Source of the DNA: Phycisphaerae bacterium RAS2
Lineage (GTDB): Bacteria; Planctomycetota; Phycisphaerae; UBA1845; UTPLA1
Direction: 5' to 3'
NCBI GenBank assembly: GCA_007753915.1
Contig: CP036352.1
Location: forward strand, 558,001 to 622,000
Length of the DNA stretch: 64,000 bases
Made by a program: the position numbers and the translations under genes. Numbering within the stretch: the stretch's first letter is position 1; each line of letters begins with the position of its first letter. The notes beneath the pieces were generated by a model. It was given only the letters and a program-made list of their open reading frames with translations. It made no database searches and had not been told where the DNA came from. Below, one piece after another: positions 1 through 64,000 of the stretch.

Positions 1-1758
1 TTATGGCAGAATCGCCGCGAGGTAGGGACGCACATCCAGTCCGTTGGCGGCGCCGTCGAGGTTCATGTCGGCCCAGCACAGATGATGCGGCTGCTGGGGG
101 AATCCGAGCAGGGCATCGACAAACTCGGGCACGGTCAGCGGGACGCAAACGTCGCCTTTGTTGATCTGGTCGTAGACGATTCGGAACTTGATCCAGTCGC
201 CGCAGTCCACGTCGCCATCAAAATCCAGATCGTACGTCGCGCAAGGATCGGACACGACGCTGACCGCGCCGAGATTCAGGTGAACGCCGCAGTAATAGGG
301 AAACGCCCAGTTCGGGTGCGTGTTGACATTCAGAAACGCGTCGCTAAACACGACGTTGAACATGTTCCCCACGGTTCCCGTCGCCGGTCCGGAGTTGAAC
401 GCGCCGTCGGGCGATCCATCCAGCCCGCTGATCACGTTGTGCGTTCCACCCATCCAGGTCCAACGCACTGTGTCACCCACTTCAACGATCACATCGGGCG
501 GTGAGAACACATCGCCCGGCCCGACCGCAACGTTGACCAGCGCGGGACCATCATCGTCATACGAAACGCCCGGCCCGCTGTAGCACGCCGAGAACTGGTA
601 GCAGTCCAACCCGTCGAGCACGCCGTTCTGATCGTGGTCGCCCGGCAGCACCAGCCGAATGGCGCTCTGAAGCACCGTGGTGTCGACGTCATCCGTCAAC
701 AACAGGTCGAGGCCGTCGATGTTGTCGAGGGGGCCGAGACCGAAGTCCGCCGCGAAGGCGTAGGGGACAAACAGGCCGCCGCCCGTGGACGTGAACAAAT
801 CGGCCGGTCCGCGGCCGGGCATCGCGACGGTCGGCGAATCGCGCGTCAGCGAAAAGACAACCTGGTCGATGCCGGGGTTGAAGATGCCGTTGCCGTTGTC
901 AAAGACGATGAAGTCGTCGATGTCGTCGCCGGTGATGCCGGGCATGAGGCCCAGTTGCGCGGCGCTGACATAGAGCTGTTCGCCGCCCGGTCCTTCGGGG
1001 TTGAAGTCGATGTAGATGTTCGCTCCGCTCGGCACGCCGCCGGGCAGCGTCAGGAGCGACGGACTGTTTCGCGTTGCGGAATAGAAAAGCATGTCCCCGG
1101 GAATGCCTGATTCCAGCGCCGCCACCGGCACGCCGGGGCTGCTCATACCCTGCAACTCGTCCTGCGGCTGCGGATCGACATCGACGATCGGTGGTTCTTC
1201 GGGCTTGAGGTCGAGGTCGACGCCGCCGGTGTCGCCGCCGTTGCGGCCCAGCGTGTTGTTGTCGGGCGTGACGAGCAGAAGGGGCGTTGGCCCGTTCCGC
1301 GTGAAACCCGAGGTGCTGATGTACACGTCGCCGGCTGCCTGATGGCGCAGCGCCTGGTGTTGCACGTTGAAGGGCTTTCCGGCCGTGACGAGCACAGGGT
1401 CGGCCGCCGCCGCGCCGACGCTGGCGCGATCGACGCTGAATGTTAATACGAACGTCGCCATAGGCGGGACGCTGCCGCGGTTGAAGCTGAACCCGTCGAG
1501 ATCGTCGGCCGGATGGTTCAATCCAAGGGCCTGCCCGGAAAATCGAACGGTTGGCCCGGGTTTCTGAAGAATCGCCGAGGCGGTGATGGGGCCGCCGATC
1601 GTCGGCGAAGCGGCATCAATGGAGAAAAGCGGCGCTCGAATCGGCACGTCGGCCGGCGGTTGCGCGACGACACGATCGGGCGAGTGCCAGGCGATCGCTG
1701 CCGCGCTCGCAAGGAACCCGGCGCGCAAAAGGCACTTGAGAATCCCGCACGAAAGCAT
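1..1758 (-). CDS. Secreted cupredoxin protein with dockerin-like calcium repeats
   Basis: 585-aa secreted protein with an N-terminal hydrophobic signal of about 30 residues. A purine-rich ribosome site (GGAGGAGAAG) lies just before the ATG. About residues 408-502 form a plastocyanin/azurin-like cupredoxin domain, with His440 in GGTHNV and the CGVH motif (Cys490, His493). Three EF-hand/dockerin-like loops surround it (near residues 372, 508 and 567; e.g. DHDQNGVLDGLD). The two His and the Cys of a type-1 copper site are present, but the position five residues after His493, where the axial Met normally sits, is Ala. Inferred role: cell-surface or exported copper or electron-transfer protein. 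The fold assignment is by motif only; the first 370 residues match no family I recognise. Confidence 0.7.
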   Translation of the reverse strand: MLSCGILKCLLRAGFLASAAAIAWHSPDRVVAQPPADVPIRAPLFSIDAASPTIGGPITASAILQKPGPTVRFSGQALGLNHPADDLDGFSFNRGSVPPMATFVLTFSVDRASVGAAAADPVLVTAGKPFNVQHQALRHQAAGDVYISTSGFTRNGPTPLLLVTPDNNTLGRNGGDTGGVDLDLKPEEPPIVDVDPQPQDELQGMSSPGVPVAALESGIPGDMLFYSATRNSPSLLTLPGGVPSGANIYIDFNPEGPGGEQLYVSAAQLGLMPGITGDDIDDFIVFDNGNGIFNPGIDQVVFSLTRDSPTVAMPGRGPADLFTSTGGGLFVPYAFAADFGLGPLDNIDGLDLLLTDDVDTTVLQSAIRLVLPGDHDQNGVLDGLDCYQFSACYSGPGVSYDDDGPALVNVAVGPGDVFSPPDVIVEVGDTVRWTWMGGTHNVISGLDGSPDGAFNSGPATGTVGNMFNVVFSDAFLNVNTHPNWAFPYYCGVHLNLGAVSVVSDPCATYDLDFDGDVDCGDWIKFRIVYDQINKGDVCVPLTVPEFVDALLGFPQQPHHLCWADMNLDGAANGLDVRPYLAAILP

Positions 1759-1937
1759 GACTTCTCCTCCCAGTTCGGCGGCCTCTTCGCGGGATAGGTT
1801 GAATCAGCGGGCGGGGAGAACGCTCGTTTCACCCCGCTCGGCCGCCGGACACACCAGTATATCCGATCGACCCCATGAGAAGACGGATTTCGACCCCTCT
1901 TCGGCTGCAAATCACCGCCGAAATGGCCCCTTCCGGA

Positions 1938-4760
1938 CTAGGGATCGCGGTTCAGGGCGTTTTGGGGCCACGTCGAATCGCGCTGCAATCGACCCAGAAC
2001 CACGCGGGCCGCATAGCAATAATCCGCGTAATCGAAGGTTTGTTCGCAGGCGTCCAGCAGCATTGCGGCCGTCCCCTGTTTGCCGTCGACAAGCTTGCGC
2101 AGCCCGTCGAAGAAATAGGCGGCCGACCAGAGGAGCTTGTTTCGCCGCATGGAGTCATCCGCGGCAGCGCGCAGCGCCGAGAGCGTCTGCCGACCGCTGC
2201 AAACGTCTCGAATCTTTCGCTCCCAGTCGGGTGGTGCCGACTCTTCCATGACCGCGAGCGGCTCGGCATCAGCCGGGATTCGTGCAATCAACTGCTCCGC
2301 CTCGTCGAGTCGGCCCACCAGTTGCAGGATCGCGGCTGCGGAGTAGCTCGCGCGGGCGCTGCGCGGCTCGGCGTCGGCCACGGCGCGCACCATTCGCTCT
2401 GCCGCCTCGGGCTGCCCCTTGTCGAGGTGAACCAGCGCGGGGAAGAGGCCGGCGAACCAGATGCGGCGGGCGTCGCCCTGTCCCCCGGCCCCGGGCGCGG
2501 TGAACTCCTGCAACGCGCGAAGGTCGGCCAACGCTTCGTCGTGTCGCCCCAGCCAGTAATACAGTCGCCAGCGATATTCGTGAAGTTCGGCGAGGTCGTC
2601 CGGAGAACGGCAATGCGGCTCGCCCCGGTTGCGCGCGTCGATCGCGCGATTCAGGTCGCCGACGGCTTCCCAGTACTCGGCCTCGCAGGCATAGCCGCGC
2701 GGGCTGGTCGGCTCGCGCCGCTGGGCCTCGCGTGCCCAATGCAGCGCCCAATCGAAGTGCTCATCGCGACGCTTGGAATCCGTTCGCGCGCGCTCGTAGA
2801 TCTCCGCCGAAAGACGATACGTGATCGATAGCAGGTAGCACGGGTAGGCATGCGTCGATTGCAGCTCGCATGCGTTGAGCAGAACGCGCTCCTGTTCGTC
2901 GAAGGTGTCGTGCCGCCGCTGATGATACATCTTGGTGTTCAACGCCCGGGCGAGGTGCAGCATGGCCTGTGCATAGTTGTTGCGCTTCTCCCGCGCCAGA
3001 CGGAACTCGCCGATGGCCTCGTCCGGCCGATGACGCACCAGGGCCTGCCCCCGGAAGAAATGCTCCTCCGCCGACCGCTCGCCCGGAATCGCGTCGGCTT
3101 CGGCCAGCCAGCGCAGGGCTTCACCGTCCAGCCGACCGGTCCGCAATCGCTCGGCCCATGCGAGCAGGTATCGCGCGGTGCGTCGCTCATCGGGCGACTT
3201 TGCCGTTGCGACGGATTGTGTCAGTATTCTGACAGCATTCTGCGGGTCCGCGCGAAGGTCGGAGAGGCCGGTCGTGATAAGCTCGATGGCGCCTACGGCG
3301 TCGTCCGCGGCGGGCCAGAGCGCCTGGGCCTGCGCCAGGAGTTGCTTGGCCTCGGCCGGTTTGCGGTAGTCATCGTGTGCCAGAAGGCTGAAGGCACGTG
3401 CGATCAATTCGCTGCTTCGCTCGCGCCGGGCGTGCTGCGACTGGCTGCGCCAGAGCAGACCGCCCCCGATCAGCAGGGCCACGAGGACGCAGATCGTCGT
3501 CAAGGCCGGATGCCGCCGAATGAACTTCCAGCCTTTCTCCAGCAACCCGACGCGCCGCGCGTGGATGGGTCGATTCTCAACGAATCGGCGCAGGTCGGCG
3601 GCCAGCGCGCCGGCGCTCGTGTAGCGCCGAGACGCGTCCTTCTCCAGTGCCCGCAGGCAGATGGTCTCCAGGTCCGTTGGAATCGACGGATTGATTTTTC
3701 GCGGCGGCTTCGGCTCGCGCGTGCAGATTCGCGCGACAAGCTGCTCGCGCGTCACGCCGTCGAACGGCCGCTCGAGCGTGAGCAGCTCGTACAGCGTGAC
3801 GCCCAGCGAGAACACATCCGTGCGATGATCGACCGTTCGGCGCGCGAAGCCCACCTGCTCCGGCGACATGTATGCAGGCGTGCCGATCATTTCGCCCGTG
3901 AGCGTCATGCCAGGTTCATCGAGCAGCCGCGCCAGGCCGAAGTCGGTGATGTGCAATTGCCCGTCCGACCCGAGCAGAAGATTCTGCGGCTTGATGTCAC
4001 GATGCAGCACGCCCGCGTTGTGCGCGTGCTCAAGCCCCTCGGCCGCGCCGCAAATGAGCATGGCCACATCGCGGAAGCGCGAGCCGTCCAGCGAGACGAG
4101 CAGGGCCGCGCTGGCCGTGTGGAAGTCGTCAAGAGGCGGTGCGTGTGCGGCCGGTGATTGCGTAGGGTGGGCATGGCCCACCTTCGATGATCGGTCGCGT
4201 GCTTCGGCTCCCGCGCGGCGACGACGAATGACGCGATCGAGACTCTCGCCGTCGATCAGCTCCATCGCGTAGTAGAAATGCCCATCGTGCTGACCCTGTG
4301 CATACACCGGGACGATGTTCGTATGATGCAGCCGGGCGGCCGCCTGGGCCTCGCGCACGAAGCGCGAGACGGCTTTGTCGTCCGCGCCGGCCAGCGCGGG
4401 CAACACCTTCAAGGCCACGATGCGATTGAGCGACAATTGTCGCGCGCGATAGACCACGCCCATCCCGCCGCGGCCGATCTCGCCGACGATCTCAAAATCA
4501 CCCAACCGGCTGCCGGGTTTCCACGTGGTCGGTGTCGGCGCATCGCGCGAAGGAGCCGCATCGCGCGGCGCGCTGTTCGGGAGTCGCCCCTCCTGCTCCC
4601 GCGCTTCGCTCAAAGCCCCGAGCAGGTGGCGCGTGTCGCGCAGGGCTGTGCGGCAGCGCGAACACTTCGCCAGGTGGCCCTCCAGCGTGGCACGCTGCGA
4701 GGCGTCCAGCGTCTCCTCGACGTAATCGAGCAGCAGCCCGTCGGCTTCTTCGCAGTTCAT
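1938..4760 (-). CDS. Membrane Ser/Thr kinase with zinc-finger N-terminus and TPR sensor
   Basis: 940 aa. Residues 1-50 are an anti-sigma-type zinc finger (His29-x3-Cys33-x2-Cys36). Residues 88-395 are a Hanks-type kinase: glycine loop GRGGMG at 96-101, Lys118, HRDIKPQN at 253-260 and DFG at 273-275. An unusual basic insert of about 35 residues (180-215) lies before the catalytic loop. One membrane helix is at about 421-437, followed by some 500 residues of tetratricopeptide-like helices. Its start overlaps the stop of the upstream ECF sigma gene by 4 bp, so the two are translationally coupled. Inferred role: it binds or phosphorylates the sigma factor in response to a signal on the TPR side. 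All catalytic motifs are intact. Confidence 0.9.
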   Translation of the reverse strand: MNCEEADGLLLDYVEETLDASQRATLEGHLAKCSRCRTALRDTRHLLGALSEAREQEGRLPNSAPRDAAPSRDAPTPTTWKPGSRLGDFEIVGEIGRGGMGVVYRARQLSLNRIVALKVLPALAGADDKAVSRFVREAQAAARLHHTNIVPVYAQGQHDGHFYYAMELIDGESLDRVIRRRRAGAEARDRSSKVGHAHPTQSPAAHAPPLDDFHTASAALLVSLDGSRFRDVAMLICGAAEGLEHAHNAGVLHRDIKPQNLLLGSDGQLHITDFGLARLLDEPGMTLTGEMIGTPAYMSPEQVGFARRTVDHRTDVFSLGVTLYELLTLERPFDGVTREQLVARICTREPKPPRKINPSIPTDLETICLRALEKDASRRYTSAGALAADLRRFVENRPIHARRVGLLEKGWKFIRRHPALTTICVLVALLIGGGLLWRSQSQHARRERSSELIARAFSLLAHDDYRKPAEAKQLLAQAQALWPAADDAVGAIELITTGLSDLRADPQNAVRILTQSVATAKSPDERRTARYLLAWAERLRTGRLDGEALRWLAEADAIPGERSAEEHFFRGQALVRHRPDEAIGEFRLAREKRNNYAQAMLHLARALNTKMYHQRRHDTFDEQERVLLNACELQSTHAYPCYLLSITYRLSAEIYERARTDSKRRDEHFDWALHWAREAQRREPTSPRGYACEAEYWEAVGDLNRAIDARNRGEPHCRSPDDLAELHEYRWRLYYWLGRHDEALADLRALQEFTAPGAGGQGDARRIWFAGLFPALVHLDKGQPEAAERMVRAVADAEPRSARASYSAAAILQLVGRLDEAEQLIARIPADAEPLAVMEESAPPDWERKIRDVCSGRQTLSALRAAADDSMRRNKLLWSAAYFFDGLRKLVDGKQGTAAMLLDACEQTFDYADYCYAARVVLGRLQRDSTWPQNALNRDP

Positions 4761-5335
4761 AACGACGAATCGTCAAACGATTTGAGATGCTCGCGCAGCT
4801 CGCGCGTCGCCTTCGACAATCGGGCCTTCACCCCCGCCAGCGACAGGCCCACCGCCTCGGCCACTTCCTCGCGCGACAAGCCTTGAAAGAAGTAGAGGAT
4901 CACCACTTCGCGAAGCGGCTCATCCATCGACTCGATCGTCATCTGAACGCGCTGGGCGCGGTCGGCTTTCATCGCCTGACCCGCCGGCGTTGACTTTTTG
5001 TCCAGTGGAATCGCCCCGCGCTCGAACAGGTGTCGACTCGTGGCCAATGCTGACAGCCGTGCCTTCGGGTGCATTCGGCGAATCTCGTCGATCGAACGGT
5101 TGCGCGTGACCTGATACAGCCATCCGCGCAGGCTGCCGCTGGGGCGAGTTTGTTCGGACATGCGGCAGCACTTCAACAGGACGTCCTGCACGATGTCTTC
5201 GGCCAGCGCTGCGTCGTACACCATGCGCTGGCAGAACAGACGCAGCTCGGTGCCGTAGCGGTGGCTGATTTCCTCCACCGCGGCGTCATTGCCCGCCTGC
5301 AACTGAGCCATCAGTTCCGAATCGGTCAGGGTCAT
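4757..5335 (-). CDS. ECF-family RNA polymerase sigma factor
   Basis: 192 aa if started at the ATG beginning MTLTDSEL, preceded by GAGAAGG. A start 96 nt further upstream is open but adds a non-homologous tail. Region 2 contains the EDIVQDVLLK helix and GWLYQVTRNRSIDEIRR. Region 4 contains REVVILYFFQGLSREEVAEA followed by GLSLAGVKARLSKATREL, a good helix-turn-helix. This is the usual two-domain ECF layout. It overlaps the downstream zinc-finger kinase gene by ATGA, so the pair is an operon in which the kinase is the likely partner or anti-sigma. Target promoters cannot be read from the sequence. Confidence 0.9.
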   Translation of the reverse strand: MTLTDSELMAQLQAGNDAAVEEISHRYGTELRLFCQRMVYDAALAEDIVQDVLLKCCRMSEQTRPSGSLRGWLYQVTRNRSIDEIRRMHPKARLSALATSRHLFERGAIPLDKKSTPAGQAMKADRAQRVQMTIESMDEPLREVVILYFFQGLSREEVAEAVGLSLAGVKARLSKATRELREHLKSFDDSSL

Positions 5336-5752
5336 GCCTTCTCGCCGTACTGCGTTCCGCAGGCCGAATTTTTTTGAAATCTCCGGTAGCCGGTTGCGAT
5401 CCTGCCGCGTCTTCCCTTGGGAAAGCAGCACGCTTCAACTTCTCTTCCCACCCTCCAGGGCAGGCGCTGACCCTCGTCTGCCGATCAGGCTCGGCTGTCT
5501 CTCGTGTTTGCCTTGTGCAGACGCGAGCCGCCGGGCCTGATGTTTCTACCCAAGGCTGATTCAGTCGAACGGGTCGCCGCCGCGCACACACTTTGGGCAT
5601 CGACGCACAGCGCGGACCGATATTTTAGCCCGCTTGGGTCTCTTCAGGTAGGGGTTTGAACGGAAGCGAATTGAGGGGGATTTCTGATTCAGGGGTTGAT
5701 CCGAGTCCCAGACCTGACGGTCGGGACTCGGTATGGGCGGCCTGGCACGCCC
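5336..5752. other. Gene-free stretch between sigma factor and sigma-54 regulator genes
   Basis: About 417 bp with no credible reading frame. It holds the promoter region of the leftward sigma/kinase pair, which I could not resolve, and the 3' flank of the leftward NtrC-type gene. The only clear structure is the hairpin at 5701-5731, listed separately. Confidence 0.5.
5701..5731 (-). terminator. Strong stem-loop after the NtrC-type regulator
   Basis: Perfect 9-bp arms CCGAGTCCC / GGGACTCGG enclose a further GACC-TGAC-GGTC stem, with one bulged A. It lies 22 bp past the stop of the leftward regulator gene, where a transcript end is expected. There is no uridine tract directly after the stem, so a Rho-independent terminator is only possible; an RNA-stabilising 3' stem or a dispersed repeat are alternatives. 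Confidence 0.4.
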
Positions 5753-7138
5753 TTACGCTTCGCTGCTCTGATGACTTTTCAGCAGTCCGTATTGATCCAT
5801 GCGGTATCGCAACTGGTCGCGCGTGAGATGCAGCAGTTTCGCCGCGCGCGTCTGATTGTTGTCGGTCATCGCCAGGGCCTGGCGCACGAGCGATTCCTCG
5901 ACATCTTTCAGGCTCACGCCGCCGGGCGGCAGTTCGAATTGCACGGAGCTTCCGTTCGCGCCCGATCCGTGGCCGATGACGAGGTCTTCGGGGCCGATCA
6001 TCGGTTGCTTGCAAAGCAGCACGGCGCGCTCCATCGCGTTGCGCAGCTCTCGCACATTGCCGGGCCACGCGTACTTCATCAGTTTGTCAATCGCCGCCGG
6101 CGCCAGCCCGCGCACGTCGCGGCGGAACTCCTTCGCGAACGTCCCGACGTAGTAATCCGCCAGCAGACGGATGTCGTCTCCACGCTCGCGCAGCGGCGGC
6201 AGGTCGACGGCGATGATGTTCAGACGATAGAACAGGTCCTCGCGGAACTTGCCTTCGGCGATCAGCTTGTTGACATCGCGATTGGTCGCCGCGATCACGC
6301 GCACGTCCACGGCGATGTCCGACGTGCCGCCGACTCGCCGAAACGCGCGCTCTTCGAGGAAGCGAAGCAGCTTGGCCTGCAGCGCCGGAGGCATGTCGCC
6401 GACTTCGTCGAGAAAGACCGTGCCGCCGTCGGCCAATTCGAGCAGCCCCTTCTTGCGCTGCTTGGCATCGGTGAACGCCCCGCGCTCGTGACCGAACAGC
6501 TCGCTTTCCAGCAGATGCTCCGACAGGGCGGTGCAGGTGATGTTCATGAACGGCCGCCCGGCGCGCTCGGAGTTGTAGTGAATCGTTTTGGCGACGAGGT
6601 CCTTGCCGGTGCCGCTTTCACCGCGCAGGAACACGGTCGAGGACCCGCTTCCGGCGACATCGCGAATGAGTTCAAACAACCGTGCCATGGCGGGGCAGCG
6701 TCCGAGGATGCGATCGAATCCGAACCGTTCCTGCATCTGGCCGCGCAGGTCGCGCAGCTCGCGGCGCAGTCGCGTCGTCTCGAGCACTTTCGCGACGGTG
6801 AGCATCAGCGCGTCCATCTTGAAAGGCTTGCTGACGTAGTCGTAGGCCCCCAGGCGCATGGCTTCGACCGCGTTCTCGACGTTGCTGTAGGCCGTCATCA
6901 TCAGCACGACGATTTCGGTGTCCTGCTCGCGGATCTTGCGCAGGACTTCAAGGCCGGTGCGGTCGGGCAGCTTGTAATCGAGCATGACGAGATCGAACGT
7001 CGCGGTTCCGAGCTTGGTCAGGCCCTCGTCGGCTGTCGCCGCTTCCTCGACGGCGTACCCTTCTTCCTGAAAGCGCTGCAACAGCGACCAGCGAATGAGC
7101 TTTTCGTCTTCGATGATGAGGATGCGTGGTTTACTCAT
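5753..7138 (-). CDS. NtrC-family sigma-54-dependent response regulator
   Basis: 461 aa. The receiver domain (1-120) has acidic pocket residues Glu10/Asp11, phospho-acceptor Asp54 and Lys104. The AAA+ domain (140-375) has Walker A GESGTGK at 173-179, the sigma-54 contact loop as GAFTDA at 220-225 (a variant of GAFTGA), Walker B VFLDEVGD at 241-248, and an arginine-finger region. The C-terminal Fis-type helix-turn-helix is at 413-452. It activates sigma-54 promoters once phosphorylated. It lies 69 bp downstream of the globin-coupled histidine kinase on the same strand, so the two form a two-component operon. Sigma-54 sites in the intergenic region upstream of the kinase are its obvious candidate targets. 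Confidence 0.93.
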   Translation of the reverse strand: MSKPRILIIEDEKLIRWSLLQRFQEEGYAVEEAATADEGLTKLGTATFDLVMLDYKLPDRTGLEVLRKIREQDTEIVVLMMTAYSNVENAVEAMRLGAYDYVSKPFKMDALMLTVAKVLETTRLRRELRDLRGQMQERFGFDRILGRCPAMARLFELIRDVAGSGSSTVFLRGESGTGKDLVAKTIHYNSERAGRPFMNITCTALSEHLLESELFGHERGAFTDAKQRKKGLLELADGGTVFLDEVGDMPPALQAKLLRFLEERAFRRVGGTSDIAVDVRVIAATNRDVNKLIAEGKFREDLFYRLNIIAVDLPPLRERGDDIRLLADYYVGTFAKEFRRDVRGLAPAAIDKLMKYAWPGNVRELRNAMERAVLLCKQPMIGPEDLVIGHGSGANGSSVQFELPPGGVSLKDVEESLVRQALAMTDNNQTRAAKLLHLTRDQLRYRMDQYGLLKSHQSSEA

Positions 7139-7152
7139 GATGCTCTTTCCTT

Positions 7153-7173
7153 GTGAGCCGTCAGCCGTGAGCC
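7153..7173. repeat. Three tandem degenerate heptamers (GTSAGCC)
   Basis: Three consecutive 7-bp units, GTGAGCC, GTCAGCC and GTGAGCC, fill the spacer between the histidine kinase and its regulator. The 7-bp period matches the arrays around the four-helix-bundle genes in the atp operon and at 26136. No inverted partner or gene is attached here. Confidence 0.5.
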
Positions 7174-7207
7174 CTCGTGCTTTTGTTTCGTCGTTTCTCT
7201 CTCGCGG

Positions 7208-8416
7208 TTACATCCCCGCGGGAATCTCGACGGTGACGCGGGTTCCTTTTCCAATCTTGCTCTCGATGTCCATCGCGCCGCGATGGGCTTCGACGATGCG
7301 CTTGCAGATCGACAGGCCCAGACCCGTCCCGCGCGCCTTGGTGGTGTAAAACGGCTCGAACACCCGCACCAGCACATCCGACGCCATGCCGCAGCCGTTG
7401 TCTTCGATGGTCAGGCGCACCAGGGCGTCGGCCTCATCAATTCGACATCGAATCGTGCCGCCGCGTTCGCAGGCATGCGCCGCGTTGAGCAACAGGTTCG
7501 ACACGACCTGGTGCATTTGTGCCTCGTCCGCCTGCACGGTGCAGGATGCCTCCATGTTCTCGCACATCACGCGCACATCCCGAAACGCCGGCTCCTCCCG
7601 CAGCAGAACGAGCGCATGGCCGATGAGTTCGCACAAATCGACACGGGACTTTTCCGGCGGTTTGGGCCGGGCGTAGATCAGCAGGTCGCGCACGGCCGCA
7701 TCGAGTCGGTCGATCTGTCGCAGCGACTCGGCGATGATTTCGCGGTGCGGATGGTTGGTCGCCATGCCCGCGCCGAGCACCTGGATCGCGCCGCTGATTC
7801 CCGCAAGCGGGTTCTTGATCTCGTGCGCCAGCGAAGCCGCGAGCTGACCGATCGTGGCGAGGTGCTCGGCTTCGCTGATGCGTTGCTCGTAGTGGGCGCG
7901 TTCCAGGTCCTGCATCTGACGGACAAGGTCCTCGCGATAGGTCTGGTTCATGATGGCCAGTTCAAGGTCCAGCAGCTTATGCAACGCGCGCAGCGTCGCC
8001 CCCTGAATCGGATCAGGAAGCGCCAGCTTTCGGATTCGGCCGTTCAATTCCAGCCGGATGACGTTCATCGCCATGAACATGTAGTGCTGGGGGAGTTCGA
8101 CGCGGACGTGTGTTCGCCCGATGCGACAGCGAGATTCGTAATAGGCCTCGTCATACGTTCCGCTGAAAAGCTCGTCGAGCCAGACAAGCAGGGTGCTGCG
8201 GAGCCGCGCCATGGTGGCCTGCGCGGTCGATTCATCGCCGCCATGACCGCGGAAAACGGCGCTGGCGCCGGGTTGCTGAAGGAGCCGCGCGTAGAAGTGA
8301 TCGACCACATCGGAAAGCTGTGGTGCGATGCGCGAGCGGATGTCGGCCAGCGCAGCGGCGTCCGATTCTCCGAACTGGAGATAGCTTTTCATTTCGCGAA
8401 ACAGTTCATTGGACAT
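7208..8416 (-). CDS. Globin-coupled sensor histidine kinase
   Basis: 402 aa from the ATG beginning MSNELFRE, preceded by TTGGAG; longer upstream starts add an unrelated tail. Residues 5-165 match a protoglobin/globin-coupled sensor domain: distal Tyr42 in VVDHFYARLL and proximal His103 in RIGRTHVRVEL, so haem binding of O2, NO or CO is expected. A coiled linker leads to HisKA (His198 in SLAHEIKNP) and HATPase_c (Asn311, DNGCGM from 339, FEPFYTTK, GTGLGLSI). There is no membrane segment, so it is a cytoplasmic gas sensor. It is co-transcribed with the NtrC-type regulator just downstream. Haem binding is inferred from the two conserved residues. Confidence 0.88.
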   Translation of the reverse strand: MSNELFREMKSYLQFGESDAAALADIRSRIAPQLSDVVDHFYARLLQQPGASAVFRGHGGDESTAQATMARLRSTLLVWLDELFSGTYDEAYYESRCRIGRTHVRVELPQHYMFMAMNVIRLELNGRIRKLALPDPIQGATLRALHKLLDLELAIMNQTYREDLVRQMQDLERAHYEQRISEAEHLATIGQLAASLAHEIKNPLAGISGAIQVLGAGMATNHPHREIIAESLRQIDRLDAAVRDLLIYARPKPPEKSRVDLCELIGHALVLLREEPAFRDVRVMCENMEASCTVQADEAQMHQVVSNLLLNAAHACERGGTIRCRIDEADALVRLTIEDNGCGMASDVLVRVFEPFYTTKARGTGLGLSICKRIVEAHRGAMDIESKIGKGTRVTVEIPAGM

Positions 8417-8580
8417 GCTCCAATTATAACCCCTGAACTTGACAGGCTTTATGGTCCGTTCGGGGGCAATGTGAGGAGCAGGTCGCGGTTTCGCTTCAGT
8501 CACAAGTTGAATCCTGATCGACACTTAGACGACTTCCTTTCGCGCCGACCGTCGGCACGGCGGAGGCTGCTGTTGCAAGA

Positions 8581-8595
8581 GCAACCACCGTGCCA
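8581..8595 (-). promoter_or_regulatory. Sigma-54 promoter for the globin kinase / regulator operon
   Basis: Read on the minus strand this is TGGCACG-N4-TTGC, an exact match to the sigma-54 -24/-12 consensus with GG-N10-GC spacing. Predicted start near 8570 gives a leader of about 154 nt before the kinase ATG. It implies that the NtrC-type regulator in the operon controls its own expression. Confidence 0.75.
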
Positions 8596-8667
8596 AATTC
8601 CGCAATGTCGTTTTTCGCCTTGCAGCGGCTTTTGGCGCGATGTGCAACGGGTTTTCGCTGCGGGATG

Positions 8668-8685
8668 TCGCGCACGCATACGCGA
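8668..8685. promoter_or_regulatory. Candidate enhancer site shared by the divergent sigma-54 promoters
   Basis: Inverted repeat TCGCG-N8-CGCGA, roughly 70-100 bp from both sigma-54 promoters, the distance at which NtrC-type activators bind. In GC-rich DNA a 5-bp arm repeat is weak evidence; GATGTCG/GATGTGC-like motifs at 8604, 8639 and 8664 are alternative recognition elements. Confidence 0.25.
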
Positions 8686-8768
8686 GAAAAGACCCATCGA
8701 AGCGGGATTCAATTACCCGGAAACGCGATCCGAGCTTGCGCATCGGCCGGCGCATTTGAAGGGGCAAT

Positions 8769-8783
8769 TGGCACAGACCTTGC
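8769..8783 (+). promoter_or_regulatory. Sigma-54 promoter for the CBS / Cys-rich / hemerythrin operon
   Basis: TGGCAC-N5-TTGC with exact GG-N10-GC spacing. The predicted start near 8795 gives a leader of about 100 nt to the CBS gene ATG at 8894. It faces away from the sigma-54 promoter of the globin kinase operon. Confidence 0.7.
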
Positions 8784-8893
8784 CGCAAATTGCTCGGTTA
8801 ATCGCGCCGCTCTGCGGCCGGACTGCGGGATGGGCAGTGCCTGCCTTCGAGTCGGCCGCGCGCGAAGCTGGCGTCCGCGCCGGGAGTCCGATC

Positions 8894-9298
8894 ATGTTTG
8901 TCGAAGAAGCGATGACACCAGACCCGTTCGTGGTGGATACGTATGAGCCGATCTCACGCGTCGCCGATTTGATCCGCCGTCATCGAATCCACCAGGTGCC
9001 GGTCATCGATGACAACAACCGCATCGTCGGCATCGTGACCGACCGCGACATCCGTTCGGCGGCGGCCGTCAACGCCGACACGGCAGGCCTGCTGGCGCGC
9101 GATGTGATGACGACGGATGTCGTTTCCATCGCGCCGACCCAACCGCTGGCCGATGCGGTCCGCATCCTCTGTGAACATCGGTTTGGCTCGTTGCCCGTCG
9201 TCGTGGGCGAGCGCATTGTCGGGATACTTAGCACGCGCGACCTGTTGCGGCGCCTGCTGGTCTTTCTGGAGGGAGCCGCGGTCGAATCCAACTCTTGA
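8894..9298 (+). CDS. Tandem CBS-domain protein
   Basis: 134 aa, essentially two CBS motifs (about 1-60 and 70-130) and nothing else. Hallmarks are DPFVVDTYEPISRVADLI, HQVPVIDDNNRIVGIVTDRD and SLPVVVGERIVGILSTRDLL. Stand-alone CBS pairs bind adenine nucleotides or similar ligands and regulate a partner. A frame open for 1.6 kb upstream is a shadow of the opposite-strand kinase; the ATG at 8894 has GGGAG upstream and begins the domain. It is the first gene of a three-gene operon with a Cys-rich protein and a hemerythrin, downstream of a sigma-54 promoter. Confidence 0.9.
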   Translation: MFVEEAMTPDPFVVDTYEPISRVADLIRRHRIHQVPVIDDNNRIVGIVTDRDIRSAAAVNADTAGLLARDVMTTDVVSIAPTQPLADAVRILCEHRFGSLPVVVGERIVGILSTRDLLRRLLVFLEGAAVESNS

Positions 9299-9312
9299 AA
9301 GCGAGGTGGGTC

Positions 9313-9660
9313 ATGGTGCTTCAATTGAACCTGGTGGAGGCCGCCCTGCGCAACAAGATCTGCCTCAACTGCGTTCGCTTCACCGCGGACCACCGGTGCA
9401 GCCTGCCACCCGATCGGCCCTGTGTCATTTTTGAGGCGCTGCCGACGATTGCGCAGGTGGTCCAGAGCGTGAGCTCGAACCGCATCGATCCCTATCTTGA
9501 CCGGATTCGCACCGATCTGTGCGCCGTGTGCCGCGAAGACGAACACGGGCGATGCCCGCTGCGCGATCACCTCGATTGCGCGCTGGACAGCTACCTGCCG
9601 TTGGTTGTGGACGAGATCGAATCGGCCTGTTCGCGCGGCGGCAAGCCACGGCAGGCCTGA
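9313..9660 (+). CDS. Small two-module Cys-rich (zinc or Fe-S) protein
   Basis: 115 aa starting at the ATG preceded by GAGGTGGG; a TTG at 9295 overlapping the CBS stop is possible but has no ribosome site. Two similar four-cysteine sets are visible: Cys17-x2-Cys20-x8-Cys29-x7-Cys37 and Cys70-x2-Cys73-x7-Cys81-x7-Cys89. They are separated by a helix-like segment, suggesting duplicated metal-binding knuckles. I do not recognise a named family. Lying between a CBS protein and a hemerythrin in a sigma-54 operon facing a globin kinase, it may be a redox- or metal-sensing adaptor. Zinc versus iron-sulfur cannot be decided from the sequence. Confidence 0.75.
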   Translation: MVLQLNLVEAALRNKICLNCVRFTADHRCSLPPDRPCVIFEALPTIAQVVQSVSSNRIDPYLDRIRTDLCAVCREDEHGRCPLRDHLDCALDSYLPLVVDEIESACSRGGKPRQA

Positions 9661-9750
9661 GGCGATTCAGGTTCCCTTCGCCGGGCCGGTGCTTATAATC
9701 CTGCGGCAACGTCTTGCGTCCCATCCATCACCCGTTCGGGAGGATTCGCG

Positions 9751-10203
9751 ATGAACGCCAAGCAACTGGCCGCCTGGATCAAGGAAGAACAGGAGAAGAT
9801 CAGCGGCATCACCCGCCAACTGATGGAAAAGATCTCCATCGTTCCGCGCATCGACCACGACCGCTGGCTCGCAGACGTTCGGGCGCTCTTCGAACATTAC
9901 CGGGCACACACGATTCGCCACATTGCCCTCGAGGAGCAGGATGGTTATCTGACCCCGGTGACCGAGGCCCGGCCGTTCCTCTCGAAGGAAGTGGACCGGC
10001 TTCAGCACGAGCACCGCGAGATGATCCGGTTGATCGACGCGGTTCATCGCGATTTACCGGGCATTCAAGCCGGCGACCTGCTGCTCCTGCGCGACATCTG
10101 TCATCGAATTCAGGACGTGCTTCAGTACATGGAGCATCACGAAAAAGAAGAAACGCTCCTGCTGATGTCCGCGTTTACGGACGACACCGGCGAAAAGGAC
10201 TGA
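9751..10203 (+). CDS. Hemerythrin-like (HHE) protein
   Basis: 150 aa, all helical in character, with the histidine/acid pattern of an HHE di-iron domain: HYRAHTIRHIALEE (His49, His53, His57, Glu61), LQHEHRE (His86, His88) and MEHHEKEE (His129/130, Glu134). Such proteins bind O2 or NO or serve in iron handling. A strong GGGAGGA site precedes the ATG. It is the third gene after the CBS and Cys-rich genes, with a 90-bp gap. Opposite a globin-coupled kinase, the context points to oxygen or nitric oxide management. Confidence 0.85.
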   Translation: MNAKQLAAWIKEEQEKISGITRQLMEKISIVPRIDHDRWLADVRALFEHYRAHTIRHIALEEQDGYLTPVTEARPFLSKEVDRLQHEHREMIRLIDAVHRDLPGIQAGDLLLLRDICHRIQDVLQYMEHHEKEETLLLMSAFTDDTGEKD

Positions 10204-10388
10204 CCGCGCTCGCTCGCGCCCGTGTTGCCGTTTCACCACACGCCTGCGCCAATGGGGTCCTGCCGCTGCGCAGCCGTGCCATTGACACAATCCTCTTAAT
10301 CCGCAATGCCGCAGGTCCGGCCGAGTTATCTCGCCGGCGTGCCCGTGGTTATCGCGCCGAAAATGAATCCCTGCCTGGGTTTGCCGCG

Positions 10389-10403
10389 CGGCACCACGTT
10401 TGC
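10389..10403 (+). promoter_or_regulatory. Probable sigma-54 promoter for the PEP-CTERM gene
   Basis: CGGCAC-N5-TTGC with exact GG-N10-GC spacing; one mismatch to the -24 hexamer. It lies about 93 bp upstream of the PEP-CTERM ATG. In some proteobacteria PEP-CTERM genes are known to be under sigma-54 control, which makes the position plausible. Confidence 0.5.
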
Positions 10404-10495
10404 TACTTGTTGATCGAGGCATGGCAGCGTCCACGGGGGCGTTCCACACTGCTGATTTCCTGCGCCCGCATACAAAGGGCCTGGGGGGAGGATCT

Positions 10496-11329
10496 ATGTT
10501 TCGATCAATCGTTCGAACGGCGCTGTTTGCCGGGGCCGCCGCGGTCTTCTCGGCCGCGCCGGCGATGGCCCAGGTCGGTGAGCCGACCGGCTCGTTTCAT
10601 CTGAAGGTCACCCACGGCGCGACGACGGTCGTCAATACGAACGTCGTTGTTCCGGCAGACCTGTCCATCACCGACGGCGATCCCGAGGATTACGTCCAGG
10701 TCGGCACGGTCGGCGGTGACCCGATCATCCTCAAGATGGTCTCCGAGGGCGGTCCGGATTTCCGCATCGTTCACTGGTACCTCGATGTGCCCGACAGCCT
10801 CGCCAACATTTACATGTCGGGCGGGACGAGTCTGTTCGACCCGCTCAATCCCGCGTCGATCGACGTTGAGGTGACGGGTCTGGCCTTCACAAACACCACG
10901 GGCGTCACGCCGCTCATCGTGAACAACAGCACGTATCTCGCTGCGTTCATGCGAGACACCTTCGGCGGCACCGGCGGTCGCTTCTACAACCTGCCGCAGG
11001 GCACCTACTTCGGCCCCGGCGTGTTCTCGCCCGAGCCGCAGGTGCAGGTGGCCGGCCAGCACTTCCTGGATGGCAATGCGGCGTTGTACAACTTCACGAC
11101 GAGCAGCTTCTTGAGTCCGACGGCGAGCTGGAAGTGGGGCGCGTTGCCCAATCCCGGCGCGCTGGGTCTGACGACTGTTTCGTCGGGCAACAACAACACG
11201 CCGAGCGACGGCGGCAAGGTCTTCGAACTGGGCCTGTCGGTCGCGTTCGTCGGCGTGCCGGAGCCGGGCACGCTGGGTCTGCTCGCGCCGGGCATGTTGT
11301 TCGCCTTGCGACGGACGCGCCGGCGGTAA
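10496..11329 (+). CDS. PEP-CTERM sorting-signal exported protein
   Basis: 277 aa with a cleavable signal peptide (about 1-26, ending APAMAQ) and a C-terminal tripartite tail: VPEPGTLGLL, a short hydrophobic stretch, then RRTRRR. This is the PEP-CTERM exosortase sorting signal. The body is low in charge and Gly/Thr/Asn-rich, with no recognised enzyme motif. The start has GGGGGGAGG upstream; open codons before it are untranslated leader. It is probably anchored or released at the cell surface as a matrix protein. No exosortase is in this window. A perfect palindromic terminator follows about 60 bp after the stop. Confidence 0.85.
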   Translation: MFRSIVRTALFAGAAAVFSAAPAMAQVGEPTGSFHLKVTHGATTVVNTNVVVPADLSITDGDPEDYVQVGTVGGDPIILKMVSEGGPDFRIVHWYLDVPDSLANIYMSGGTSLFDPLNPASIDVEVTGLAFTNTTGVTPLIVNNSTYLAAFMRDTFGGTGGRFYNLPQGTYFGPGVFSPEPQVQVAGQHFLDGNAALYNFTTSSFLSPTASWKWGALPNPGALGLTTVSSGNNNTPSDGGKVFELGLSVAFVGVPEPGTLGLLAPGMLFALRRTRRR

Positions 11330-11390
11330 GGCGCCGCGGCGCTCGAAATTGCGGTTTAGGATTCCGAGCGCAGTTTGTTGATCAACCAAT

Positions 11391-11420
11391 AAAGCCCCCG
11401 GCAAGCTTGCCGGGGGCTTT
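11391..11420. terminator. Perfect 30-bp palindromic bidirectional terminator
   Basis: AAAGCCCCCGG...CCGGGGGCTTT is a perfect palindrome centred on AAGCTT. The A/T flanks give a U-rich end on both strands. It separates the rightward PEP-CTERM gene from the leftward MauE-like gene, so it can stop transcription from both sides. Its design matches the terminator at 61724-61760. Confidence 0.85.
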
Positions 11421-11490
11421 GCTTTGCGCAGATTCGTTGCGAGAAGAATCGGGAGTTTGGATTGTCCGGTGTCGAAATCCGCCGCGCGAG

Positions 11491-11994
11491 TCACGCCGCG
11501 GCGCGTCGACGATTCGGGGAAAGAAAAACGGAGGCGATGGTTGCAAGGAGCAGCGCGGAGTCGAACACAATGGTCTTCACGCCGGCGGCCGACGGGTTAC
11601 CCTTGCCGAAGCAGCCGCAGTCGATGTTCAGCCCCTTGTAAAGCGCCGAGTAACTGACGGCGATGATGAACATGACGAGCATGCCGCAGATGAGGATCGC
11701 CCCTGCCCGGCGCGTCGCCGGGAGAATCAGCGCCACCGCCGCAAGGCATTCCAGCCAGGGAAGTATCAGCGCCATGGCATTCAGCCCGCGCTCCGGCACG
11801 ATGCGATAATTGGAGATTGCGATCACAAACTGCCGCGGCTCGACGATTTTCTCAAAGCCCGCGTAAAGAAAAACGCCCGCGACGCCCAGCGCGCAGACCC
11901 ACGCCGTGACCGTTCGCCAAAGCGGCGTTGTCGCGCCGTGTTCGTGTGTCATCAGATCTACCGGAATGCTCAATGCCTCGCCGTCGGCGGTCAT
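11491..11994 (-). CDS. MauE/DoxX-like integral membrane protein
   Basis: 167 aa with four hydrophobic helices (about 30-48, 75-92, 98-118 and 140-158) and a conserved NIDCGCFGKG loop between the last two, the hallmark of MauE/DoxX-type redox-associated membrane proteins. MauE is needed for disulfide formation during methylamine dehydrogenase maturation; here the family more generally suggests thiol/disulfide chemistry at the membrane. Its start overlaps the stop of the upstream rhodanese gene by 4 bp, so the two are coupled. Confidence 0.75.
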   Translation of the reverse strand: MTADGEALSIPVDLMTHEHGATTPLWRTVTAWVCALGVAGVFLYAGFEKIVEPRQFVIAISNYRIVPERGLNAMALILPWLECLAAVALILPATRRAGAILICGMLVMFIIAVSYSALYKGLNIDCGCFGKGNPSAAGVKTIVFDSALLLATIASVFLSPNRRRAAA

Positions 11995-12542
11995 GGCTCG
12001 GTCCCCGTCGCGAAATGCTCATTAAACCGGCCGCTGCTCATGACCTCGGCCCAGCCGTTCTCGTAGATGACGACATCGGAGAATCCGAAATCGCGCCGCA
12101 GAGCGTCGGCCACGTGATGACTCGCTTCGCAATCACCGCCGCCGCAATAGACGATGATCTTGTCGACCGGGGCCGCCGCGCCCAGCACGCGCTCAATGTT
12201 CTTGTAGATTGCGCTGCTCGGCAGGTTGATCGCGCCGAGCAGATGCCCCTCGACGAACTCGCGTTCTTCGCGGGCATCAACGAACTTTGCCGTGCCGGCC
12301 GTCAGATGCTCCAGCACGGCGTCGATCTTGATGGTGCCGGGCTTGGCTGCGTCCGACGCGGCCGGTGCCGACATGGTTGTTGCGCCCTCCACCGCGGTAG
12401 CAGGAGTTGGCTCGGCCGCCGGCGCGGCGGGCAGCGGCTCACGCACCCACGGAAGCGTGAGCTTGCGCACGGCGTTGCTCGTGGCCGCCGCTCCGGTGCT
12501 AAGCAGCAGAATGATTCCGGCGATGGAAATGTCTCGGATCAT
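11991..12542 (-). CDS. Membrane-anchored or exported rhodanese-like protein
   Basis: 183 aa. An N-terminal hydrophobic segment (4-24) and a Pro/Ala-rich linker precede a rhodanese domain (about 70-175) containing FVDAREEREFVEGHLLGAINLP and the active-site loop VYCGGGDCEAS. The loop has two cysteines rather than the usual CxxGxRS, a form seen in rhodaneses next to MauE-like proteins. Likely role: sulfur transfer or thiol redox outside the cytoplasm. It is upstream of and overlaps the MauE-like gene. Confidence 0.82.
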   Translation of the reverse strand: MIRDISIAGIILLLSTGAAATSNAVRKLTLPWVREPLPAAPAAEPTPATAVEGATTMSAPAASDAAKPGTIKIDAVLEHLTAGTAKFVDAREEREFVEGHLLGAINLPSSAIYKNIERVLGAAAPVDKIIVYCGGGDCEASHHVADALRRDFGFSDVVIYENGWAEVMSSGRFNEHFATGTEP

Positions 12543-12599
12543 GGTTGCATTCTCAATTCCGTCTGCATCGCAGGTCGGCGCAGCGATTCCTCCCCCCGG

Positions 12600-12622
12600 C
12601 CCTCTCCCGCGGTGGGAGAGGG
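12600..12622. repeat. Dispersed hairpin repeat, copy 1 (CCCTCTCCC/GGGAGAGGG)
   Basis: Perfect 9-bp stem CCCTCTCCC / GGGAGAGGG with a 5-nt loop, in the 98-bp gap between the DUF1573 and rhodanese genes. Copies with the same stem occur at 29040 and 55988. This is a dispersed intergenic repeat rather than a gene-specific terminator. Confidence 0.7.
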
Positions 12623-12640
12623 CGCAGAGAGAGATACGAA

Positions 12641-14056
12641 CTATTCCTTGCTGTTGCCGTTGCCCGGGTTCGCAGCCGGCTGCGGGGGCGTGGTCGTCGT
12701 CGCACCGGGGGCCGCCTTGGCGCTGCCGACCGGCGCGGCGTTTGCGTTCGGCGACTTGCTTGATACCGTGCCGGGGCGCGTGCCGACGGCCGCCGACAGA
12801 TCGCGCGACTGGCCGTAGTTCATCTCGGTGATCGGCACGGTGACCGTCGGGACGGTGGCGTTGTCGGTCTTGAAGGTGACCGTGTCGCCGGTGGAGGCGA
12901 TCTTGTAATCCGCCGGGATGTCGAGCGTGATGCGGAACGACGTGCCGGGCTTGACCTCGGTCAGCGTGTGCTTGAGCGCCGGGTTGGACGTCGCGACGTC
13001 GCTGATCTTCAGCGGCTTGTTCGCATTGTTGTTGTTTATATACAGGTGTCGCTGAAGGGGGGCCGTGCGGTTCATCGGAAGCGACAGCCGATTGGGCGCG
13101 ACCTCAACCTCGGCGGTGATGTACGCGCTGACCGGCACCGTGACGCTGGGCACTTCTTCGAGGCCGGTCTCCACGGTCAACATGGCCGAGACCATGCCGC
13201 TTGTGAGCGCGCCCTGCGCCGTGACGCTCAAATCGAACTTCTTGCCCGTCTCCACTTCAACGATTTCCGCTTTGAAAGCCGGGTTGGACGATTCCTTGAT
13301 GCTCAACTTGGCCGGCTTGTCGGTGTTGTTGGAGATTGTCACCTTGCGTGTCTGGCTGCCGTCCTGGACCTGCGCGGTCGTCAGGCGGCCGAACGAGGCG
13401 CTGGGCGGCGCGAGCTGCACCGGCTGCCAGACCTCGCCCTTGATGTTCAGCGTGATCATCTCCTCGGGACCCGAGCAGTTCGTGTAGACCGTCACGGTCT
13501 TGGTGATCGGGCCGGCCATGTTGGTCGTGCCGAGCTTGATGGGAATCTTGCCGGTCTTGCCCGGCTCGACGATCTTGTCGTGCTCGCCGGCGGTCGTGCA
13601 GCCGCAGGCCGGGCGCACTTTCAGAACTTCGAGGAGGCCGTTGCCGGCGTTGGTGAACCAGAAGTCTTTGCGAATCTCGTCCCCGGCCTTGACGCGGCCG
13701 AAGTCGTAGGTCGGGGTATCAAACGTCACCTTGGGAATCTCGCCGGGTTTGTTGGTAACGGTCGGAGCCGGAACGTCCGGCGGGCGGACGGTGCCGGCAG
13801 CGCCGGGTTTGACCGCGCCGGGCGCCGTGCCGACACCCATCGAACCGGTCGCGCCATGATTGTGACCGGCATGGTCGTGACCTTCGTGCCTGGGCTGGGC
13901 CGCGCCCTGTGCGGGCTGGCCGGCGTCGGCCTTGGCCGGCTCGGTCTTCGCGGGTTCAGTTTTGGCCGGCTCGGCGCGGAGCGAGGCGGCGCCGACGGCG
14001 AAAGCCGCCAGGGCCATGAAACAGACGAGCGTCTTGAGACCGTTCAACGATGTCAT
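12641..14056 (-). CDS. Exported DUF1573 protein with His-rich linker
   Basis: 471 aa with a signal peptide (about 1-28), a low-complexity Lys/Pro/Glu and His-rich linker (GHDHAGHNHGAT, which could bind metal), then repeated immunoglobulin-like segments. The first is a DUF1573 module: TYDFGRVKAGDEIRKDFWF followed by PACGCTTAGEHDKIVEPG. It ends in a Pro/Ala/Asn-rich tail. DUF1573 domains are common in exported planctomycete and Bacteroidetes proteins, function unsettled. It is upstream of the rhodanese and MauE-like genes on the same strand, suggesting a shared extracytoplasmic thiol or metal role. The two cysteines of ACGC are the visible redox candidates. Confidence 0.75.
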   Translation of the reverse strand: MTSLNGLKTLVCFMALAAFAVGAASLRAEPAKTEPAKTEPAKADAGQPAQGAAQPRHEGHDHAGHNHGATGSMGVGTAPGAVKPGAAGTVRPPDVPAPTVTNKPGEIPKVTFDTPTYDFGRVKAGDEIRKDFWFTNAGNGLLEVLKVRPACGCTTAGEHDKIVEPGKTGKIPIKLGTTNMAGPITKTVTVYTNCSGPEEMITLNIKGEVWQPVQLAPPSASFGRLTTAQVQDGSQTRKVTISNNTDKPAKLSIKESSNPAFKAEIVEVETGKKFDLSVTAQGALTSGMVSAMLTVETGLEEVPSVTVPVSAYITAEVEVAPNRLSLPMNRTAPLQRHLYINNNNANKPLKISDVATSNPALKHTLTEVKPGTSFRITLDIPADYKIASTGDTVTFKTDNATVPTVTVPITEMNYGQSRDLSAAVGTRPGTVSSKSPNANAAPVGSAKAAPGATTTTPPQPAANPGNGNSKE

Positions 14057-14346
14057 GAAGTAGCTCCAGAAAGAGAAAAGTTCCTGAACGACCGTGAATC
14101 AAACCATCGGCAATATAAGGGTTTGAGCCGTGTTTACGGTGTAACGGACCTGTAAACCGAGCGGTTACGGGGCGTTGCGCGGCGCGCAACCCATTGAAGA
14201 ACAACGTCCCGGGGCGAACGCTGCGCCGCGAATTCCTTTCCGAATTGACCGGCGCTGCCGACGCGGGGAGAATTCAGTATCCGGACGACGGCCGATCTGC
14301 GCAGGAGCAACAAGTCCCCTTGCGGCGTCGGACCGCCCGGCGATTC

Positions 14347-14426
14347 GCGCGAGTGGCGGAATTGGCAGACGCGCGGGATTTAGGTTCCCGTGGGCAACCG
14401 TGTGGGTTCGAGTCCCACCTCGCGCA
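14347..14426 (+). tRNA. tRNA-Leu (anticodon UAG)
   Basis: Acceptor stem GCGCGAG/CTCGCGC, D-arm starting TGGCGGAATTGGCAGA, anticodon stem CGGGA/TCCCG with loop TTTAGGT (anticodon TAG at 14381-14383), a class-II variable arm, T-arm GTGGG-TTCGAGT-CCCAC, discriminator A. The 3' CCA is not encoded. Confidence 0.95.
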
Positions 14427-14450
14427 TTTAGGTGTTGGGCGCGGTCGGCG

Positions 14451-16784
14451 TCAGGTGCCGGTCTTGCCCGCGCCGAGATCCATCGCGACGATCTTCTCGC
14501 GATCGCGGAGGTACAGCGTTCGGCCGTACAGCGTCGGCGCGGTCCAGGCCGTCTTCTTGCAGACACCCGTCATTTTTCCGAGCAGCCGATACTTCTCCGC
14601 GTCGGCCTTCACGAGGAACAGCGAGCCGTCCTCGTCCAGCACGATCAGCTTGCCGTCGGCCAGCAGCACCGTCGCCTTGGCGATCCCGCGCTGTCGCCAG
14701 CCGAACTCGCCCGTCTTCGCGTTCACACACCCCATGAACGCCGGGCCGAAATCGCCGCTGCTGCCGTAAATCCAGTCGCCCTCGCGCACGGCCGTCGCGT
14801 GCTGAATCTTCATGCGGGGATTGAACCACGTCTCCTTTGCGGCGACCTGGCTGCCGGCCTTGCTGATCTGCACGCCGCGCGAGCCCATGCCGTACGCAGA
14901 GGAGATGAACAGCGTCTTGTCGCTCGCGTTCCACAGCGGCGTCGTGATGTTCGCGCCCCATTGCGTCGGGTGATCGATGCTCCACGTCGTGTGGCCGTCG
15001 GACGGATCGACGCCCAGCACGGCCTTGCCGCCGAACGCGACCAACTGCTCGATGCCGTCAACCGTAATGGCGAGCAGCGATGCGTAGCCGGGATCAAATT
15101 CTCCGCCCTTCCACGCGACCTTGCCGGTGTCCTTCTCAAATGCAATGATCGCGTGACCCTTCTCTTTGCTGACGGTCACGAGAATGTTGCCCTTGTATTC
15201 CAGTGGGCTGGCGCCGTAGCCGCGCATGTGCAGGTCGGCTTTGTACTTGGCTGAGAGGTCCTCCGACCAGACGACCTTGCCGCTCTTCTTGTCGAGGCAA
15301 AGCAATATCGCCGTGCAGCCGACGGTGTAGAGCTTGTCGCCGACGATCAGCGGCGTGCTGTGCGGGCCGGGGCCGAACTCCATCTGCAAGCCTTCGGGCC
15401 AGGGTGCGTCGTATTTGTGTTCCCATTTCGTCTTGCCTGTCTTTGCATCGAGCGCGACGACAACCTCTTCGCCCTTTTTCGCGTCTTCCTTGTCGCGAAC
15501 GGAATACATCGTGTACAGCGTGTCGCCGTCGCACAGGATGCAACTGAACCCGTCGCCCAGCGGCCGCTCCCAGAGCTTCGGCGGGCCTTCCTTCGGCCAG
15601 CGGTTTGCCAGACCCGTGGCACTGCACTTGAAATCGCGATCCGGCCCACCCCATTGCAGCCACGCGACCGGGTCGTTTGCCGGTGTCGGCGGATCGACCG
15701 GGCCGGCCATTGCGGCGGCTTCTTCGGCCTCTTTCTTCGCCTTGGCCGCGGCGATTCGCTCGGTGATCTCGGCCTTCTGCTTCTTGCGTTCGGCGACCGG
15801 GCGCGACGTGCCGTGGTAGGTTGCCTTCGTGTCGATCTTCATCATGGGCGCGTCCGGCCCGCGCTGGAACCACGACGGCATCTCGATCTTTGCGTCGGAC
15901 GTATAGCGGATGTCGGCGATTCGATTGGAGGCCAGGTCGTAGCGCGCTTCGCCGGTCAGCGTGCCGTCCATCTTTGTCGGCTTCTGATCCTTCGCGGGCT
16001 TGTCGGCCGGGTCCTTCGCGACCGTTCCCTTGTAATGGATGATCGCCATCTCGCGCCCGTCGGCCTTCTCAATCTTTTCCAGTTTGCAGTCGTACTGATA
16101 GATGACTTTGCCGAGGTTCTCCAGCTCCGCGTGCTGGGTCTTCTTCCATGTGTCGCCGACTTTCACCTCGCGCTCCGGCAGGATGACGAACTGCGACTCG
16201 CCGAAGAGCGACTTGATTCGCACGTCGGCGAGATCGCCGTTGATCAACGAGCTGCCGACGAAGTTGGACTCGCCCAGTTCTTTGAGGATGGCCCGGATCG
16301 GATCGCCGCCGCTGACACCCGTCGCTTTTCCGGCGGCATCGATCGTGATCGACAGCGACTTGTTCAAAACCGGGTTGAAGGCGTCCTTGTGCATCGGCGA
16401 TGCTTCTTCGTAGTCCGGGTCGTCGCTGTCGTACAGGCTCTTCATCGATTCGCTGAACGACATGTAGCCCAGCATGCGATCCATCGTCACCTCCAGCACC
16501 ATGCCGTCGCCCTCGGCCTTGGCCGTCTGCAGCAGGCCGTAGACCGAACGGGCGTCGACGTTCATCGGCTTGCCGTCAGGGCCGGTCGTCGCCTGCTTCA
16601 CGTCAAGCTCGTGTTCGACGTAAACGTTGCTCAACGACTTGGCATCGGGCTTGAGGCGGACGCCATCGGCTGCGGCGGCGCGCACCGCCGGGACCGCCAG
16701 CGCGATCGTGCAGGCCAGGGCGCAGATTCGCGCGAACGGCGCGCGGATGAATCGGGGCGAAGTGGAGAATTCGACAGCGTGCAT
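14451..16784 (-). CDS. Exported PQQ/beta-propeller repeat protein with DUF6263-like N-terminus
   Basis: 777 aa from the ATG beginning MHAVEFST; 92 upstream open codons lack homology. Signal peptide about 1-35. The first half (about 45-320) is a beta-rich region like the DUF6263 family, then a charged helical linker (AERKKQKAEITERI...). The second half is a PQQ-type eight-blade propeller with repeats such as VVALDAKTGKTKWEHKY, LLCLDKKSGKVVWSEDL and IIAFEKDTGKVAWKGG. Such propellers occur in outer-membrane assembly proteins and in non-enzymatic sensors; no dehydrogenase catalytic residues are evident. Located on the far side of the tRNA-Leu gene from the DUF1573 group. Confidence 0.8.
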   Translation of the reverse strand: MHAVEFSTSPRFIRAPFARICALACTIALAVPAVRAAAADGVRLKPDAKSLSNVYVEHELDVKQATTGPDGKPMNVDARSVYGLLQTAKAEGDGMVLEVTMDRMLGYMSFSESMKSLYDSDDPDYEEASPMHKDAFNPVLNKSLSITIDAAGKATGVSGGDPIRAILKELGESNFVGSSLINGDLADVRIKSLFGESQFVILPEREVKVGDTWKKTQHAELENLGKVIYQYDCKLEKIEKADGREMAIIHYKGTVAKDPADKPAKDQKPTKMDGTLTGEARYDLASNRIADIRYTSDAKIEMPSWFQRGPDAPMMKIDTKATYHGTSRPVAERKKQKAEITERIAAAKAKKEAEEAAAMAGPVDPPTPANDPVAWLQWGGPDRDFKCSATGLANRWPKEGPPKLWERPLGDGFSCILCDGDTLYTMYSVRDKEDAKKGEEVVVALDAKTGKTKWEHKYDAPWPEGLQMEFGPGPHSTPLIVGDKLYTVGCTAILLCLDKKSGKVVWSEDLSAKYKADLHMRGYGASPLEYKGNILVTVSKEKGHAIIAFEKDTGKVAWKGGEFDPGYASLLAITVDGIEQLVAFGGKAVLGVDPSDGHTTWSIDHPTQWGANITTPLWNASDKTLFISSAYGMGSRGVQISKAGSQVAAKETWFNPRMKIQHATAVREGDWIYGSSGDFGPAFMGCVNAKTGEFGWRQRGIAKATVLLADGKLIVLDEDGSLFLVKADAEKYRLLGKMTGVCKKTAWTAPTLYGRTLYLRDREKIVAMDLGAGKTGT

Positions 16785-16914
16785 GGTTGGACTCCGGAAT
16801 TGGATTTCTCGATCAGCTCGCGCGTAATATTGTAAACGGAGTCGGCCGCCCGTACAAACGCGCGACGAAGTGCGGCGCCGATTCCCATCGAGTTTGCACG
16901 CTCGAGATTCGCCT

Positions 16915-17316
16915 ATGATGGAAGTTGTCTGGGGCTTCATCTTCTTCGTGCTCGCGCCGTCATTTGGAATGCTGGTCGCCGGATATGTTTGCAGCGTTCT
17001 TGCTTGGCCTCGTGCACGACAGGTCGGTCGCGCCATGGGCTGGATCGGTATTTCATTCATTCTGCTGATGGCCGCCCTTTACGTATTTAGTGCACCGCTC
17101 TCCGAAATGCCCGACATGATTCCGTTTGTCGCCATGCTCGCCGCTGTGCCCACAACATGTTGCGGCGTAGCAATCATGTGGAACCAAGGAGACCGCAAAC
17201 CGGATTATCCCACCTGCGCCGAGTGCGGCTACAACCTGACGGGGCTTGTCGAGGCGCGGTGCCCCGAGTGCGGCAAACCGTTTGATCCGGGCGAATTGAA
17301 CCGGTCAAGCGGCTAA
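16915..17316 (+). CDS. Small membrane protein with C-terminal zinc ribbon
   Basis: About 133 aa from the first of two adjacent ATGs (16915 or 16918). Three hydrophobic helices are followed by a C-terminal ribbon, CAECGYNLTGLVEARCPECG, with four metal-binding cysteines. The same tail occurs on the unrelated membrane protein at 26444-27460 and is a frequent planctomycete module of unknown role. Lone gene between divergent or convergent neighbours. Confidence 0.7.
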   Translation: MMEVVWGFIFFVLAPSFGMLVAGYVCSVLAWPRARQVGRAMGWIGISFILLMAALYVFSAPLSEMPDMIPFVAMLAAVPTTCCGVAIMWNQGDRKPDYPTCAECGYNLTGLVEARCPECGKPFDPGELNRSSG

Positions 17317-17501
17317 GCGAGCAGTTTGCGCTGGATTCGCGTGAAGCCGGCACAAGGATTCGTCGCAAGAGGCTACGCACTGCGAAATCAGTGTTTCAAT
17401 TCGCTTGGTTGCTCGCGAGGCGGTCGGCGGGTATATCTCCCCTCTCCGCGCACGGCTCGCTTCGCGACCTGCCGGGAAACGCACCGACGGAAAACGCGCG
17501 A

Positions 17502-18914
17502 ATGAGCCAATCTGCCACACCGGCCAATGACGCCTCCACGGTTCACGGTGATCTGCCGCCGGGCTATCGCGCGCGACGCGGGCAGAACTGGATTCTCCTC
17601 GGATTAACGTACGCCTCCTACTACCTGTGTCGATACAACCTTAGCCCGATCGCGCCGGAATTAATGCGCGATCTGAACCTCGATAAGTCGCAATACGGAA
17701 AAATCAACTCCGGTCGAGACGGCGCCTACGCCGTCGGGCAAATGGTGAACGGCCTGTTCACCGATCGGCTTGGCGGCAAGCGGGCCTTGCTCATTGGCGC
17801 ACTGGGAACTGTTGCGCTGAACTTCGTCTTCGGCCTGGTGGCGTGGTCAAGCCTGCCCGGCATGCTCACGTTGCTCGTGCTGATTCGTTCGGCCGATGGT
17901 TACATCCAGGCGTTCGGCGCACCGGGATTCATCAAGATCAACACGGCTTGGTTTCGCCGGCGTGAGCGCGGGGCGCTGGCCGGCATATTCGGTGCCATGA
18001 TTAACCTCGGTGCCATCGGCGCGGGACAACTGGCGCGGCTGCTCGCATCGGGATTTGCCGTGCCGCTGCTGGTCGTGACGCTGACGGTTCCCAAGATGGA
18101 CTGGCGGTATCTGTTTATCATCCCGCCAATTGCAGTGTTGTTCATTGTTATATTGATGTACCTGGGCGTTAAGAACACACCGGAAGAGGCGGGCTATGAG
18201 ATTCAACACGACGACGAGCCGCCGGATGACTCCACCGAGCGTGTTCGCCTGCGCGATGTGTTTCGCAAAATCGCTTCAAATCCGACGGTGTGGATAGTCG
18301 CGGGGGCCTACTTCTGCACCGGCTTTGTCCGCCGCGCCATCGAATCGTGGTGGGCGATTTACCTCGATGAAATCTGGCACGTCGGCAAGGACTCGTCACT
18401 CTTCGCGGCATTCGCCTGGGGCTTGCCGATTACCGCGACGGTTGGCTCGATGGCCTCGGGCTATATCTCCGACTTGCTCTTCGCCGGTCGCAGAGCGCCG
18501 GTCGCCGCGGTGCTCTATCTGTTGCAGGTCGTCATGACCGCGCTCGTGCTGATGGTGCCGCACGGTGGCACTGCATCCGCCGCGCTGGCCGTCACGCTCA
18601 TCATTGGAGTCAGCATGATGTGCAATTCGACTCACTCGATCCTGGGCACGGCCGCCGCCATGGACCTGGGCGGGCGCAAAATGGCCGGCTGCTCTGCAGG
18701 CATCATTGATTCGTTTCAATACTATGGAGCGTTGCTGTCAGGTTGGGGACTGGGCGAATTGTTCATCTACGTCGCGCGTGACAGCGGCGTCGATGGCGGA
18801 CCGATCAGTCCGACAATTTGGATCGGCTCCATGCTTCCGTTCGGCCTGATTGGCGCTGGGCTGATGACTTACCTCTGGTTGAAGAATCGCGGAAAGCGCG
18901 TCGCCGGCGCGTGA
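17502..18914 (+). CDS. MFS transporter of the organophosphate:phosphate antiporter type
   Basis: 470 aa, 12 predicted helices. The ATG beginning MSQSATPAN is used; the upstream frame is open but lacks family similarity. SYYLCRYNLS in helix 1 and the loop DRLGGKRALLIG resemble the GlpT/UhpT group of the major facilitator superfamily, which exchange sugar or glycerol phosphates for phosphate. A hydrophilic central loop (about 225-250, acidic) separates the halves. The substrate cannot be told from the sequence and no catabolic genes are adjacent. Confidence 0.8.
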   Translation: MSQSATPANDASTVHGDLPPGYRARRGQNWILLGLTYASYYLCRYNLSPIAPELMRDLNLDKSQYGKINSGRDGAYAVGQMVNGLFTDRLGGKRALLIGALGTVALNFVFGLVAWSSLPGMLTLLVLIRSADGYIQAFGAPGFIKINTAWFRRRERGALAGIFGAMINLGAIGAGQLARLLASGFAVPLLVVTLTVPKMDWRYLFIIPPIAVLFIVILMYLGVKNTPEEAGYEIQHDDEPPDDSTERVRLRDVFRKIASNPTVWIVAGAYFCTGFVRRAIESWWAIYLDEIWHVGKDSSLFAAFAWGLPITATVGSMASGYISDLLFAGRRAPVAAVLYLLQVVMTALVLMVPHGGTASAALAVTLIIGVSMMCNSTHSILGTAAAMDLGGRKMAGCSAGIIDSFQYYGALLSGWGLGELFIYVARDSGVDGGPISPTIWIGSMLPFGLIGAGLMTYLWLKNRGKRVAGA

Positions 18915-18944
18915 CGGTTTCGCCGTGTGCAGTCGGCCTGCCCG

Positions 18945-20888
18945 CTACGTCTCCATGCCGTCCACGCACTGTTCCCATTGGGCGATCAACTCCGCCAGTT
19001 CATCTTTGCGGGCGTTGTATTCTTCGTGAAGTTTGCGCGAACGCTCGGCATCGCGCAGCACGGCCGGATCGGCGAAGCCCGCCTCCATTTCCTTCAACCC
19101 TGTTTCCACCGTTTCAATCCGGGCCTCCAGCTCCTGCAAGCGTTGGGCGGCGTAGCGCGAGCGCGATTTCTTTTTCGGCGCGCCGGCAGACGGCGCGGCA
19201 CGTTTCGCGGCATCGGCCCGGCGGCGATCCCGCTCGCGCAGCTCGGCCGCGCGCTGCGATTGTTTCCGCTCGGCGAGGATGGCTGCATAGACCGACCAGC
19301 TGCCGGTGACGAACTCGTGCTGCCCGCGCGCCACGAGCACGAGCAGCCGCTGGGCGACTTTGTCGAGGAAGTACCGGTCATGGCTGACGATCAGCGCGCT
19401 GCCGGGGAAGAGCGCCAGCGCTTCTTCGAGCGCTTCGCGCGCGGGGATGTCGAGGTGATTCGTCGGCTCGTCGAGTACCAGCACCTGCGGCGAATTGGCC
19501 ACGAGCCGCGCCAGCAGCACGCGGCTTTGCTCGCCGCCCGAAAGCGTCCCGACTTTTTGAAACACGTCGTCGCCGCGAAAGAGAAACAGCGCGAGGAACG
19601 ACCGCGCCATGGCCTCGCTCATGTCCGGCCGCTCGCGCCGCACAGCTTCGATCACCGTCAGATCCGGGTCCAGATCGCGGTGCTCCTGATCGTAGTAGCC
19701 GACCGTGAGGCTCTCGAACAGCCGAACCTTCCCGGCAGTCGGCGGCGTCTGGCCCAGCAGCATGCGAAGGAGTGTCGTCTTCCCGACACCGTTTGGGCCG
19801 ATGATGCCGACTTTCTCGCCGCGCGTCATTTCGAAATCGAGGTCGCGAATCAGCACAAGATCGCCGAACTGCTTGCCGGCCTTTTCGCAGCGCAGGACCA
19901 TGTCGCCGGCGCGGGCGTTTTGTGAGAATTTCAGCTTCATCGCCGGGCGCTCGGCGTCGGGCTTGTCGAGGATCTCGCCGCGGGCTTCCATGCGGTCGAG
20001 CATCTTGCGCCGGGCGCGGGCCTGCTTGGCCGAGTCCTTGGCGGCGTGCGTCCGCGCAATGTAGTCGCGCTGATGCGCGAGAAACTCCGACTGCTTTTCG
20101 TATTCGCGCATCGCCTCCAGCCGGCGGATGCGTTTCGCGCCGGCGTAGTTTGAGTAATTGCCGGGGTAGACCGTCGACCGGCCGCCTTCGACCTCGATGA
20201 TCTTCGCCGCCACGCGATCCAGCAGGTAGCGATCGTGCGAGATGATGACGGCCGCACCGGGGAAATTGCCGAGGAATTCCTCGAGCCACGTCGTCGCCGC
20301 GATATCGAGGTGGTTCGTCGGCTCATCGAGCAGCAGCAGATCGGCGGGCGTAAGCAGCAGGCGCGCCAGGGCGGCGCGGCATTTCTGGCCGCCCGAGAGC
20401 ACGCCGACCGGGCGGTCGTACTCCTCCGGGCCGAATCCAAGGCCGCCGAGGACCTCGCGGATGCGAATCTCGAAGTCGTACCCGCCGGCCGCCTCGAACG
20501 CCGCATGAAGACGATCGTAGTCTTCCAGCAGCTTCGCTTCGTCCGGCGTGCCGTGCGCCGCGGCGATCCTGCGGCCCAGTTCGGCGATGTCGGCCTCGGC
20601 GCGGCGGTTCCAGGCAAAGGCTTCGCCGACGGCCTCGATCAGCGTTGTCTGCGAATCGAGCGTCGGCTCCTGCGGCAGGTAGGCGATCTTCAACCCGCGC
20701 GAGGTCGTCAACTCGCCGTGGTCGGGCTGCTCCAGCCCGACGAGCATCTTGAAGAGCGTGGTCTTGCCGCAACCGTTCGCGCCGACGAGCCCGACCTTCT
20801 CCGTCGGATGCAGATCAAGCGACAGGTCGCGCAGAACGACCTTGCCGCCGTACGACTTCTGCACGCGCTGGAGAGACACAATCGCCAT
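18945..20888 (-). CDS. ABC-F family ATPase, Uup-like
   Basis: 647 aa with two ABC ATPase domains and no membrane segments. Domain 1: GANGCGKTTLFKML, signature LSGGQKCRAALARLLL, Walker B LLLLDEPTNHLD. Domain 2: GPNGVGKTTLLRML, signature LSGGEQSRVLLARLV, Walker B VLVLDEPTNHLD. The interdomain linker is charged (REYEKQSEFLAHQRDYIARTH). The C-terminal 80 residues are a coiled coil (RLQELEARIETVETGLKEME), the DNA/RNA-binding tail typical of Uup. ABC-F proteins act on the ribosome. Single gene convergent with the MFS transporter. Confidence 0.88.
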   Translation of the reverse strand: MAIVSLQRVQKSYGGKVVLRDLSLDLHPTEKVGLVGANGCGKTTLFKMLVGLEQPDHGELTTSRGLKIAYLPQEPTLDSQTTLIEAVGEAFAWNRRAEADIAELGRRIAAAHGTPDEAKLLEDYDRLHAAFEAAGGYDFEIRIREVLGGLGFGPEEYDRPVGVLSGGQKCRAALARLLLTPADLLLLDEPTNHLDIAATTWLEEFLGNFPGAAVIISHDRYLLDRVAAKIIEVEGGRSTVYPGNYSNYAGAKRIRRLEAMREYEKQSEFLAHQRDYIARTHAAKDSAKQARARRKMLDRMEARGEILDKPDAERPAMKLKFSQNARAGDMVLRCEKAGKQFGDLVLIRDLDFEMTRGEKVGIIGPNGVGKTTLLRMLLGQTPPTAGKVRLFESLTVGYYDQEHRDLDPDLTVIEAVRRERPDMSEAMARSFLALFLFRGDDVFQKVGTLSGGEQSRVLLARLVANSPQVLVLDEPTNHLDIPAREALEEALALFPGSALIVSHDRYFLDKVAQRLLVLVARGQHEFVTGSWSVYAAILAERKQSQRAAELRERDRRRADAAKRAAPSAGAPKKKSRSRYAAQRLQELEARIETVETGLKEMEAGFADPAVLRDAERSRKLHEEYNARKDELAELIAQWEQCVDGMET

Positions 20889-20985
20889 TCGGAGATTCTA
20901 CGGCAACTCGCGCGTCAGCGTCGCGGTCGGCGGATTGGGCCGCGATCGTGATAGAGCGGGTTCAGTTTCTAAACTGAGGAGGCAA

Positions 20986-21624
20986 TTACAGCAGACCCGG
21001 CACAGGCTGCGCAGGGCGCCGCGGCATCGGTTCATCGCGCGGTCTGGGGGCGCTGGGCACGCGCGGGGCGAAGAGCGCGAACGCGGCGATCAGCAGGCCG
21101 GCCGACATGAGCAGAAAGATCGGCCGCAGGTCATCGTCGAGAAACAGCTCGATCAGGTGTCGCTGCTGCGCCCAAAGTTCCGCCCGGATCGCCCAATCGG
21201 GCCAGTCGTCGGGCGTGAGCAGCTCGCTTCGCGCGGCGGGAGGCACGTATTTCGGCGCCGCGGCCGGCTCGTAGACGCGCGGCAGCACCGGGAGAATCTC
21301 CTCGCCCGGCTTGCGATACTGCAAGTCGATCATCGCGAGTTTTTCATTCACTGCGGGGTCGGCCGCGAATGCTTCGACCAGCCGCGCGCGATGGTCGATC
21401 TCGTCCTGCAGGGCGGCGCAACGGTGAACGAGCACGGCCTCCTCGGCCCGCACCGCGCCGTATTCACGGATCATTGGAAGGACAACCGTCGGCGCAAACA
21501 GCGCGAACGCCAGCAGCGCCAGCAGCGAGAACATGATGCGATGACCCATCGGCGACGGCCCAATGGGCTGCACCGGCATCGGCTCAAACGGCTTCGCATC
21601 CATGCGTTCGTTCAATCGATTCAT
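20986..21624 (-). CDS. DivIC/FtsB-like septum formation protein
   Basis: About 212 aa. One helix near the N-terminus (about 30-50) is followed by a coiled segment and the motif AADPAVNEKLAMIDLQYRKP-GEE, which matches the coiled-coil-to-PGE region of DivIC/FtsB cell-division proteins. A second helix (about 170-190) and a proline-rich tail make it longer than the usual 100 aa. It lies 44 bp downstream of enolase on the same strand, the eno-ftsB order known from proteobacteria. ATG at 21624 is chosen; a GTG at 21630 is an alternative. Confidence 0.6.
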   Translation of the reverse strand: MNRLNERMDAKPFEPMPVQPIGPSPMGHRIMFSLLALLAFALFAPTVVLPMIREYGAVRAEEAVLVHRCAALQDEIDHRARLVEAFAADPAVNEKLAMIDLQYRKPGEEILPVLPRVYEPAAAPKYVPPAARSELLTPDDWPDWAIRAELWAQQRHLIELFLDDDLRPIFLLMSAGLLIAAFALFAPRVPSAPRPRDEPMPRRPAQPVPGLL

Positions 21625-21668
21625 CCTCACCCAGGCCCCTTCGATGAAGGAAGCGGGCGCGAATCACA

Positions 21669-22979
<1,311 letters not shown>

Positions 22980-23186
22980 CTATGCAATGTATCGACCCCG
23001 TCGCCTGCGGGTCACCAATCCCTCCCGAGAGCCGGGTGGCGAACCCGGCCGGAGAACACTGTAAATCGACCTACGGAGGCGGACAAGCGGCGGTTCGATC
23101 GAGCAAATGGCGGGTTGGGACTGATCGCGCGGGCGTTCCCCATTTAGCCGGCGACTTGGTCGGCGGCTTTCGATTCCGCGCTGCGA

Positions 23187-25001
23187 TCAATACTCCGATT
23201 CGGGGCGCTCTTCCTCGCGGCGTCCTTCCTCTTCCTCGCGCGTCATCTCCTCGGTGACGAATCGGCCCGGGATGCTGCCCTGCCGCGTGAACGTGCTAAG
23301 GATGTCGACAATTTCGGAATAAGGCACAGCCAGACCCTGCACATTTCCGCTCTCGCTGATTCGGGTCGCGTCGCCGAGGAACGCCACGAGTTCGCCCACG
23401 TTCAGCGGCACTTTCAACGGCGGCGAGTTTGCCCCGGTTCGCTTGTTCTTGTACAGAACCGTCAACTGATCATCACCCTGTTGCGCCGTGATCGTCGTCA
23501 GAAGGCGACGTTTGTCGTTGCGCTGCCCGTCGGGGAAGATCACCGGCGGCTGGCAGCGCATCTGCGTGCCGAAGACCGCGACGACCGGTTGATTCAATCG
23601 TTGCACGTAAATCAGGTTCGCCCCGCCGCTGTCGATCACATCCAGGATCAGATTGTCCTGATCGAGCACGCGCCGCGCGATGGCCGGGTGCGGCCGGCGG
23701 CGCAGGCCCAGGTAGGCACGGATGCGCACTTCCTCGTTCGAGTCGCCTGTTAGTTCGTGCAGCGCTTCGCCCGCGGCGTGCATGTTCGTCGCGTAGCCCA
23801 GCTCGTCGATTGCCTGAAGTCGAAACCGGCTTTGTGCATCTTTCGCGTGGCGCACGACCACGTCGGTGCCGCCGTTGTCGCCCATGCGCATCCCGGTGCG
23901 CCCGGCGAAGTAATTCGTATCCGGCATCGGGTGCTGATACAGCTCGCGAATGTCGTCGATCGCGACCTTGCCGATCGACTCCCACGCCAGCCCGATCGAC
24001 TCGAACTCCGCATCGGGATGGACGATCTCCGCGGCCAGTTCCTTTGAGCGCTTCTCCAGCAGCGCCGGGTTGCCGTTCAGCGTCGTGTGAACCACCTGCT
24101 CCAGAAAAATGCGCTTGCGCTCGGCGAATTCTTCCGGGATGGTCAAATCGACGCGGCCGGGGCTGATGGCGTTGGCCACCTGTTTCAACCCGCCCCAGCG
24201 CCCGTTCAACCGCGTCACGATTTGTTGCGCGACGCTGTAACTCGGATCGCTCAAGGTCAACCGAACCGTGCGGGGCTCCTTCACCTGGCCGCCGCCCAGC
24301 ACAAATCCCTGCCGCAGGTCGACTTTGTCCGTTGGCAGGCCCTGTCGATCAAACGGACTGACCAGCATCGGCCCGCTTGCGGTGGCGAGCGTCTTGCCTT
24401 CGATCACCCCCGACGGCGAATCCGCGTAAAGCTTCAAATCGCAAAGCACCAGTCGCCCGCCAACCAGCGACTTGGCCTCCGACCCCAGTGCCCGAATCAC
24501 GACATCAAACCGGTCGCCTTTCTTCGCCGCAGCCGGAATCAGACCCGTCACTTCCACCATGCAACTGTTCAAGTCTTCGAACAGCGCGCCGGCCGGCAGT
24601 CCGGGCATGCCGACCTCCTGTCGCCGGCGCACTTCCTTCGTGATGTAATTCTTGACGACTTCCGGCCCATCGCGCCCGCCCGTATCGACGAGGTCGATCA
24701 CCAGGCCGTAACCGCGAACCTGTGTCAGCCGCAGTCCGTCAAGTGTGACCAGTGGGCCGATCGTCCCCTCCAGGGCCTTGGTCTTTACCGCCGGCGAGGG
24801 CATGGCCGTCGGCTGCTCGCGCTTGTCGTTCTTGAAGCTCTCGATGAACTGGTCCCACTCGCCCTTTGCGCAGCCGCCCGCGCCGATGAGTGTGATCAGC
24901 CCCGCAGTCGTCACGACCGATTGGATCGCGCGCCGCCACGCAATTCGGCGCAAAAAGCCAGGGACCGGGAATCGCACGTTGTTGGCGGGTGTCATCTTCA
25001 T
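23187..25001 (-). CDS. FlgI-like (P-ring family) lipoprotein, non-flagellar context
   Basis: 604 aa from the ATG beginning MKMTPANN; the frame extends 21 codons further into a heptamer repeat and is not used. A lipoprotein signal with IGAGGC (Cys44) is visible. The region about 75-330 resembles flagellar P-ring FlgI: GLRLTQVRGYGLVIDLVDTGG, KGDRFDVVIRALG, GGRLVLCDLKLY, then a long C-terminal extension with repeat-like and HEAT-type helices (about 370-480). The tail is very acidic and ends RREEERPESEY. No flagellar genes are nearby and FlgI itself is not a lipoprotein, so this is probably a repurposed envelope ring or secretion-associated protein. Function unknown. Confidence 0.65.
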   Translation of the reverse strand: MKMTPANNVRFPVPGFLRRIAWRRAIQSVVTTAGLITLIGAGGCAKGEWDQFIESFKNDKREQPTAMPSPAVKTKALEGTIGPLVTLDGLRLTQVRGYGLVIDLVDTGGRDGPEVVKNYITKEVRRRQEVGMPGLPAGALFEDLNSCMVEVTGLIPAAAKKGDRFDVVIRALGSEAKSLVGGRLVLCDLKLYADSPSGVIEGKTLATASGPMLVSPFDRQGLPTDKVDLRQGFVLGGGQVKEPRTVRLTLSDPSYSVAQQIVTRLNGRWGGLKQVANAISPGRVDLTIPEEFAERKRIFLEQVVHTTLNGNPALLEKRSKELAAEIVHPDAEFESIGLAWESIGKVAIDDIRELYQHPMPDTNYFAGRTGMRMGDNGGTDVVVRHAKDAQSRFRLQAIDELGYATNMHAAGEALHELTGDSNEEVRIRAYLGLRRRPHPAIARRVLDQDNLILDVIDSGGANLIYVQRLNQPVVAVFGTQMRCQPPVIFPDGQRNDKRRLLTTITAQQGDDQLTVLYKNKRTGANSPPLKVPLNVGELVAFLGDATRISESGNVQGLAVPYSEIVDILSTFTRQGSIPGRFVTEEMTREEEEGRREEERPESEY

Positions 25002-25039
25002 TTGATCGACCGTCGGGCAGGTTGCACTCGCGGGCAAAG

Positions 25040-25134
25040 CCGTTAGCTTTCGGCCATTAACCAATCCAATGCGGCGTCATGATTCGGATCGGCACTTGTC
25101 CGCCGGCTTCTGGCTAATGGTTGAAAGCTAACGG
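25040..25134. repeat. Empty heptamer-type inverted repeat pair
   Basis: A 24-bp left arm (25040-25063, CCGTTAGCTTTC...) and its inverse at 25111-25134 differ at three positions and enclose 47 bp without a gene. The right side continues as further GCTAACG-type units into the stop of the serine acetyltransferase gene. The left arm is nearly identical to the left flank of the four-helix-bundle gene at 58320, which suggests the same element with its cargo missing. On RNA it would form a long hairpin. Confidence 0.65.
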
Positions 25135-25142
25135 CTAACGGC

Positions 25143-26123
25143 TCAAATTGAAAAATCATGCGCCGGCCCGCCGCCGGACGCCTGTTTCGGCGGCCGCAGC
25201 GTCGTCTCCGGCGGGCGGACCACTACCGTGCAGCCGGCCGGGATGCTCGCGGTGATAAACGTCGAACCGCCGACCGTGCTGCCTTCGCCCAGCACCGTGT
25301 CGCCGCCGAGGATGATCGCGTTCGCGTACATTGTCACGCCGTCCTTCACCGTCGGGTGGCGCTTATAACCGCGCACCATTCGCCCGCGCTCATCCTTCAG
25401 GAACGACAGCGCCCCAAGCGTCACGCCCTGGTAGACCTTCACGTTGTCGCCGATGTCGGCCGTCTCGCCGATGACGACGCCGGTACCGTGGTCGATGAAG
25501 AAGCTTCGTCCGATCTTCGCGCCCGGGTGAATGTCGATCCCTGTCTGTTTGTGTGCCCACTCGCTCATCGTACGCGGCATCACCGGCACGCCCAGCGTGT
25601 GCAGCGCGTGCGCGTAGCGATAGACCGTCACTGCCAACATACCGGGGTAAGTGAGGATGATCTCGTCGAAATTGGTCGACGCCGGGTCGCCGTCGTAGGC
25701 CGCCTGCACGTCCAGCGCCAGCATCGCGCGGATGTCGGGAATGCTTTCGAGCAGCCGCACCGTCAGCTCGCGGGCCTTCGCGTCGAAGGGCATGGCCTGC
25801 TCGGTGCTGCCGGCCGGGTCGTACTTGCCCTCGATCTCGTTCTGGTGACACAGTGAGCGAAAGACCTGCATGTACAATCGCTGGCCCAGTCGCGGCAGCA
25901 ACTCGCCGACATGATGGGAGATATTCGATTTGGACAAATCCTGTCGACCGATGTAGCCGGGATAGGAAACTTCCAGCAGTAATTCGACGATGTGGATGAT
26001 TTCCTTCGTGCTCGGCAGATACCCGCGGCCGATGTGGCTGGTGCGCGCGTCGGCCAGATAGCTCTTCACGATGCGGTCGAGAAGGGTGGGCAGTTTATCG
26101 TCGATGTCAAATTCGCCGAGCAT
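25143..26123 (-). CDS. Serine O-acetyltransferase (CysE/EpsC type)
   Basis: 326 aa. A long alpha-helical N-terminal region (1-190) precedes left-handed beta-helix hexapeptide repeats: HPGAKIGRSFFIDHGTGVVI, GETADIGDNVKVYQGVTLGA, then GDTVLGEGSTVGGSTFITAS. The catalytic His of DIHPGAKIG and of the FIDHGTG segment are present. It transfers acetyl from acetyl-CoA to serine in the first step of cysteine synthesis. The N-terminal half is longer than in E. coli CysE, as in EpsC-type enzymes. No cysK is nearby. Heptamer repeats lie immediately at both ends of the gene. Confidence 0.85.
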   Translation of the reverse strand: MLGEFDIDDKLPTLLDRIVKSYLADARTSHIGRGYLPSTKEIIHIVELLLEVSYPGYIGRQDLSKSNISHHVGELLPRLGQRLYMQVFRSLCHQNEIEGKYDPAGSTEQAMPFDAKARELTVRLLESIPDIRAMLALDVQAAYDGDPASTNFDEIILTYPGMLAVTVYRYAHALHTLGVPVMPRTMSEWAHKQTGIDIHPGAKIGRSFFIDHGTGVVIGETADIGDNVKVYQGVTLGALSFLKDERGRMVRGYKRHPTVKDGVTMYANAIILGGDTVLGEGSTVGGSTFITASIPAGCTVVVRPPETTLRPPKQASGGGPAHDFSI

Positions 26124-26135
26124 GAGTGGCTGGTA

Positions 26136-26177
26136 GTCAGTGGTCAGTGTTCAGTGGCCAGTTGTTCGTGGTCAGTG
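26136..26177. repeat. Six tandem degenerate heptamers (GTCAGTG)
   Basis: Exactly six 7-bp units in register: GTCAGTG, GTCAGTG, TTCAGTG, GCCAGTT, GTTCGTG, GTCAGTG. It starts 12 bp upstream of the serine acetyltransferase start. No inverted partner or cargo gene is visible, unlike the arrays in the atp operon. Confidence 0.7.
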
Positions 26178-26205
26178 ACCGAAGCCTAGTGGTGGGCCAT
26201 TTAGC

Positions 26206-26223
26206 CGGCGGGCATGCCCGCCG
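26206..26223. repeat. 18-bp perfect palindrome
   Basis: CGGCGGGCATGCCCGCCG is a perfect palindrome 28 bp after the heptamer array. It could be a hairpin, a protein-binding site or part of a degenerate terminator; there is no T-tract. Confidence 0.5.
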
Positions 26224-26443
26224 CGTGCGCCATCATAGAGATCATACGCCGGGATCGCCGCCGGCTCTATCTTTGATTCTCCGGTCATGCCTGCTCCCCA
26301 AAAACGCCTTGCAAACCCAGTTAAACAGTTTTTACAAGACGCCCGCCCGTGTACGCCGCGTGAGAGGCTCGCCAACCACTCCGTTTGTCTCATAATGGGC
26401 GCTCGCGACGCCGCCGCGCCGGGTCGTCCCATGGGCCGCTCGT

Positions 26444-27460
26444 ATGAATGACCGGGTCTATCGAATTCTGCTGCTTCACGGCCTCACCTACCTGACGGTT
26501 GCTGTTTGGATTCCGGGCAGTTGGTTGATTACGTATTTTTTTCCGACAATCGATGAGTCGCATGGAGTGTGCCTTATCTTGACGGCAATGGTCAGCATTT
26601 CGATGCTGTCAATCTGGCGACACTATGTCCATTGGAGCGGCATGCGAACCAGCGCCACCGCTGCATTGACCGCGCTCATGTTCGCACAGGTCATTATTTG
26701 GAAACCCATCTGGTCGAGCACGAAATGCGCTACCGAAGACGTACTTCGTGGCGGACAGTCAATCAGCCTTTCCGGCATCTGGTGTCTGGCGTGCAGTCTC
26801 ATCTGGTGGGGAGGCATTTTGTTTGCCCGGAGTCGCGCCAAGACCTCGGCACAAATTGCAGGGAGAAAGTTCATGTCGAAAGAAGCTGCGCGACTTGTCC
26901 TCGCAGGGTGCATGATCCCATTAATACCCGGGCTCTGGTTATTCAGCATGGGGACCATGGACATCTTCAACATCTTTAGCGATGACAAGACAGAAATGTG
27001 GTTGGCGCTGGAATTGCCGTTTGCAACTACAGTCGTCTTGTGGTGGCTCCTCTGGCGAAGAGCGGTTGTTTGGAACACGCGAGTCAAGATCAAAACCGTG
27101 GCACTGGCGCTATTGTTTCTGGCCTCTGCTGCCTGGTACTACATCCCATGGGCGCGGAATCACAATGCGACGACTGGGATCGAGAAATTTCTGAATCAAT
27201 TAACGCTGTCATTGCCGTTGTGGGGAATGGCACTCTGGTTCGGCGGCACTGCAATCATCTGGCGATCCGACAAACGCAGCCGCGTTCTGACATCCGCTGT
27301 CCCGAGCAGCACGTGGATCTCAACTTGCCCCAGTTGTTCCTACGACCTCACCGGCCTCCGCGAAGTGCGCTGTCCAGAATGCGGCTGGACCTCCACCATT
27401 GACGACGTCGTTCGGCGAAGCATCGACGACTGGGCCGCGGCATCGGACTTGACGGTATGA
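26444..27460 (+). CDS. Polytopic membrane protein with C-terminal zinc ribbon
   Basis: 338 aa with about seven hydrophobic helices and no enzyme motif that I recognise. The C-terminus carries CPSCSYDLTGLREVRCPECG, the four-cysteine ribbon shared with the small protein at 16915-17316. Base composition appears lower in GC than the flanking housekeeping genes. Single gene; function unknown. The ribbon suggests the cytoplasmic tail contacts a common partner in this phylum. Confidence 0.7.
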   Translation: MNDRVYRILLLHGLTYLTVAVWIPGSWLITYFFPTIDESHGVCLILTAMVSISMLSIWRHYVHWSGMRTSATAALTALMFAQVIIWKPIWSSTKCATEDVLRGGQSISLSGIWCLACSLIWWGGILFARSRAKTSAQIAGRKFMSKEAARLVLAGCMIPLIPGLWLFSMGTMDIFNIFSDDKTEMWLALELPFATTVVLWWLLWRRAVVWNTRVKIKTVALALLFLASAAWYYIPWARNHNATTGIEKFLNQLTLSLPLWGMALWFGGTAIIWRSDKRSRVLTSAVPSSTWISTCPSCSYDLTGLREVRCPECGWTSTIDDVVRRSIDDWAAASDLTV

Positions 27461-27477
27461 GCTTTCTCATTATGGCG

Positions 27478-27537
27478 AGCGCGATCGAGGCGAGTGCTAT
27501 CGAAGCGAGCGCCATCGAGCCGCAAACCATCGAGCCG
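27478..27537 (+). repeat. Four tandem degenerate 15-bp repeats
   Basis: Four consecutive 15-bp units sharing an ATCGAGSCG-like core (e.g. AGCGCGATCGAGGCG), directly after the ribbon membrane protein. The period is a multiple of three: an ATG at 27472 would translate the units as SAIEA-type peptides in a 41-codon frame, but coding use is unproven. Confidence 0.6.
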
Positions 27538-27683
27538 CGGGCTTCAGTTCTCCAAAGGCGAGTCGCCGTGGCGACCCGCGCGGCCGTCCGAACTTAAGCG
27601 ACCCTCTCACACTTCAATCGCATCTCATTGCCGTCGTCGCTCCGCCGCTTTTCAGCCTCCGCCCGCGCCGGTATAAAGTCCGC

Positions 27684-28988
27684 ATGGACTTCCACTCCCT
27701 CGGCAACACCAGCGTCGTCGGCCTTCAATGGGGCGACGAGGGCAAGGGCAAGATCGTCGATCTGCTCACCGAGCATTTCGACGCGGTCGTGCGCTATGCC
27801 GGCGGGGCCAACGCGGGCCACACCGTCCGCGTCGGCAGCGAAAAATTCGCTCTCCATCTCGTCCCCAGCGGCATCCTGCGCCCCGGCATTCTGAACATCA
27901 TCGGCCCCGGCGTCGTACTCGACATCGAGATTCTCTGCGGCGAACTCGATGCCCTGCGGCAGCGCGGCATCGCCGTCGGCGACAACCTGCAAATCAGCAC
28001 CCGAGCGCACCTCGTCATGCCCTGGCACAAGAAACAGGATCGCCTCTCCGAAGCCGGCCTCGCCGACAAGAAGATCGGCACGACCGCCAAGGGCATCGGC
28101 CCGTGTTACGCGGAGAAGATGCTGCGAAGCGGCGCGCTCCGCGCGGGCGATCTCGCCGATGGCGCGGCGTTTCGGGAGAAGGTCTCGCGCCTCTGCGACG
28201 AACGCAATCGACTCTTCGCCGCCATGTACGGCGACAGCGAACCGTTGAACGCGAAACAAATCGCCGACCAGTATCTCGAACTCGGCGCACGGCTCGCCCC
28301 GCACCTGCGCGACACGACGCTGACGCTGCATGACGCCGTCGCGCGCGGCGACCGCATCCTCTTCGAAGGTGCACAGGGCAGTCTGCTCGATATCGACCAC
28401 GGCACGTTTCCGTTTGTCACCAGCAGCACCTGCATGGCGGCGGGCGTCGCGGCCGGCGCCGGCGTGCGACCGACGGCCATCCGCAGCTACGTCGGCGTCA
28501 TCAAGGCATACTCGACGCGCGTCGGCAGCGGACCCTTCCCAACCGAGCAGGACAACGCCACGGGCAACTTGATCCGCGAGCGGGGTCACGAATACGGCAC
28601 GACGACCGGCCGGCCGCGCCGCTGCGGCTGGTTCGACGCCTTTGCCACCAAGTACAGCGTCGATCTTTGCGGCATCACGCAACTGGCGATCATGCACCTC
28701 GACACGCTCGGCACGCTGCCGGAAGTGAAAATTTGCACAGGTTATCTCCATCGCGGTCAGCCGCTCAAGATTTTTTCACCGGATGTCAACGTGCTGAACG
28801 AAACCGAGCCGGTCTATGAATCGCTCGCGGGCTGGCCGGGCGACCTGACCAGCGTCAAGTCGCATGACGGTTTACCGGCGGCTGCGCGTGCGTATCTCGA
28901 CCGACTGGAAGAATTGCTCTGCGTGCCGATCACACTGGCGAGCATCGGCGCCGAGCGCACGGCCACCCTGCATCGCGGGCCGAATTAG
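27684..28988 (+). CDS. purA: Adenylosuccinate synthetase
   Basis: 434 aa, standard size. It ligates IMP and aspartate using GTP in AMP synthesis. The N-terminal P-loop GLQWGDEGKGKIVD with catalytic Asp and Lys, the GGANAGHT loop, TTAKGIGPCY, GAQGSLLDIDHGTFPFVTSS and the guanine-recognition region TGRPRRCGWFD are all present. No operon partner; uppS follows 229 bp later across a dispersed repeat. Confidence 0.97.
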   Translation: MDFHSLGNTSVVGLQWGDEGKGKIVDLLTEHFDAVVRYAGGANAGHTVRVGSEKFALHLVPSGILRPGILNIIGPGVVLDIEILCGELDALRQRGIAVGDNLQISTRAHLVMPWHKKQDRLSEAGLADKKIGTTAKGIGPCYAEKMLRSGALRAGDLADGAAFREKVSRLCDERNRLFAAMYGDSEPLNAKQIADQYLELGARLAPHLRDTTLTLHDAVARGDRILFEGAQGSLLDIDHGTFPFVTSSTCMAAGVAAGAGVRPTAIRSYVGVIKAYSTRVGSGPFPTEQDNATGNLIRERGHEYGTTTGRPRRCGWFDAFATKYSVDLCGITQLAIMHLDTLGTLPEVKICTGYLHRGQPLKIFSPDVNVLNETEPVYESLAGWPGDLTSVKSHDGLPAAARAYLDRLEELLCVPITLASIGAERTATLHRGPN

Positions 28989-29039
28989 AGTGGTACAATC
29001 TTTGGATTGATTCCACCTGCGGATAGCCGTACTTGAACA

Positions 29040-29075
29040 CCCTCTCCCTTCAAGGGAGAGGGCTGGGGTGAGGGT
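29040..29075. repeat. Dispersed hairpin repeat, copy 2
   Basis: CCCTCTCCCTT/AAGGGAGAGGG inverted repeat followed by CTGGGGTGAGGGT, in the purA-uppS spacer. Same stem as at 12600 and 55988; the flanking GTGAGGG element recurs in inverse orientation at 55988. Confidence 0.75.
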
Positions 29076-29217
29076 AGAAGTTTGAGACTGTTCAACATTC
29101 CCCCGATCTCAACCGCTCCACAAAGGGGTGAGGAGCTTTGAAACCAGTATTCTCTAGGGCGTCGAGCATCATCTGTTCAAACCCGACGCCAAAAGTTTTT
29201 GGAAGTTGCATCTGACC

Positions 29218-29967
29218 ATGCCCACGGCTGAAAAACTCGATCCGCAAGTCGAACTCGGCATCCCGCGCGAACGCGTGCCGCGCCACATCGCCATCATCAT
29301 GGATGGCAACGGCCGCTGGGCGCAGCAACGCGGCCAGAAGCGGGTGGCGGGTCACGAGGCCGGCGCGGAAAACGTCCGCGAAATCGTCACACACTGCGCT
29401 CGGTTGGACGTTCAATGTCTGACGTTGTACAGCTTCAGCGCCGAGAACTGGTCGCGCCCGCTGGACGAGATCGCCCACCTGATGCGGTTGTATGTGAAGT
29501 ACCTCATCCGCGAGCGCGGCGAAATTATGGATAACGACATACGTCTGGTGCAAGTCGGCCGCCGCGAGGGCCTGCCCGATGAAGTCCTGCACGAACTCGA
29601 CGAAACGGCCAAACTCTCGGCGAACAACAAGGGCATGACGCTCTGCCTCGCGTTGAACTACGGCTCACGGCTTGAAATCATCGACGCCGTTCGCAGGCTC
29701 GCCGCCGAAGTGCGAGAGGGCAAGCGTCGCCCCGAAGACATCGACGAAGCCGCCATCTCCAACGCCCTTTACACGCGCGGCCTGCCCGACCCCGACCTGC
29801 TCATCCGCACCGCCGGCGAGATGCGCGTCAGCAATTTTCTGCTCTGGCAGATCAGCTACGCCGAGCTGTACGTCACGCCCGTGCTCTGGCCTGATTTTCA
29901 CGTGAAGGATCTGAACGACGCGATCCGCGACTACGCCCGCCGCGACCGCCGATTCGGCGGACTGTGA
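29218..29967 (+). CDS. uppS: Isoprenyl transferase (undecaprenyl diphosphate synthase)
   Basis: 249 aa from the ATG beginning MPTAEKLD; a TTG 12 nt upstream is possible. cis-prenyltransferase hallmarks: HIAIIMDGNGRWAQQRG with catalytic Asp, GHEAGAENVREIV, TLYSFSAENWSRP, and the C-terminal DPDLLIRTAGEMRVSNFLLW. It makes the lipid carrier for cell-wall sugars. Stands alone; tyrS converges on it with a 15-bp gap. Confidence 0.93.
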   Translation: MPTAEKLDPQVELGIPRERVPRHIAIIMDGNGRWAQQRGQKRVAGHEAGAENVREIVTHCARLDVQCLTLYSFSAENWSRPLDEIAHLMRLYVKYLIRERGEIMDNDIRLVQVGRREGLPDEVLHELDETAKLSANNKGMTLCLALNYGSRLEIIDAVRRLAAEVREGKRRPEDIDEAAISNALYTRGLPDPDLLIRTAGEMRVSNFLLWQISYAELYVTPVLWPDFHVKDLNDAIRDYARRDRRFGGL

Positions 29968-29982
29968 CGCAATCGTGGCGCT

Positions 29983-31224
29983 CTACGCCAGCGCGATCCG
30001 CGCAGCCCGCCGCTTGCCCACCTGAACCAGCATCCCGTCGGCCGGCGTCACCGTCGCCTTGGGATCATCCACGCGCTGCTGATCCACCAGTACGCCGCCG
30101 CCCTGCACCAGCCGCCGCCCCTCGCTCGTGCTCGGCGCCATGTCCAGAAGCTTCAACAGCTTCGGTAGCCAGATCGTCCCATCGGCCTCGCACTCGCTCC
30201 GTGCGACTTTTATCGTCGCGATGTCGTCCCGCAGCCCACCCTCGACCATGACCTGCTGCCAGAGTTGTTCCTCGTGATCGGCGGTCGCGGCGTCGTAAAA
30301 TGTCGTGACAATCGTCTTAGCCAGCAAAACTTTCGCGTCGCGCGGGTGCGTGCGATTCGAATCACTCAATTCCGCGATCCGCTCCGTCGGCAGCGTCGTC
30401 AAAAGCGTGTACCACTCCGGCATCAGCGCGTCGCCGATGCTCATCGTCTTGCCGAACATCTCCCTCGGCGAGTCGGTCACGCCGATGTAGTTGCCCAGCG
30501 ACTTGCTCATCTTCTCGTGCCCGTCCAGCCCGCGCAGAATCGGCATGATCACGACCATCTGCGGCCGCTTGCCGTACGCCGCCATGAGGTCGCGCCCGAC
30601 GAGATTGTTGAACGTCTGATCCGTGCCGCCCAGCTCCACATCGGCGTCGATCGCCACCGAGTCGTACCCCTGCATCAGCGGGTACATCAGCTCAGTCAGG
30701 ATGATCGGCACGCCCTCGCGCAGGCGCAGCTTGAAGTTTTCGCGCTGCTCCATTTGTTGCAGCGTCATGTGGCTCGTGAGGCGCAAGATGTCGGCAAATG
30801 TCAACTTCGAAAGCCACTCGCTGTTGTAGCGAATCTCCAGCTTCGCCGGATCGGTGTCCAGCACTTTGCCCGCCTGCTGGAAGTACGTCTCGGCGTTCTT
30901 CTTGATCGTCTCCTCGTCGAGCATCGGCCGCGCCTTGGTCTTGCCCGACGGGTCGCCGATCCGCGCGGTGTAATCGCCGATGATGAGCACGGCGCGATGG
31001 CCCAGGTCCTGAAACTGACGCATCTTGCGAAGCACGACCGTGTGCCCGAGGTGAATGTCCGGCGCGGTCGGGTCCATGCCGAGCTTGATGCGCATCGGCT
31101 TGCCGGACTTGGCCGACGCCGCGAGCCGGTCGCGCAGCTCGGTCGGCTTGTCGCCGTAGATGTGCTCGCAGCCGCGCTGCAACTCGGCGAATTGCTGATC
31201 AAAATCCGTTTTCAAGTCGGCCAC
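29983..31224 (-). CDS. tyrS: Tyrosyl-tRNA synthetase
   Basis: 413 aa from a GTG start (VADLKTDF...); the frame stays open 205 codons upstream but that part has no family similarity. Class I signatures HLGH (in DPTAPDIHLGH) and KMSKS (in GHEKMSKSLGN) are intact, with the tyrosine-binding LGGTDQTFN motif. A C-terminal S4 RNA-binding domain ends the protein. Standard length for the TyrRS group that uses HLGH. Single gene. Confidence 0.93.
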   Translation of the reverse strand: MADLKTDFDQQFAELQRGCEHIYGDKPTELRDRLAASAKSGKPMRIKLGMDPTAPDIHLGHTVVLRKMRQFQDLGHRAVLIIGDYTARIGDPSGKTKARPMLDEETIKKNAETYFQQAGKVLDTDPAKLEIRYNSEWLSKLTFADILRLTSHMTLQQMEQRENFKLRLREGVPIILTELMYPLMQGYDSVAIDADVELGGTDQTFNNLVGRDLMAAYGKRPQMVVIMPILRGLDGHEKMSKSLGNYIGVTDSPREMFGKTMSIGDALMPEWYTLLTTLPTERIAELSDSNRTHPRDAKVLLAKTIVTTFYDAATADHEEQLWQQVMVEGGLRDDIATIKVARSECEADGTIWLPKLLKLLDMAPSTSEGRRLVQGGGVLVDQQRVDDPKATVTPADGMLVQVGKRRAARIALA

Positions 31225-31377
31225 GGGGATGATCCCACGTTGAGTGCGCTGGGTTGTTCTCACGCCGCGGCGCGACGGGCCGCGAAGCGCGGCAAATGGT
31301 AATGAAACGGTCGCGATTGTTCCAATGGCGCGACGATTGGCACGCCGCGCCGGCGATCGTACGATGACGAAACCGCC

Positions 31378-31752
31378 ATGTTTCGCAAGCTTCTGATCAC
31401 GTACGCCCTCGTTTCCATCGCTTTGGTCGCCACCAGCGCCGTGACCACCACGCGCGCGAAGCGAATCAGCGGGGACGATCACTACCTCTTCACCAAGACG
31501 TCGATCCTCGTCAACGAGCCGGCCCCGCCTGCGAACGAAACCGACGCCGCCCTGGATGCGGCCTTCGCCGAGGACAACGACGAAGAGGCCGCCGCGGACG
31601 CCGGAAAACTGCTCGTCGACCGGCCGATCTTCGTGCTGGGTTTCCTCGACGTGACCGGGCCGTTCATCGTGCTGGGCGGGGCGGCTCTTGCGACGGGAGC
31701 GCTCGTTCGCCGTCGACGTCGGGCGCGGACCGAGCCGCCGGGGCTGCCATGA
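31378..31752 (+). CDS. Small hypothetical two-helix membrane protein
   Basis: 124 aa: a hydrophobic N-terminal segment (5-23), an acidic Ala/Asp/Glu-rich middle, a second hydrophobic segment (about 85-107) and an Arg-rich tail (VRRRRRARTEPP). No family recognised. Its last 89 bp overlap the 3' end of the convergent sigma-like gene, so either the true end of one gene differs or the overlap is real. Confidence 0.5.
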   Translation: MFRKLLITYALVSIALVATSAVTTTRAKRISGDDHYLFTKTSILVNEPAPPANETDAALDAAFAEDNDEEAAADAGKLLVDRPIFVLGFLDVTGPFIVLGGAALATGALVRRRRRARTEPPGLP

Positions 31753-32746
31753 CCGTGACATCCTCGACGCTGGCCCGCCAGCCCTGATCCACCTCGCGCC
31801 CCTTTCGCAGCAGCTCCTGAAACGCCGCGTCCTGGTCAAGAATCCGCGCGACCGAACGGCCCAGCGCCGCCTCGCACCGGCTCACGCGCACCAGCGGGCA
31901 GCCCACTTCCTCCGCCAGCCGACGAAGCGACGTACGCAATTCCTCGCATGGAATGCCGAGTCGCTCGGCGGCGCAGCGGCGGATCAACTCGCGGTCGGCT
32001 TCGCATCGTTGCGGCCGCTGCGACTCAATGGCCACGGCCTGCTCCATCGCCGATTCGATTCGCTGGCGAATCAGGTCACCGAGCGTGACGCGGTCTCGCG
32101 AGACGTGCGGCATCGCCCGCCGCGTCCGATGGCGTTGGAAGGTAAACGGGGTTTCATCTCGCGCGTTCAACGGAACCACGCGCGGCAGGAATTCGGTCGG
32201 CGACGGGTCGCACCGGTCAGGCGGAATGGCTGGATCGCGCCCGTCGGCCGCCGCGCGCCGCGAGGCATCGCGCCGCCGACGCTGGGTGACGAACGGAACG
32301 CGGATCATCGGCCCGTATTCGTGCCGATATCGACTCATGGCGAAATGAATCCGCGCCATGGCGTACGAGGCGAAGACCCCATGCCGCGCCGGGTCGTGCG
32401 AGCGGATCGCTTCGGCCAGCGCCAGGTACCCCTCCTGGGCGATGTCCGCCCGCTCCGGCGGAAAATCCGGCCGCGTTCCAAACGTCCGCCTAAGCGTCAA
32501 ATGCACCAGTGGCGAATGCCGTTCCACGAGCGCTCGCTGCGACGCGCTCAAACCGGTCAATGGAACCGTCGTTGAGGAATCGGTGCGACTCGCCCAAGTT
32601 GAACGGCGCGACACCATGGAGCCCGGCGCGTGGCGCACGCTGCACGGCGCGTCGGCATTGGGGTGGAGTTTCGCCGCGCGCGACGAAGCACGTTGGCTGC
32701 CTCGGACGCGAGCGGTGCGATTGCCGGAATCTGCGAAGTGGGTCAT
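31664..32746 (-). CDS. Sigma-70-like protein with region 2 but no clear region 4
   Basis: 360 aa. About residues 66-135 resemble sigma region 1.2/2: ALVERHSPLVHLTLRRTFG, PERADIAQEGYLALAEAIRS, HDPARHGVFASYAMARIHF. The middle is Arg-rich and the C-terminus has helices (AADRELIRRCAAERLGI-like) without a convincing region 4 helix-turn-helix. Possibly an atypical alternative sigma factor or a sigma-derived regulator. The first 60 residues are low complexity; an internal ATG at 32617 may be the real start. The 3' end overlaps the convergent small membrane gene. Confidence 0.55.
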   Translation of the reverse strand: MTHFADSGNRTARVRGSQRASSRAAKLHPNADAPCSVRHAPGSMVSRRSTWASRTDSSTTVPLTGLSASQRALVERHSPLVHLTLRRTFGTRPDFPPERADIAQEGYLALAEAIRSHDPARHGVFASYAMARIHFAMSRYRHEYGPMIRVPFVTQRRRRDASRRAAADGRDPAIPPDRCDPSPTEFLPRVVPLNARDETPFTFQRHRTRRAMPHVSRDRVTLGDLIRQRIESAMEQAVAIESQRPQRCEADRELIRRCAAERLGIPCEELRTSLRRLAEEVGCPLVRVSRCEAALGRSVARILDQDAAFQELLRKGREVDQGWRASVEDVTVMAAPAARSAPDVDGERALPSQEPPRPAR

Positions 32747-32805
32747 GACCTAACATATACCAAACATCGATCGGCGTCAAGGAAACCTCGCAGAATCGAC
32801 GGCGA

Positions 32806-33549
32806 TCAGCCGGCCAAAGCGTCAAGACTTGTCACCAGCGCTGCCCGCACTGCTTCCGGATCGCTGCGCGTCAAATCGACCGAAGCACTGATTTCAAACG
32901 GACCTACGGCCGTGCGCGTCAGCAATTCACACACCGCGCCGCATTCCAGAACCGTTCCAAGATCGCGCGCGATGGCCCGGATGTACGTCCCCCGGCCGCA
33001 GGCGATGTCCAGCTCCAGCTGCGGCCATTCGTAGGCGAGCACGTCGATCGAATCGATGCGGATCGGGCGCGGTTCGTGCCGCACCGTTTCGCCCGCCTTC
33101 ACGCGCTGGTAGCTGAATCGCCCGCCGACGCGCATGGCGCTGTAGTCCGGCGGCGTCTGCATCACGTCGCCGCGCATCGCCGCCACGGCTGCGTCGATCG
33201 CCTCGCGCGTGGGCGGCTGCGCGCCCGGCACGTCGCGAAAGGGCTTTTCGGGATCGAATGTCTCGTTGGTGACACCGAGCCGCAGCGTCGTGCGATAGCG
33301 CTTCGGCATGGCCATGATCCGCTCGACCCAGCGCGTCGCGCCGCCGACACACCCGACGATCACGCCGTCGGCGAACGGGTCCAGTGTTCCCGCGTGCCCG
33401 ACCTTGCGCAGGCCGAAGATCGGCCGCAGGCGATAGACGTACTTCGCGCTGGTCCAGCCGCGCGGTTTGTAGAGATTCACCGCGCCGCACGGCTCCGGCG
33501 GGCCGTCCGACGATCTTGTCGATTGGGGTTGTGACGATCTCGAAGCCAT
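32806..33549 (-). CDS. truB: tRNA pseudouridine-55 synthase
   Basis: 247 aa. It modifies U55 in the T-loop of tRNAs. The catalytic motif GHAGTLDPFADGV holds Asp57; GAVNLYKPRGWTS at the N-terminus, YSAMRVGGRFSYQRVKAGE and CGRGTYIRAIARDLG are also typical. It lacks the C-terminal PUA domain of longer homologues. Directly follows the GT39-like/TPR gene on the same strand (12-bp gap), so possibly co-transcribed. Confidence 0.93.
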   Translation of the reverse strand: MASRSSQPQSTRSSDGPPEPCGAVNLYKPRGWTSAKYVYRLRPIFGLRKVGHAGTLDPFADGVIVGCVGGATRWVERIMAMPKRYRTTLRLGVTNETFDPEKPFRDVPGAQPPTREAIDAAVAAMRGDVMQTPPDYSAMRVGGRFSYQRVKAGETVRHEPRPIRIDSIDVLAYEWPQLELDIACGRGTYIRAIARDLGTVLECGAVCELLTRTAVGPFEISASVDLTRSDPEAVRAALVTSLDALAG

Positions 33550-33561
33550 GGCGAGGCCATT

Positions 33562-35814
33562 CTACGGCGCGGGTCGGCTCGTCGCCCGCGCGGCCGCGAC
33601 ATCCAGCGCGCGAAGCATTCGTCGAACGTCGTCCCGATCCGGCTCGCGGTCGAGCAGCGCGCGGGCGTCTTCTCGCGCGTCGTCGATGCGACCGAGCCGG
33701 GCCAGCGCCGAGAGCCGCAGCATTTGAGCCGGCGGGCCGGGCTTGTGATGCCGCGCGAGCGCGTCGAGTTGCTCCAGCGCTTCGGCCGGACGCCCGCGAT
33801 TGAATTCAAGAATTGCCAGGTTGATCATGGCTTCTTCGTGTCGCGGGTCGTGCGCCAGCGCCGCGCGATACGCTGCCGCCGCGTCGTCGGCACGTCCCAG
33901 CTCCAGCAGCGCGTTGCCGTAGTTGACGCGCCCGTCGACCATCTCCGGCTCTTCAGCCAGTGCCTGTTCAAACATGGGAATCGCTTCGATCGCGCGGCTC
34001 GTGCGTGCCAGCACGCCCGCGAGGCCCGCCCGCGCCAGCGAATCGCGATCATCCATTTCCAGTGCTTTGCGGTAGAAGCTCTCGGCTTGATCGAGCCGCC
34101 CCGCGTCAATCAACACCGTCGCCCGCGCGCGACGCGGCGCGGCCTCTGCCGGCGCGAGGGCCGCGGCGCGATCGATCGACGCGAGTGCTTCATCCAGTTG
34201 TCCGCTGCGGCGTTGAATGTCAGCCAGGATCAGCCATGCGTCGGCGGATGATGCGTCGACGGTTACGGCCCGCCGCGCGTCGCGCAGCGCTTCGGCCAGT
34301 CGTTCGGTTGCGGCCAGCGCTGCCGCGTGATTGGCCAGACCCGTCGCCGACGCACTTCGATCCTTCGCGCTCCCCAGGTTTGCGACGAGCGCCAGGACAA
34401 TCGCCGCGGTAAATCCCGCGTCCATTTGGTGCTTCGATGGTTTGGGCACGCCACTCGGTCGCAACCGCAGCAAGTGGGCAAAGAGTTGCAACACGCCTAC
34501 CGCCGCGAAGACGATTAGCACGGGGATCATCGGGAAGCGATACCGCCCGAAGACCACGAACACGACGAGCGTCATCCCCGTGGCAAGCACCCACAGGTGG
34601 AGCGGCCACAGTTCGCGTACGCGATGGATCGTCAAAAAAACGCCAATCGTCGCCAGTGGCAGCAACACACCGAAATGAAAAAACCGGTCGAGCCATCGCA
34701 GGACCGAACTGTACTCCGTGTAGACGTAGTAATCCTCCGCGTCCATCCACTCCGCCGCGCCGAGCGTCATGAGCACCTTGCGAGCCAGCAGCTTCGCCCA
34801 ACCATCGGGGTTCTCGCGGATGCGCTCGACGGCCTGATCGAAGTAGTAATCCGAAACCTCGCTCGGCGAGAGCGACCGTCCCAGCGCCCGCTCGGCAGCG
34901 CGCGTCCATTCGCGCTGTTCGTATTCGCCGCTGCCGCGCCCCAGGCGCAGCGATTGATAAGTTCCGCGGCCGCTCGGATCGTTGCCCATGGCAAAGTTCT
35001 GACCGAGGTTCGGCGTCGTGAGCACCCATTCGCCGATCACGACGCGATTGCGAATCACCCAGGGCGCGAGCACCAGCGCGATGGCGGCCGCACCGGCGAT
35101 TCCGAATGCCGCCTTGCCGACTCGCCTGGGCGGCACCTGCGGCGTCTGCGGCGCGCGTCGTCCCAGCCATAGAAACGCAGGCACGATCGGCGTCGCCAGC
35201 AGCAGCGTCTGTTGAACGTGAATGAGAAGCCCCGTTAACAATCCGCAAAGTATCGCGCGGGTCACGGTCGGTCGCTCGCGCCAGAGGGTCATGGCCCCTA
35301 GCAGCGCTACGACCAGGAACATGCCAAGGCTGGTCTTTTGGATCAGCAGGTCAAAGAAGATCGCTGGCGGATAGAGCGCGAGCATTAGCGCGGCGACAAG
35401 GCCCACGCGAGCGGAGAACCATCGGCTCATGGCGCGGAACAGCAGCAGGCAGGAGAACGCTCCGAGTACCAGTTGTGTGACTCTCGGAATGAGAAGGACG
35501 TCTGCAACGATGCCTTTGGTCGCGGCGAGAAAGCGCAACCCTGCAAGGAAGTACGCATACAGCGGCGCATGGACGAACTCGCGCGGGCAGGCCCATTGCC
35601 CGGATGCAATCGCCCGGGCGCAGTCTTCGTACACGCGCCCGTCGGAGATCGTGTGATTCATGAATCCGAGATCGCGAATCTGATGAAGGCTCATCATCCG
35701 CGCTGCCAGCGCGATGAAAAAGATTCCAAACAAGGCGGCAAGCTCTCGGAGTGCGGCCCACCTCCGAGGCGCGTTTGGGCCGATTGGTGTTGATTGGGAC
35801 TGACGGGAAGTCAT
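33562..35814 (-). CDS. GT39-like membrane glycosyltransferase with TPR domain
   Basis: 750 aa from the ATG beginning MTSRQSQS. The N-terminal half has about ten membrane helices with the PMT/ArnT-like first-loop pattern (ISDGRVYEDCARAIASGQW, and HAPLYAYFLAGLRF). Such enzymes move sugars from polyprenyl phosphates. The C-terminal half is tetratricopeptide repeats (e.g. AAALAPAEAAPRRARATVLI, DDAAAAYRAALAHDPRHEEA), which would face the periplasm. The fusion is common in planctomycetes; acceptor unknown. truB follows after 12 bp. Confidence 0.75.
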   Translation of the reverse strand: MTSRQSQSTPIGPNAPRRWAALRELAALFGIFFIALAARMMSLHQIRDLGFMNHTISDGRVYEDCARAIASGQWACPREFVHAPLYAYFLAGLRFLAATKGIVADVLLIPRVTQLVLGAFSCLLLFRAMSRWFSARVGLVAALMLALYPPAIFFDLLIQKTSLGMFLVVALLGAMTLWRERPTVTRAILCGLLTGLLIHVQQTLLLATPIVPAFLWLGRRAPQTPQVPPRRVGKAAFGIAGAAAIALVLAPWVIRNRVVIGEWVLTTPNLGQNFAMGNDPSGRGTYQSLRLGRGSGEYEQREWTRAAERALGRSLSPSEVSDYYFDQAVERIRENPDGWAKLLARKVLMTLGAAEWMDAEDYYVYTEYSSVLRWLDRFFHFGVLLPLATIGVFLTIHRVRELWPLHLWVLATGMTLVVFVVFGRYRFPMIPVLIVFAAVGVLQLFAHLLRLRPSGVPKPSKHQMDAGFTAAIVLALVANLGSAKDRSASATGLANHAAALAATERLAEALRDARRAVTVDASSADAWLILADIQRRSGQLDEALASIDRAAALAPAEAAPRRARATVLIDAGRLDQAESFYRKALEMDDRDSLARAGLAGVLARTSRAIEAIPMFEQALAEEPEMVDGRVNYGNALLELGRADDAAAAYRAALAHDPRHEEAMINLAILEFNRGRPAEALEQLDALARHHKPGPPAQMLRLSALARLGRIDDAREDARALLDREPDRDDVRRMLRALDVAAARATSRPAP

Positions 35815-36054
35815 CAGGAGCCAAGCATAAGGCAGGGCTTGCAGCCGCCGCGCGAAGCTTCCCCCGTTTTCGCGCAATGGCTACCCGCTAGGCGATTCAG
35901 AAACCGCTTTCCGCACCAAAAAACTGCTATTTCCGATCCGCCCCGACTATGCTATGCTTCCCGGCATTCGGGATCGGCTGTGTGCGGGGTGGTCCGGCCT
36001 TCGGGTTGAACCATGAACGGCCGATAACCTTTTGGGGCGACTGGAGAAACGCGA

Positions 36055-37926
36055 GTGGAACTTCCAAGACGCGAGCGCGGAGAAGAGCTGTTACCCCCCG
36101 GTGCGCTGACAGACTTGCGCCGCCGGCTCCGACTGATCGCGCCGCAACACGATCTGGTTAGCGTCATCTCCTGCGCCTTCGACCATCGCACGCGCATGTT
36201 GCCGTTCATTTATGCCGACATGCGCATGGCGCCGGCCGGCGTTCGCGCGGTCGGGTCCGCCATGGCGGATGCCGGCTTCAACAAGACGCGCATCGTTCTG
36301 CAGCAGTGGAACAAGCGTTTTCGGCCGTCGCTGATGCGGCTGGACGGGCGCATCCCCGACCTGTTCATGGTCTCCTCGATGCAGATTCACACCGCGGCGC
36401 TCAAGGACCTCCTCCGCGACGCCTGCCGGATCGAGGAATCAAATCGGCCGCTGATCATCGCCGGCGGCGCGAAGACGATCTACGAACCGTGGGACGTGTT
36501 CAGCACCGACGCGGCTGACCCGTGGGGGGCCGATGTCGCGGTGACGGGCGAGGAATACGTCCTGCTTAGTCTGATGGAAGTTGTGCTGTCGGTGCGCAAG
36601 CCGGGCACGTCCTTGCGGGCCGCGTTCCTGCGGGCGAAAGAAGACGGATTGCTCGATGCAATCCCCGGTTTGGTCTATCCGCGCATCGACGCGGCGACGG
36701 GCCGCACCGAGCAGTTGATCGACACCGGCATTCAGCAGCTCGTCGGCGACCTCGATGAGCTGCCCGATCCGGTGCACGGCTACCGCCTATTGGAGCCGCC
36801 GGGCAACGCGACGACGCTCGGGATGAAGGCGCTTCCGGCCAGCAGCGTACGGCGCTATTCGCCGATCGCCTCGCTCGTGCTGACGTTCGGCTGCAAGTTC
36901 GCCTGCCAGTATTGCCCGATCCCGGCGTACAACCAGCGGCAGCATCGCCTCAAGAGCGGCGAGCGCATCGCCGAGGAGTTTCACCGGCTGTACAGCGAGT
37001 ACGGCCTGCGCTATTTCTTCGGCGCTGACGACAACTTTTTCAACCACAAAGAGCGCACCCTGGAGATCATCCAGACGCTGGCCCGCAAGGAGTTCAACGG
37101 CCAACGCGTGCGAAAGGTCATCCGCTGGGGTACGGAAGTCACCGTTCACGACACGCTGCTGCTGCACGACCATCTTCCTGAAGTGCGCAACGCCGGTGTC
37201 CGCGCCCTGTGGCTCGGCGTTGAAGACCTGACGGCCACGCTGGTCAAGAAGGGTCAGAGCGTCGACAAGACCACTGAGGCGTTCCACCTGCTTCAAAAGC
37301 ACGGCATCTGCCCGATGCCGATGATGATGCACCACGACACACAGCCGTTGTACACGCCCGGCAAGAACTACGGCCTGATCAATCAGGCCAAACTGCTGCG
37401 CAAGGCCGGCGCGGTGAGCCTGCAGGTGCTGATGATCACGCCGGCGACGGGGTCCAAGCTGTACGAGGAAGCGTTTACCACCGGCCTGGCCTATGACGAA
37501 GTCGGCGGGCGCAGGGTCGAGACGCACATGCTCGACGGCAACTACGTCGTCGCGTCGAACCACAAGCAGCCGTGGAAGAAGCAGTTCAACATCCTCGCGG
37601 CGTACCTGTATTTCTACAATCCGCTGCGCATGCTCTGGGCACTGGTCAGGCCCAAGAGCCGGCTGTACCTCGCCGACGCCGGCATGCAGTTCATCGGCAT
37701 GTGGGGTCTGGGCCAGACGGTCCGCCGCACGCTCGGCTGGGCGTTTCGGCTGATGCGCGGCGGTATTCGCCGGCGCACGCGAATCCCCGCCAGCCTCATT
37801 CCCATGCGCGCCGTGAACGGTGAGGCCGCCAGCCACGCGCTGCCCGGCACACCACTGGGCGGTTTCGTGCAGTTGCAGGTTCACATGCCCGGCAAGGCAG
37901 CGCGCACCGCACGAGCATCGGCGTAG
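36055..37926 (+). CDS. B12-binding-type radical SAM protein
   Basis: 623 aa from a GTG start. The N-terminal 60-250 region has a Rossmann-like cobalamin-binding fold pattern, but I see no DxHxxG motif, so B12 would bind base-off without His or not at all. The radical SAM domain follows with the cluster motif Cys280-x3-Cys284-x2-Cys287 (CKFACQYCP), then FFGADDNFFNHKE and WGTEVTVHD. A roughly 130-residue C-terminal extension includes hydrophobic segments. Family members methylate or rearrange lipids, antibiotics or chlorophylls; the substrate here is unknown. No neighbour suggests a pathway. Confidence 0.82.
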   Translation: MELPRRERGEELLPPGALTDLRRRLRLIAPQHDLVSVISCAFDHRTRMLPFIYADMRMAPAGVRAVGSAMADAGFNKTRIVLQQWNKRFRPSLMRLDGRIPDLFMVSSMQIHTAALKDLLRDACRIEESNRPLIIAGGAKTIYEPWDVFSTDAADPWGADVAVTGEEYVLLSLMEVVLSVRKPGTSLRAAFLRAKEDGLLDAIPGLVYPRIDAATGRTEQLIDTGIQQLVGDLDELPDPVHGYRLLEPPGNATTLGMKALPASSVRRYSPIASLVLTFGCKFACQYCPIPAYNQRQHRLKSGERIAEEFHRLYSEYGLRYFFGADDNFFNHKERTLEIIQTLARKEFNGQRVRKVIRWGTEVTVHDTLLLHDHLPEVRNAGVRALWLGVEDLTATLVKKGQSVDKTTEAFHLLQKHGICPMPMMMHHDTQPLYTPGKNYGLINQAKLLRKAGAVSLQVLMITPATGSKLYEEAFTTGLAYDEVGGRRVETHMLDGNYVVASNHKQPWKKQFNILAAYLYFYNPLRMLWALVRPKSRLYLADAGMQFIGMWGLGQTVRRTLGWAFRLMRGGIRRRTRIPASLIPMRAVNGEAASHALPGTPLGGFVQLQVHMPGKAARTARASA

Positions 37927-38005
37927 ATAAAAATCAAAAAGTCAAAACGTCCAAAAGTCGAAATCTCGGAAAAGGAATCCGCGCGCGGTTTGTCAATTTT
38001 TGGGC

Positions 38006-39292
38006 CTATCGGGGCGTCTCGGTGCTTTGAGATGTTGGCGTCGAGCCGTTTTCCCGCATGAAGTCCGGCAGGCCGAACGCGCGGCCCTGGCCGATGTGCT
38101 CGATCATGCGGAAGACGACGGGGTTCACCAGCGCGTCGACGCGCGGACCTGGCATGCCAATCGCCTTGAAATCGATCAGCGATTGATCGCTCCGATGGCA
38201 GTCGGTGCAGGTTCGCGGCTCCTTCCGCCGCAGCGGATGGACCGCCGCCAGCAGCGAATCGCGCTCCGCCTGCGACAATCCCGTGTCCTGGCGCGGCGCG
38301 ACATCCACCGCTTGAGACGTGGTTGCGGTCCGAATCGTCGGTGAAGCGCCGGCGCCATTACGCTCGGCCGCACGCTCAACCGCTTCGAGGTATCGCCGCT
38401 TGGCGTCGTCCGTGTTCGGATGCCCTCGTAACAGGTTGCCATCGCGGTCCACCACGGCCAGCTTCGCGCCGTATTCGCCGCGGAAGTGACGCGGCAATTC
38501 CTCCCGTGCCGCATTTAACAGCTTGTCCATCGCCGGTGAGCCGGGCCGTACGGCGGTGATGTGCCGCGCGAGTTCTTTCAAACCGCGCGAGCCGCCCGAC
38601 GCGTCGGCGGCCTCGTGAAGCAGTCGGCCGAGCCGGTCCGCCTCGGCCTGATCGATCGTCGGGGTATCACCCTGCCGCGTGCGGCGCTGCCCGGTGTTCG
38701 GCGCGAGCGCGCTGCTTGCTGCATCGTCCGTGCGGGATGCCAGAACCATGTCATATGCATCGAGCAGCGCGGGTGTGCCGCGCGGCTCGCCGGTTTTCAG
38801 ATCGTACCACGCGAGTTTGAGGGGCGTGGGTTGATGGTCGAAATGGCAGACGCCGCAGTGCATCGAGCTGGCGTGCATGTTCAGGAAGGCTCGCAGCTCT
38901 TTGTCTCGCGCGTGCGGCAGGGGGGCATGGCAACCGCTGCGCGAGCAGTCGTTGTAGGCGTCGGGCGCGATCCACGTATCGAGCCGATGGTAGTGTGCGA
39001 GCGGGGAGCGCGGGTGCTCGGCGGCATCGAGCGCGGCGAAGGCGCTTCGGCCGGTGGAGAGCGTGGCGGCGTCGAGCCGCGTCGGAAGGGCGGCGATCTG
39101 CGCCGGCGGACCCGACTCGACGGCGAGCGAGACGATCAGGTATCGCACGGCTGCGAAGGTGAGATACCCGATGAGGGCCGTGAGCGCCAGGGCATAGACG
39201 CGCGGAAACGTGCGCCGAAAGGCGCGCCACGATGCCGACGCAATGCGCCGCCATGGGATGCGACCGAGGGAGGCGAGCCATTTAGACGGCAT
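38006..39292 (-). CDS. Membrane-anchored triheme cytochrome c-like protein
   Basis: 428 aa with one N-terminal membrane helix (about 33-55). Three haem-type motifs: CSRSGCH (a CX4CH variant), CGVCH and CTDCH. The middle is charged and without haem motifs. The gene starts 10 bp inside the end of the upstream cytochrome b/octaheme gene, so they form a translationally coupled pair. Probably passes electrons between the membrane quinone pool and periplasmic acceptors. Confidence 0.75.
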   Translation of the reverse strand: MPSKWLASLGRIPWRRIASASWRAFRRTFPRVYALALTALIGYLTFAAVRYLIVSLAVESGPPAQIAALPTRLDAATLSTGRSAFAALDAAEHPRSPLAHYHRLDTWIAPDAYNDCSRSGCHAPLPHARDKELRAFLNMHASSMHCGVCHFDHQPTPLKLAWYDLKTGEPRGTPALLDAYDMVLASRTDDAASSALAPNTGQRRTRQGDTPTIDQAEADRLGRLLHEAADASGGSRGLKELARHITAVRPGSPAMDKLLNAAREELPRHFRGEYGAKLAVVDRDGNLLRGHPNTDDAKRRYLEAVERAAERNGAGASPTIRTATTSQAVDVAPRQDTGLSQAERDSLLAAVHPLRRKEPRTCTDCHRSDQSLIDFKAIGMPGPRVDALVNPVVFRMIEHIGQGRAFGLPDFMRENGSTPTSQSTETPR

Positions 39293-41204
39293 GGTGGCCC
39301 TCCTCGGGATGTTCGCCGGTCTCGGGGTGGGCGATGCCCAGTTCGCTGGCGACTTCGTGAATCAGGTCGGTGTGTTCCTCGACGAGCTTGGGCAGCGGGG
39401 TCTCGCCGGTGATCGTCGCGCGGGAGAGCGGGAAGACCTTCGGCGCGAGGATGACGTTGTAAATGTGCAGAATGCCGACGTGGATGACCGCGAGAAACGC
39501 TTCGTAAGTGTGCGCGATCGTCGCGATGTTGAAGATGCGCCCGCCGAAGAAGTGCGAGCTGATCTGCTCGGCCCAGAGAATCACGCCGGTGATGCCCAGC
39601 AGCATCGTCCCCCAGAAGACGCCAAGGTACTCGAATTTTTCGGCAGGGCTGAAGCGCCCGAACGAAGGCCGATCCTTGCGCAGGAAGAGCAAATGCGCGA
39701 AGAGCTGCAGGGATTTCTTCGCGTCGTCCATCGAGATCCACATCGGCAGCCCGGTGAAAGCGGTGACCCATGGCGCGGGGTGGCCGTTGGTCATCAACTC
39801 CTGGGCGCGTTTTCGCAGAACAAAGAACACGTCGAGCATGTGCATCAGGAACCCAACGACCAGCGCGATGCCGGCCCAGTGATGAGTCACGCGCGCCGCG
39901 CCCAGGCCTCCGAACAGCCCGATCAACCACGCCGCCCAGTCGCGATCGGCGAACTTGAGCGGGAACCCGGTCACGACAAGCAGCACAAACAGCACCGTGA
40001 GAATCCAATGCTGCACACGGTGACGGACCTTGAAGCGCACCAGTTGCTGCGCGCCGACGGGATGCGCTTCAATGCGTTTGACCAGCTTGATCAGGCGCGG
40101 GTCGCCGTGGGCCGTGCGGCCGATGACGATTTGCAACAGATCGAGCAGCACGAGCAGGGCCGACGGGCCGAACGTGAGAATCGTCAGGACAATGAAGGTC
40201 GCGGCAATGGCGAATTCGAGCGTGCCTTGCGCCGCGGGCAGGTCGAGGTGTACGGCCATGTCGGCAATGGTCGGATCGGCGCCAGGGTGGCATTGAGTGC
40301 TGCGGCAGGAGTCTGCGATCTTGGAATGGTGGACGCTGGATCGCTCGTCGCGCTTGCCGAGCATGAGGTGGACATTTTCGCCGGCGCTGACGTGGCACGA
40401 CAGGCAACTGGCGGTGGTCTCGTCGCCGAGCAGGGCGGCCTTGCCGTGAAAGCTGCGCACGAAGCTCGCAACGGATTGCGGGAGGCTGTGATCGGCGAGG
40501 ACCTGCGGATCGCTGTGGCAGACGGCGCAGACCTGGGCGAGTTCGAGCGTCGAGCGCGCCGGTTGCAGGCGCGAGGTGACGTGCCGCATGAAGTAGTTGA
40601 TGTCGGTCGGCAATTGCTGGCTGTGACAGACATCGCAGCGATCGAGCATCCGCTCGGAGAGGTCGGCAAACGCGGGGACGGCGATCGTCGGATCGCGGAA
40701 GATCGGTTCGTCGTGGCAATAGAGGCAGTTGGACTGCCCGTCGTTGAGCAGCGGCCCGCGGACGAACGTGAGTTTGGAGAGGACATCCCGCGTGTGAATG
40801 CTGCCCTCCAGCATGTCGGCAACGGGGGCGTGGCTGAACGGCTGCTCGGTGCCGGCCGGCCCGGCGAGGTGGCATTGGGTGGCGCAGTTGACGGGCGTCA
40901 CCGGCTTGTGCGGAATGGTCGTGACTTCCTCACGGGCGTGGCAATCGGTGCAAGCGAGCCGCGCGTGCGGGCCTTTCATGTGGGTCGAGTAATCGGGATC
41001 GACGAAGTAAATGTGCGCGCGGCCGGTTTGCGGGTCGAGCCGGCTTAGGGCGCGGTACTGATGACAAAGAAGGCAATTGTCAGGATCGTCGGCACGGGTG
41101 GCCTGGGGAAGAGTGATCGCCGTCGACACGATCAGCATCGCGAGCGCGCGGCGAACCGGGGTCGCGTGGCGCTGATTCGGGGTGGCGGGTTGACCGAGGG
41201 CCAT
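39282..41204 (-). CDS. Octaheme cytochrome c fused to a cytochrome b561-like membrane domain
   Basis: 640 aa from the ATG beginning MALGQPAT; 130 open upstream codons are not homologous. Signal about 1-38. Periplasmic domain with eight haem motifs: CLLCH (44), CTDCH (85), CATQCH (107, CX3CH), CLYCH (160), CDVCH (190), CAVCH (226), CLSCH (267), CRSTQCH (300, CX4CH). After about residue 330 come about five helices with b-haem histidines (HRVQHW, THHWAG, GFLMHMLDV, HTYEAFLAVIHVG). A single chain can thus carry electrons from quinol to periplasmic haems. The triheme protein gene overlaps its 3' end. Confidence 0.82.
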   Translation of the reverse strand: MALGQPATPNQRHATPVRRALAMLIVSTAITLPQATRADDPDNCLLCHQYRALSRLDPQTGRAHIYFVDPDYSTHMKGPHARLACTDCHAREEVTTIPHKPVTPVNCATQCHLAGPAGTEQPFSHAPVADMLEGSIHTRDVLSKLTFVRGPLLNDGQSNCLYCHDEPIFRDPTIAVPAFADLSERMLDRCDVCHSQQLPTDINYFMRHVTSRLQPARSTLELAQVCAVCHSDPQVLADHSLPQSVASFVRSFHGKAALLGDETTASCLSCHVSAGENVHLMLGKRDERSSVHHSKIADSCRSTQCHPGADPTIADMAVHLDLPAAQGTLEFAIAATFIVLTILTFGPSALLVLLDLLQIVIGRTAHGDPRLIKLVKRIEAHPVGAQQLVRFKVRHRVQHWILTVLFVLLVVTGFPLKFADRDWAAWLIGLFGGLGAARVTHHWAGIALVVGFLMHMLDVFFVLRKRAQELMTNGHPAPWVTAFTGLPMWISMDDAKKSLQLFAHLLFLRKDRPSFGRFSPAEKFEYLGVFWGTMLLGITGVILWAEQISSHFFGGRIFNIATIAHTYEAFLAVIHVGILHIYNVILAPKVFPLSRATITGETPLPKLVEEHTDLIHEVASELGIAHPETGEHPEEGHHAV

Positions 41205-41234
41205 TGACCGCGAACGCCTCCGAGCGAGTTGCGG

Positions 41235-41249
41235 GCAAGTCGCGCGCCA
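41235..41249 (-). promoter_or_regulatory. Possible sigma-54 promoter for the octaheme cytochrome b operon
   Basis: Minus-strand TGGCGCG-N4-TTGC with GG-N10-GC spacing and one departure from consensus (G for A in the -24 element). Predicted start near 41223, leaving a short leader with GGAGG before the ATG at 41204. Confidence 0.4.
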
Positions 41250-41539
41250 ACGGGCCGAACTTCTATGAGCTGCGCGCCACCCTGCAACGGGTGAACATTC
41301 CGCAAGATGCCGGGGCATTGTGCGCGATGGGGGGCACTCCGCAAAGTGCGCCGAATGCGGAATAGAGCCGAAGGGCTGCGCGATTGTTCGCAACCAAGTC
41401 GGATGTTTCCGCAGGCATGCCGGGTTGATGCCAGTTTTCCGCCCAGACCCGCAGTTGAGTCGCCGTGCAATCGAGGAAACTTTCACACTGCGCGGCCGGA
41501 AGTCGACAACGAGCGCGAAAACAGACGGCTTGATGCTTG

Positions 41540-41554
41540 TGGCACGGGGATTGC
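41540..41554 (+). promoter_or_regulatory. Sigma-54 promoter for the nonaheme cytochrome gene
   Basis: TGGCACG-N4-TTGC, an exact consensus match with GG-N10-GC. Predicted start near 41566, about 148 nt upstream of the cytochrome ATG at 41714. Confidence 0.7.
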
Positions 41555-41713
41555 CGATTATATTGGCACGACCGCGCGGCAAGGCGACGAGCATCCGGCA
41601 TGATGCGCTCGCAACGCCCGTCGCATGAGATGCTCGCGCGACACGTTGGATCGGTTCGAGGCATGAATCGTCTTTTCCTCTGACACTCGCAGGCTGGCAA
41701 CAGGAGAGTTCGC

Positions 41714-43237
41714 ATGGCGACGTACCTGGCTTCTCACGGAACCCGCACGATGCTCGGCATGGGGTTGGTCCTCGGACTTTGTGGCGCGGTCCTTCTGGGC
41801 ATGCAGTGCCCCGGCGCGCCGACCATCCCGGGTGTCACCGACACGGATGGCGACGGCATTCCGGACAGTGAAGACAACTGCCCGAATGCGATGAACGCCG
41901 ATCAGGCCGATGCCGATATGGACGGCATCGGTGACGCCTGCGAGCCGCCGCCTCCCGGATCGGGCAACTCCGGCGTGACCGGCAAGTACGTCGGCTCGGC
42001 CCGCTGCGCGCAGTGTCACGCGAACATTCACAACAACTGGTCCGCCACGCTGCACGCCAAGGCGTATGAGTCGCTTGAGGCAATCGGCCAGCAGAGCAAC
42101 GCCAACTGCATCGGCTGCCACGTCGTCGGTTTCGGCGAGGAGGGCGGCTTTGTCGATCGCGCCACCACCAACGTGCTGGCCGGCGTCGGCTGCGAGGCCT
42201 GCCACGGGCCGGCGCGCGACCACGCGGAGAATGCCTCCGATGAAACGTTGCGACCACCCCGGAACATTGCGTCCTCGCTTTGCGGCCAGTGCCACACCGG
42301 CGAGCATCATCCGAATTACGATGAGTGGCTGACTTCAGGCCACGCGACGGTCGTCGAGGGTCCGGCGACGAGTTTCACGGCCGGCACGAGCCTGAACACT
42401 TGCGGCACGTGTCACTCCGGCGACTATCGCTTCCTGGCGATCATCAACAATGAGACGGTTGCCGACAACGCGCTGGCTGGCGTTCCGCGAGAAGAGATGA
42501 ACGCGGTCACCTGCGCCGTCTGCCACAACCCGCACATGCGTACCGGCAATGCCGTGGACCCTGGCGACGGACGCGACTTCCAACTGCGATACCCCGAAGT
42601 CACCAGCCCGACCCCCACCAACACCATCGAGGCCACCACCAACGCCGAGCGGTTCAACATCTGCGGTCAGTGCCACCACGAGCGAGGTCGAACCTGGCAA
42701 TCCACCTCGCGCGGGCCGCACCACAGCGCGCAGGTCAACGTCTACGTCGGTGAAATGGCCATGCCGCCGACGACCGGCGACGATCCGGTTGTGCCGCTCG
42801 TTCCCAGCCGCGTGTCCGTTCACTCGTTCGCCACCGAACAGTGCGCGACCTGTCACATGTATCGTGAGGACTTCCAAAGCGAGGAGGCTCCGGCCATCGC
42901 CGGGCACAGCTTCCAGGTCAGCACCAAGGGCTGCGCGAATACGGGTTGTCACCCATCGTCGGCTGCGGCGACTGCGGCACTGGCCACGCTCCAGACCGAA
43001 ATCCAGGGCAAGCTGGACATGGTCAAGGTGCGGCTCGATTCCTGGGGCAACTGGGAATACACCTCCAACGGCGGACCCGGTTCCGGCGGTCAGGCTGCGA
43101 TCCCGGACAACGTCAAAAAGGTTCGCTTCCTGTATCACTACATCCTCGCGGACGGCAGCAAGGGCATTCACAATCCAGATTACGTGCGCGACATGCTGGA
43201 CGAATGCGACGATCTGCTCACCGGCGAGGGTCTGTAG
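41714..43237 (+). CDS. Exported nonaheme cytochrome c with calcium repeats
   Basis: 507 aa. A hydrophobic signal (about 12-33) precedes thrombospondin type-3-like calcium repeats (DTDGDGIPDSEDNCPNA, DADMDGIGDACE). Then come eight CxxCH motifs (CAQCH, CIGCH, CEACH, CGQCH, CGTCH, CAVCH, CGQCH, CATCH) and one CX4CH (CANTGCH). This resembles cytochrome c554/NrfA-type relay scaffolds, though no catalytic CxxCK is seen. Likely a cell-surface or periplasmic electron carrier. Behind a consensus sigma-54 promoter; a second cytochrome gene follows after a hairpin. Confidence 0.8.
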   Translation: MATYLASHGTRTMLGMGLVLGLCGAVLLGMQCPGAPTIPGVTDTDGDGIPDSEDNCPNAMNADQADADMDGIGDACEPPPPGSGNSGVTGKYVGSARCAQCHANIHNNWSATLHAKAYESLEAIGQQSNANCIGCHVVGFGEEGGFVDRATTNVLAGVGCEACHGPARDHAENASDETLRPPRNIASSLCGQCHTGEHHPNYDEWLTSGHATVVEGPATSFTAGTSLNTCGTCHSGDYRFLAIINNETVADNALAGVPREEMNAVTCAVCHNPHMRTGNAVDPGDGRDFQLRYPEVTSPTPTNTIEATTNAERFNICGQCHHERGRTWQSTSRGPHHSAQVNVYVGEMAMPPTTGDDPVVPLVPSRVSVHSFATEQCATCHMYREDFQSEEAPAIAGHSFQVSTKGCANTGCHPSSAAATAALATLQTEIQGKLDMVKVRLDSWGNWEYTSNGGPGSGGQAAIPDNVKKVRFLYHYILADGSKGIHNPDYVRDMLDECDDLLTGEGL

Positions 43238-43249
43238 TGCATCGCAGCA

Positions 43250-43277
43250 CCCGGTGTCGAGGCGACTCGACGCCGGG
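43250..43277 (+). terminator. Strong intercistronic hairpin between cytochrome genes
   Basis: CCCGGTGTCGAG-GCGA-CTCGACGCCGGG, a 12-bp stem with a single T-G wobble and a GCGA loop, 12 bp after the stop. No U-tract follows, so it may attenuate or protect the upstream transcript rather than terminate fully. Confidence 0.45.
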
Positions 43278-43422
43278 TTGCGGCGGCAACGGTCCGTGTC
43301 GCTTGCGCGAGACTTTGAACCTTCCGGGCATTCGCAACCGATCCCTATCCTCGTACCGCGTTGCGCCCTAAAGTAACGGAGCGATTCCGGGGCGCTGCCT
43401 GCGATCTGGATTGGGATTTGCC

Positions 43423-44733
43423 ATGCACGATTTCAACGAGCCGGCCGCCCATCGTCGCCTGACCCGACGCGTCCTCGCGCTGCTGGGCTTGGGCGCGAGT
43501 TTGGTCGCGCTGCCCGCGGCGCAATGCGTCTCGATCGGCAACCCTCCTCCGGACTACGGCGTCTACTACAACACGACCGACCCGACCAACAACGGCGCGA
43601 CGTACGTCGGTTCGGCGGCGTGTCGATCGTGTCACAATGACTTCGCCGCGGCGCACGCCATTCACGGTCACGCGCATGCGCTGAAAGCGCCCCTTGGCGC
43701 GCCGCCGACCTATCCAAGCGAAGCCCCGCTCGCCGGCGTGCCCAACCCGCCCGACGGCTTCGCCTGGACCGACATCGCATACGTCGTCGGCGGGCACATG
43801 CACGGCGCGAAGTTTCTCGATCAGTCGGGTTACTTCATCATCAATTCCACCAGCGGCGTCGATTCGCAGTGGAATCTCCAGTCGCCCCCCAACGGCGGCG
43901 CTGCGCGGTTCGCGCCGTTTGGCCCGGCGGACCCCGTCCCGTTGCCGTTTGCGTTTGACGATTTCGCGCCGCGCACGACCGGCGCGCTCGCGCAGGATCC
44001 CGCAGCGCCGCTTTTTCAGGATGGCCGCGCCGGCATCCGCGGCACCTGGTCCGAGCCGGGCGTGCAGTGCGAGGCGTGTCACGGCCCCGGCTCGAATCAC
44101 CTGCCCGACCCGTTCGAGCGCGAGTTGTTCGTCGATCTCACCGGCGCGGAGAGCTGCTTTAAGTGTCACAGCCAGCCGTACGGCGCGACCGACGGCGTGA
44201 TTCCGGTGGACGAGGCGTTCATCGTGCCGCTGGCGCAGTATCCCGAGCTGCGCGCAAGCGGGGGGCATCGCGATTTCTCCTGCACCTACTGCCATGACAC
44301 GCACGCGTCATCGGTGTTCGATCCCGACCGCGGCATCCGCAACCGCTGCACCGCCTGTCACGACACGCTCGACCTGGGTTTTCATACGGGCGTTGTGTTT
44401 GAGCGGGGGGACTACTCCGAGCCGTTCAGTTGCGAAAGCTGTCACATGCCCTTCGCCGTGCGGAGTTATTCCACGGCCGATCCGGCGGTCGTGGGGCCGG
44501 TCGCGCGCGTGGCCGACACGCGCTCGCACATCTTCCGCATCAACACGCAGCCGGTGGATTACATTTCGTTCATCTCGCCGGACGGCACGCAGGTGCGGCG
44601 CGATGCCGAGGGCCGCGCGGCGCTGACGGTTGATTACGTTTGTCTTCGATGCCACAACGGCAACGGCGCCTTTTCGCTGACGCTGGAGCGCGCCGCCGAA
44701 ATCGCGTCGCAGATTCATGAAGAGTTCGAATAA
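43423..44733 (+). CDS. Exported heptaheme cytochrome c
   Basis: 436 aa from the ATG beginning MHDFNEPA (a TTG 12 nt earlier is possible). Signal-like hydrophobic segment about 16-35. Seven haem motifs: CRSCH, CEACH, CFKCH, CTYCH, CTACH, CESCH and CLRCH, with extra histidines (HAIHGHAHAL, GGHMHGAKF) suitable as distal ligands. Same strand and 185 bp after the nonaheme gene, so probably the same respiratory module. Followed by etfA. Confidence 0.78.
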   Translation: MHDFNEPAAHRRLTRRVLALLGLGASLVALPAAQCVSIGNPPPDYGVYYNTTDPTNNGATYVGSAACRSCHNDFAAAHAIHGHAHALKAPLGAPPTYPSEAPLAGVPNPPDGFAWTDIAYVVGGHMHGAKFLDQSGYFIINSTSGVDSQWNLQSPPNGGAARFAPFGPADPVPLPFAFDDFAPRTTGALAQDPAAPLFQDGRAGIRGTWSEPGVQCEACHGPGSNHLPDPFERELFVDLTGAESCFKCHSQPYGATDGVIPVDEAFIVPLAQYPELRASGGHRDFSCTYCHDTHASSVFDPDRGIRNRCTACHDTLDLGFHTGVVFERGDYSEPFSCESCHMPFAVRSYSTADPAVVGPVARVADTRSHIFRINTQPVDYISFISPDGTQVRRDAEGRAALTVDYVCLRCHNGNGAFSLTLERAAEIASQIHEEFE

Positions 44734-44937
44734 GCCGGCTCGCCGCAATGTGCATTCATCTGTAGCACATTGGCCCCGCCGATGGGGGGCTCGGCCCACC
44801 GGTCCTCTTGATGAGCGGGTTCGGTCGGCTTTTCCGACCACTTCTGTTTGGTTACAGTACCCGGCTCGAAACCGTACGCGATGCGGACCGTTCTTGAGCG
44901 ATCCGAGCGAGCGATGAACTTTGAATGAGGCCGACCC

Positions 44938-45924
44938 ATGACCAAGGACGTACTCGTCTTCGTAGAACAGCGTGATGGAAAGATTCTGCCCGCGGCGATG
45001 CAGGCGATTTCGGCAGCGGCGCAACTTGCCGGCAAGACCGGTGGTCGCGTTGCGGCGGCATTGATCGGAAACGGTCTTTCGCCGCTCGCGGACCATCTCG
45101 ACGCCGCCGGCGTCGCGACGACGTATCTCTGCGAGGCCGACGCGCTGGGCAGGTACAACGCCGTGACCTACGCGCGATCGCTGGCCTCGATCATTCAGAA
45201 GGCTGACCCGCAGATCGTGTTGCTCGCCGCGTCGTTCATGGGGCGCGATCTTGCGCCGCGCGTCGCCGTGCGCGTCAACGCCGGCCTCGCCACCGATTGC
45301 ATCGAGTTCGACATCGAGGGCAGCGGCGCGCTGGTCGTCCGTCGGCCGATCTACAACGGCAAGGCGACGAGCAAAGTTCACTTCAACGCCGGCCGCGTGC
45401 AGATGGCATCGGTGCGGCCCAACACGTTCGCCATGCCCGGCGGCGCGACGAGCAAGGCCGAGCGCGTGAGCGTGCCGTTCAACACCGACGCGGGCGACGC
45501 GCGACAGGTGACGAAGGAAATCGTCCGCACCGGCGGCGCGGAGAAGGACGTGACCGAGGCGTCGATCGTTGTCTCCGGCGGGCGGAGTCTCAAATCCGAG
45601 GAGAACTTCAAGATCATTTTCGACCTGGCCCATGCGCTGGATGCGGCCGTCGGCGCGAGCCGCGCGGCCTGCGACGCGGGCTATCAGCCGCACTCGCGGC
45701 AGGTGGGGCTGACCGGCAAGACGGTGACGCCGTCGTTGTATGTGGCCTGCGGGATCAGCGGGGCGATTCAGCACCTCGCCGGGATGCGCGGCAGCCGTCG
45801 GATCGTGGCGATCAACACGGATGCGGAAGCGCCGATCTTCAAAGTGGCGGATATCGGCGTGGTGGCGGATTTGTTCACGTTTGTTCCGCTGTTGACGGAG
45901 GAAGTGAAGAAGGTCAAGCATTGA
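44938..45924 (+). CDS. etfA: Electron transfer flavoprotein alpha subunit
   Basis: 328 aa, usual size. The C-terminal FAD-binding signature is intact: VGASRAACDAGY, GLTGKTVTPSLYVACGISGA, and VAINTDAEAPIFKVADIGVV. It partners EtfB to carry electrons from acyl-CoA dehydrogenases. A GAGG site precedes the ATG. The usual partner gene etfB is not adjacent or anywhere in the window. Upstream is the cytochrome block, downstream a membrane Fe-S oxidoreductase that typically receives electrons from Etf. Confidence 0.92.
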   Translation: MTKDVLVFVEQRDGKILPAAMQAISAAAQLAGKTGGRVAAALIGNGLSPLADHLDAAGVATTYLCEADALGRYNAVTYARSLASIIQKADPQIVLLAASFMGRDLAPRVAVRVNAGLATDCIEFDIEGSGALVVRRPIYNGKATSKVHFNAGRVQMASVRPNTFAMPGGATSKAERVSVPFNTDAGDARQVTKEIVRTGGAEKDVTEASIVVSGGRSLKSEENFKIIFDLAHALDAAVGASRAACDAGYQPHSRQVGLTGKTVTPSLYVACGISGAIQHLAGMRGSRRIVAINTDAEAPIFKVADIGVVADLFTFVPLLTEEVKKVKH

Positions 45925-46023
45925 CCCGTTCCACAGCTGCCATCGCATTGTTTCGATTTCACAAGGGGTGACGCTGCTCGGCGAGACTCTTCGCGCAGGT
46001 CAATTCTCGTATAAACTTGCGGC

Positions 46024-48135
46024 ATGAACCCCATCGCCATGTCGCTTCTGCTCGTCGTCGCCTGGGGCCTGTTTGCCTGGCAGCTCAAGCGCCGTTACGC
46101 GCTCATGACGCTCGGCCCCGGCGAGAGCCGCCTTGATAATCTCGCCGAGCGCCTTCGCCGCACGTGGCAATACGCCTTTGCCCAGAAGCGCATGCGCCGC
46201 TACTGGTGGGCCGGCATCGCGCATCAATTGATCTTCCTCGGTTTCATCATCCTTCTGCTGCGCTCGCTGCTTCTGTTCGGCCGCGGGTTTGACGCCGATT
46301 TCACGTTCTGGGGCTTGCTCGCGCGCGGCACAGCGCTGGGCGACGGCTACTCCCTGCTCAAAGACGTTTTCGTCGTGCTGGTGATCCTCGCTGCGTCGGT
46401 GTTTCTGTATTACCGCGTCATCAAACGCGAGCGACGCATGACGCTCTCCACCGAGGGCGTCATCATTCTGCTCATCATCGAATCCATGATGTGGGCCGAC
46501 ATCCTTCACGACGGCGCCGAGCAGCGGCTTCACGCGCACCGGGCCGTCGCTGCCGCGGCCCATGCCGGCTTCGACGGGTTTGAGCCGGCCGGCTCGGTCA
46601 TGGCGATGGTATTAAGCGGCGTCGGCAGTGAGTCGGCATTGTCGGTGATCTCCGCTGTCGGGTTCTGGACGCATGTGACGCTTGTGCTGCTCTTTCTCAA
46701 TCTGCTGCCGGTCTCGAAACACTTCCATATCGTCACGGCGATCCCGAACGTGTTCACCCAGTCGCTACACCCGCGCGGGCGGTTGCCGAACGTCGAGGAC
46801 ATCGAGGGCAAGATTGAACGCGAAGAGACGCTGGGATTGACACGCATCACGCAACTGTCGTGGAAGAGCGTCCTCGATTTGTACACCTGCACCGAGTGCG
46901 GCCGATGCACCGATCAGTGCCCGGCGAATCAGACCGGCAAGCTGCTTTCGCCCAAGCAACTGACGCTCGATCTGAGGGACTATCTCTACAAGAACGAAGA
47001 CAAGCTCGTCGCCGCGAAACGCGCCGCGGCCGGCGGGAACGGCGCAGCGGGTGCCACTGCTTCAAGCGGTGGCGATGGCTCAAACGGCAACAGCGATACG
47101 TGGACGCCGTCCGACCTTGTGCCGGACTTCATCAAGCCCGAAGTCCTCTGGGCCTGCACGACCTGCGGCGCGTGCGAAACGGAGTGCCCGGTCTTCATCA
47201 CCTATGTTGACAAAATCGTCGATATGCGGCGGCACCTCGTGATGGAGAAGTCCGAGTTTCCCGCCGAGTTGCAGAACGCCTTCCGCGGCATGGAGTCCAA
47301 TTCCAATCCGTGGAACTTCCCCGCGAGCGATCGCGCCGGTTGGGCGACCGATCTCGATGTGCCGCGCATCGCCGAGAAGCCCGACGCGGCGGTGCTGTTC
47401 TGGGTCGGCTGCTCGGCGTCGTTTGATGACCGTGCCCGGCGGATCGCCCGCGCGACAGCGCAGTTGCTGAAAACGGCCGGCGTCGATTTCGCAATTCTCG
47501 CGGAGGAAGAACAATGCACCGGCGACCCGGCGCGGCGAGCGGGCAACGAGTTCCTCTTCCAGATGCTCGCACAGGCAAACGTCGAGACGCTCAACCGTTA
47601 CAACCCGCGCACGATCGTTACGACCTGCCCGCATTGCTTCAACACGCTGTTGAATGAGTACCCTGACTTCGGCGGCAAGTTCAACGTCGTGCATCATTCG
47701 GTTTATCTCGCCGATCTCGTGAAAGCGGGCAAGTTGAAACCCGCCAACCGCATCGACGCGAAAGTCGCTTATCACGATTCGTGTTACATGGGGCGATACA
47801 ACGAGGTCTATGAGCAGCCGCGCGAAACGTTGCGCAGCATCCCCGGGCTGACCGTGCTGGAGCCGGTGCAGACGCGCGATCGCGGCCTGTGCTGTGGCGC
47901 GGGCGGGGCGCAGATGTTCAAGGAAGAGGAGCATGCCCGCGAAGGCGCGCAGGACGAGCGCGTCAACATTCGCCGTGCCGAGCAACTGCTCGACACCAAG
48001 CCCGACATGGTCGCGTCGAGCTGCCCGTTCTGCCAACGCATGCTTATCGACGGCCTCGCCAGCAAGCAACGCGAGGACGTGAAACAGTTCGACATCGCCG
48101 AATTGCTCTGGCAATCGGTGTCCCCTTCGAGTTAG
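46024..48135 (+). CDS. Membrane Fe-S oxidoreductase (EtfD / HdrD-like)
   Basis: 703 aa. About five N-terminal helices resemble a NarI-type b-haem domain. Two 4Fe-4S motifs (CTECGRCTDQCP and CTTCGACETECP) follow, then two CCG domains (CPHCFNTLLNEYP and CCGAGGAQMFKEEE...SSCPFCQRML). This matches the membrane Etf:menaquinone oxidoreductase known in mycobacteria as EtfD. It would oxidise EtfAB and reduce quinone, linking fatty-acid or amino-acid oxidation to respiration. The last 17 residues, EDVKQFDIAELLWQSV-like, recur as a 51-bp DNA repeat at 50536; the present SPSS ending may be secondary. Confidence 0.85.
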   Translation: MNPIAMSLLLVVAWGLFAWQLKRRYALMTLGPGESRLDNLAERLRRTWQYAFAQKRMRRYWWAGIAHQLIFLGFIILLLRSLLLFGRGFDADFTFWGLLARGTALGDGYSLLKDVFVVLVILAASVFLYYRVIKRERRMTLSTEGVIILLIIESMMWADILHDGAEQRLHAHRAVAAAAHAGFDGFEPAGSVMAMVLSGVGSESALSVISAVGFWTHVTLVLLFLNLLPVSKHFHIVTAIPNVFTQSLHPRGRLPNVEDIEGKIEREETLGLTRITQLSWKSVLDLYTCTECGRCTDQCPANQTGKLLSPKQLTLDLRDYLYKNEDKLVAAKRAAAGGNGAAGATASSGGDGSNGNSDTWTPSDLVPDFIKPEVLWACTTCGACETECPVFITYVDKIVDMRRHLVMEKSEFPAELQNAFRGMESNSNPWNFPASDRAGWATDLDVPRIAEKPDAAVLFWVGCSASFDDRARRIARATAQLLKTAGVDFAILAEEEQCTGDPARRAGNEFLFQMLAQANVETLNRYNPRTIVTTCPHCFNTLLNEYPDFGGKFNVVHHSVYLADLVKAGKLKPANRIDAKVAYHDSCYMGRYNEVYEQPRETLRSIPGLTVLEPVQTRDRGLCCGAGGAQMFKEEEHAREGAQDERVNIRRAEQLLDTKPDMVASSCPFCQRMLIDGLASKQREDVKQFDIAELLWQSVSPSS
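48070..48120 (+). repeat. 51-bp direct repeat, left copy
   Basis: The last coding part of the Fe-S oxidoreductase (CGCGAGGACGTGAAACAG...). Copy at 50536-50586 differs at one base. The two bracket the PadR / HAAS-like gene pair. Confidence 0.9.
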
Positions 48136-48196
48136 CCGTGGCTGGGCAGAGTTCCCCGGCCTCGAGCAAAAGGTCAGAAAATTTCCGGCTTAGCGC

Positions 48197-48238
48197 TTGC
48201 ATCATCATGCCTCGTGTCATATACTATGCGTGACGAGG
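48197..48238 (+). promoter_or_regulatory. PadR promoter with overlapping inverted repeat
   Basis: TTGCAT, 17-bp spacer, TATACT (48220-48225) is a good sigma-70-type promoter. CCTCGT (48210-48215) and its inverse ACGAGG (48233-48238) straddle the -10 element, an ideal place for autorepression by the PadR protein encoded just downstream. Confidence 0.6.
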
Positions 48239-48270
48239 TATGAGGCACAACCGATTCCGGAGGTCCGTCT

Positions 48271-48630
48271 ATGCGAATTGAAAAGGAGCTGATGCGCGGC
48301 GCCGGGCCGATCGCGATTTTGAAGCTGCTGGAGCGTCACGAGCTGTACGGCTACGAACTCATCGAGAGGCTCGCCCGGCAATCCAACGGTGTGCTGACCA
48401 TGGGGGAATCGACCCTGTATCCGCTGCTGTACAACCTCGAGTCCAAAGGGCTGATCGAAGGCATCTGGCGTGAGGCCGATTCGGGCCGGCGGCGTAAGTA
48501 CTACCGCCTGACGAAGAAAGGCCGCGGCCACCTGGAGCGCAGCGCGCGCGAGTGGCAGAGACTCGCGGAAACGATGCAAACGCTGGGCATTGTGTCCGCG
48601 CGGCTGGCGGGCGAAGGAGTGCCGGCATGA
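48271..48630 (+). CDS. PadR-family transcriptional regulator
   Basis: 119 aa. A winged helix with the PadR signature: ILKLLERHELYGYELIERLA, GESTLYPLLYNLESKGLIEG and RRRKYYRLTKKGR. PadR repressors bind promoters and release on ligand or partner signals. It overlaps the next gene by ATGA. The promoter region carries an inverted repeat over the -10 box, suggesting autoregulation. Confidence 0.92.
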   Translation: MRIEKELMRGAGPIAILKLLERHELYGYELIERLARQSNGVLTMGESTLYPLLYNLESKGLIEGIWREADSGRRRKYYRLTKKGRGHLERSAREWQRLAETMQTLGIVSARLAGEGVPA

Positions 48631-50513
48631 GCACGCAATCTGATATCCTGCCGCCGCCGCCGAGCTCGCTCTTAAGGCGTCTGCAGTTCACGCCCTTGTC
48701 GGATTTGTTGCGCGGTCGCGTGAGCGCGCGGCTCGATGTGGAGCAGTTGATTCATCGTGCCGGCATCGCACCCGAACTGGCCGCGCTGGTGCGATGCGTT
48801 ACGAAGCGCTCACGGCTCTGGAAGTCGGAGCAGGTCGAGGTCGCGGAAGAGTTGATCGCGCACTTGTGCGACTCGCTTGATCGCGGCGTGTCGCCGGCGG
48901 ACGTGTTGAGCCACTTCGGCGATCCGGTCATCGCGGCGCGACTCATCCGGCGGGCCAAGCGTCGCAATCGTTCGCTGCCAATTCGCGCGACGACGTGGGC
49001 GATTCGCGGAACCGGTTGTTTGTTGCTGGCGTGCATGGCCACGTACCTCTTCTGGGCTGTCAGGCTGTACACGGGCAGCGTGGAGATTCGCCGAAACTAC
49101 GTCGCGGAATACAACGCGCCGATTCTGGCGATGAGCGACGACGAAAAAGCATGGCCGATTTACAAGCAGGCGGCACTGGCAACGGGCGAACCACCGGCGG
49201 GTTTGACTGGTTCATCAATCCATCCTCGTCACGATCAGTGGGCAAAGTGGACGGAATATGCTTCGGCAAACGAAGAGGCGATTCGGTTATATCGTCTTGC
49301 AGCCGCCAAACCGCACATCGGGCGCACGTACAGCAATGCCAAAGACGCGGACATCCTTCAGCACTGGAAGGCGCAGGCAGAGTACAAAGTTTGGTACCCC
49401 GCGGAACCCCAAACGACGCCGTGCGAAAATCCGGTTTTGTTCCAACTCGATTTTTCAGAGCTATCCGTGCTTCGCAGCGGGGCGAGACTCCTGAAGATCG
49501 ACGCCTATCTCGCTCTGCAGCGTCGCGACTCGGATCGGCTGTCGGCCGATCTTCATGCGTTGCTGGCCATGGCCGACCACGCGGCCGAGCGACCGATGGT
49601 TTACTCCGGGTTAGTCGCAATCACGATCATGACCCAATGCGCCGAAGTCGTTGATCACGTTCTTGAAAGCGACTCGCTGGCATTAAGTGACGAATTCCTG
49701 AAGAAGTTTTCTCATCGACTTGCCGTTTGCATCCATCAAGGCCGGCTTCGCGTCCCTTTCCAGCATGAGTGGGACAGCATCGAGGATGTCATTCAACGGA
49801 CATTCAGCGATGACGGTCGCGGCGATGGTCGACTGGTGAATACGGCGTTTCTCGATGTGGTCGCCGGCGGGCCGACGCTGGATCTGACGCCGAAGGCTTC
49901 CACTGTTCTGGCGCCGATCGTGAGCGGCATGGCGGTCGATCGACGCATTCTGATGAACAAGCTCGATGAGCTCAAGTCAATGACGGAAGCCGAGGAGGTC
50001 GCACCACTTTGGGAGCGAAAGTCTTCAGAGGCTGAACAGAGCGTGGTGCGGATGCATGCGAGCGGTCTTGAAAAAATGCGCTATGCGCCGTTGAGTATCC
50101 TGTTCCCCGCGATGTCGCGCGTCGGCTATTTATACGAGATCGCCACCCTGCGACGCGATGCCACGCTGACCGCCATTGCGATTGAACTGTTTCATCGCCG
50201 CACCGGTTCGTACCCCGCCGGCCTGCGCGATCTGACACCGGCGTTTCTTCCGGCGGTTCCGCTCGATCGCTACGACGGCCGGGCGCTCAAATACCGGCTG
50301 ATCAACGGCAGGCCGCTCCTCTATTCGGTTGGCGCGGATCGAGACGATGATGGCGGCCGACTGCCCAAAGACTCGAAGAAGGGCAGGGCCAATATTGACG
50401 CGCGCGAATGGATTCCGCTGGAAGTGGTCCACACAGGCAGCCCTTCTGCCGGCTGGAGGATTCCCGACGGTGACTGGATTCTCTGGCCGCCGGTTGATGA
50501 TGAACCGAGATAA
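48627..50513 (+). CDS. PadR-partner membrane protein with HAAS-like N-terminus
   Basis: 628 aa from the ATG overlapping the PadR stop. The N-terminal region (about 30-125) has the pattern of HAAS/DUF1700-type domains that pair with PadR regulators (EVAEELIAHLCDSLDRGVSP, VLSHFGDPVIAARLI). One membrane helix follows (about 132-150), then about 470 residues of helical extracytoplasmic sequence. The C-terminal part resembles planctomycete secretion-type segments (LTAIAIELFHRRTGSYPAGL, then DRYDGRALKYR). Probably relays an envelope signal to PadR. The pair sits between 51-bp direct repeats. Confidence 0.65.
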   Translation: MSTQSDILPPPPSSLLRRLQFTPLSDLLRGRVSARLDVEQLIHRAGIAPELAALVRCVTKRSRLWKSEQVEVAEELIAHLCDSLDRGVSPADVLSHFGDPVIAARLIRRAKRRNRSLPIRATTWAIRGTGCLLLACMATYLFWAVRLYTGSVEIRRNYVAEYNAPILAMSDDEKAWPIYKQAALATGEPPAGLTGSSIHPRHDQWAKWTEYASANEEAIRLYRLAAAKPHIGRTYSNAKDADILQHWKAQAEYKVWYPAEPQTTPCENPVLFQLDFSELSVLRSGARLLKIDAYLALQRRDSDRLSADLHALLAMADHAAERPMVYSGLVAITIMTQCAEVVDHVLESDSLALSDEFLKKFSHRLAVCIHQGRLRVPFQHEWDSIEDVIQRTFSDDGRGDGRLVNTAFLDVVAGGPTLDLTPKASTVLAPIVSGMAVDRRILMNKLDELKSMTEAEEVAPLWERKSSEAEQSVVRMHASGLEKMRYAPLSILFPAMSRVGYLYEIATLRRDATLTAIAIELFHRRTGSYPAGLRDLTPAFLPAVPLDRYDGRALKYRLINGRPLLYSVGADRDDDGGRLPKDSKKGRANIDAREWIPLEVVHTGSPSAGWRIPDGDWILWPPVDDEPR

Positions 50514-50535
50514 TTCGCACGCAGTCAACTTTCCG

Positions 50536-50586
50536 CGCGAGGACGTGAAACAGTTCGACATCGCCGAATTACTCTGGCAATCGGTG
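50536..50586 (+). repeat. 51-bp direct repeat, right copy
   Basis: Duplicate of 48070-48120 with one substitution (A for G). Here the frame continues to EKPA and stop, possibly the original C-terminus of the Fe-S oxidoreductase. Confidence 0.9.
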
Positions 50587-50646
50587 GAGAAACCCGCCTG
50601 ACCATGTTTCGCGCTCCGGCAGCGGGCTGAATCTCAAATCGGCAGA

Positions 50647-51513
50647 TTAAGTACGGTTAGGTGCCGCCGGCCGCAGTTTGGCTGCTTCGCCGGCTTCCAT
50701 TTGATAGACGTGCTCCGCGCCGGGGTAGCCGCGGCTTTGAATGTCTGCGATGTAGGCGCTCACCGCGCGCGACATGTCGTTTCGCACGTCCCCATACCGC
50801 TTCACAAAGCGCGGCAGCGGGCCGGCGCTCAAGCCCAACATGTCGTGCAGCACGACGACGTGGCCATCGCAGTGCGGCCCCGCGCCGCAGCCGATCACCG
50901 GCAGGGCCGTGGACTCGGCGATGATCTTCGCTGGTTCAGGCGGCACGGCCTCCAGCAGCAGCGCGCAGGCGCCGGCGTCTTCCAATCGTTTCGCGTCGTC
51001 GATCAGCAACTGTGCAGACCGGGCATCGCGCCCCTGCGCGCGATAGCCGCCGAATTGATGCACCGCCTGCGGCCGAAGACCGAGGTGAACCATGACGGGA
51101 ATCGTTGCCGCGGTCATGGCACGAACCGTGTCGGCGATGCGCGCGTCGCCCTCGATCTTCACGCAGTCGCAGCCGGCCTCGCCCATGAAGCGGCCGGCGT
51201 TGCGAATGGCCTCCTGATGGGTGATGTTGAACGAGAGATAGGGCATGTCGCCGAGGAGAAAGGCACCGGGCGCGCCGCGTCGCACCGCGGCGGCGATCAT
51301 CACCATGTAGTCCATCGTCGCCCGGAGTGTGGAATCGTGCCCAAGGACGACCTGCGCCGCCGAATCGCCGACGAGAATGCAATCGACGCCGGCGGCTTCC
51401 TCGATCTGGGCCGTGGGGAAGTCATACGCCGTCAGCATCGAGATGGGCGTGCGCGATCGTTTGCGTGAAACGAGGGTAGCGAGCGTGATCTTGTCGCGCG
51501 GCATGGCGGGCAT
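50647..51513 (-). CDS. panB: 3-Methyl-2-oxobutanoate hydroxymethyltransferase
   Basis: 288 aa from the ATG beginning MPAMPRDK; the frame is open further upstream but not homologous. It transfers a hydroxymethyl group to ketoisovalerate in pantothenate synthesis. Hallmarks: ISMLTAYDFPTAQIEEAAGV, CILVGDSAAQVVLGHDSTL, GDMPYLSF, VKIEGD, HLGLRPQAVHQFGG and IGCGAGPHCDG. Intact. panC/panD are not adjacent. Confidence 0.93.
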   Translation of the reverse strand: MPAMPRDKITLATLVSRKRSRTPISMLTAYDFPTAQIEEAAGVDCILVGDSAAQVVLGHDSTLRATMDYMVMIAAAVRRGAPGAFLLGDMPYLSFNITHQEAIRNAGRFMGEAGCDCVKIEGDARIADTVRAMTAATIPVMVHLGLRPQAVHQFGGYRAQGRDARSAQLLIDDAKRLEDAGACALLLEAVPPEPAKIIAESTALPVIGCGAGPHCDGHVVVLHDMLGLSAGPLPRFVKRYGDVRNDMSRAVSAYIADIQSRGYPGAEHVYQMEAGEAAKLRPAAPNRT

Positions 51514-51781
51514 TCCGTGGGCGAATCGTTGTGAACAGTTTAGTCGCCGCGCGCGTCCGCGACAAATTGGCGATGAGAACAAACCACGCAGAGCGCACAA
51601 TCCTTCAAAGCCCAGGGCAATTGTCTTGGGCCTTTGTAACAAGCTCGATTTATTGATACCAACTTCAGCGCGGACCATCCTAGCCCCGAGCGCCAGCGAG
51701 CGGGCACCAATCGGCTGCCCGACGGAGTACGCGTGGCGGTGAGAAATCGCTGCATGAGGACAGAAGAGTTCAACGACGCAG

Positions 51782-52912
51782 TCAATCAATCGACAAACTG
51801 CGCGTCTCCGGCGGCGGAGCCTCCAGCAGGCGTGCCACCGTTCCGACGCGAACATCCGATGACGCCGACCACACAAGAAAGAACATCGCCTCGCGCACCA
51901 ACCGCTGAACCGGCATCTGCCGAAGGAACCCCGTTCCCTTGCCATAGACCAGTGCCGCGGAGGCGACACGAACCAGCAGATCGTTGACGGCGACACGCAG
52001 GTCGGTCTTTTCGTCGGTTGCCACCGCCGGTCCATCAGCCGACCCCGCTTCGTCCGCATGCAGCGTCGCGCGTGACGCGGCTTGTTGCGTCACACGATAC
52101 AATCGCTCGCGCATGGCGTCGCAGCGGTGCTGGATTTCCTCGGCGAGCGTCCGCAGCGGGCCGTCGGCGTTACCGGCATGTGCCGTAATGAACGATGCCA
52201 TCGACCCCGCCAGCCCCACACCCGCCGCCGCCACGACGTGCGGCCGAATCGTCATGCCTGATGACAGCGCATTGGCAGTCGGCCCGCGAATCACGCGCTC
52301 CCTCGGCACGCGCACCGTGCGGCAATGAACCTCGCTCGTGTTCGACGCCTGCAGCGCCATCAGGTCCATCGGCTTGTCAATCGTGAGCCCCGGGGAATCG
52401 GCATCGACCGCCGCGAGAAGTTGACGCCCGTCTGAAAGCATCGCCGCCGTCACGATCAGCCGGCTGCGCGCCGCCGACGTGACCCACGGCATCACGCCGT
52501 TGAGAACGAAGTCTTGGCCATCCACCGTGGCGGTCAGCGCCGGCCGCGCGCCCTGCCGACTTGTGGTTACCTGGCTGATGCCGACCGTCGCCAGCAGTTC
52601 GTTTCGCATCAGACGCGGCAATAGGTTCGCCTTGAGTAGCTCATTCTCGCCGTCGGCAATCAATTCACAGGCCCGGTCTCGCTGCGTAAGAATCAGCAGC
52701 GTTGTCATGCAACCGGCCGCCACCGCCTCATAGGCCTGCGTCAATTGAACCTGGTCCAAGCCCAGTCCGCCGTAGGCAGCCGGGATGACCCATCGCCATG
52801 CACCGGCCGAACCAAGCTCGGTGAGCGAGGCCTCGGGCCAGCTTCCGGTAATATCGTGGTGTGTGGCAAGCCGACAGAGATTGTCGGCCAACTGTTGCAG
52901 GGACGGCTCCAT
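51782..52912 (-). CDS. Acyl-CoA dehydrogenase-like flavoprotein
   Basis: 376 aa. N-terminal helical domain (YGGLGLDQVQLTQAYEAVAA) and middle beta domain (VGISQVTTSRQGARPALTA, FVLNGVMPWVTSAARSRLIV) fit the acyl-CoA dehydrogenase fold. The C-terminal helical domain is short and lacks the usual GGxGxT-like FAD/substrate motif, and I cannot point to the catalytic Glu. It could act on a non-standard substrate or be a desulfurisation/hydroxylase-type relative. Electrons would normally go to Etf; etfA lies 6 kb away. Confidence 0.75.
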   Translation of the reverse strand: MEPSLQQLADNLCRLATHHDITGSWPEASLTELGSAGAWRWVIPAAYGGLGLDQVQLTQAYEAVAAGCMTTLLILTQRDRACELIADGENELLKANLLPRLMRNELLATVGISQVTTSRQGARPALTATVDGQDFVLNGVMPWVTSAARSRLIVTAAMLSDGRQLLAAVDADSPGLTIDKPMDLMALQASNTSEVHCRTVRVPRERVIRGPTANALSSGMTIRPHVVAAAGVGLAGSMASFITAHAGNADGPLRTLAEEIQHRCDAMRERLYRVTQQAASRATLHADEAGSADGPAVATDEKTDLRVAVNDLLVRVASAALVYGKGTGFLRQMPVQRLVREAMFFLVWSASSDVRVGTVARLLEAPPPETRSLSID

Positions 52913-53036
52913 GTCGGGATTCTAATCGCTCCCGGTCCGCCGAACGACCATCGTGCAGCGATTCGAGTCGTGAAGGAGAGTTTGGTGAAACCCGTGCATT
53001 GGAAGCGTGCGAGAGGAATCCAGACTGTCTCGCGGG

Positions 53037-53066
53037 TTGACAGGATTTTTGCCCACCTGTTACACT
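53037..53066 (+). promoter_or_regulatory. Sigma-70-type promoter for the ATP synthase operon
   Basis: TTGACA (53037-53042), 18-bp spacer, TACACT (53061-53066). Predicted start near 53073, about 125 nt before the first atp gene. The -35 box is a perfect consensus. Confidence 0.6.
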
Positions 53067-53197
53067 CCCGCGTCCCAGTGGAGACGTGCTCCCGGAAGGC
53101 CTGATTGGGCGGCGTAGAACGTTCGCCCTTTTATTTTGCCGGACTTTGTTCCATTTTGCACAAAGTCCCCGGCGGACGCCTTCATGAGGAGCGTGAA

Positions 53198-53479
53198 ATG
53201 ACTGGCGCGGAGCCTTCCGGACGACCTCCAGGCAACTGGATGCGCCACGCAGGCACGGGCCTCGAGTTGGCGGCTGCCATCGGCGGCATGTGCGCGATCG
53301 GGTATCTGCTCGATCGAAAGTTCAACTCGTCGCCGTGGTGCCTGCTGACGTGTGCGCTGCTGGGAATCGTCGGCGGGTTGTACAACCTCGTGCGTTCCCA
53401 ACTCCGGGGCGCGCTGGGACTGAAAAAACGCGAACGCAGCAGGGACGATTCGCAGTCGCCGAGTCGGGACGACGGATGA
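53198..53479 (+). CDS. AtpZ/AtpI-like small membrane protein
   Basis: 93 aa with two membrane helices (about 22-38 and 47-65), preceded by GAGGAG and followed by a hydrophilic basic tail. GLELAAAIGGMCAIGYLLD and GIVGGLYNLVR match the AtpZ/AtpI-type accessory proteins that open ATP synthase operons and help c-ring assembly or cation supply. Overlaps the next gene by ATGA. First gene of the operon. Confidence 0.8.
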   Translation: MTGAEPSGRPPGNWMRHAGTGLELAAAIGGMCAIGYLLDRKFNSSPWCLLTCALLGIVGGLYNLVRSQLRGALGLKKRERSRDDSQSPSRDDG

Positions 53480-53901
53480 ACGACGAAGCGGCTGGCCGGC
53501 GGCTTCAGCGAGGTGTCGGGCGGCTGGCATGGATTCCGCTCGCGGCGAGTCTGATGCTGGCGGCCGTGGGATTCGTGCCGACGCAGCGCATCGCGGGCGA
53601 GGGCGGAACGCGGGCATTGTTGCTGGCCTTGGCGCTGGTGACGGTGATCGTTTACGCGACGCTGCTGCCGGCGATGCGGATGATGCGAGGTCGCCCGGCG
53701 GCCGGTCGGTTTAATGTCGCGCTTGGCGCGAGCGTCGCGCGGATGTTCCTGACGGTTCCGCTTGCGGCGCTGATGGCGTGGCAACGGGTGGCGGAGCCGC
53801 GGCCGTTCCTGGTGTGGGTCGCGATTGGCTACGTGGTGATGATCAAGGCTGAGACGTTGACGTTGATTCGGTGGAGCAAGAATCTCGAGACGCCCGCATG
53901 A
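53476..53901 (+). CDS. AtpI-like four-helix membrane protein
   Basis: 141 aa with four hydrophobic helices, no catalytic motif. Position between the AtpZ-like gene and atpB, with ATGA overlaps on both sides, matches the atpI slot. Sequence similarity to AtpI is low by eye, so the assignment rests on position, size and topology. Confidence 0.6.
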   Translation: MNDEAAGRRLQRGVGRLAWIPLAASLMLAAVGFVPTQRIAGEGGTRALLLALALVTVIVYATLLPAMRMMRGRPAAGRFNVALGASVARMFLTVPLAALMAWQRVAEPRPFLVWVAIGYVVMIKAETLTLIRWSKNLETPA

Positions 53902-54782
53902 TGAACTACCTGCTTGCATCCGGTGACAACCCGCTTTCGCACGTGGTCGATCACACGTGGCTGAAGACCGCGGACGGGAAGTACACGATCCTGTCGAACC
54001 ACGTCATCATGATGCTGGCGGCGGCGGTGCTGCTGGTGCTGTTCATGCCGCTCTGGTCGCGCTCGCGCAGCACGGGCAACGAAGTGGCGGACATGACGCC
54101 GCGCGGCCCGCGCAACATGATCGAGGCCATCTGTGCTTTCCTGCGGGACAAGGTCGCGCGACCCAACCTCGGCGAACACACCGACCGGTTCATTGTCTAT
54201 ATCTGGACCGCTTTCTTTTTCGTTCTCACCTGCAACATCCTCGGCCTGCTGCCGCTGCAGCCCGTTACGCAATGGGCGCTCGGCAAGCCGATCTACGGCA
54301 CGGCGACCGGCAACATCTGGGTCACCGGCACGCTGGCCACCTGCACGCTGTTCATGATCGTGATCAACGGCCTGCGCATTCACGGCATGACGTACGTGAA
54401 GCACTTTTTCATGGGGCCGTTCCCGATCAACTGCCTGATTGCCGTTCTGGAAGTGATCGGCCTGATCGTGAAGGCGGTGGCGCTGGCCATTCGTCTGTTC
54501 GCCAACATGTGCGCGGGACACATCCTGCTGGCCGTGCTGTTGAGCTTCATCATGATGGCCGGCAAGAGCAGCCAGGGGATGGGTTTCGCGATCGCGGTGC
54601 CGGTCGTGCTGGGCAGCGTGGCGATCAACATGCTTGAGATTTTCGTGGCCTTCCTTCAGGCGTTCATCTTCACGTTCCTGTCGTGCGTGTTCATCGGCCT
54701 GGCCGTGAACATCCACCACGACCACGAACACGATGAGCATCACGAAGCGGGTCACGGCGCGCACGCGGGCCCCGCGCACTAG
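53898..54782 (+). CDS. atpB: ATP synthase F0 subunit a
   Basis: 294 aa from the ATG overlapping the preceding stop. Multi-helix membrane protein. The conserved half-channel arginine is in VALAIRLFANMCAGH, and VFIGLAVNIHHDHEHD forms a His/Asp/Glu-rich C-terminal tail, longer than usual. Stator half-channel of the proton path. Full length. Confidence 0.93.
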   Translation: MMNYLLASGDNPLSHVVDHTWLKTADGKYTILSNHVIMMLAAAVLLVLFMPLWSRSRSTGNEVADMTPRGPRNMIEAICAFLRDKVARPNLGEHTDRFIVYIWTAFFFVLTCNILGLLPLQPVTQWALGKPIYGTATGNIWVTGTLATCTLFMIVINGLRIHGMTYVKHFFMGPFPINCLIAVLEVIGLIVKAVALAIRLFANMCAGHILLAVLLSFIMMAGKSSQGMGFAIAVPVVLGSVAINMLEIFVAFLQAFIFTFLSCVFIGLAVNIHHDHEHDEHHEAGHGAHAGPAH

Positions 54783-54927
54783 CGACCGCGGCGTTTGATG
54801 CGAAGTTCAACCGGCCATGCTCGCGTAGTGGAAGCGCGGGTCACGAGGCCGCGAGGCGATGGCACGAAGGTTGAAGATAAGAGGCTGTTTCCACCGGCTT
54901 CGACAGAAAAAAGAGGAATGAAGAATC

Positions 54928-55257
54928 ATGAAGAAGGCAGTGTTGACGGTGTTGGCGTTGGCGTTCGTGATGTGCATCGCGGCGCCGGTGATGGCTTCGG
55001 ACGCAGCGGGCGCGACGGGCAGCCGCTGGCTGGATGACAAGGGCGCGGCCTACCTCGGCGCGGCGATCGGCGCCGGCCTGGTGATCATGGGCGGCGCGGC
55101 CGGCATCGGCCGGATCGGCAGCAGCGCGACCGAGAGCATGGCGCGGCAGCCCGAGGCGAGCGGCTCGATCAACGGTGCGGCCCTGATTCTGGCGGCCATG
55201 ATCGAAGGCGCCACCCTGTTCGCGGTGGTCGTGTGCCTGCTGGGCGTGTTGAAGTAA
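54928..55257 (+). CDS. atpE: ATP synthase F0 subunit c
   Basis: 109 aa, longer than the usual 75-80 because of an N-terminal signal-like segment (about 1-24) probably cleaved. Two helices flank the polar loop MARQPEASG. The ion-binding Glu lies in AAMIEGATLF. The sodium-type Gln in helix 1 and Ser after Glu are not seen, so protons are the likely coupling ion. Confidence 0.92.
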   Translation: MKKAVLTVLALAFVMCIAAPVMASDAAGATGSRWLDDKGAAYLGAAIGAGLVIMGGAAGIGRIGSSATESMARQPEASGSINGAALILAAMIEGATLFAVVVCLLGVLK

Positions 55258-55368
55258 GACGTAAGAAACCCGGTCGGGCGGCGGCGGTCGAGTGCCGTCG
55301 TCGCCCGGCACGGTCTTGATGAAGTTGAGAAGGCAATCATCTTGCTGCTCGGAAGGAAAGCTCGCGGC

Positions 55369-55974
55369 ATGATTCAGAAACGAATGACACGTGCGGTCGC
55401 ATCGGTCCTGGGCGCGTTGACGCCGGCGCTTGCATGGGCGTCGGAAGCGGGCGGCCACGGGGACTCGGCGCCGAACCTCTTCAGCGGCGATCTGGGCAAT
55501 TCATTCTGGACGCTGGTCATCTTCGTGTTCGTGCTCGTTGTGCTGGGCAAGTTCGCGTGGGGGCCGATCCTGAAGATGCTCCAGCAGCGCGAGCAGTTCA
55601 TCTCCAATTCGTTGGAATCGGCGAAGCGCGATCGCGATGACGCGAAGAAGATGATGGCCGACTACTCGAAGAAGATCGAGGCGGCCCATCAGGAAGCGTC
55701 GGCGATTGTCGACGAGGCTCGTCGCGACGGCGAGGCTCTGCGGCGCAAGCTGCACGAAGACGCCGAGAAGGAAGGCCGCGAAATGCTGGCGCGGGCCCAG
55801 CGCGACATTCAGATCGCGAAGGAAACAGCGATCAGCGAGCTGTATTCACGCACGCTGGATCTGGCGGGCGATGTCGCCGGCAAGATCATCAAGCAAAAGG
55901 TCGACGGGCAGGGTCACAAGGCGCTGCTGGACGAATCGATCGCGGAATTGAGCAAGGCCGGGCGGAACAACTGA
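55369..55974 (+). CDS. atpF: ATP synthase F0 subunit b
   Basis: 201 aa from the ATG preceded by GGAAGGAAAG. Signal-like N-terminus, one membrane helix (about 45-65, FWTLVIFVFVLVVLGKFAW), then a long charged coiled coil forming the peripheral stalk (LESAKRDRDDAKKMMADYSK onward). The signal-like leader before the helix is common in planctomycetes and some other phyla. Confidence 0.92.
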   Translation: MIQKRMTRAVASVLGALTPALAWASEAGGHGDSAPNLFSGDLGNSFWTLVIFVFVLVVLGKFAWGPILKMLQQREQFISNSLESAKRDRDDAKKMMADYSKKIEAAHQEASAIVDEARRDGEALRRKLHEDAEKEGREMLARAQRDIQIAKETAISELYSRTLDLAGDVAGKIIKQKVDGQGHKALLDESIAELSKAGRNN

Positions 55975-55987
55975 TTGACGCGAACGT

Positions 55988-56025
55988 GACCCTCACCGCG
56001 GCCCTCTCCCTTTGAGAGGGAGAGG
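55988..56025. repeat. Dispersed hairpin repeat, copy 3, inside the atp operon
   Basis: CCCTCACC then CCTCTCCCT/AGGGAGAGG, the inverse orientation of the copy at 29040, filling the atpF-atpH gap. The hairpin sits between two cotranscribed genes, so it is unlikely to be a full terminator. Confidence 0.75.
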
Positions 56026-56040
56026 AAGTTCAGGGCAGGC

Positions 56041-56643
56041 ATGGCAACGGAATACGACATCACATCAGCAGCCGCGGCGGTCTACGCCGAGAGTTTGCTG
56101 GAACTGGCGCGCGAAGCGGGCAAGGCCGACGAGATTGCCGACGAATTGTCGCAATTGCTCGCCCTGGGGAAGAGCCACCCGACGTTCGCGGCGATGATGC
56201 ACTCGGCGGCGCTCGACGACGACGCGCGGCGCGGGATTCTCCAGCGGATGTTCGCCGGCCGGGTCAACCCGCTGGTGCTCAATCTTATGCTGGTCCTGAA
56301 CGACCGCCAGCGGTCGCATATTTTCAGGCAAGTCTGTGCCGCGTACCAGCGCAAGCTGGACGAATCGGCCGGTCGCACGGCGGTTTATGTTTCGACCGCT
56401 GTCGCGCTGGACGACGCGGCGCGGTCGCGCGTCCGCGATGAAGTTCGCCGGTTGACGGGGTTGGATTCGCGGTTTGAAGAGCGTATCGATCCCTCGATCC
56501 TCGGCGGGTTGATCGTGCAGGCGGGCGATCGGTTGTACGACTATTCCGTGCGTCGGCGGCTGCACGACCTGCAGCATCGATTGCACGAGACCATGAAGGA
56601 ATCGTTGGTCGGCGGCGTATCGAAGTTTGTGACACAAGGATAA
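56041..56643 (+). CDS. atpH: ATP synthase F1 subunit delta
   Basis: 200 aa. [20 protein letters not shown] at the N-terminus and the C-terminal [26 protein letters not shown] match the delta (OSCP) family that joins the stator stalk to F1. Standard length. Seven bases separate it from atpA. Confidence 0.9.
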
Positions 56644-56650
56644 ATCGCAC

Positions 56651-58309
56651 ATGAAGATTCAGGTTGACGAAATTGCCTCCGTCCTCAAGCAGGAAATCGC
56701 GAACTACCGCGAGCACCTCGAAGCGGCCGAAGTTGGGCGCGTCATCACCGTCGGCGACGGCGTCGCGCAGATCTACGGCCTCTCCAGCGCGATGGCCGGC
56801 GAGATGATCGAGTTCGAGAACGGCGCGATCGGCCAGGTGATGAACCTGGAAGAGAACTCCGTCGGCGCGGTCGTGCTCGGTGACTACCTCGGCGTGAAGG
56901 AAGGCAGCACGGTCAAGGCGACCGGCAACCTGTTGAGCGTGCCCGTCGGAGATGCCCTGATCGGTCGCGTCGTCGATCCGCTGGGCCGGCCCATCGACGG
57001 CAAGGGCGCCGCGACGTGCAGCGAGCGCTGGCCGTTGGAATACGCCGCGCCGGGCATCGCCGAGCGCCAGCCCGTGAACCAGCCTCTGCAGACCGGTATC
57101 AAGGCGATTGACAGCATGATTCCGATCGGCCGCGGGCAGCGCGAGCTGATCATCGGCGACCGGAAGACGGGCAAGACGGCGATCGCGATTGACGCGATCA
57201 TCAATCAGCGCGACACAGGCGTGATCTGCGTGTACGTCGCGGTCGGCCAGAAGGAATCGACCGTCGCCGGCACGGTTGAGAAATTGCGCGAGCACGGCGC
57301 GATGGATTACACCATCGTTGTGTCGGCCGCCAGCAGCGACGCCGCGCCGTTGCAATACATCGCGCCCTATGCGGGCTGTGCGATGGCCGAGTACTTCATG
57401 TACAAACACGGCAAACACACGCTGGTCATCTACGATGACTTGTCGAAGCAGGCCCAGGCGTATCGCCAGTTGTCGCTCCTGCTGCGTCGCCCGCCGGGTC
57501 GCGAGGCCTACCCCGGTGACGTGTTCTATTTGCACAGTCGTTTGCTGGAGCGCTCCTGCAAACTGGCCGAGCGCCGGGCGATCGTCCCCGCGGGTCAGCC
57601 CTACAAGGCAGGCGGTGTCAACAACAAGACCTACATCGGCGTTCCGGGCAAACATGAGTCCGAGCACGACGTGAAGAATCACGCGGGGCATGCCGTCGTG
57701 GTTGATCCGACGTCCGGCGGTTCGCTCACGGCGCTGCCGGTGATTGAAACGCTGGAAGGCGAGGTGTCGGCGTACATCCCGACCAACGTGATCTCGATTA
57801 CCGACGGCCAGATTTACCTTGAGCCGGACCTGTTCTTCGCCGGTGTGCGACCCGCGATCAACGTCGGCATCTCGGTCAGCCGCGTCGGTGGCAACGCGCA
57901 GATCAAGGCGATGAAGAAGATCGCCGGCTCGCTGCGTCTGGACCTCGCGGCGTATCGTGAACTCGAAGCGTTCGCCCAATTGGGCACGGACCTCGATGCC
58001 GCGACGCAGCGCCAGCTTGACCGCGGGGCGCGCATGGTGGAGCTGCTCAAGCAGGGCCAGTTCAAGCCGTACAACGTGATCAACGAAGTCATCAGCATTT
58101 TCGCCGGGTCGAAGGGCTTCCTCGACGACCTGCCGATTTCGCAGGTGGCGACGTTTGAAGAGCAGATGCTCAAGTTCGTGCGCGACGAGCACCCGGAGTT
58201 GCACAAGGAACTGACGGACAAGAAGGAACTGACCGACGCGATCGACGCGAAGCTGAAAGAAGTCATCGCGGCGTTCAAGAGTCGATTCGTTTCTGCGAAC
58301 AAGAAGTGA
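56651..58309 (+). CDS. atpA: ATP synthase F1 subunit alpha
   Basis: 552 aa, about 40 longer than E. coli. Non-catalytic nucleotide site [28 protein letters not shown], and the Arg of [17 protein letters not shown] are intact. An extra loop (about 313-357, [19 protein letters not shown] through the [12 protein letters not shown] part) replaces a short connector before [12 protein letters not shown]; it lies where the F1 head faces the solvent. A further short Lys/Glu-rich extension ends the chain. Start is ATG 7 bp after atpH. Confidence 0.95.
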
Positions 58310-58319
58310 TGTGGAGCCG

Positions 58320-58347
58320 TTAGCTTTTAGCCATTAGCCTTGAGCCA
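58320..58347. repeat. Left heptamer array of four-helix cassette 1 (TTAGCCN)
   Basis: Four tandem 7-bp units, TTAGCTT, TTAGCCA, TTAGCCT, TGAGCCA, starting 10 bp past the atpA stop. They are inverted relative to the GGCTAAN array at 58758-58792. The preceding bases AGCCG plus the first units match the left arm of the empty element at 25040. Confidence 0.85.
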
Positions 58348-58368
58348 GATGCGAGTAAGTCGGCGCAC

Positions 58369-58770
58369 ATGCAGGATTTTCGCAAGCTTCTGGTTTGGCA
58401 AAAGGCAAGAGACTTGGTTGCTGATGTTTACCGATTCAGTGGTCGGTTTCCGAAAGAGGAGTTATACGGTCTAACGCCCCAGGTGCGTCGAGCAGCAGTA
58501 TCCATCGCAGCCAACATTGCCGAGGGACGAGGGAGCGGGACAGACAAGGCGTTCGGCAGATACCTCCATTTAGCAATGGGGTCTGCCTATGAACTCGAAT
58601 GCCACTTGATCATTGCAGGCGACCTTGGGTTCATTCCAACGGAAGCAGTGGAGCGACTGGCAGGAAGTATCGCGGAAGTACGGAAGATGATAAACGCTCT
58701 CATTCAGACGCTACGAAGCACGGACCAAGGCGAGGACCAAGGTTCTCGAACGATTCAGGCTAATGGCTAA
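58369..58770 (+). CDS. Four-helix-bundle (S23 / bAvd-like) protein, cassette 1
   Basis: 133 aa with the classic signature of the 23S-rRNA-intervening-sequence family: FRKLLVWQKARDLVADVYRF, FPKEELYGLTPQVRRAAVSI, AANIAEGRG, then LHLAMGSAYELECHLIIAGD. Proteins of this fold include bAvd of diversity-generating retroelements; most have no known role. It lies between atpA and atpG in operon direction, where no gene belongs. Its stop codon is inside a heptamer array, giving the tail RTIQANG. Local composition is visibly less GC-rich than atpA and atpG, suggesting acquisition. Confidence 0.88.
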   Translation: MQDFRKLLVWQKARDLVADVYRFSGRFPKEELYGLTPQVRRAAVSIAANIAEGRGSGTDKAFGRYLHLAMGSAYELECHLIIAGDLGFIPTEAVERLAGSIAEVRKMINALIQTLRSTDQGEDQGSRTIQANG

Positions 58771-58792
58771 GGGCTAAAGGCTAATGGCTAAG
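58758..58792. repeat. Right heptamer array of four-helix cassette 1 (GGCTAAN)
   Basis: Five exact-register units: GGCTAAT, GGCTAAG, GGCTAAA, GGCTAAT, GGCTAAG. The array contains the stop codon of the four-helix gene (58768-58770), a purine-rich ribosome-site candidate (AAAGG) and the atpG start codon (58784). Inverted partner of 58320-58347. Confidence 0.9.
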
Positions 58793-59689
58793 GCACGACA
58801 AATCGTCAAACGCCGCAAAGCGGTGACGAACATTCGCAAGATCACCAAGACGATGCAGCTCATCGCCACCGCGCGCTTTCAGCAGGCCTACAACCGCGCC
58901 GTCGCCACCAAGCCTTACACCCAGAAGATCACCCAACTCGTGCAGGAGCTTTCCGCCGCCACCGCCGGGCAGATCGACCACCCGCTGATGCGCGAAAACC
59001 CGGACGCGGCGAAGGATGTCGCGCTGGTCATCACATCGAGCCGCGGTTTGTGCGGTGGGTACAACTCCAGCATCCTGCGCAAGGCCGTGGTGCAGCTCGA
59101 TTCGGGCAGCGCGCGAACGCAGGAGCTGGTCGTCGTCGGCAAAAAGGGCAACGCGTATTTCAAGTTCATCCGGCGGCCTGTGACGAAGGCGATTACCAAC
59201 ATCGACGATCGCCCGCGCTTCGAGCAGGTCGAGCCGATCGCGGCCGAGTTGATGCAGCGTTACATCGCGGGCGAGATCGGTCGCGTGACGGTGACGTACA
59301 TGCGGTTCATCTCGACCGGCAAGCAGGCGGCTGAGACGGTTCAACTCTTGCCGTTGTCAGCGGACGTTGCGTCGGCGCAGAAGCCCGGCGCACCCGCTTC
59401 CGCAGCCGCGGCGAGTGGGGCCGGATCAACCGTGCAATACGATTTCTCGCCCGAGCCGGAGGCGCTTTTGAAGGTGCTGCTGCCGCAGACGGTAAAAGTG
59501 CGGTTGTACCAGTGCTTCACCGACGCGGCGGTGAGTGAGCAGGTCGCGCGCATGGTCGCGATGAAGGCGGCGACGGACGCCGCCGGTGACATGATCAAGT
59601 CGCTGTCGCAGTCTTTCAATCGCGCGCGGCAATCGCAGATCACGATGGAACTACTCGACATTGTCGGCGGCGCAGAAGCGCTGAAATAG
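58784..59689 (+). CDS. atpG: ATP synthase F1 subunit gamma
   Basis: 301 aa. The N-terminal MAKARQIVKRRKAVTNIRKI and C-terminal SFNRARQSQITMELLDIVGG coiled-coil ends of the rotor shaft are intact, with VALVITSSRGLCGGYN typical of gamma. A short Ala/Gly/Pro-rich insertion (about 203-222) is present. The start codon lies in a heptamer array. Flanked by two four-helix cassettes instead of directly by atpA and atpD. Confidence 0.94.
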   Translation: MAKARQIVKRRKAVTNIRKITKTMQLIATARFQQAYNRAVATKPYTQKITQLVQELSAATAGQIDHPLMRENPDAAKDVALVITSSRGLCGGYNSSILRKAVVQLDSGSARTQELVVVGKKGNAYFKFIRRPVTKAITNIDDRPRFEQVEPIAAELMQRYIAGEIGRVTVTYMRFISTGKQAAETVQLLPLSADVASAQKPGAPASAAAASGAGSTVQYDFSPEPEALLKVLLPQTVKVRLYQCFTDAAVSEQVARMVAMKAATDAAGDMIKSLSQSFNRARQSQITMELLDIVGGAEALK

Positions 59690-59699
59690 TGGTGGAACT

Positions 59700-59727
59700 G
59701 CGAATGGCGAATTGCGAATAGCGAAGG
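59700..59727. repeat. Left heptamer array of four-helix cassette 2 (GCGAATN)
   Basis: Four tandem units, GCGAATG, GCGAATT, GCGAATA, GCGAAGG, starting 11 bp after the atpG stop. Inverted relative to the CGCTATT array at 60146-60173. Same 7-bp period as cassette 1, different consensus. Confidence 0.88.
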
Positions 59728-59770
59728 GAGCGATGAAATCGCTGCAGTCGGCGATGCGGAAGGTCACGCG

Positions 59771-60139
59771 ATGGTTCAGGCATCGAGCCGTTCGGGGCGA
59801 GACATTGAGCGGCGTACATTTGAGTTTGCTGTTCGTATCGTCAAAATGACTCGGCAATTGCCGAAGGACATGATGAGTCAGGTGGTAGTTCGACAACTGG
59901 CGCGAAGTGGAACCAGTGTCGGCGCCAATGTTGAAGAAGCCCAGGGATCTCATTCGCGTGCAGAATTCGCACGGAGGATGGGAATCGCCAGATCAGAGGC
60001 GCGAGAGACGCATTACTGGCTTCGCCTTCTCGCCGCATCCGGAACTGTAAAGGCCAGTCGTCTGGAGCAGATAATTCAGGAATCTGAAGAGCTTGTCAGA
60101 GTCCTGACCGCGATAGTGAAGAAAACGCGAAATGCCTAA
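59771..60139 (+). CDS. Four-helix-bundle protein, cassette 2
   Basis: 122 aa, a different subfamily from cassette 1: RTFEFAVRIVKMTRQLPKDM, VVVRQLARSGTSVGANVEEA, ARRMGIARSEARETHYWLRL. The QLARSGTSVGANVEEAQ motif corresponds to the second-helix signature of S23-like four-helix proteins. GGAAGG lies 7 bp upstream of the ATG. Located between atpG and atpD in operon direction and enclosed by inverted heptamer arrays. No enzyme residues are visible; a small RNA- or protein-binding helical bundle is the reasonable guess. Confidence 0.8.
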   Translation: MVQASSRSGRDIERRTFEFAVRIVKMTRQLPKDMMSQVVVRQLARSGTSVGANVEEAQGSHSRAEFARRMGIARSEARETHYWLRLLAASGTVKASRLEQIIQESEELVRVLTAIVKKTRNA

Positions 60140-61651
<1,512 letters not shown>

Positions 61652-61723
61652 TCCGCGGTCATTCATGGGCCCAGATCGTTGTGGCCCTGATCGCCGTGGC
61701 TCCGCTCGATTTGGCGATTTCCC

Positions 61724-61760
61724 TAAAGCCCCGGCCAAGCTTGGCCGGGGCTTTATTTTT
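61724..61760. terminator. Perfect palindromic terminator of the atp operon
   Basis: TAAAGCCCCGGCC...GGCCGGGGCTTTA, a perfect 32-bp palindrome centred on AAGCTT, followed by TTTTT on the plus strand. It ends the atp operon 73 bp after atpD. Near-twin of the terminator at 11391-11420. Confidence 0.9.
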
Positions 61761-61924
61761 CAATCAATCTCGCGCTTCATTTTGCGTTTGATCTCTCGCT
61801 CCATCTCGCGCTTTGCCCCTTCCGGAGCCGTTTCTTCCCGGAATATTTCCACCGAACCGCTCAATACGAAGGGAGCGCGCCGATTCCGCGCCGTCGAGCC
61901 GCCAGTCCATGCAGGAGCCTCGCC

Positions 61925-62878
61925 ATGATCGGTATGCACGCAGTTCTCGTCCGCCGGGCAATTACCGCCGCCGCAATTCTGTTCGCACTTTCCTCGGAAG
62001 CTCACAGCCAGCAGCAGCGGGCCGATCCGGACTTCAAACCCGTCGCCGACAAGCCCGCCTACACGAAGCACCATCCCCAGATTCTCTTCGACGAGGCGCA
62101 TCACAACTTTCACACCGCTTCGGGGCGGTACAAGCCTTTTGCCGATCTCATCACGTCGGACGGCTGCGTCATCACACCGAACACAGAGAAGTTCACCGCA
62201 AAGTCGCTCAAGGGATTCGATGTACTCATCATCGCCAACGCCATGGGCGCCGAGCGAATGGGCACGGAGGAAGCTCAGAATCCGGCCTTCACAGTTAAGG
62301 AGAGCCGGGCCGTGCGAGATTGGGTGAAGGCAGGCGGCGCGCTGCTCCTGATCACCGATCACTATCCGATGGGTTCAGCAGCCGAGCGGCTTGCCAAACA
62401 GTTCGGCATAGATTCCAGCACGGGCGCGACGGAGGAATACACGTTTGAGAAGGGCGCGGGGCTGGGCGACCACGCCATTCTGAAAGGTCGCAACGATTCC
62501 GAGCGCGTCAAGAAAGTCGGCACGTTCACGGGGCAGTCGCTCAAAGGCCCGCCGGGCAGCGAGCAGTTTCTTAAGTTGCCCGACGACGCGACGGAACGCG
62601 TGCCCGACCCGGAGAATCCGTTTCGGAACAAGCCGCTGACGCGCTCGGCGAAAGGCCGCTGCCAGGCCGTCGCCCTGAAGTTCGGCAAGGGCCGCGTCGT
62701 GATGCTCGGCGAGGCGGCGATGCTCTCGGCGCAGCTCGCGCCGGACGGCAGCAAGTTCGGCATGAACGTCGAGGGCACTGACAACAAGCAATTCGCGCTC
62801 AACGTCATCCACTGGTTGACCGGCTTGCTCGATGCGGGCGAATCTCAAGACCAGCCGGGCACGGGCGCAGGAAACTAG
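61925..62878 (+). CDS. Exported GATase1-like / DUF4350-type protein
   Basis: 317 aa. Signal peptide about 1-28 (ending SSEAHSQ). The body has a Rossmann-like GATase1 pattern: ILFDEAHHNFHTASGRYKPF, GFDVLIIANAMGAERM, VRDWVKAGGALLLITDHYPM, GRVVMLGEAAMLSAQLAP, and NVIHWLTGLL near the end. DUF4350/IFT52-type domains share this fold without the glutaminase Cys. Function unknown, possibly carbohydrate-associated. Second ATG at 61934 is an alternative start. Confidence 0.65.
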   Translation: MIGMHAVLVRRAITAAAILFALSSEAHSQQQRADPDFKPVADKPAYTKHHPQILFDEAHHNFHTASGRYKPFADLITSDGCVITPNTEKFTAKSLKGFDVLIIANAMGAERMGTEEAQNPAFTVKESRAVRDWVKAGGALLLITDHYPMGSAAERLAKQFGIDSSTGATEEYTFEKGAGLGDHAILKGRNDSERVKKVGTFTGQSLKGPPGSEQFLKLPDDATERVPDPENPFRNKPLTRSAKGRCQAVALKFGKGRVVMLGEAAMLSAQLAPDGSKFGMNVEGTDNKQFALNVIHWLTGLLDAGESQDQPGTGAGN

Positions 62879-62880
62879 GC

Positions 62881-64000
62881 CTAACGACCGAGGAGCAGGT
62901 CGACCATCGGGCCGATGTCGGATTCGTCGACGTTCCCATCGTCGGTCAAATCGCCCAGCAGGATGCTGCATCCGACGTGCGTCGTGGCGTAACCCTGCGG
63001 GTCAAGCAGCGCCTGCACAAACGCGGCGATGTCCAGTCCGTTCACATTGCAGTCGCAGTTCATGTCGCCGAGATTGAGATAGGTCGGTCCCAGCGTCGCG
63101 GTCACGTAAAACGTATCCAGGCCCGCCTCGACCGTGCTTTGCGGGTTCGCATCGTTGACGGTGAACCGAACCTGCATCGTGGATGTCAGCGAGACGCCGG
63201 CGGCCATCAGGTCGTCGTGGTCGATCTGGTGATAATGCCAGTTCAGCCCGCCGTTCTGGGTGTGCAGCGCGATCTGGGTCCACGGTCCCGCCGGCCCGTT
63301 CGAACTGATTTCGACCAGCATGCGGTCCACGCCGCCGTTGGTATTGGACAGCCGCAAGTAGTATTCGTAGCTCATCGTGATCACGCCGGCAGACATGTCC
63401 ATGATCGGCGAGATCAATCGCACGGCGCCGTTGTCCACGTCCGAATCGCCCGGCGTGTTCTGCGTCAGCCAGCACTGCCCGCCAAAATCGGCGTCGAATG
63501 CCGGGTCGAACGAACTGCCCGGATCATTGATCGGCGTACCGCGCTGCCATTGGCCGGCCGTCGCGCCGAGGACGGCCGTCGTCCAGCCGCGGTCGCGCTC
63601 AAAGTTGTCAAACAGCACTGCCGTGGCCTCGCACTCGTCGGGTCGGTTGTCGCCGTTGCAGTCCCGGCTCACACCGCCGGCGATGTCGCACGCATCGGGC
63701 ACGCCGTTTCCGTTGCAGTCGAACAGGGGGCCGTCGGGCCATAGCTCCAGCCGATCGGGAACGCTGTTCGAGTTGCAATCGGTCTCGCACTCGTCGGGCG
63801 TGCCATCGCGATCGCCGTCGACACTGGCTCCGGAGGCAATGTCGCACGAGTCGATCAGTTGGTTGTTGTTGCAATCGACGCCCCATCCCGGCATGAAATC
63901 GAAACCGGTAGAAAATCGCAGCCCCGTGTCGTTTCCGGTGATGTACGATCGAATGAAATTGCCCGTGCGGGCTTCGAATTGATAAATGCGCGTCGAGTTC
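62881..64000 (-). CDS. Secreted calcium-repeat/dockerin-like protein, N-terminus outside window
   Basis: The frame is open to the window edge, so the 5' part is missing. Visible are about 373 residues. Cys-rich thrombospondin type-3-like repeats come first (DCNNNQLIDSCDIASG, DGDRDGTPDECETDC, DCNGNGVPDACDIAGG, DCNGDNRPDECEA), then a beta-rich MAM/jelly-roll-like region (FDNFERDRGWTTAV...). The C-terminus has two dockerin-like EF loops (LGDMNCDCNVNGLDIAAFVQ, LGDLTDDGNVDESDIGPMVD). Typical planctomycete extracellular protein. The upstream codons read FEARTGNFIRSYITGNDTG, suggesting a preceding beta-propeller. Confidence 0.75.
   Translation of the reverse strand, partial: NSTRIYQFEARTGNFIRSYITGNDTGLRFSTGFDFMPGWGVDCNNNQLIDSCDIASGASVDGDRDGTPDECETDCNSNSVPDRLELWPDGPLFDCNGNGVPDACDIAGGVSRDCNGDNRPDECEATAVLFDNFERDRGWTTAVLGATAGQWQRGTPINDPGSSFDPAFDADFGGQCWLTQNTPGDSDVDNGAVRLISPIMDMSAGVITMSYEYYLRLSNTNGGVDRMLVEISSNGPAGPWTQIALHTQNGGLNWHYHQIDHDDLMAAGVSLTSTMQVRFTVNDANPQSTVEAGLDTFYVTATLGPTYLNLGDMNCDCNVNGLDIAAFVQALLDPQGYATTHVGCSILLGDLTDDGNVDESDIGPMVDLLLGR

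Follow-up and report, generated by a model that had tools for sequence, protein, structure and literature searches.

Inverted heptamer arrays enclose four-helix-bundle IVP genes in the atp operon of Phycisphaerae bacterium RAS2 and suggest a widespread family of small mobile elements

Genes of the S23/23S_rRNA_IVP four-helix-bundle family (IVP) have, to our knowledge, no established function. Among the closest described systems are the intervening sequences (IVS) of 23S rRNA carrying an S23p ORF, which have the protein family and the inverted, pairing ends in common with the elements analyzed here. The Coxiella IVS possesses a 28-bp stem with tandem GACAGAT heptamers upstream of the ORF and is cleaved by RNase III (PMC4990558); these tandem heptamers strengthen the likeness to 23S intervening sequences proposed in an earlier note on the present DNA. 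Unlike the 23S IVS, our elements are located between protein genes, namely atpA/atpG and atpG/atpD, they possess their own repeat units, occur in many phyla, and have gene-less copies elsewhere; a closing stem, predicted here from RNA folds, is a feature of both systems.

A similar layout is known from REP/BIME sequences and their RAYT genes (IS200/IS605-like, Y1), where one gene-bearing unit is accompanied by numerous short intergenic arrays or hairpins that match it in sequence but lack the gene. Dispersed gene-less copies were found here as well, but the unit contains no Y1 HUH gene: IVP is a four-helix bundle, tandem heptamers with a TYAG core form the ends, and the unit varies with the protein lineage. 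Furthermore, the arrays resemble published heptamer repeats, which also consist of 7-bp units, are largely intergenic, and are of unexplained origin; the cyanobacterial STRR is another such repeat. TAACTGA repeats occur in Beggiatoaceae, cyanobacteria, and Bacteroidetes (PMC4679880), GGGAATC and GGGGA(C/T)T repeats in Xanthomonas and Nostoc (PMC4692102), with four units being preferred in xanthomonads and 70 and 75 inverted pairs present in two genomes (PMC4692102). With respect to heptamer spread, the author of PMC4679880 states that "no mechanism is evident", one of the two papers places the heptamers generally apart from mobile elements, and the term "four helix" is absent from the main text of both. 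Among the matches listed from the open-licence literature, no paper beyond that on the Coxiella IVS linked heptamer arrays to IVP genes.

The window, i.e., the whole stretch of 64,000 nucleotides analyzed here, harbors two IVP genes, and all features described in the following are located on its + strand. Element 1 lies between atpA (56651–58309; TIGR00962) and atpG (58784–59689; TIGR01146) and consists of a left arm of tandem TTAGCCN heptamers (58315–58346; lag-7 score 13), the gene IVP1 encoding 133 aa (58369–58770; PF05635 7.4e-35, TIGR02436 2.8e-34), and a right arm of tandem GGCTAAN heptamers (58758–58791; lag-7 score 21). The left array reads AGCCG TTAGCTT TTAGCCA TTAGCCT TGAGCC and the right array, inverted to it, GGCTAAT GGCTAAG GGCTAAA GGCTAAT GGCTAA. 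The gene had been described as enclosed by these arrays; arrays are indeed present on both sides, but the last codons of the IVP1 ORF are located inside the right arm, and this arm runs into the atpG start codon, the region of which supplies the last heptamer (ATGGCTAAG). Element 2, overlooked in the earlier note, is built from a different heptamer and precedes atpD (60185–61651; TIGR01039). It comprises a left arm of tandem GCGAATN heptamers (59695–59725; lag-7 score 16), the divergent gene IVP2 encoding 122 aa (59771–60139; PF05635 1.1e-23, TIGR02436 4.2e-28), and an inverted right arm of tandem ATTCGCN heptamers (60144–60173; lag-7 score 15). The window contains five arrays with a lag-7 score ≥13, four of which are the arms flanking the two IVP genes. 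In 60 order-1 simulations of the 64 kb, such arrays numbered 0.12 on average and 2 at most.

Both genes passed the family cut-offs, with 119.8 bits (IVP1) and 83.9 bits (IVP2) for PF05635 (cut-off 33.8) and 117.6 and 97.7 bits for TIGR02436 (cut-off 24). Profile matches were confined to PF05635/bAvd and related four-helix models, with bAvd below its cut-off. The GC content of IVP1 is 0.527 (0.53 for the IVP genes in general) as compared to 0.63 in the atp genes, confirming the low GC content noticed before, and its GC3 is 0.52 as compared to 0.83–0.85. The elements are not located inside a 23S rRNA helix, and a search of positions 56000–61000 with Rfam gave no match. In the predicted RNA folds the two arms pair with each other and form the closing stem of element 1 as well as of element 2, with z-scores of −2.72 and −4.24, respectively. 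In element 1 the atpG start is part of the right arm and would be paired in this stem, so that an effect of the element on translation of atpG is plausible.

The complete genome (G000) consists of one contig of 4.32 Mb, is 97% complete, and contains three IVP genes in all. The third one (L005, G000:C1:2913340) has an array upstream and an array within the reading frame and does not form a pair by our rule. It belongs to a longer IVP relative with an in-frame heptamer array inside the gene (SNLKSEISNLKS in L005, HLKSEISNLKS in L048), which was found in two families of the order and looks vertically inherited.

IVP loci were collected from four sources: relatives, GTDB genomes with one taken per species (80 loci), viral contigs (43 loci), and cyanobacterial plasmids. 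IVP/S23 genes are common, being found above the cut-off in 157 of 200 relatives. A pair was scored by script when arrays of one period were located on both sides of the gene and inverted to each other. Inverted pairs were detected at 158 of 210 IVP genes with usable flanks, as compared to 12 of 1011 positions drawn at random from these loci; a stricter threshold left 151 of 210 and 8 of 1011, respectively. The counts are not independent of phylogeny, and the loci were mostly best-scoring matches. Apparently, such arrays recur at other four-helix genes, as the earlier note had expected, and 59 of the 210 genes lack a pair at the stricter threshold. At this threshold, pairs were present at 54 of 85 IVP genes of the GTDB loci as compared to 5 of 318 other genes of 90–250 aa, at 57 of 75 genes from relatives, 28 of 37 from viral contigs, 7 of 8 from the own genome and the atpG loci, and 5 of 5 from plasmids. 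Judged by their titles, the GTDB loci include Planctomycetota, Chloroflexi, Bacteroidota, Acidobacteria, and Gemmatimonadetes. Two loci belong to archaeal Methanophagales; L112 has no pair by the rule and L135 is located at a contig end. Array–gene–inverted array is the anatomy of these elements.

The period of the 158 pairs was 7 in 135 cases, 8 in 19, 6 in two, and 9 in two, one of the period-6 pairs (L246) being a trinucleotide run rather than a heptamer array. The arms had a median length of 4.6 units with a range from 2 to 37, and 145 of 302 arms contained four full units. According to simple ORF calls, IVP genes with arrays were in sense with co-directional neighbors in 72 of 90 cases and those without arrays in 26 of 32; the sense bias is therefore not special to arrays. 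Carriage by phages was rejected, as IVP1 had no match in 50,697 phage records and 43 IVP loci were obtained from 2.9 million viral contigs.

The heptamers are diverse, with 90 distinct five-base cores in 130 elements, and have a polar core, which is NNTYAGN when the array is read inward from the 5′ side of the gene (T 56%, pyrimidine 74%, A 71%, G 93%). The information of the core amounted to 2.62 bits as compared to ≤1.95 bits in 20 permuted sets, and in a five-fold cross-validation the left-arm strand scored better than its complement in 116 of 130 elements. Unit similarity reached 0.645 at an IVP identity of 0.6–0.8, whereas 1000 permutations gave a mean of 0.465 and a maximum of 0.508; it was 0.646 in 117 pairs without flank homology. 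For IVPs less than 45% identical within one genome it remained at background (0.45–0.47), pairs >97% identical being left out of this comparison and examined separately. Furthermore, periods 7 and 8 are distributed on the IVP tree with 13 changes, whereas all of 300 shuffles needed ≥14, and 10 of 18 octamer elements had an octamer nearest neighbor, as compared to 2.1 expected and 11 as the largest value of 2000 shuffles. Unit and period are therefore inherited with the IVP lineage. Since they follow the IVP protein, the arrays are neither copies of the target nor a property of the genome, but go with the gene; derivation of the arrays from the target was rejected as a general rule, the units tracking the IVP lineage at unrelated sites. 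As the simplest reason for this match of unit and protein we infer cognate recognition. The two arms match at the level of the unit, and the variable bases are not mirrored (4 of 134 above the 95th percentile of a unit-shuffle null). This argues against a perfect stem maintained by co-varying arms, and recognition unit by unit fits better than selection for a perfect duplex.

The extent of homology was analyzed with the 151 elements, which gave 161 pairs with an IVP identity ≥60% involving 69 elements. Enough flanking sequence and detectable DNA homology were available for 122 pairs. Homology extended >150 bp beyond an outer arm end in 19 of them; in the other 103 it never exceeded the outer arm end by more than 15 bp, which, as this set is defined by the 150-bp limit, means that no homology ended between 15 and 150 bp. 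In most of the 103 pairs homology faded inside the element; it approached the outer end to ≤40 bp in 23 pairs (left side) and 21 pairs (right side). In several pairs (L154/L139, L221/L201, L221/L209) it ended 0–2 bp from the outer ends on both sides. What unrelated sites have in common ends at the arrays.

Recent copies within one genome were scarce: in the six genomes taken, three same-genome pairs with ≥85% identity were found, and additionally one tandem pair in a viral contig. L070 and L231, both from genome G074, encode proteins that are 85% alike and have unrelated left flanks; CAGAAGG-type arms are, by eye, common to both, L070 not being scored as a pair by the rule and the right side of L231 being a contig end. 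As to the other two same-genome pairs, one is located in apparent paralogous host genes, and L093/L246 is not bounded by heptamers. Transposition was rejected for L239/L241, whose host genes appear to be paralogous, and for the twin plasmids L174/L175, where the alignment continues past the element on both sides.

Occupied and empty sites were compared in atp operons and on cyanobacterial plasmids, the latter giving two more such sites. Among 30 atpG loci, IVP1 is present at atpA|atpG in G000 only. The one other genome of the genus searched (G001), with an atpG 92% identical, lacks both IVP genes of the atp operon but keeps the right array at atpA|atpG, so that gain in G000 and loss in G001 are indistinguishable. 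By eye, Nostoc edaphicum carries an IVP element between nrdB and nrdA which is lacking in Calothrix NIES-4105, and Calothrix PCC 7716 carries one between two secretion genes which is lacking in two NIES-4105 plasmids; Nostoc N6 and Aulosira show heptamer remnants at the latter spot. Inspection of these filled and empty sites by eye revealed no target-site duplication, the pairs being diverged.

The reading that we favor, with a probability of roughly 0.6, is that both atp elements belong to a widespread family of small mobile elements, in which IVP recognizes cognate arrays and which is accompanied by gene-less satellites. The idea of a mobile unit ending in heptamer arrays gains from the survey and the homology limits; the neighboring copy at atpG|atpD behaves differently. 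Occupation of the same site in distant relatives had been named beforehand as an argument against mobility, and this is what was found for IVP2: an IVP2-type gene is present at atpG|atpD in 7 of the 30 atpG loci scanned, distributed over two families (G000, G007, G008, and G014 from four genera of the own family; G031, G055, and G058 from another one), and also in a third family of the order (G074, locus L234). These proteins are mutual nearest relatives, and the closest IVP found elsewhere is 44% identical. IVP2 and the G008 copy are 68% identical in protein sequence with a dN of 0.25, dS not being computable. All eight loci of this subfamily (window 59695–60173, L011, L014, L020, L023, L029, L035, and L234) possess inverted arrays; their units differ, mostly with a GAAT core (GCGAATN, AGAATTN, GGAATNN, GTGAATN; TGCAAAN in G014), and at each locus both arms changed together. 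G011 retains a short gene-less GCGAAT remnant at atpG|atpD. Judged from these sequences, the atpG|atpD copy looks like an old resident with many losses during long residence; repeated homing to one site may be an alternative.

Residence at one site over three families is compatible with a conserved function and with an old insertion alike. It could accordingly be imagined that the unit is a resident regulatory cassette, in which IVP binds the heptamers in RNA and the arrays, next to its gene as well as elsewhere, are binding sites kept for control of translation or processing. The conservation of IVP2 with both arms kept alike agrees with this idea, and so does the location of the atpG start codon in the right arm of element 1, the pairing partner of the left arm; translational control was also proposed in 2015 for TAACTGA repeats upstream of start codons in Beggiatoaceae (PMC4679880). 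However, array–gene–array units occur at unrelated sites with homology confined to the unit, and they are patchy at orthologous sites, so that we regard a purely regulatory cassette as unlikely. Regulation may be a secondary role of the arrays.

Gene-less arrays were searched in the whole G000 genome. Three tandem GCGAATN units (≤2 mismatches) gave 71 matches at 32 sites as compared to 0 with the reversed pattern, and three TTAGCCN units (≤3 mismatches) gave 47 matches at 18 sites as compared to 6. Apart from the elements' own sites, 31 GCGAATN and 17 TTAGCCN sites remained, none of them at an IVP gene. Fifteen gene-less sites were read; many directly follow the end of a gene, and some are single arms, others hairpins. 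The published heptamer repeats look like gene-less products of IVP elements. Additionally, array density was determined in 20-kb pieces from ten IVP-rich genomes, ten IVP-zero genomes, and the own genome. In 346 kb of the IVP-rich genomes, 21 heptamer and 11 octamer arrays were found, a few of which are G-runs or GC-rich sequence, as compared to 1 and 0 in 321 kb of the IVP-zero genomes; the own genome contained 11 and 5 in 400 kb. Arrays with period 6 (12 vs. 4) and 9 (21 vs. 6) were also more common in the IVP-rich samples, and the dependence of arrays on IVP is a correlation over 10 and 10 sampled genomes. G001, whose only IVP gene has octamer arms, contained 3 heptamer arrays in 800 kb, with 2 GCGAAT and 0 TTAGCC sites as compared to 4 and 2 in 400 kb of G000. 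No tandem copies of its octamer unit were found in these 800 kb, and G000 contains octamer arrays without an octamer IVP; the match of unit and IVP is thus not absolute.

A gene together with gene-less hairpins is also the layout of REP/RAYT systems, and a Y1/HUH transposase might move the hairpins in trans, with IVP as passenger or helper. Y1_Tnp was indeed detected in 22 of 22 genomes searched, with 8 matches in G000. These genomes include all 10 sampled IVP-zero genomes, which are almost devoid of arrays, and unit and period of the arrays follow the IVP protein. A Y1 transposase as sole cause was therefore rejected; as it is present with arrays or without, it may help, but does not explain their distribution. 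Movement by such an enzyme is, in our view, a shade less likely still than the regulatory cassette.

Ordinary tandem repeats generated by slippage, or G-quadruplex tracts, at which IVP genes land by chance, are very improbable. The copy number does vary, with arms from 2 to 37 units, and formation of G-quadruplexes in vitro was described for such repeats (PMC4692102). However, periods 7 and 8 are prominent in the vicinity of IVP genes and in genomes that contain such genes, the arrays are inverted with fixed polarity and travel with the gene, and many units lack a G-run, the most frequent number being four units nonetheless. Least probable of all is a retroelement in which IVP takes the part that Avd has in diversity-generating retroelements, a reverse transcriptase being provided in trans. 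A distant likeness of IVP1 to Avd (NF033474, 24 bits with a cut-off of 80) speaks for this idea. Against it, RVT_1 gave 0 matches in the whole G000 genome, one contig with dozens of arrays, and none in the IVP-rich G165, so that reverse transcription is unlikely to be needed.

For the mobile element family favored here the following mechanism can be proposed. The elements span ~450–500 bp, with about 4–5 tandem heptamers read inward, the IVP (S23) gene, and the inverted array. The IVP protein would recognize its cognate array, present as single-stranded DNA or RNA, probably as a ring of five subunits with one unit bound per subunit. The solved structures of the IVP homologues 2gsc and 2rld contain five chains each, 2gsc being the IVP protein XCC0516, which by its tag is presumably from X. 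campestris, and Avd forms rings of five; a pentamer binding about five units is therefore favored. The model of one repeat per subunit is borrowed from TRAP, an RNA-binding ring of 11 subunits that binds evenly spaced NAG repeats with 5-nt spacing, one per subunit; we know of no homology between TRAP and IVP. Neither a catalytic site nor a binding assay is known to us for IVP, and cutting or copying may be supplied by host enzymes. IVP would then promote the spread of the segment between two arrays, or of a lone array, into intergenic sites. In transcripts the paired arms would resemble the stem of 23S intervening sequences, the site of RNase III cleavage, and insertion inside an operon could thus be tolerated.

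We know of no mobile element that combines ends of this type with such a protein, and of no regulator whose sites spread in this way; hence, we rate the IVP unit as a new kind, and the 23S IVS would be one special form of it. The intervening sequence of the Coxiella 23S rRNA looks like an example of an IVP element. A far-reaching version, a new class of mobile element in which a non-enzymatic ring protein reads its own arrays of 7 or 8 nt, one unit per subunit, and spreads the arrays or the enclosed segment, with 23S intervening sequences, cyanobacterial STRRs, Xanthomonas GGGAATC, and Beggiatoa TAACTGA repeats all being its products, is put forward tentatively; it is possible, but we consider it doubtful in this generality. 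Once IVP and the dispersed heptamers are tied to one element, it becomes directly testable where the repeats originate, what the protein family does, and whether 23S intervening sequences are mobile. A ring protein reading tandem repeats one unit at a time, with a sequence specific to its lineage, would, if confirmed, also represent a new system of nucleic-acid recognition.

Some further arrays were observed. A lone heptamer array of the GTGGTCA type is located at positions 26133–26177 of the window, away from all three IVP genes of the genome. A lone octamer array is located at 37929–37971, and octamer arrays recur in the sample of the own genome without an octamer IVP gene having been found. 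L155 possesses extremely long heptamer arms on both sides of its IVP gene, with lag-7 scores of 170 and 179. In L102 (Flavobacterium) the array beside the IVP gene scores best at period 5, with a longer compound repeat. Within 20 kb, L109 (Candidatus Chloroploca) contains a large number of AGGTNTC arrays and hairpins; several of these are read through in frame inside long ORFs, one of which shows, by eye, DNA methyltransferase-like motifs.
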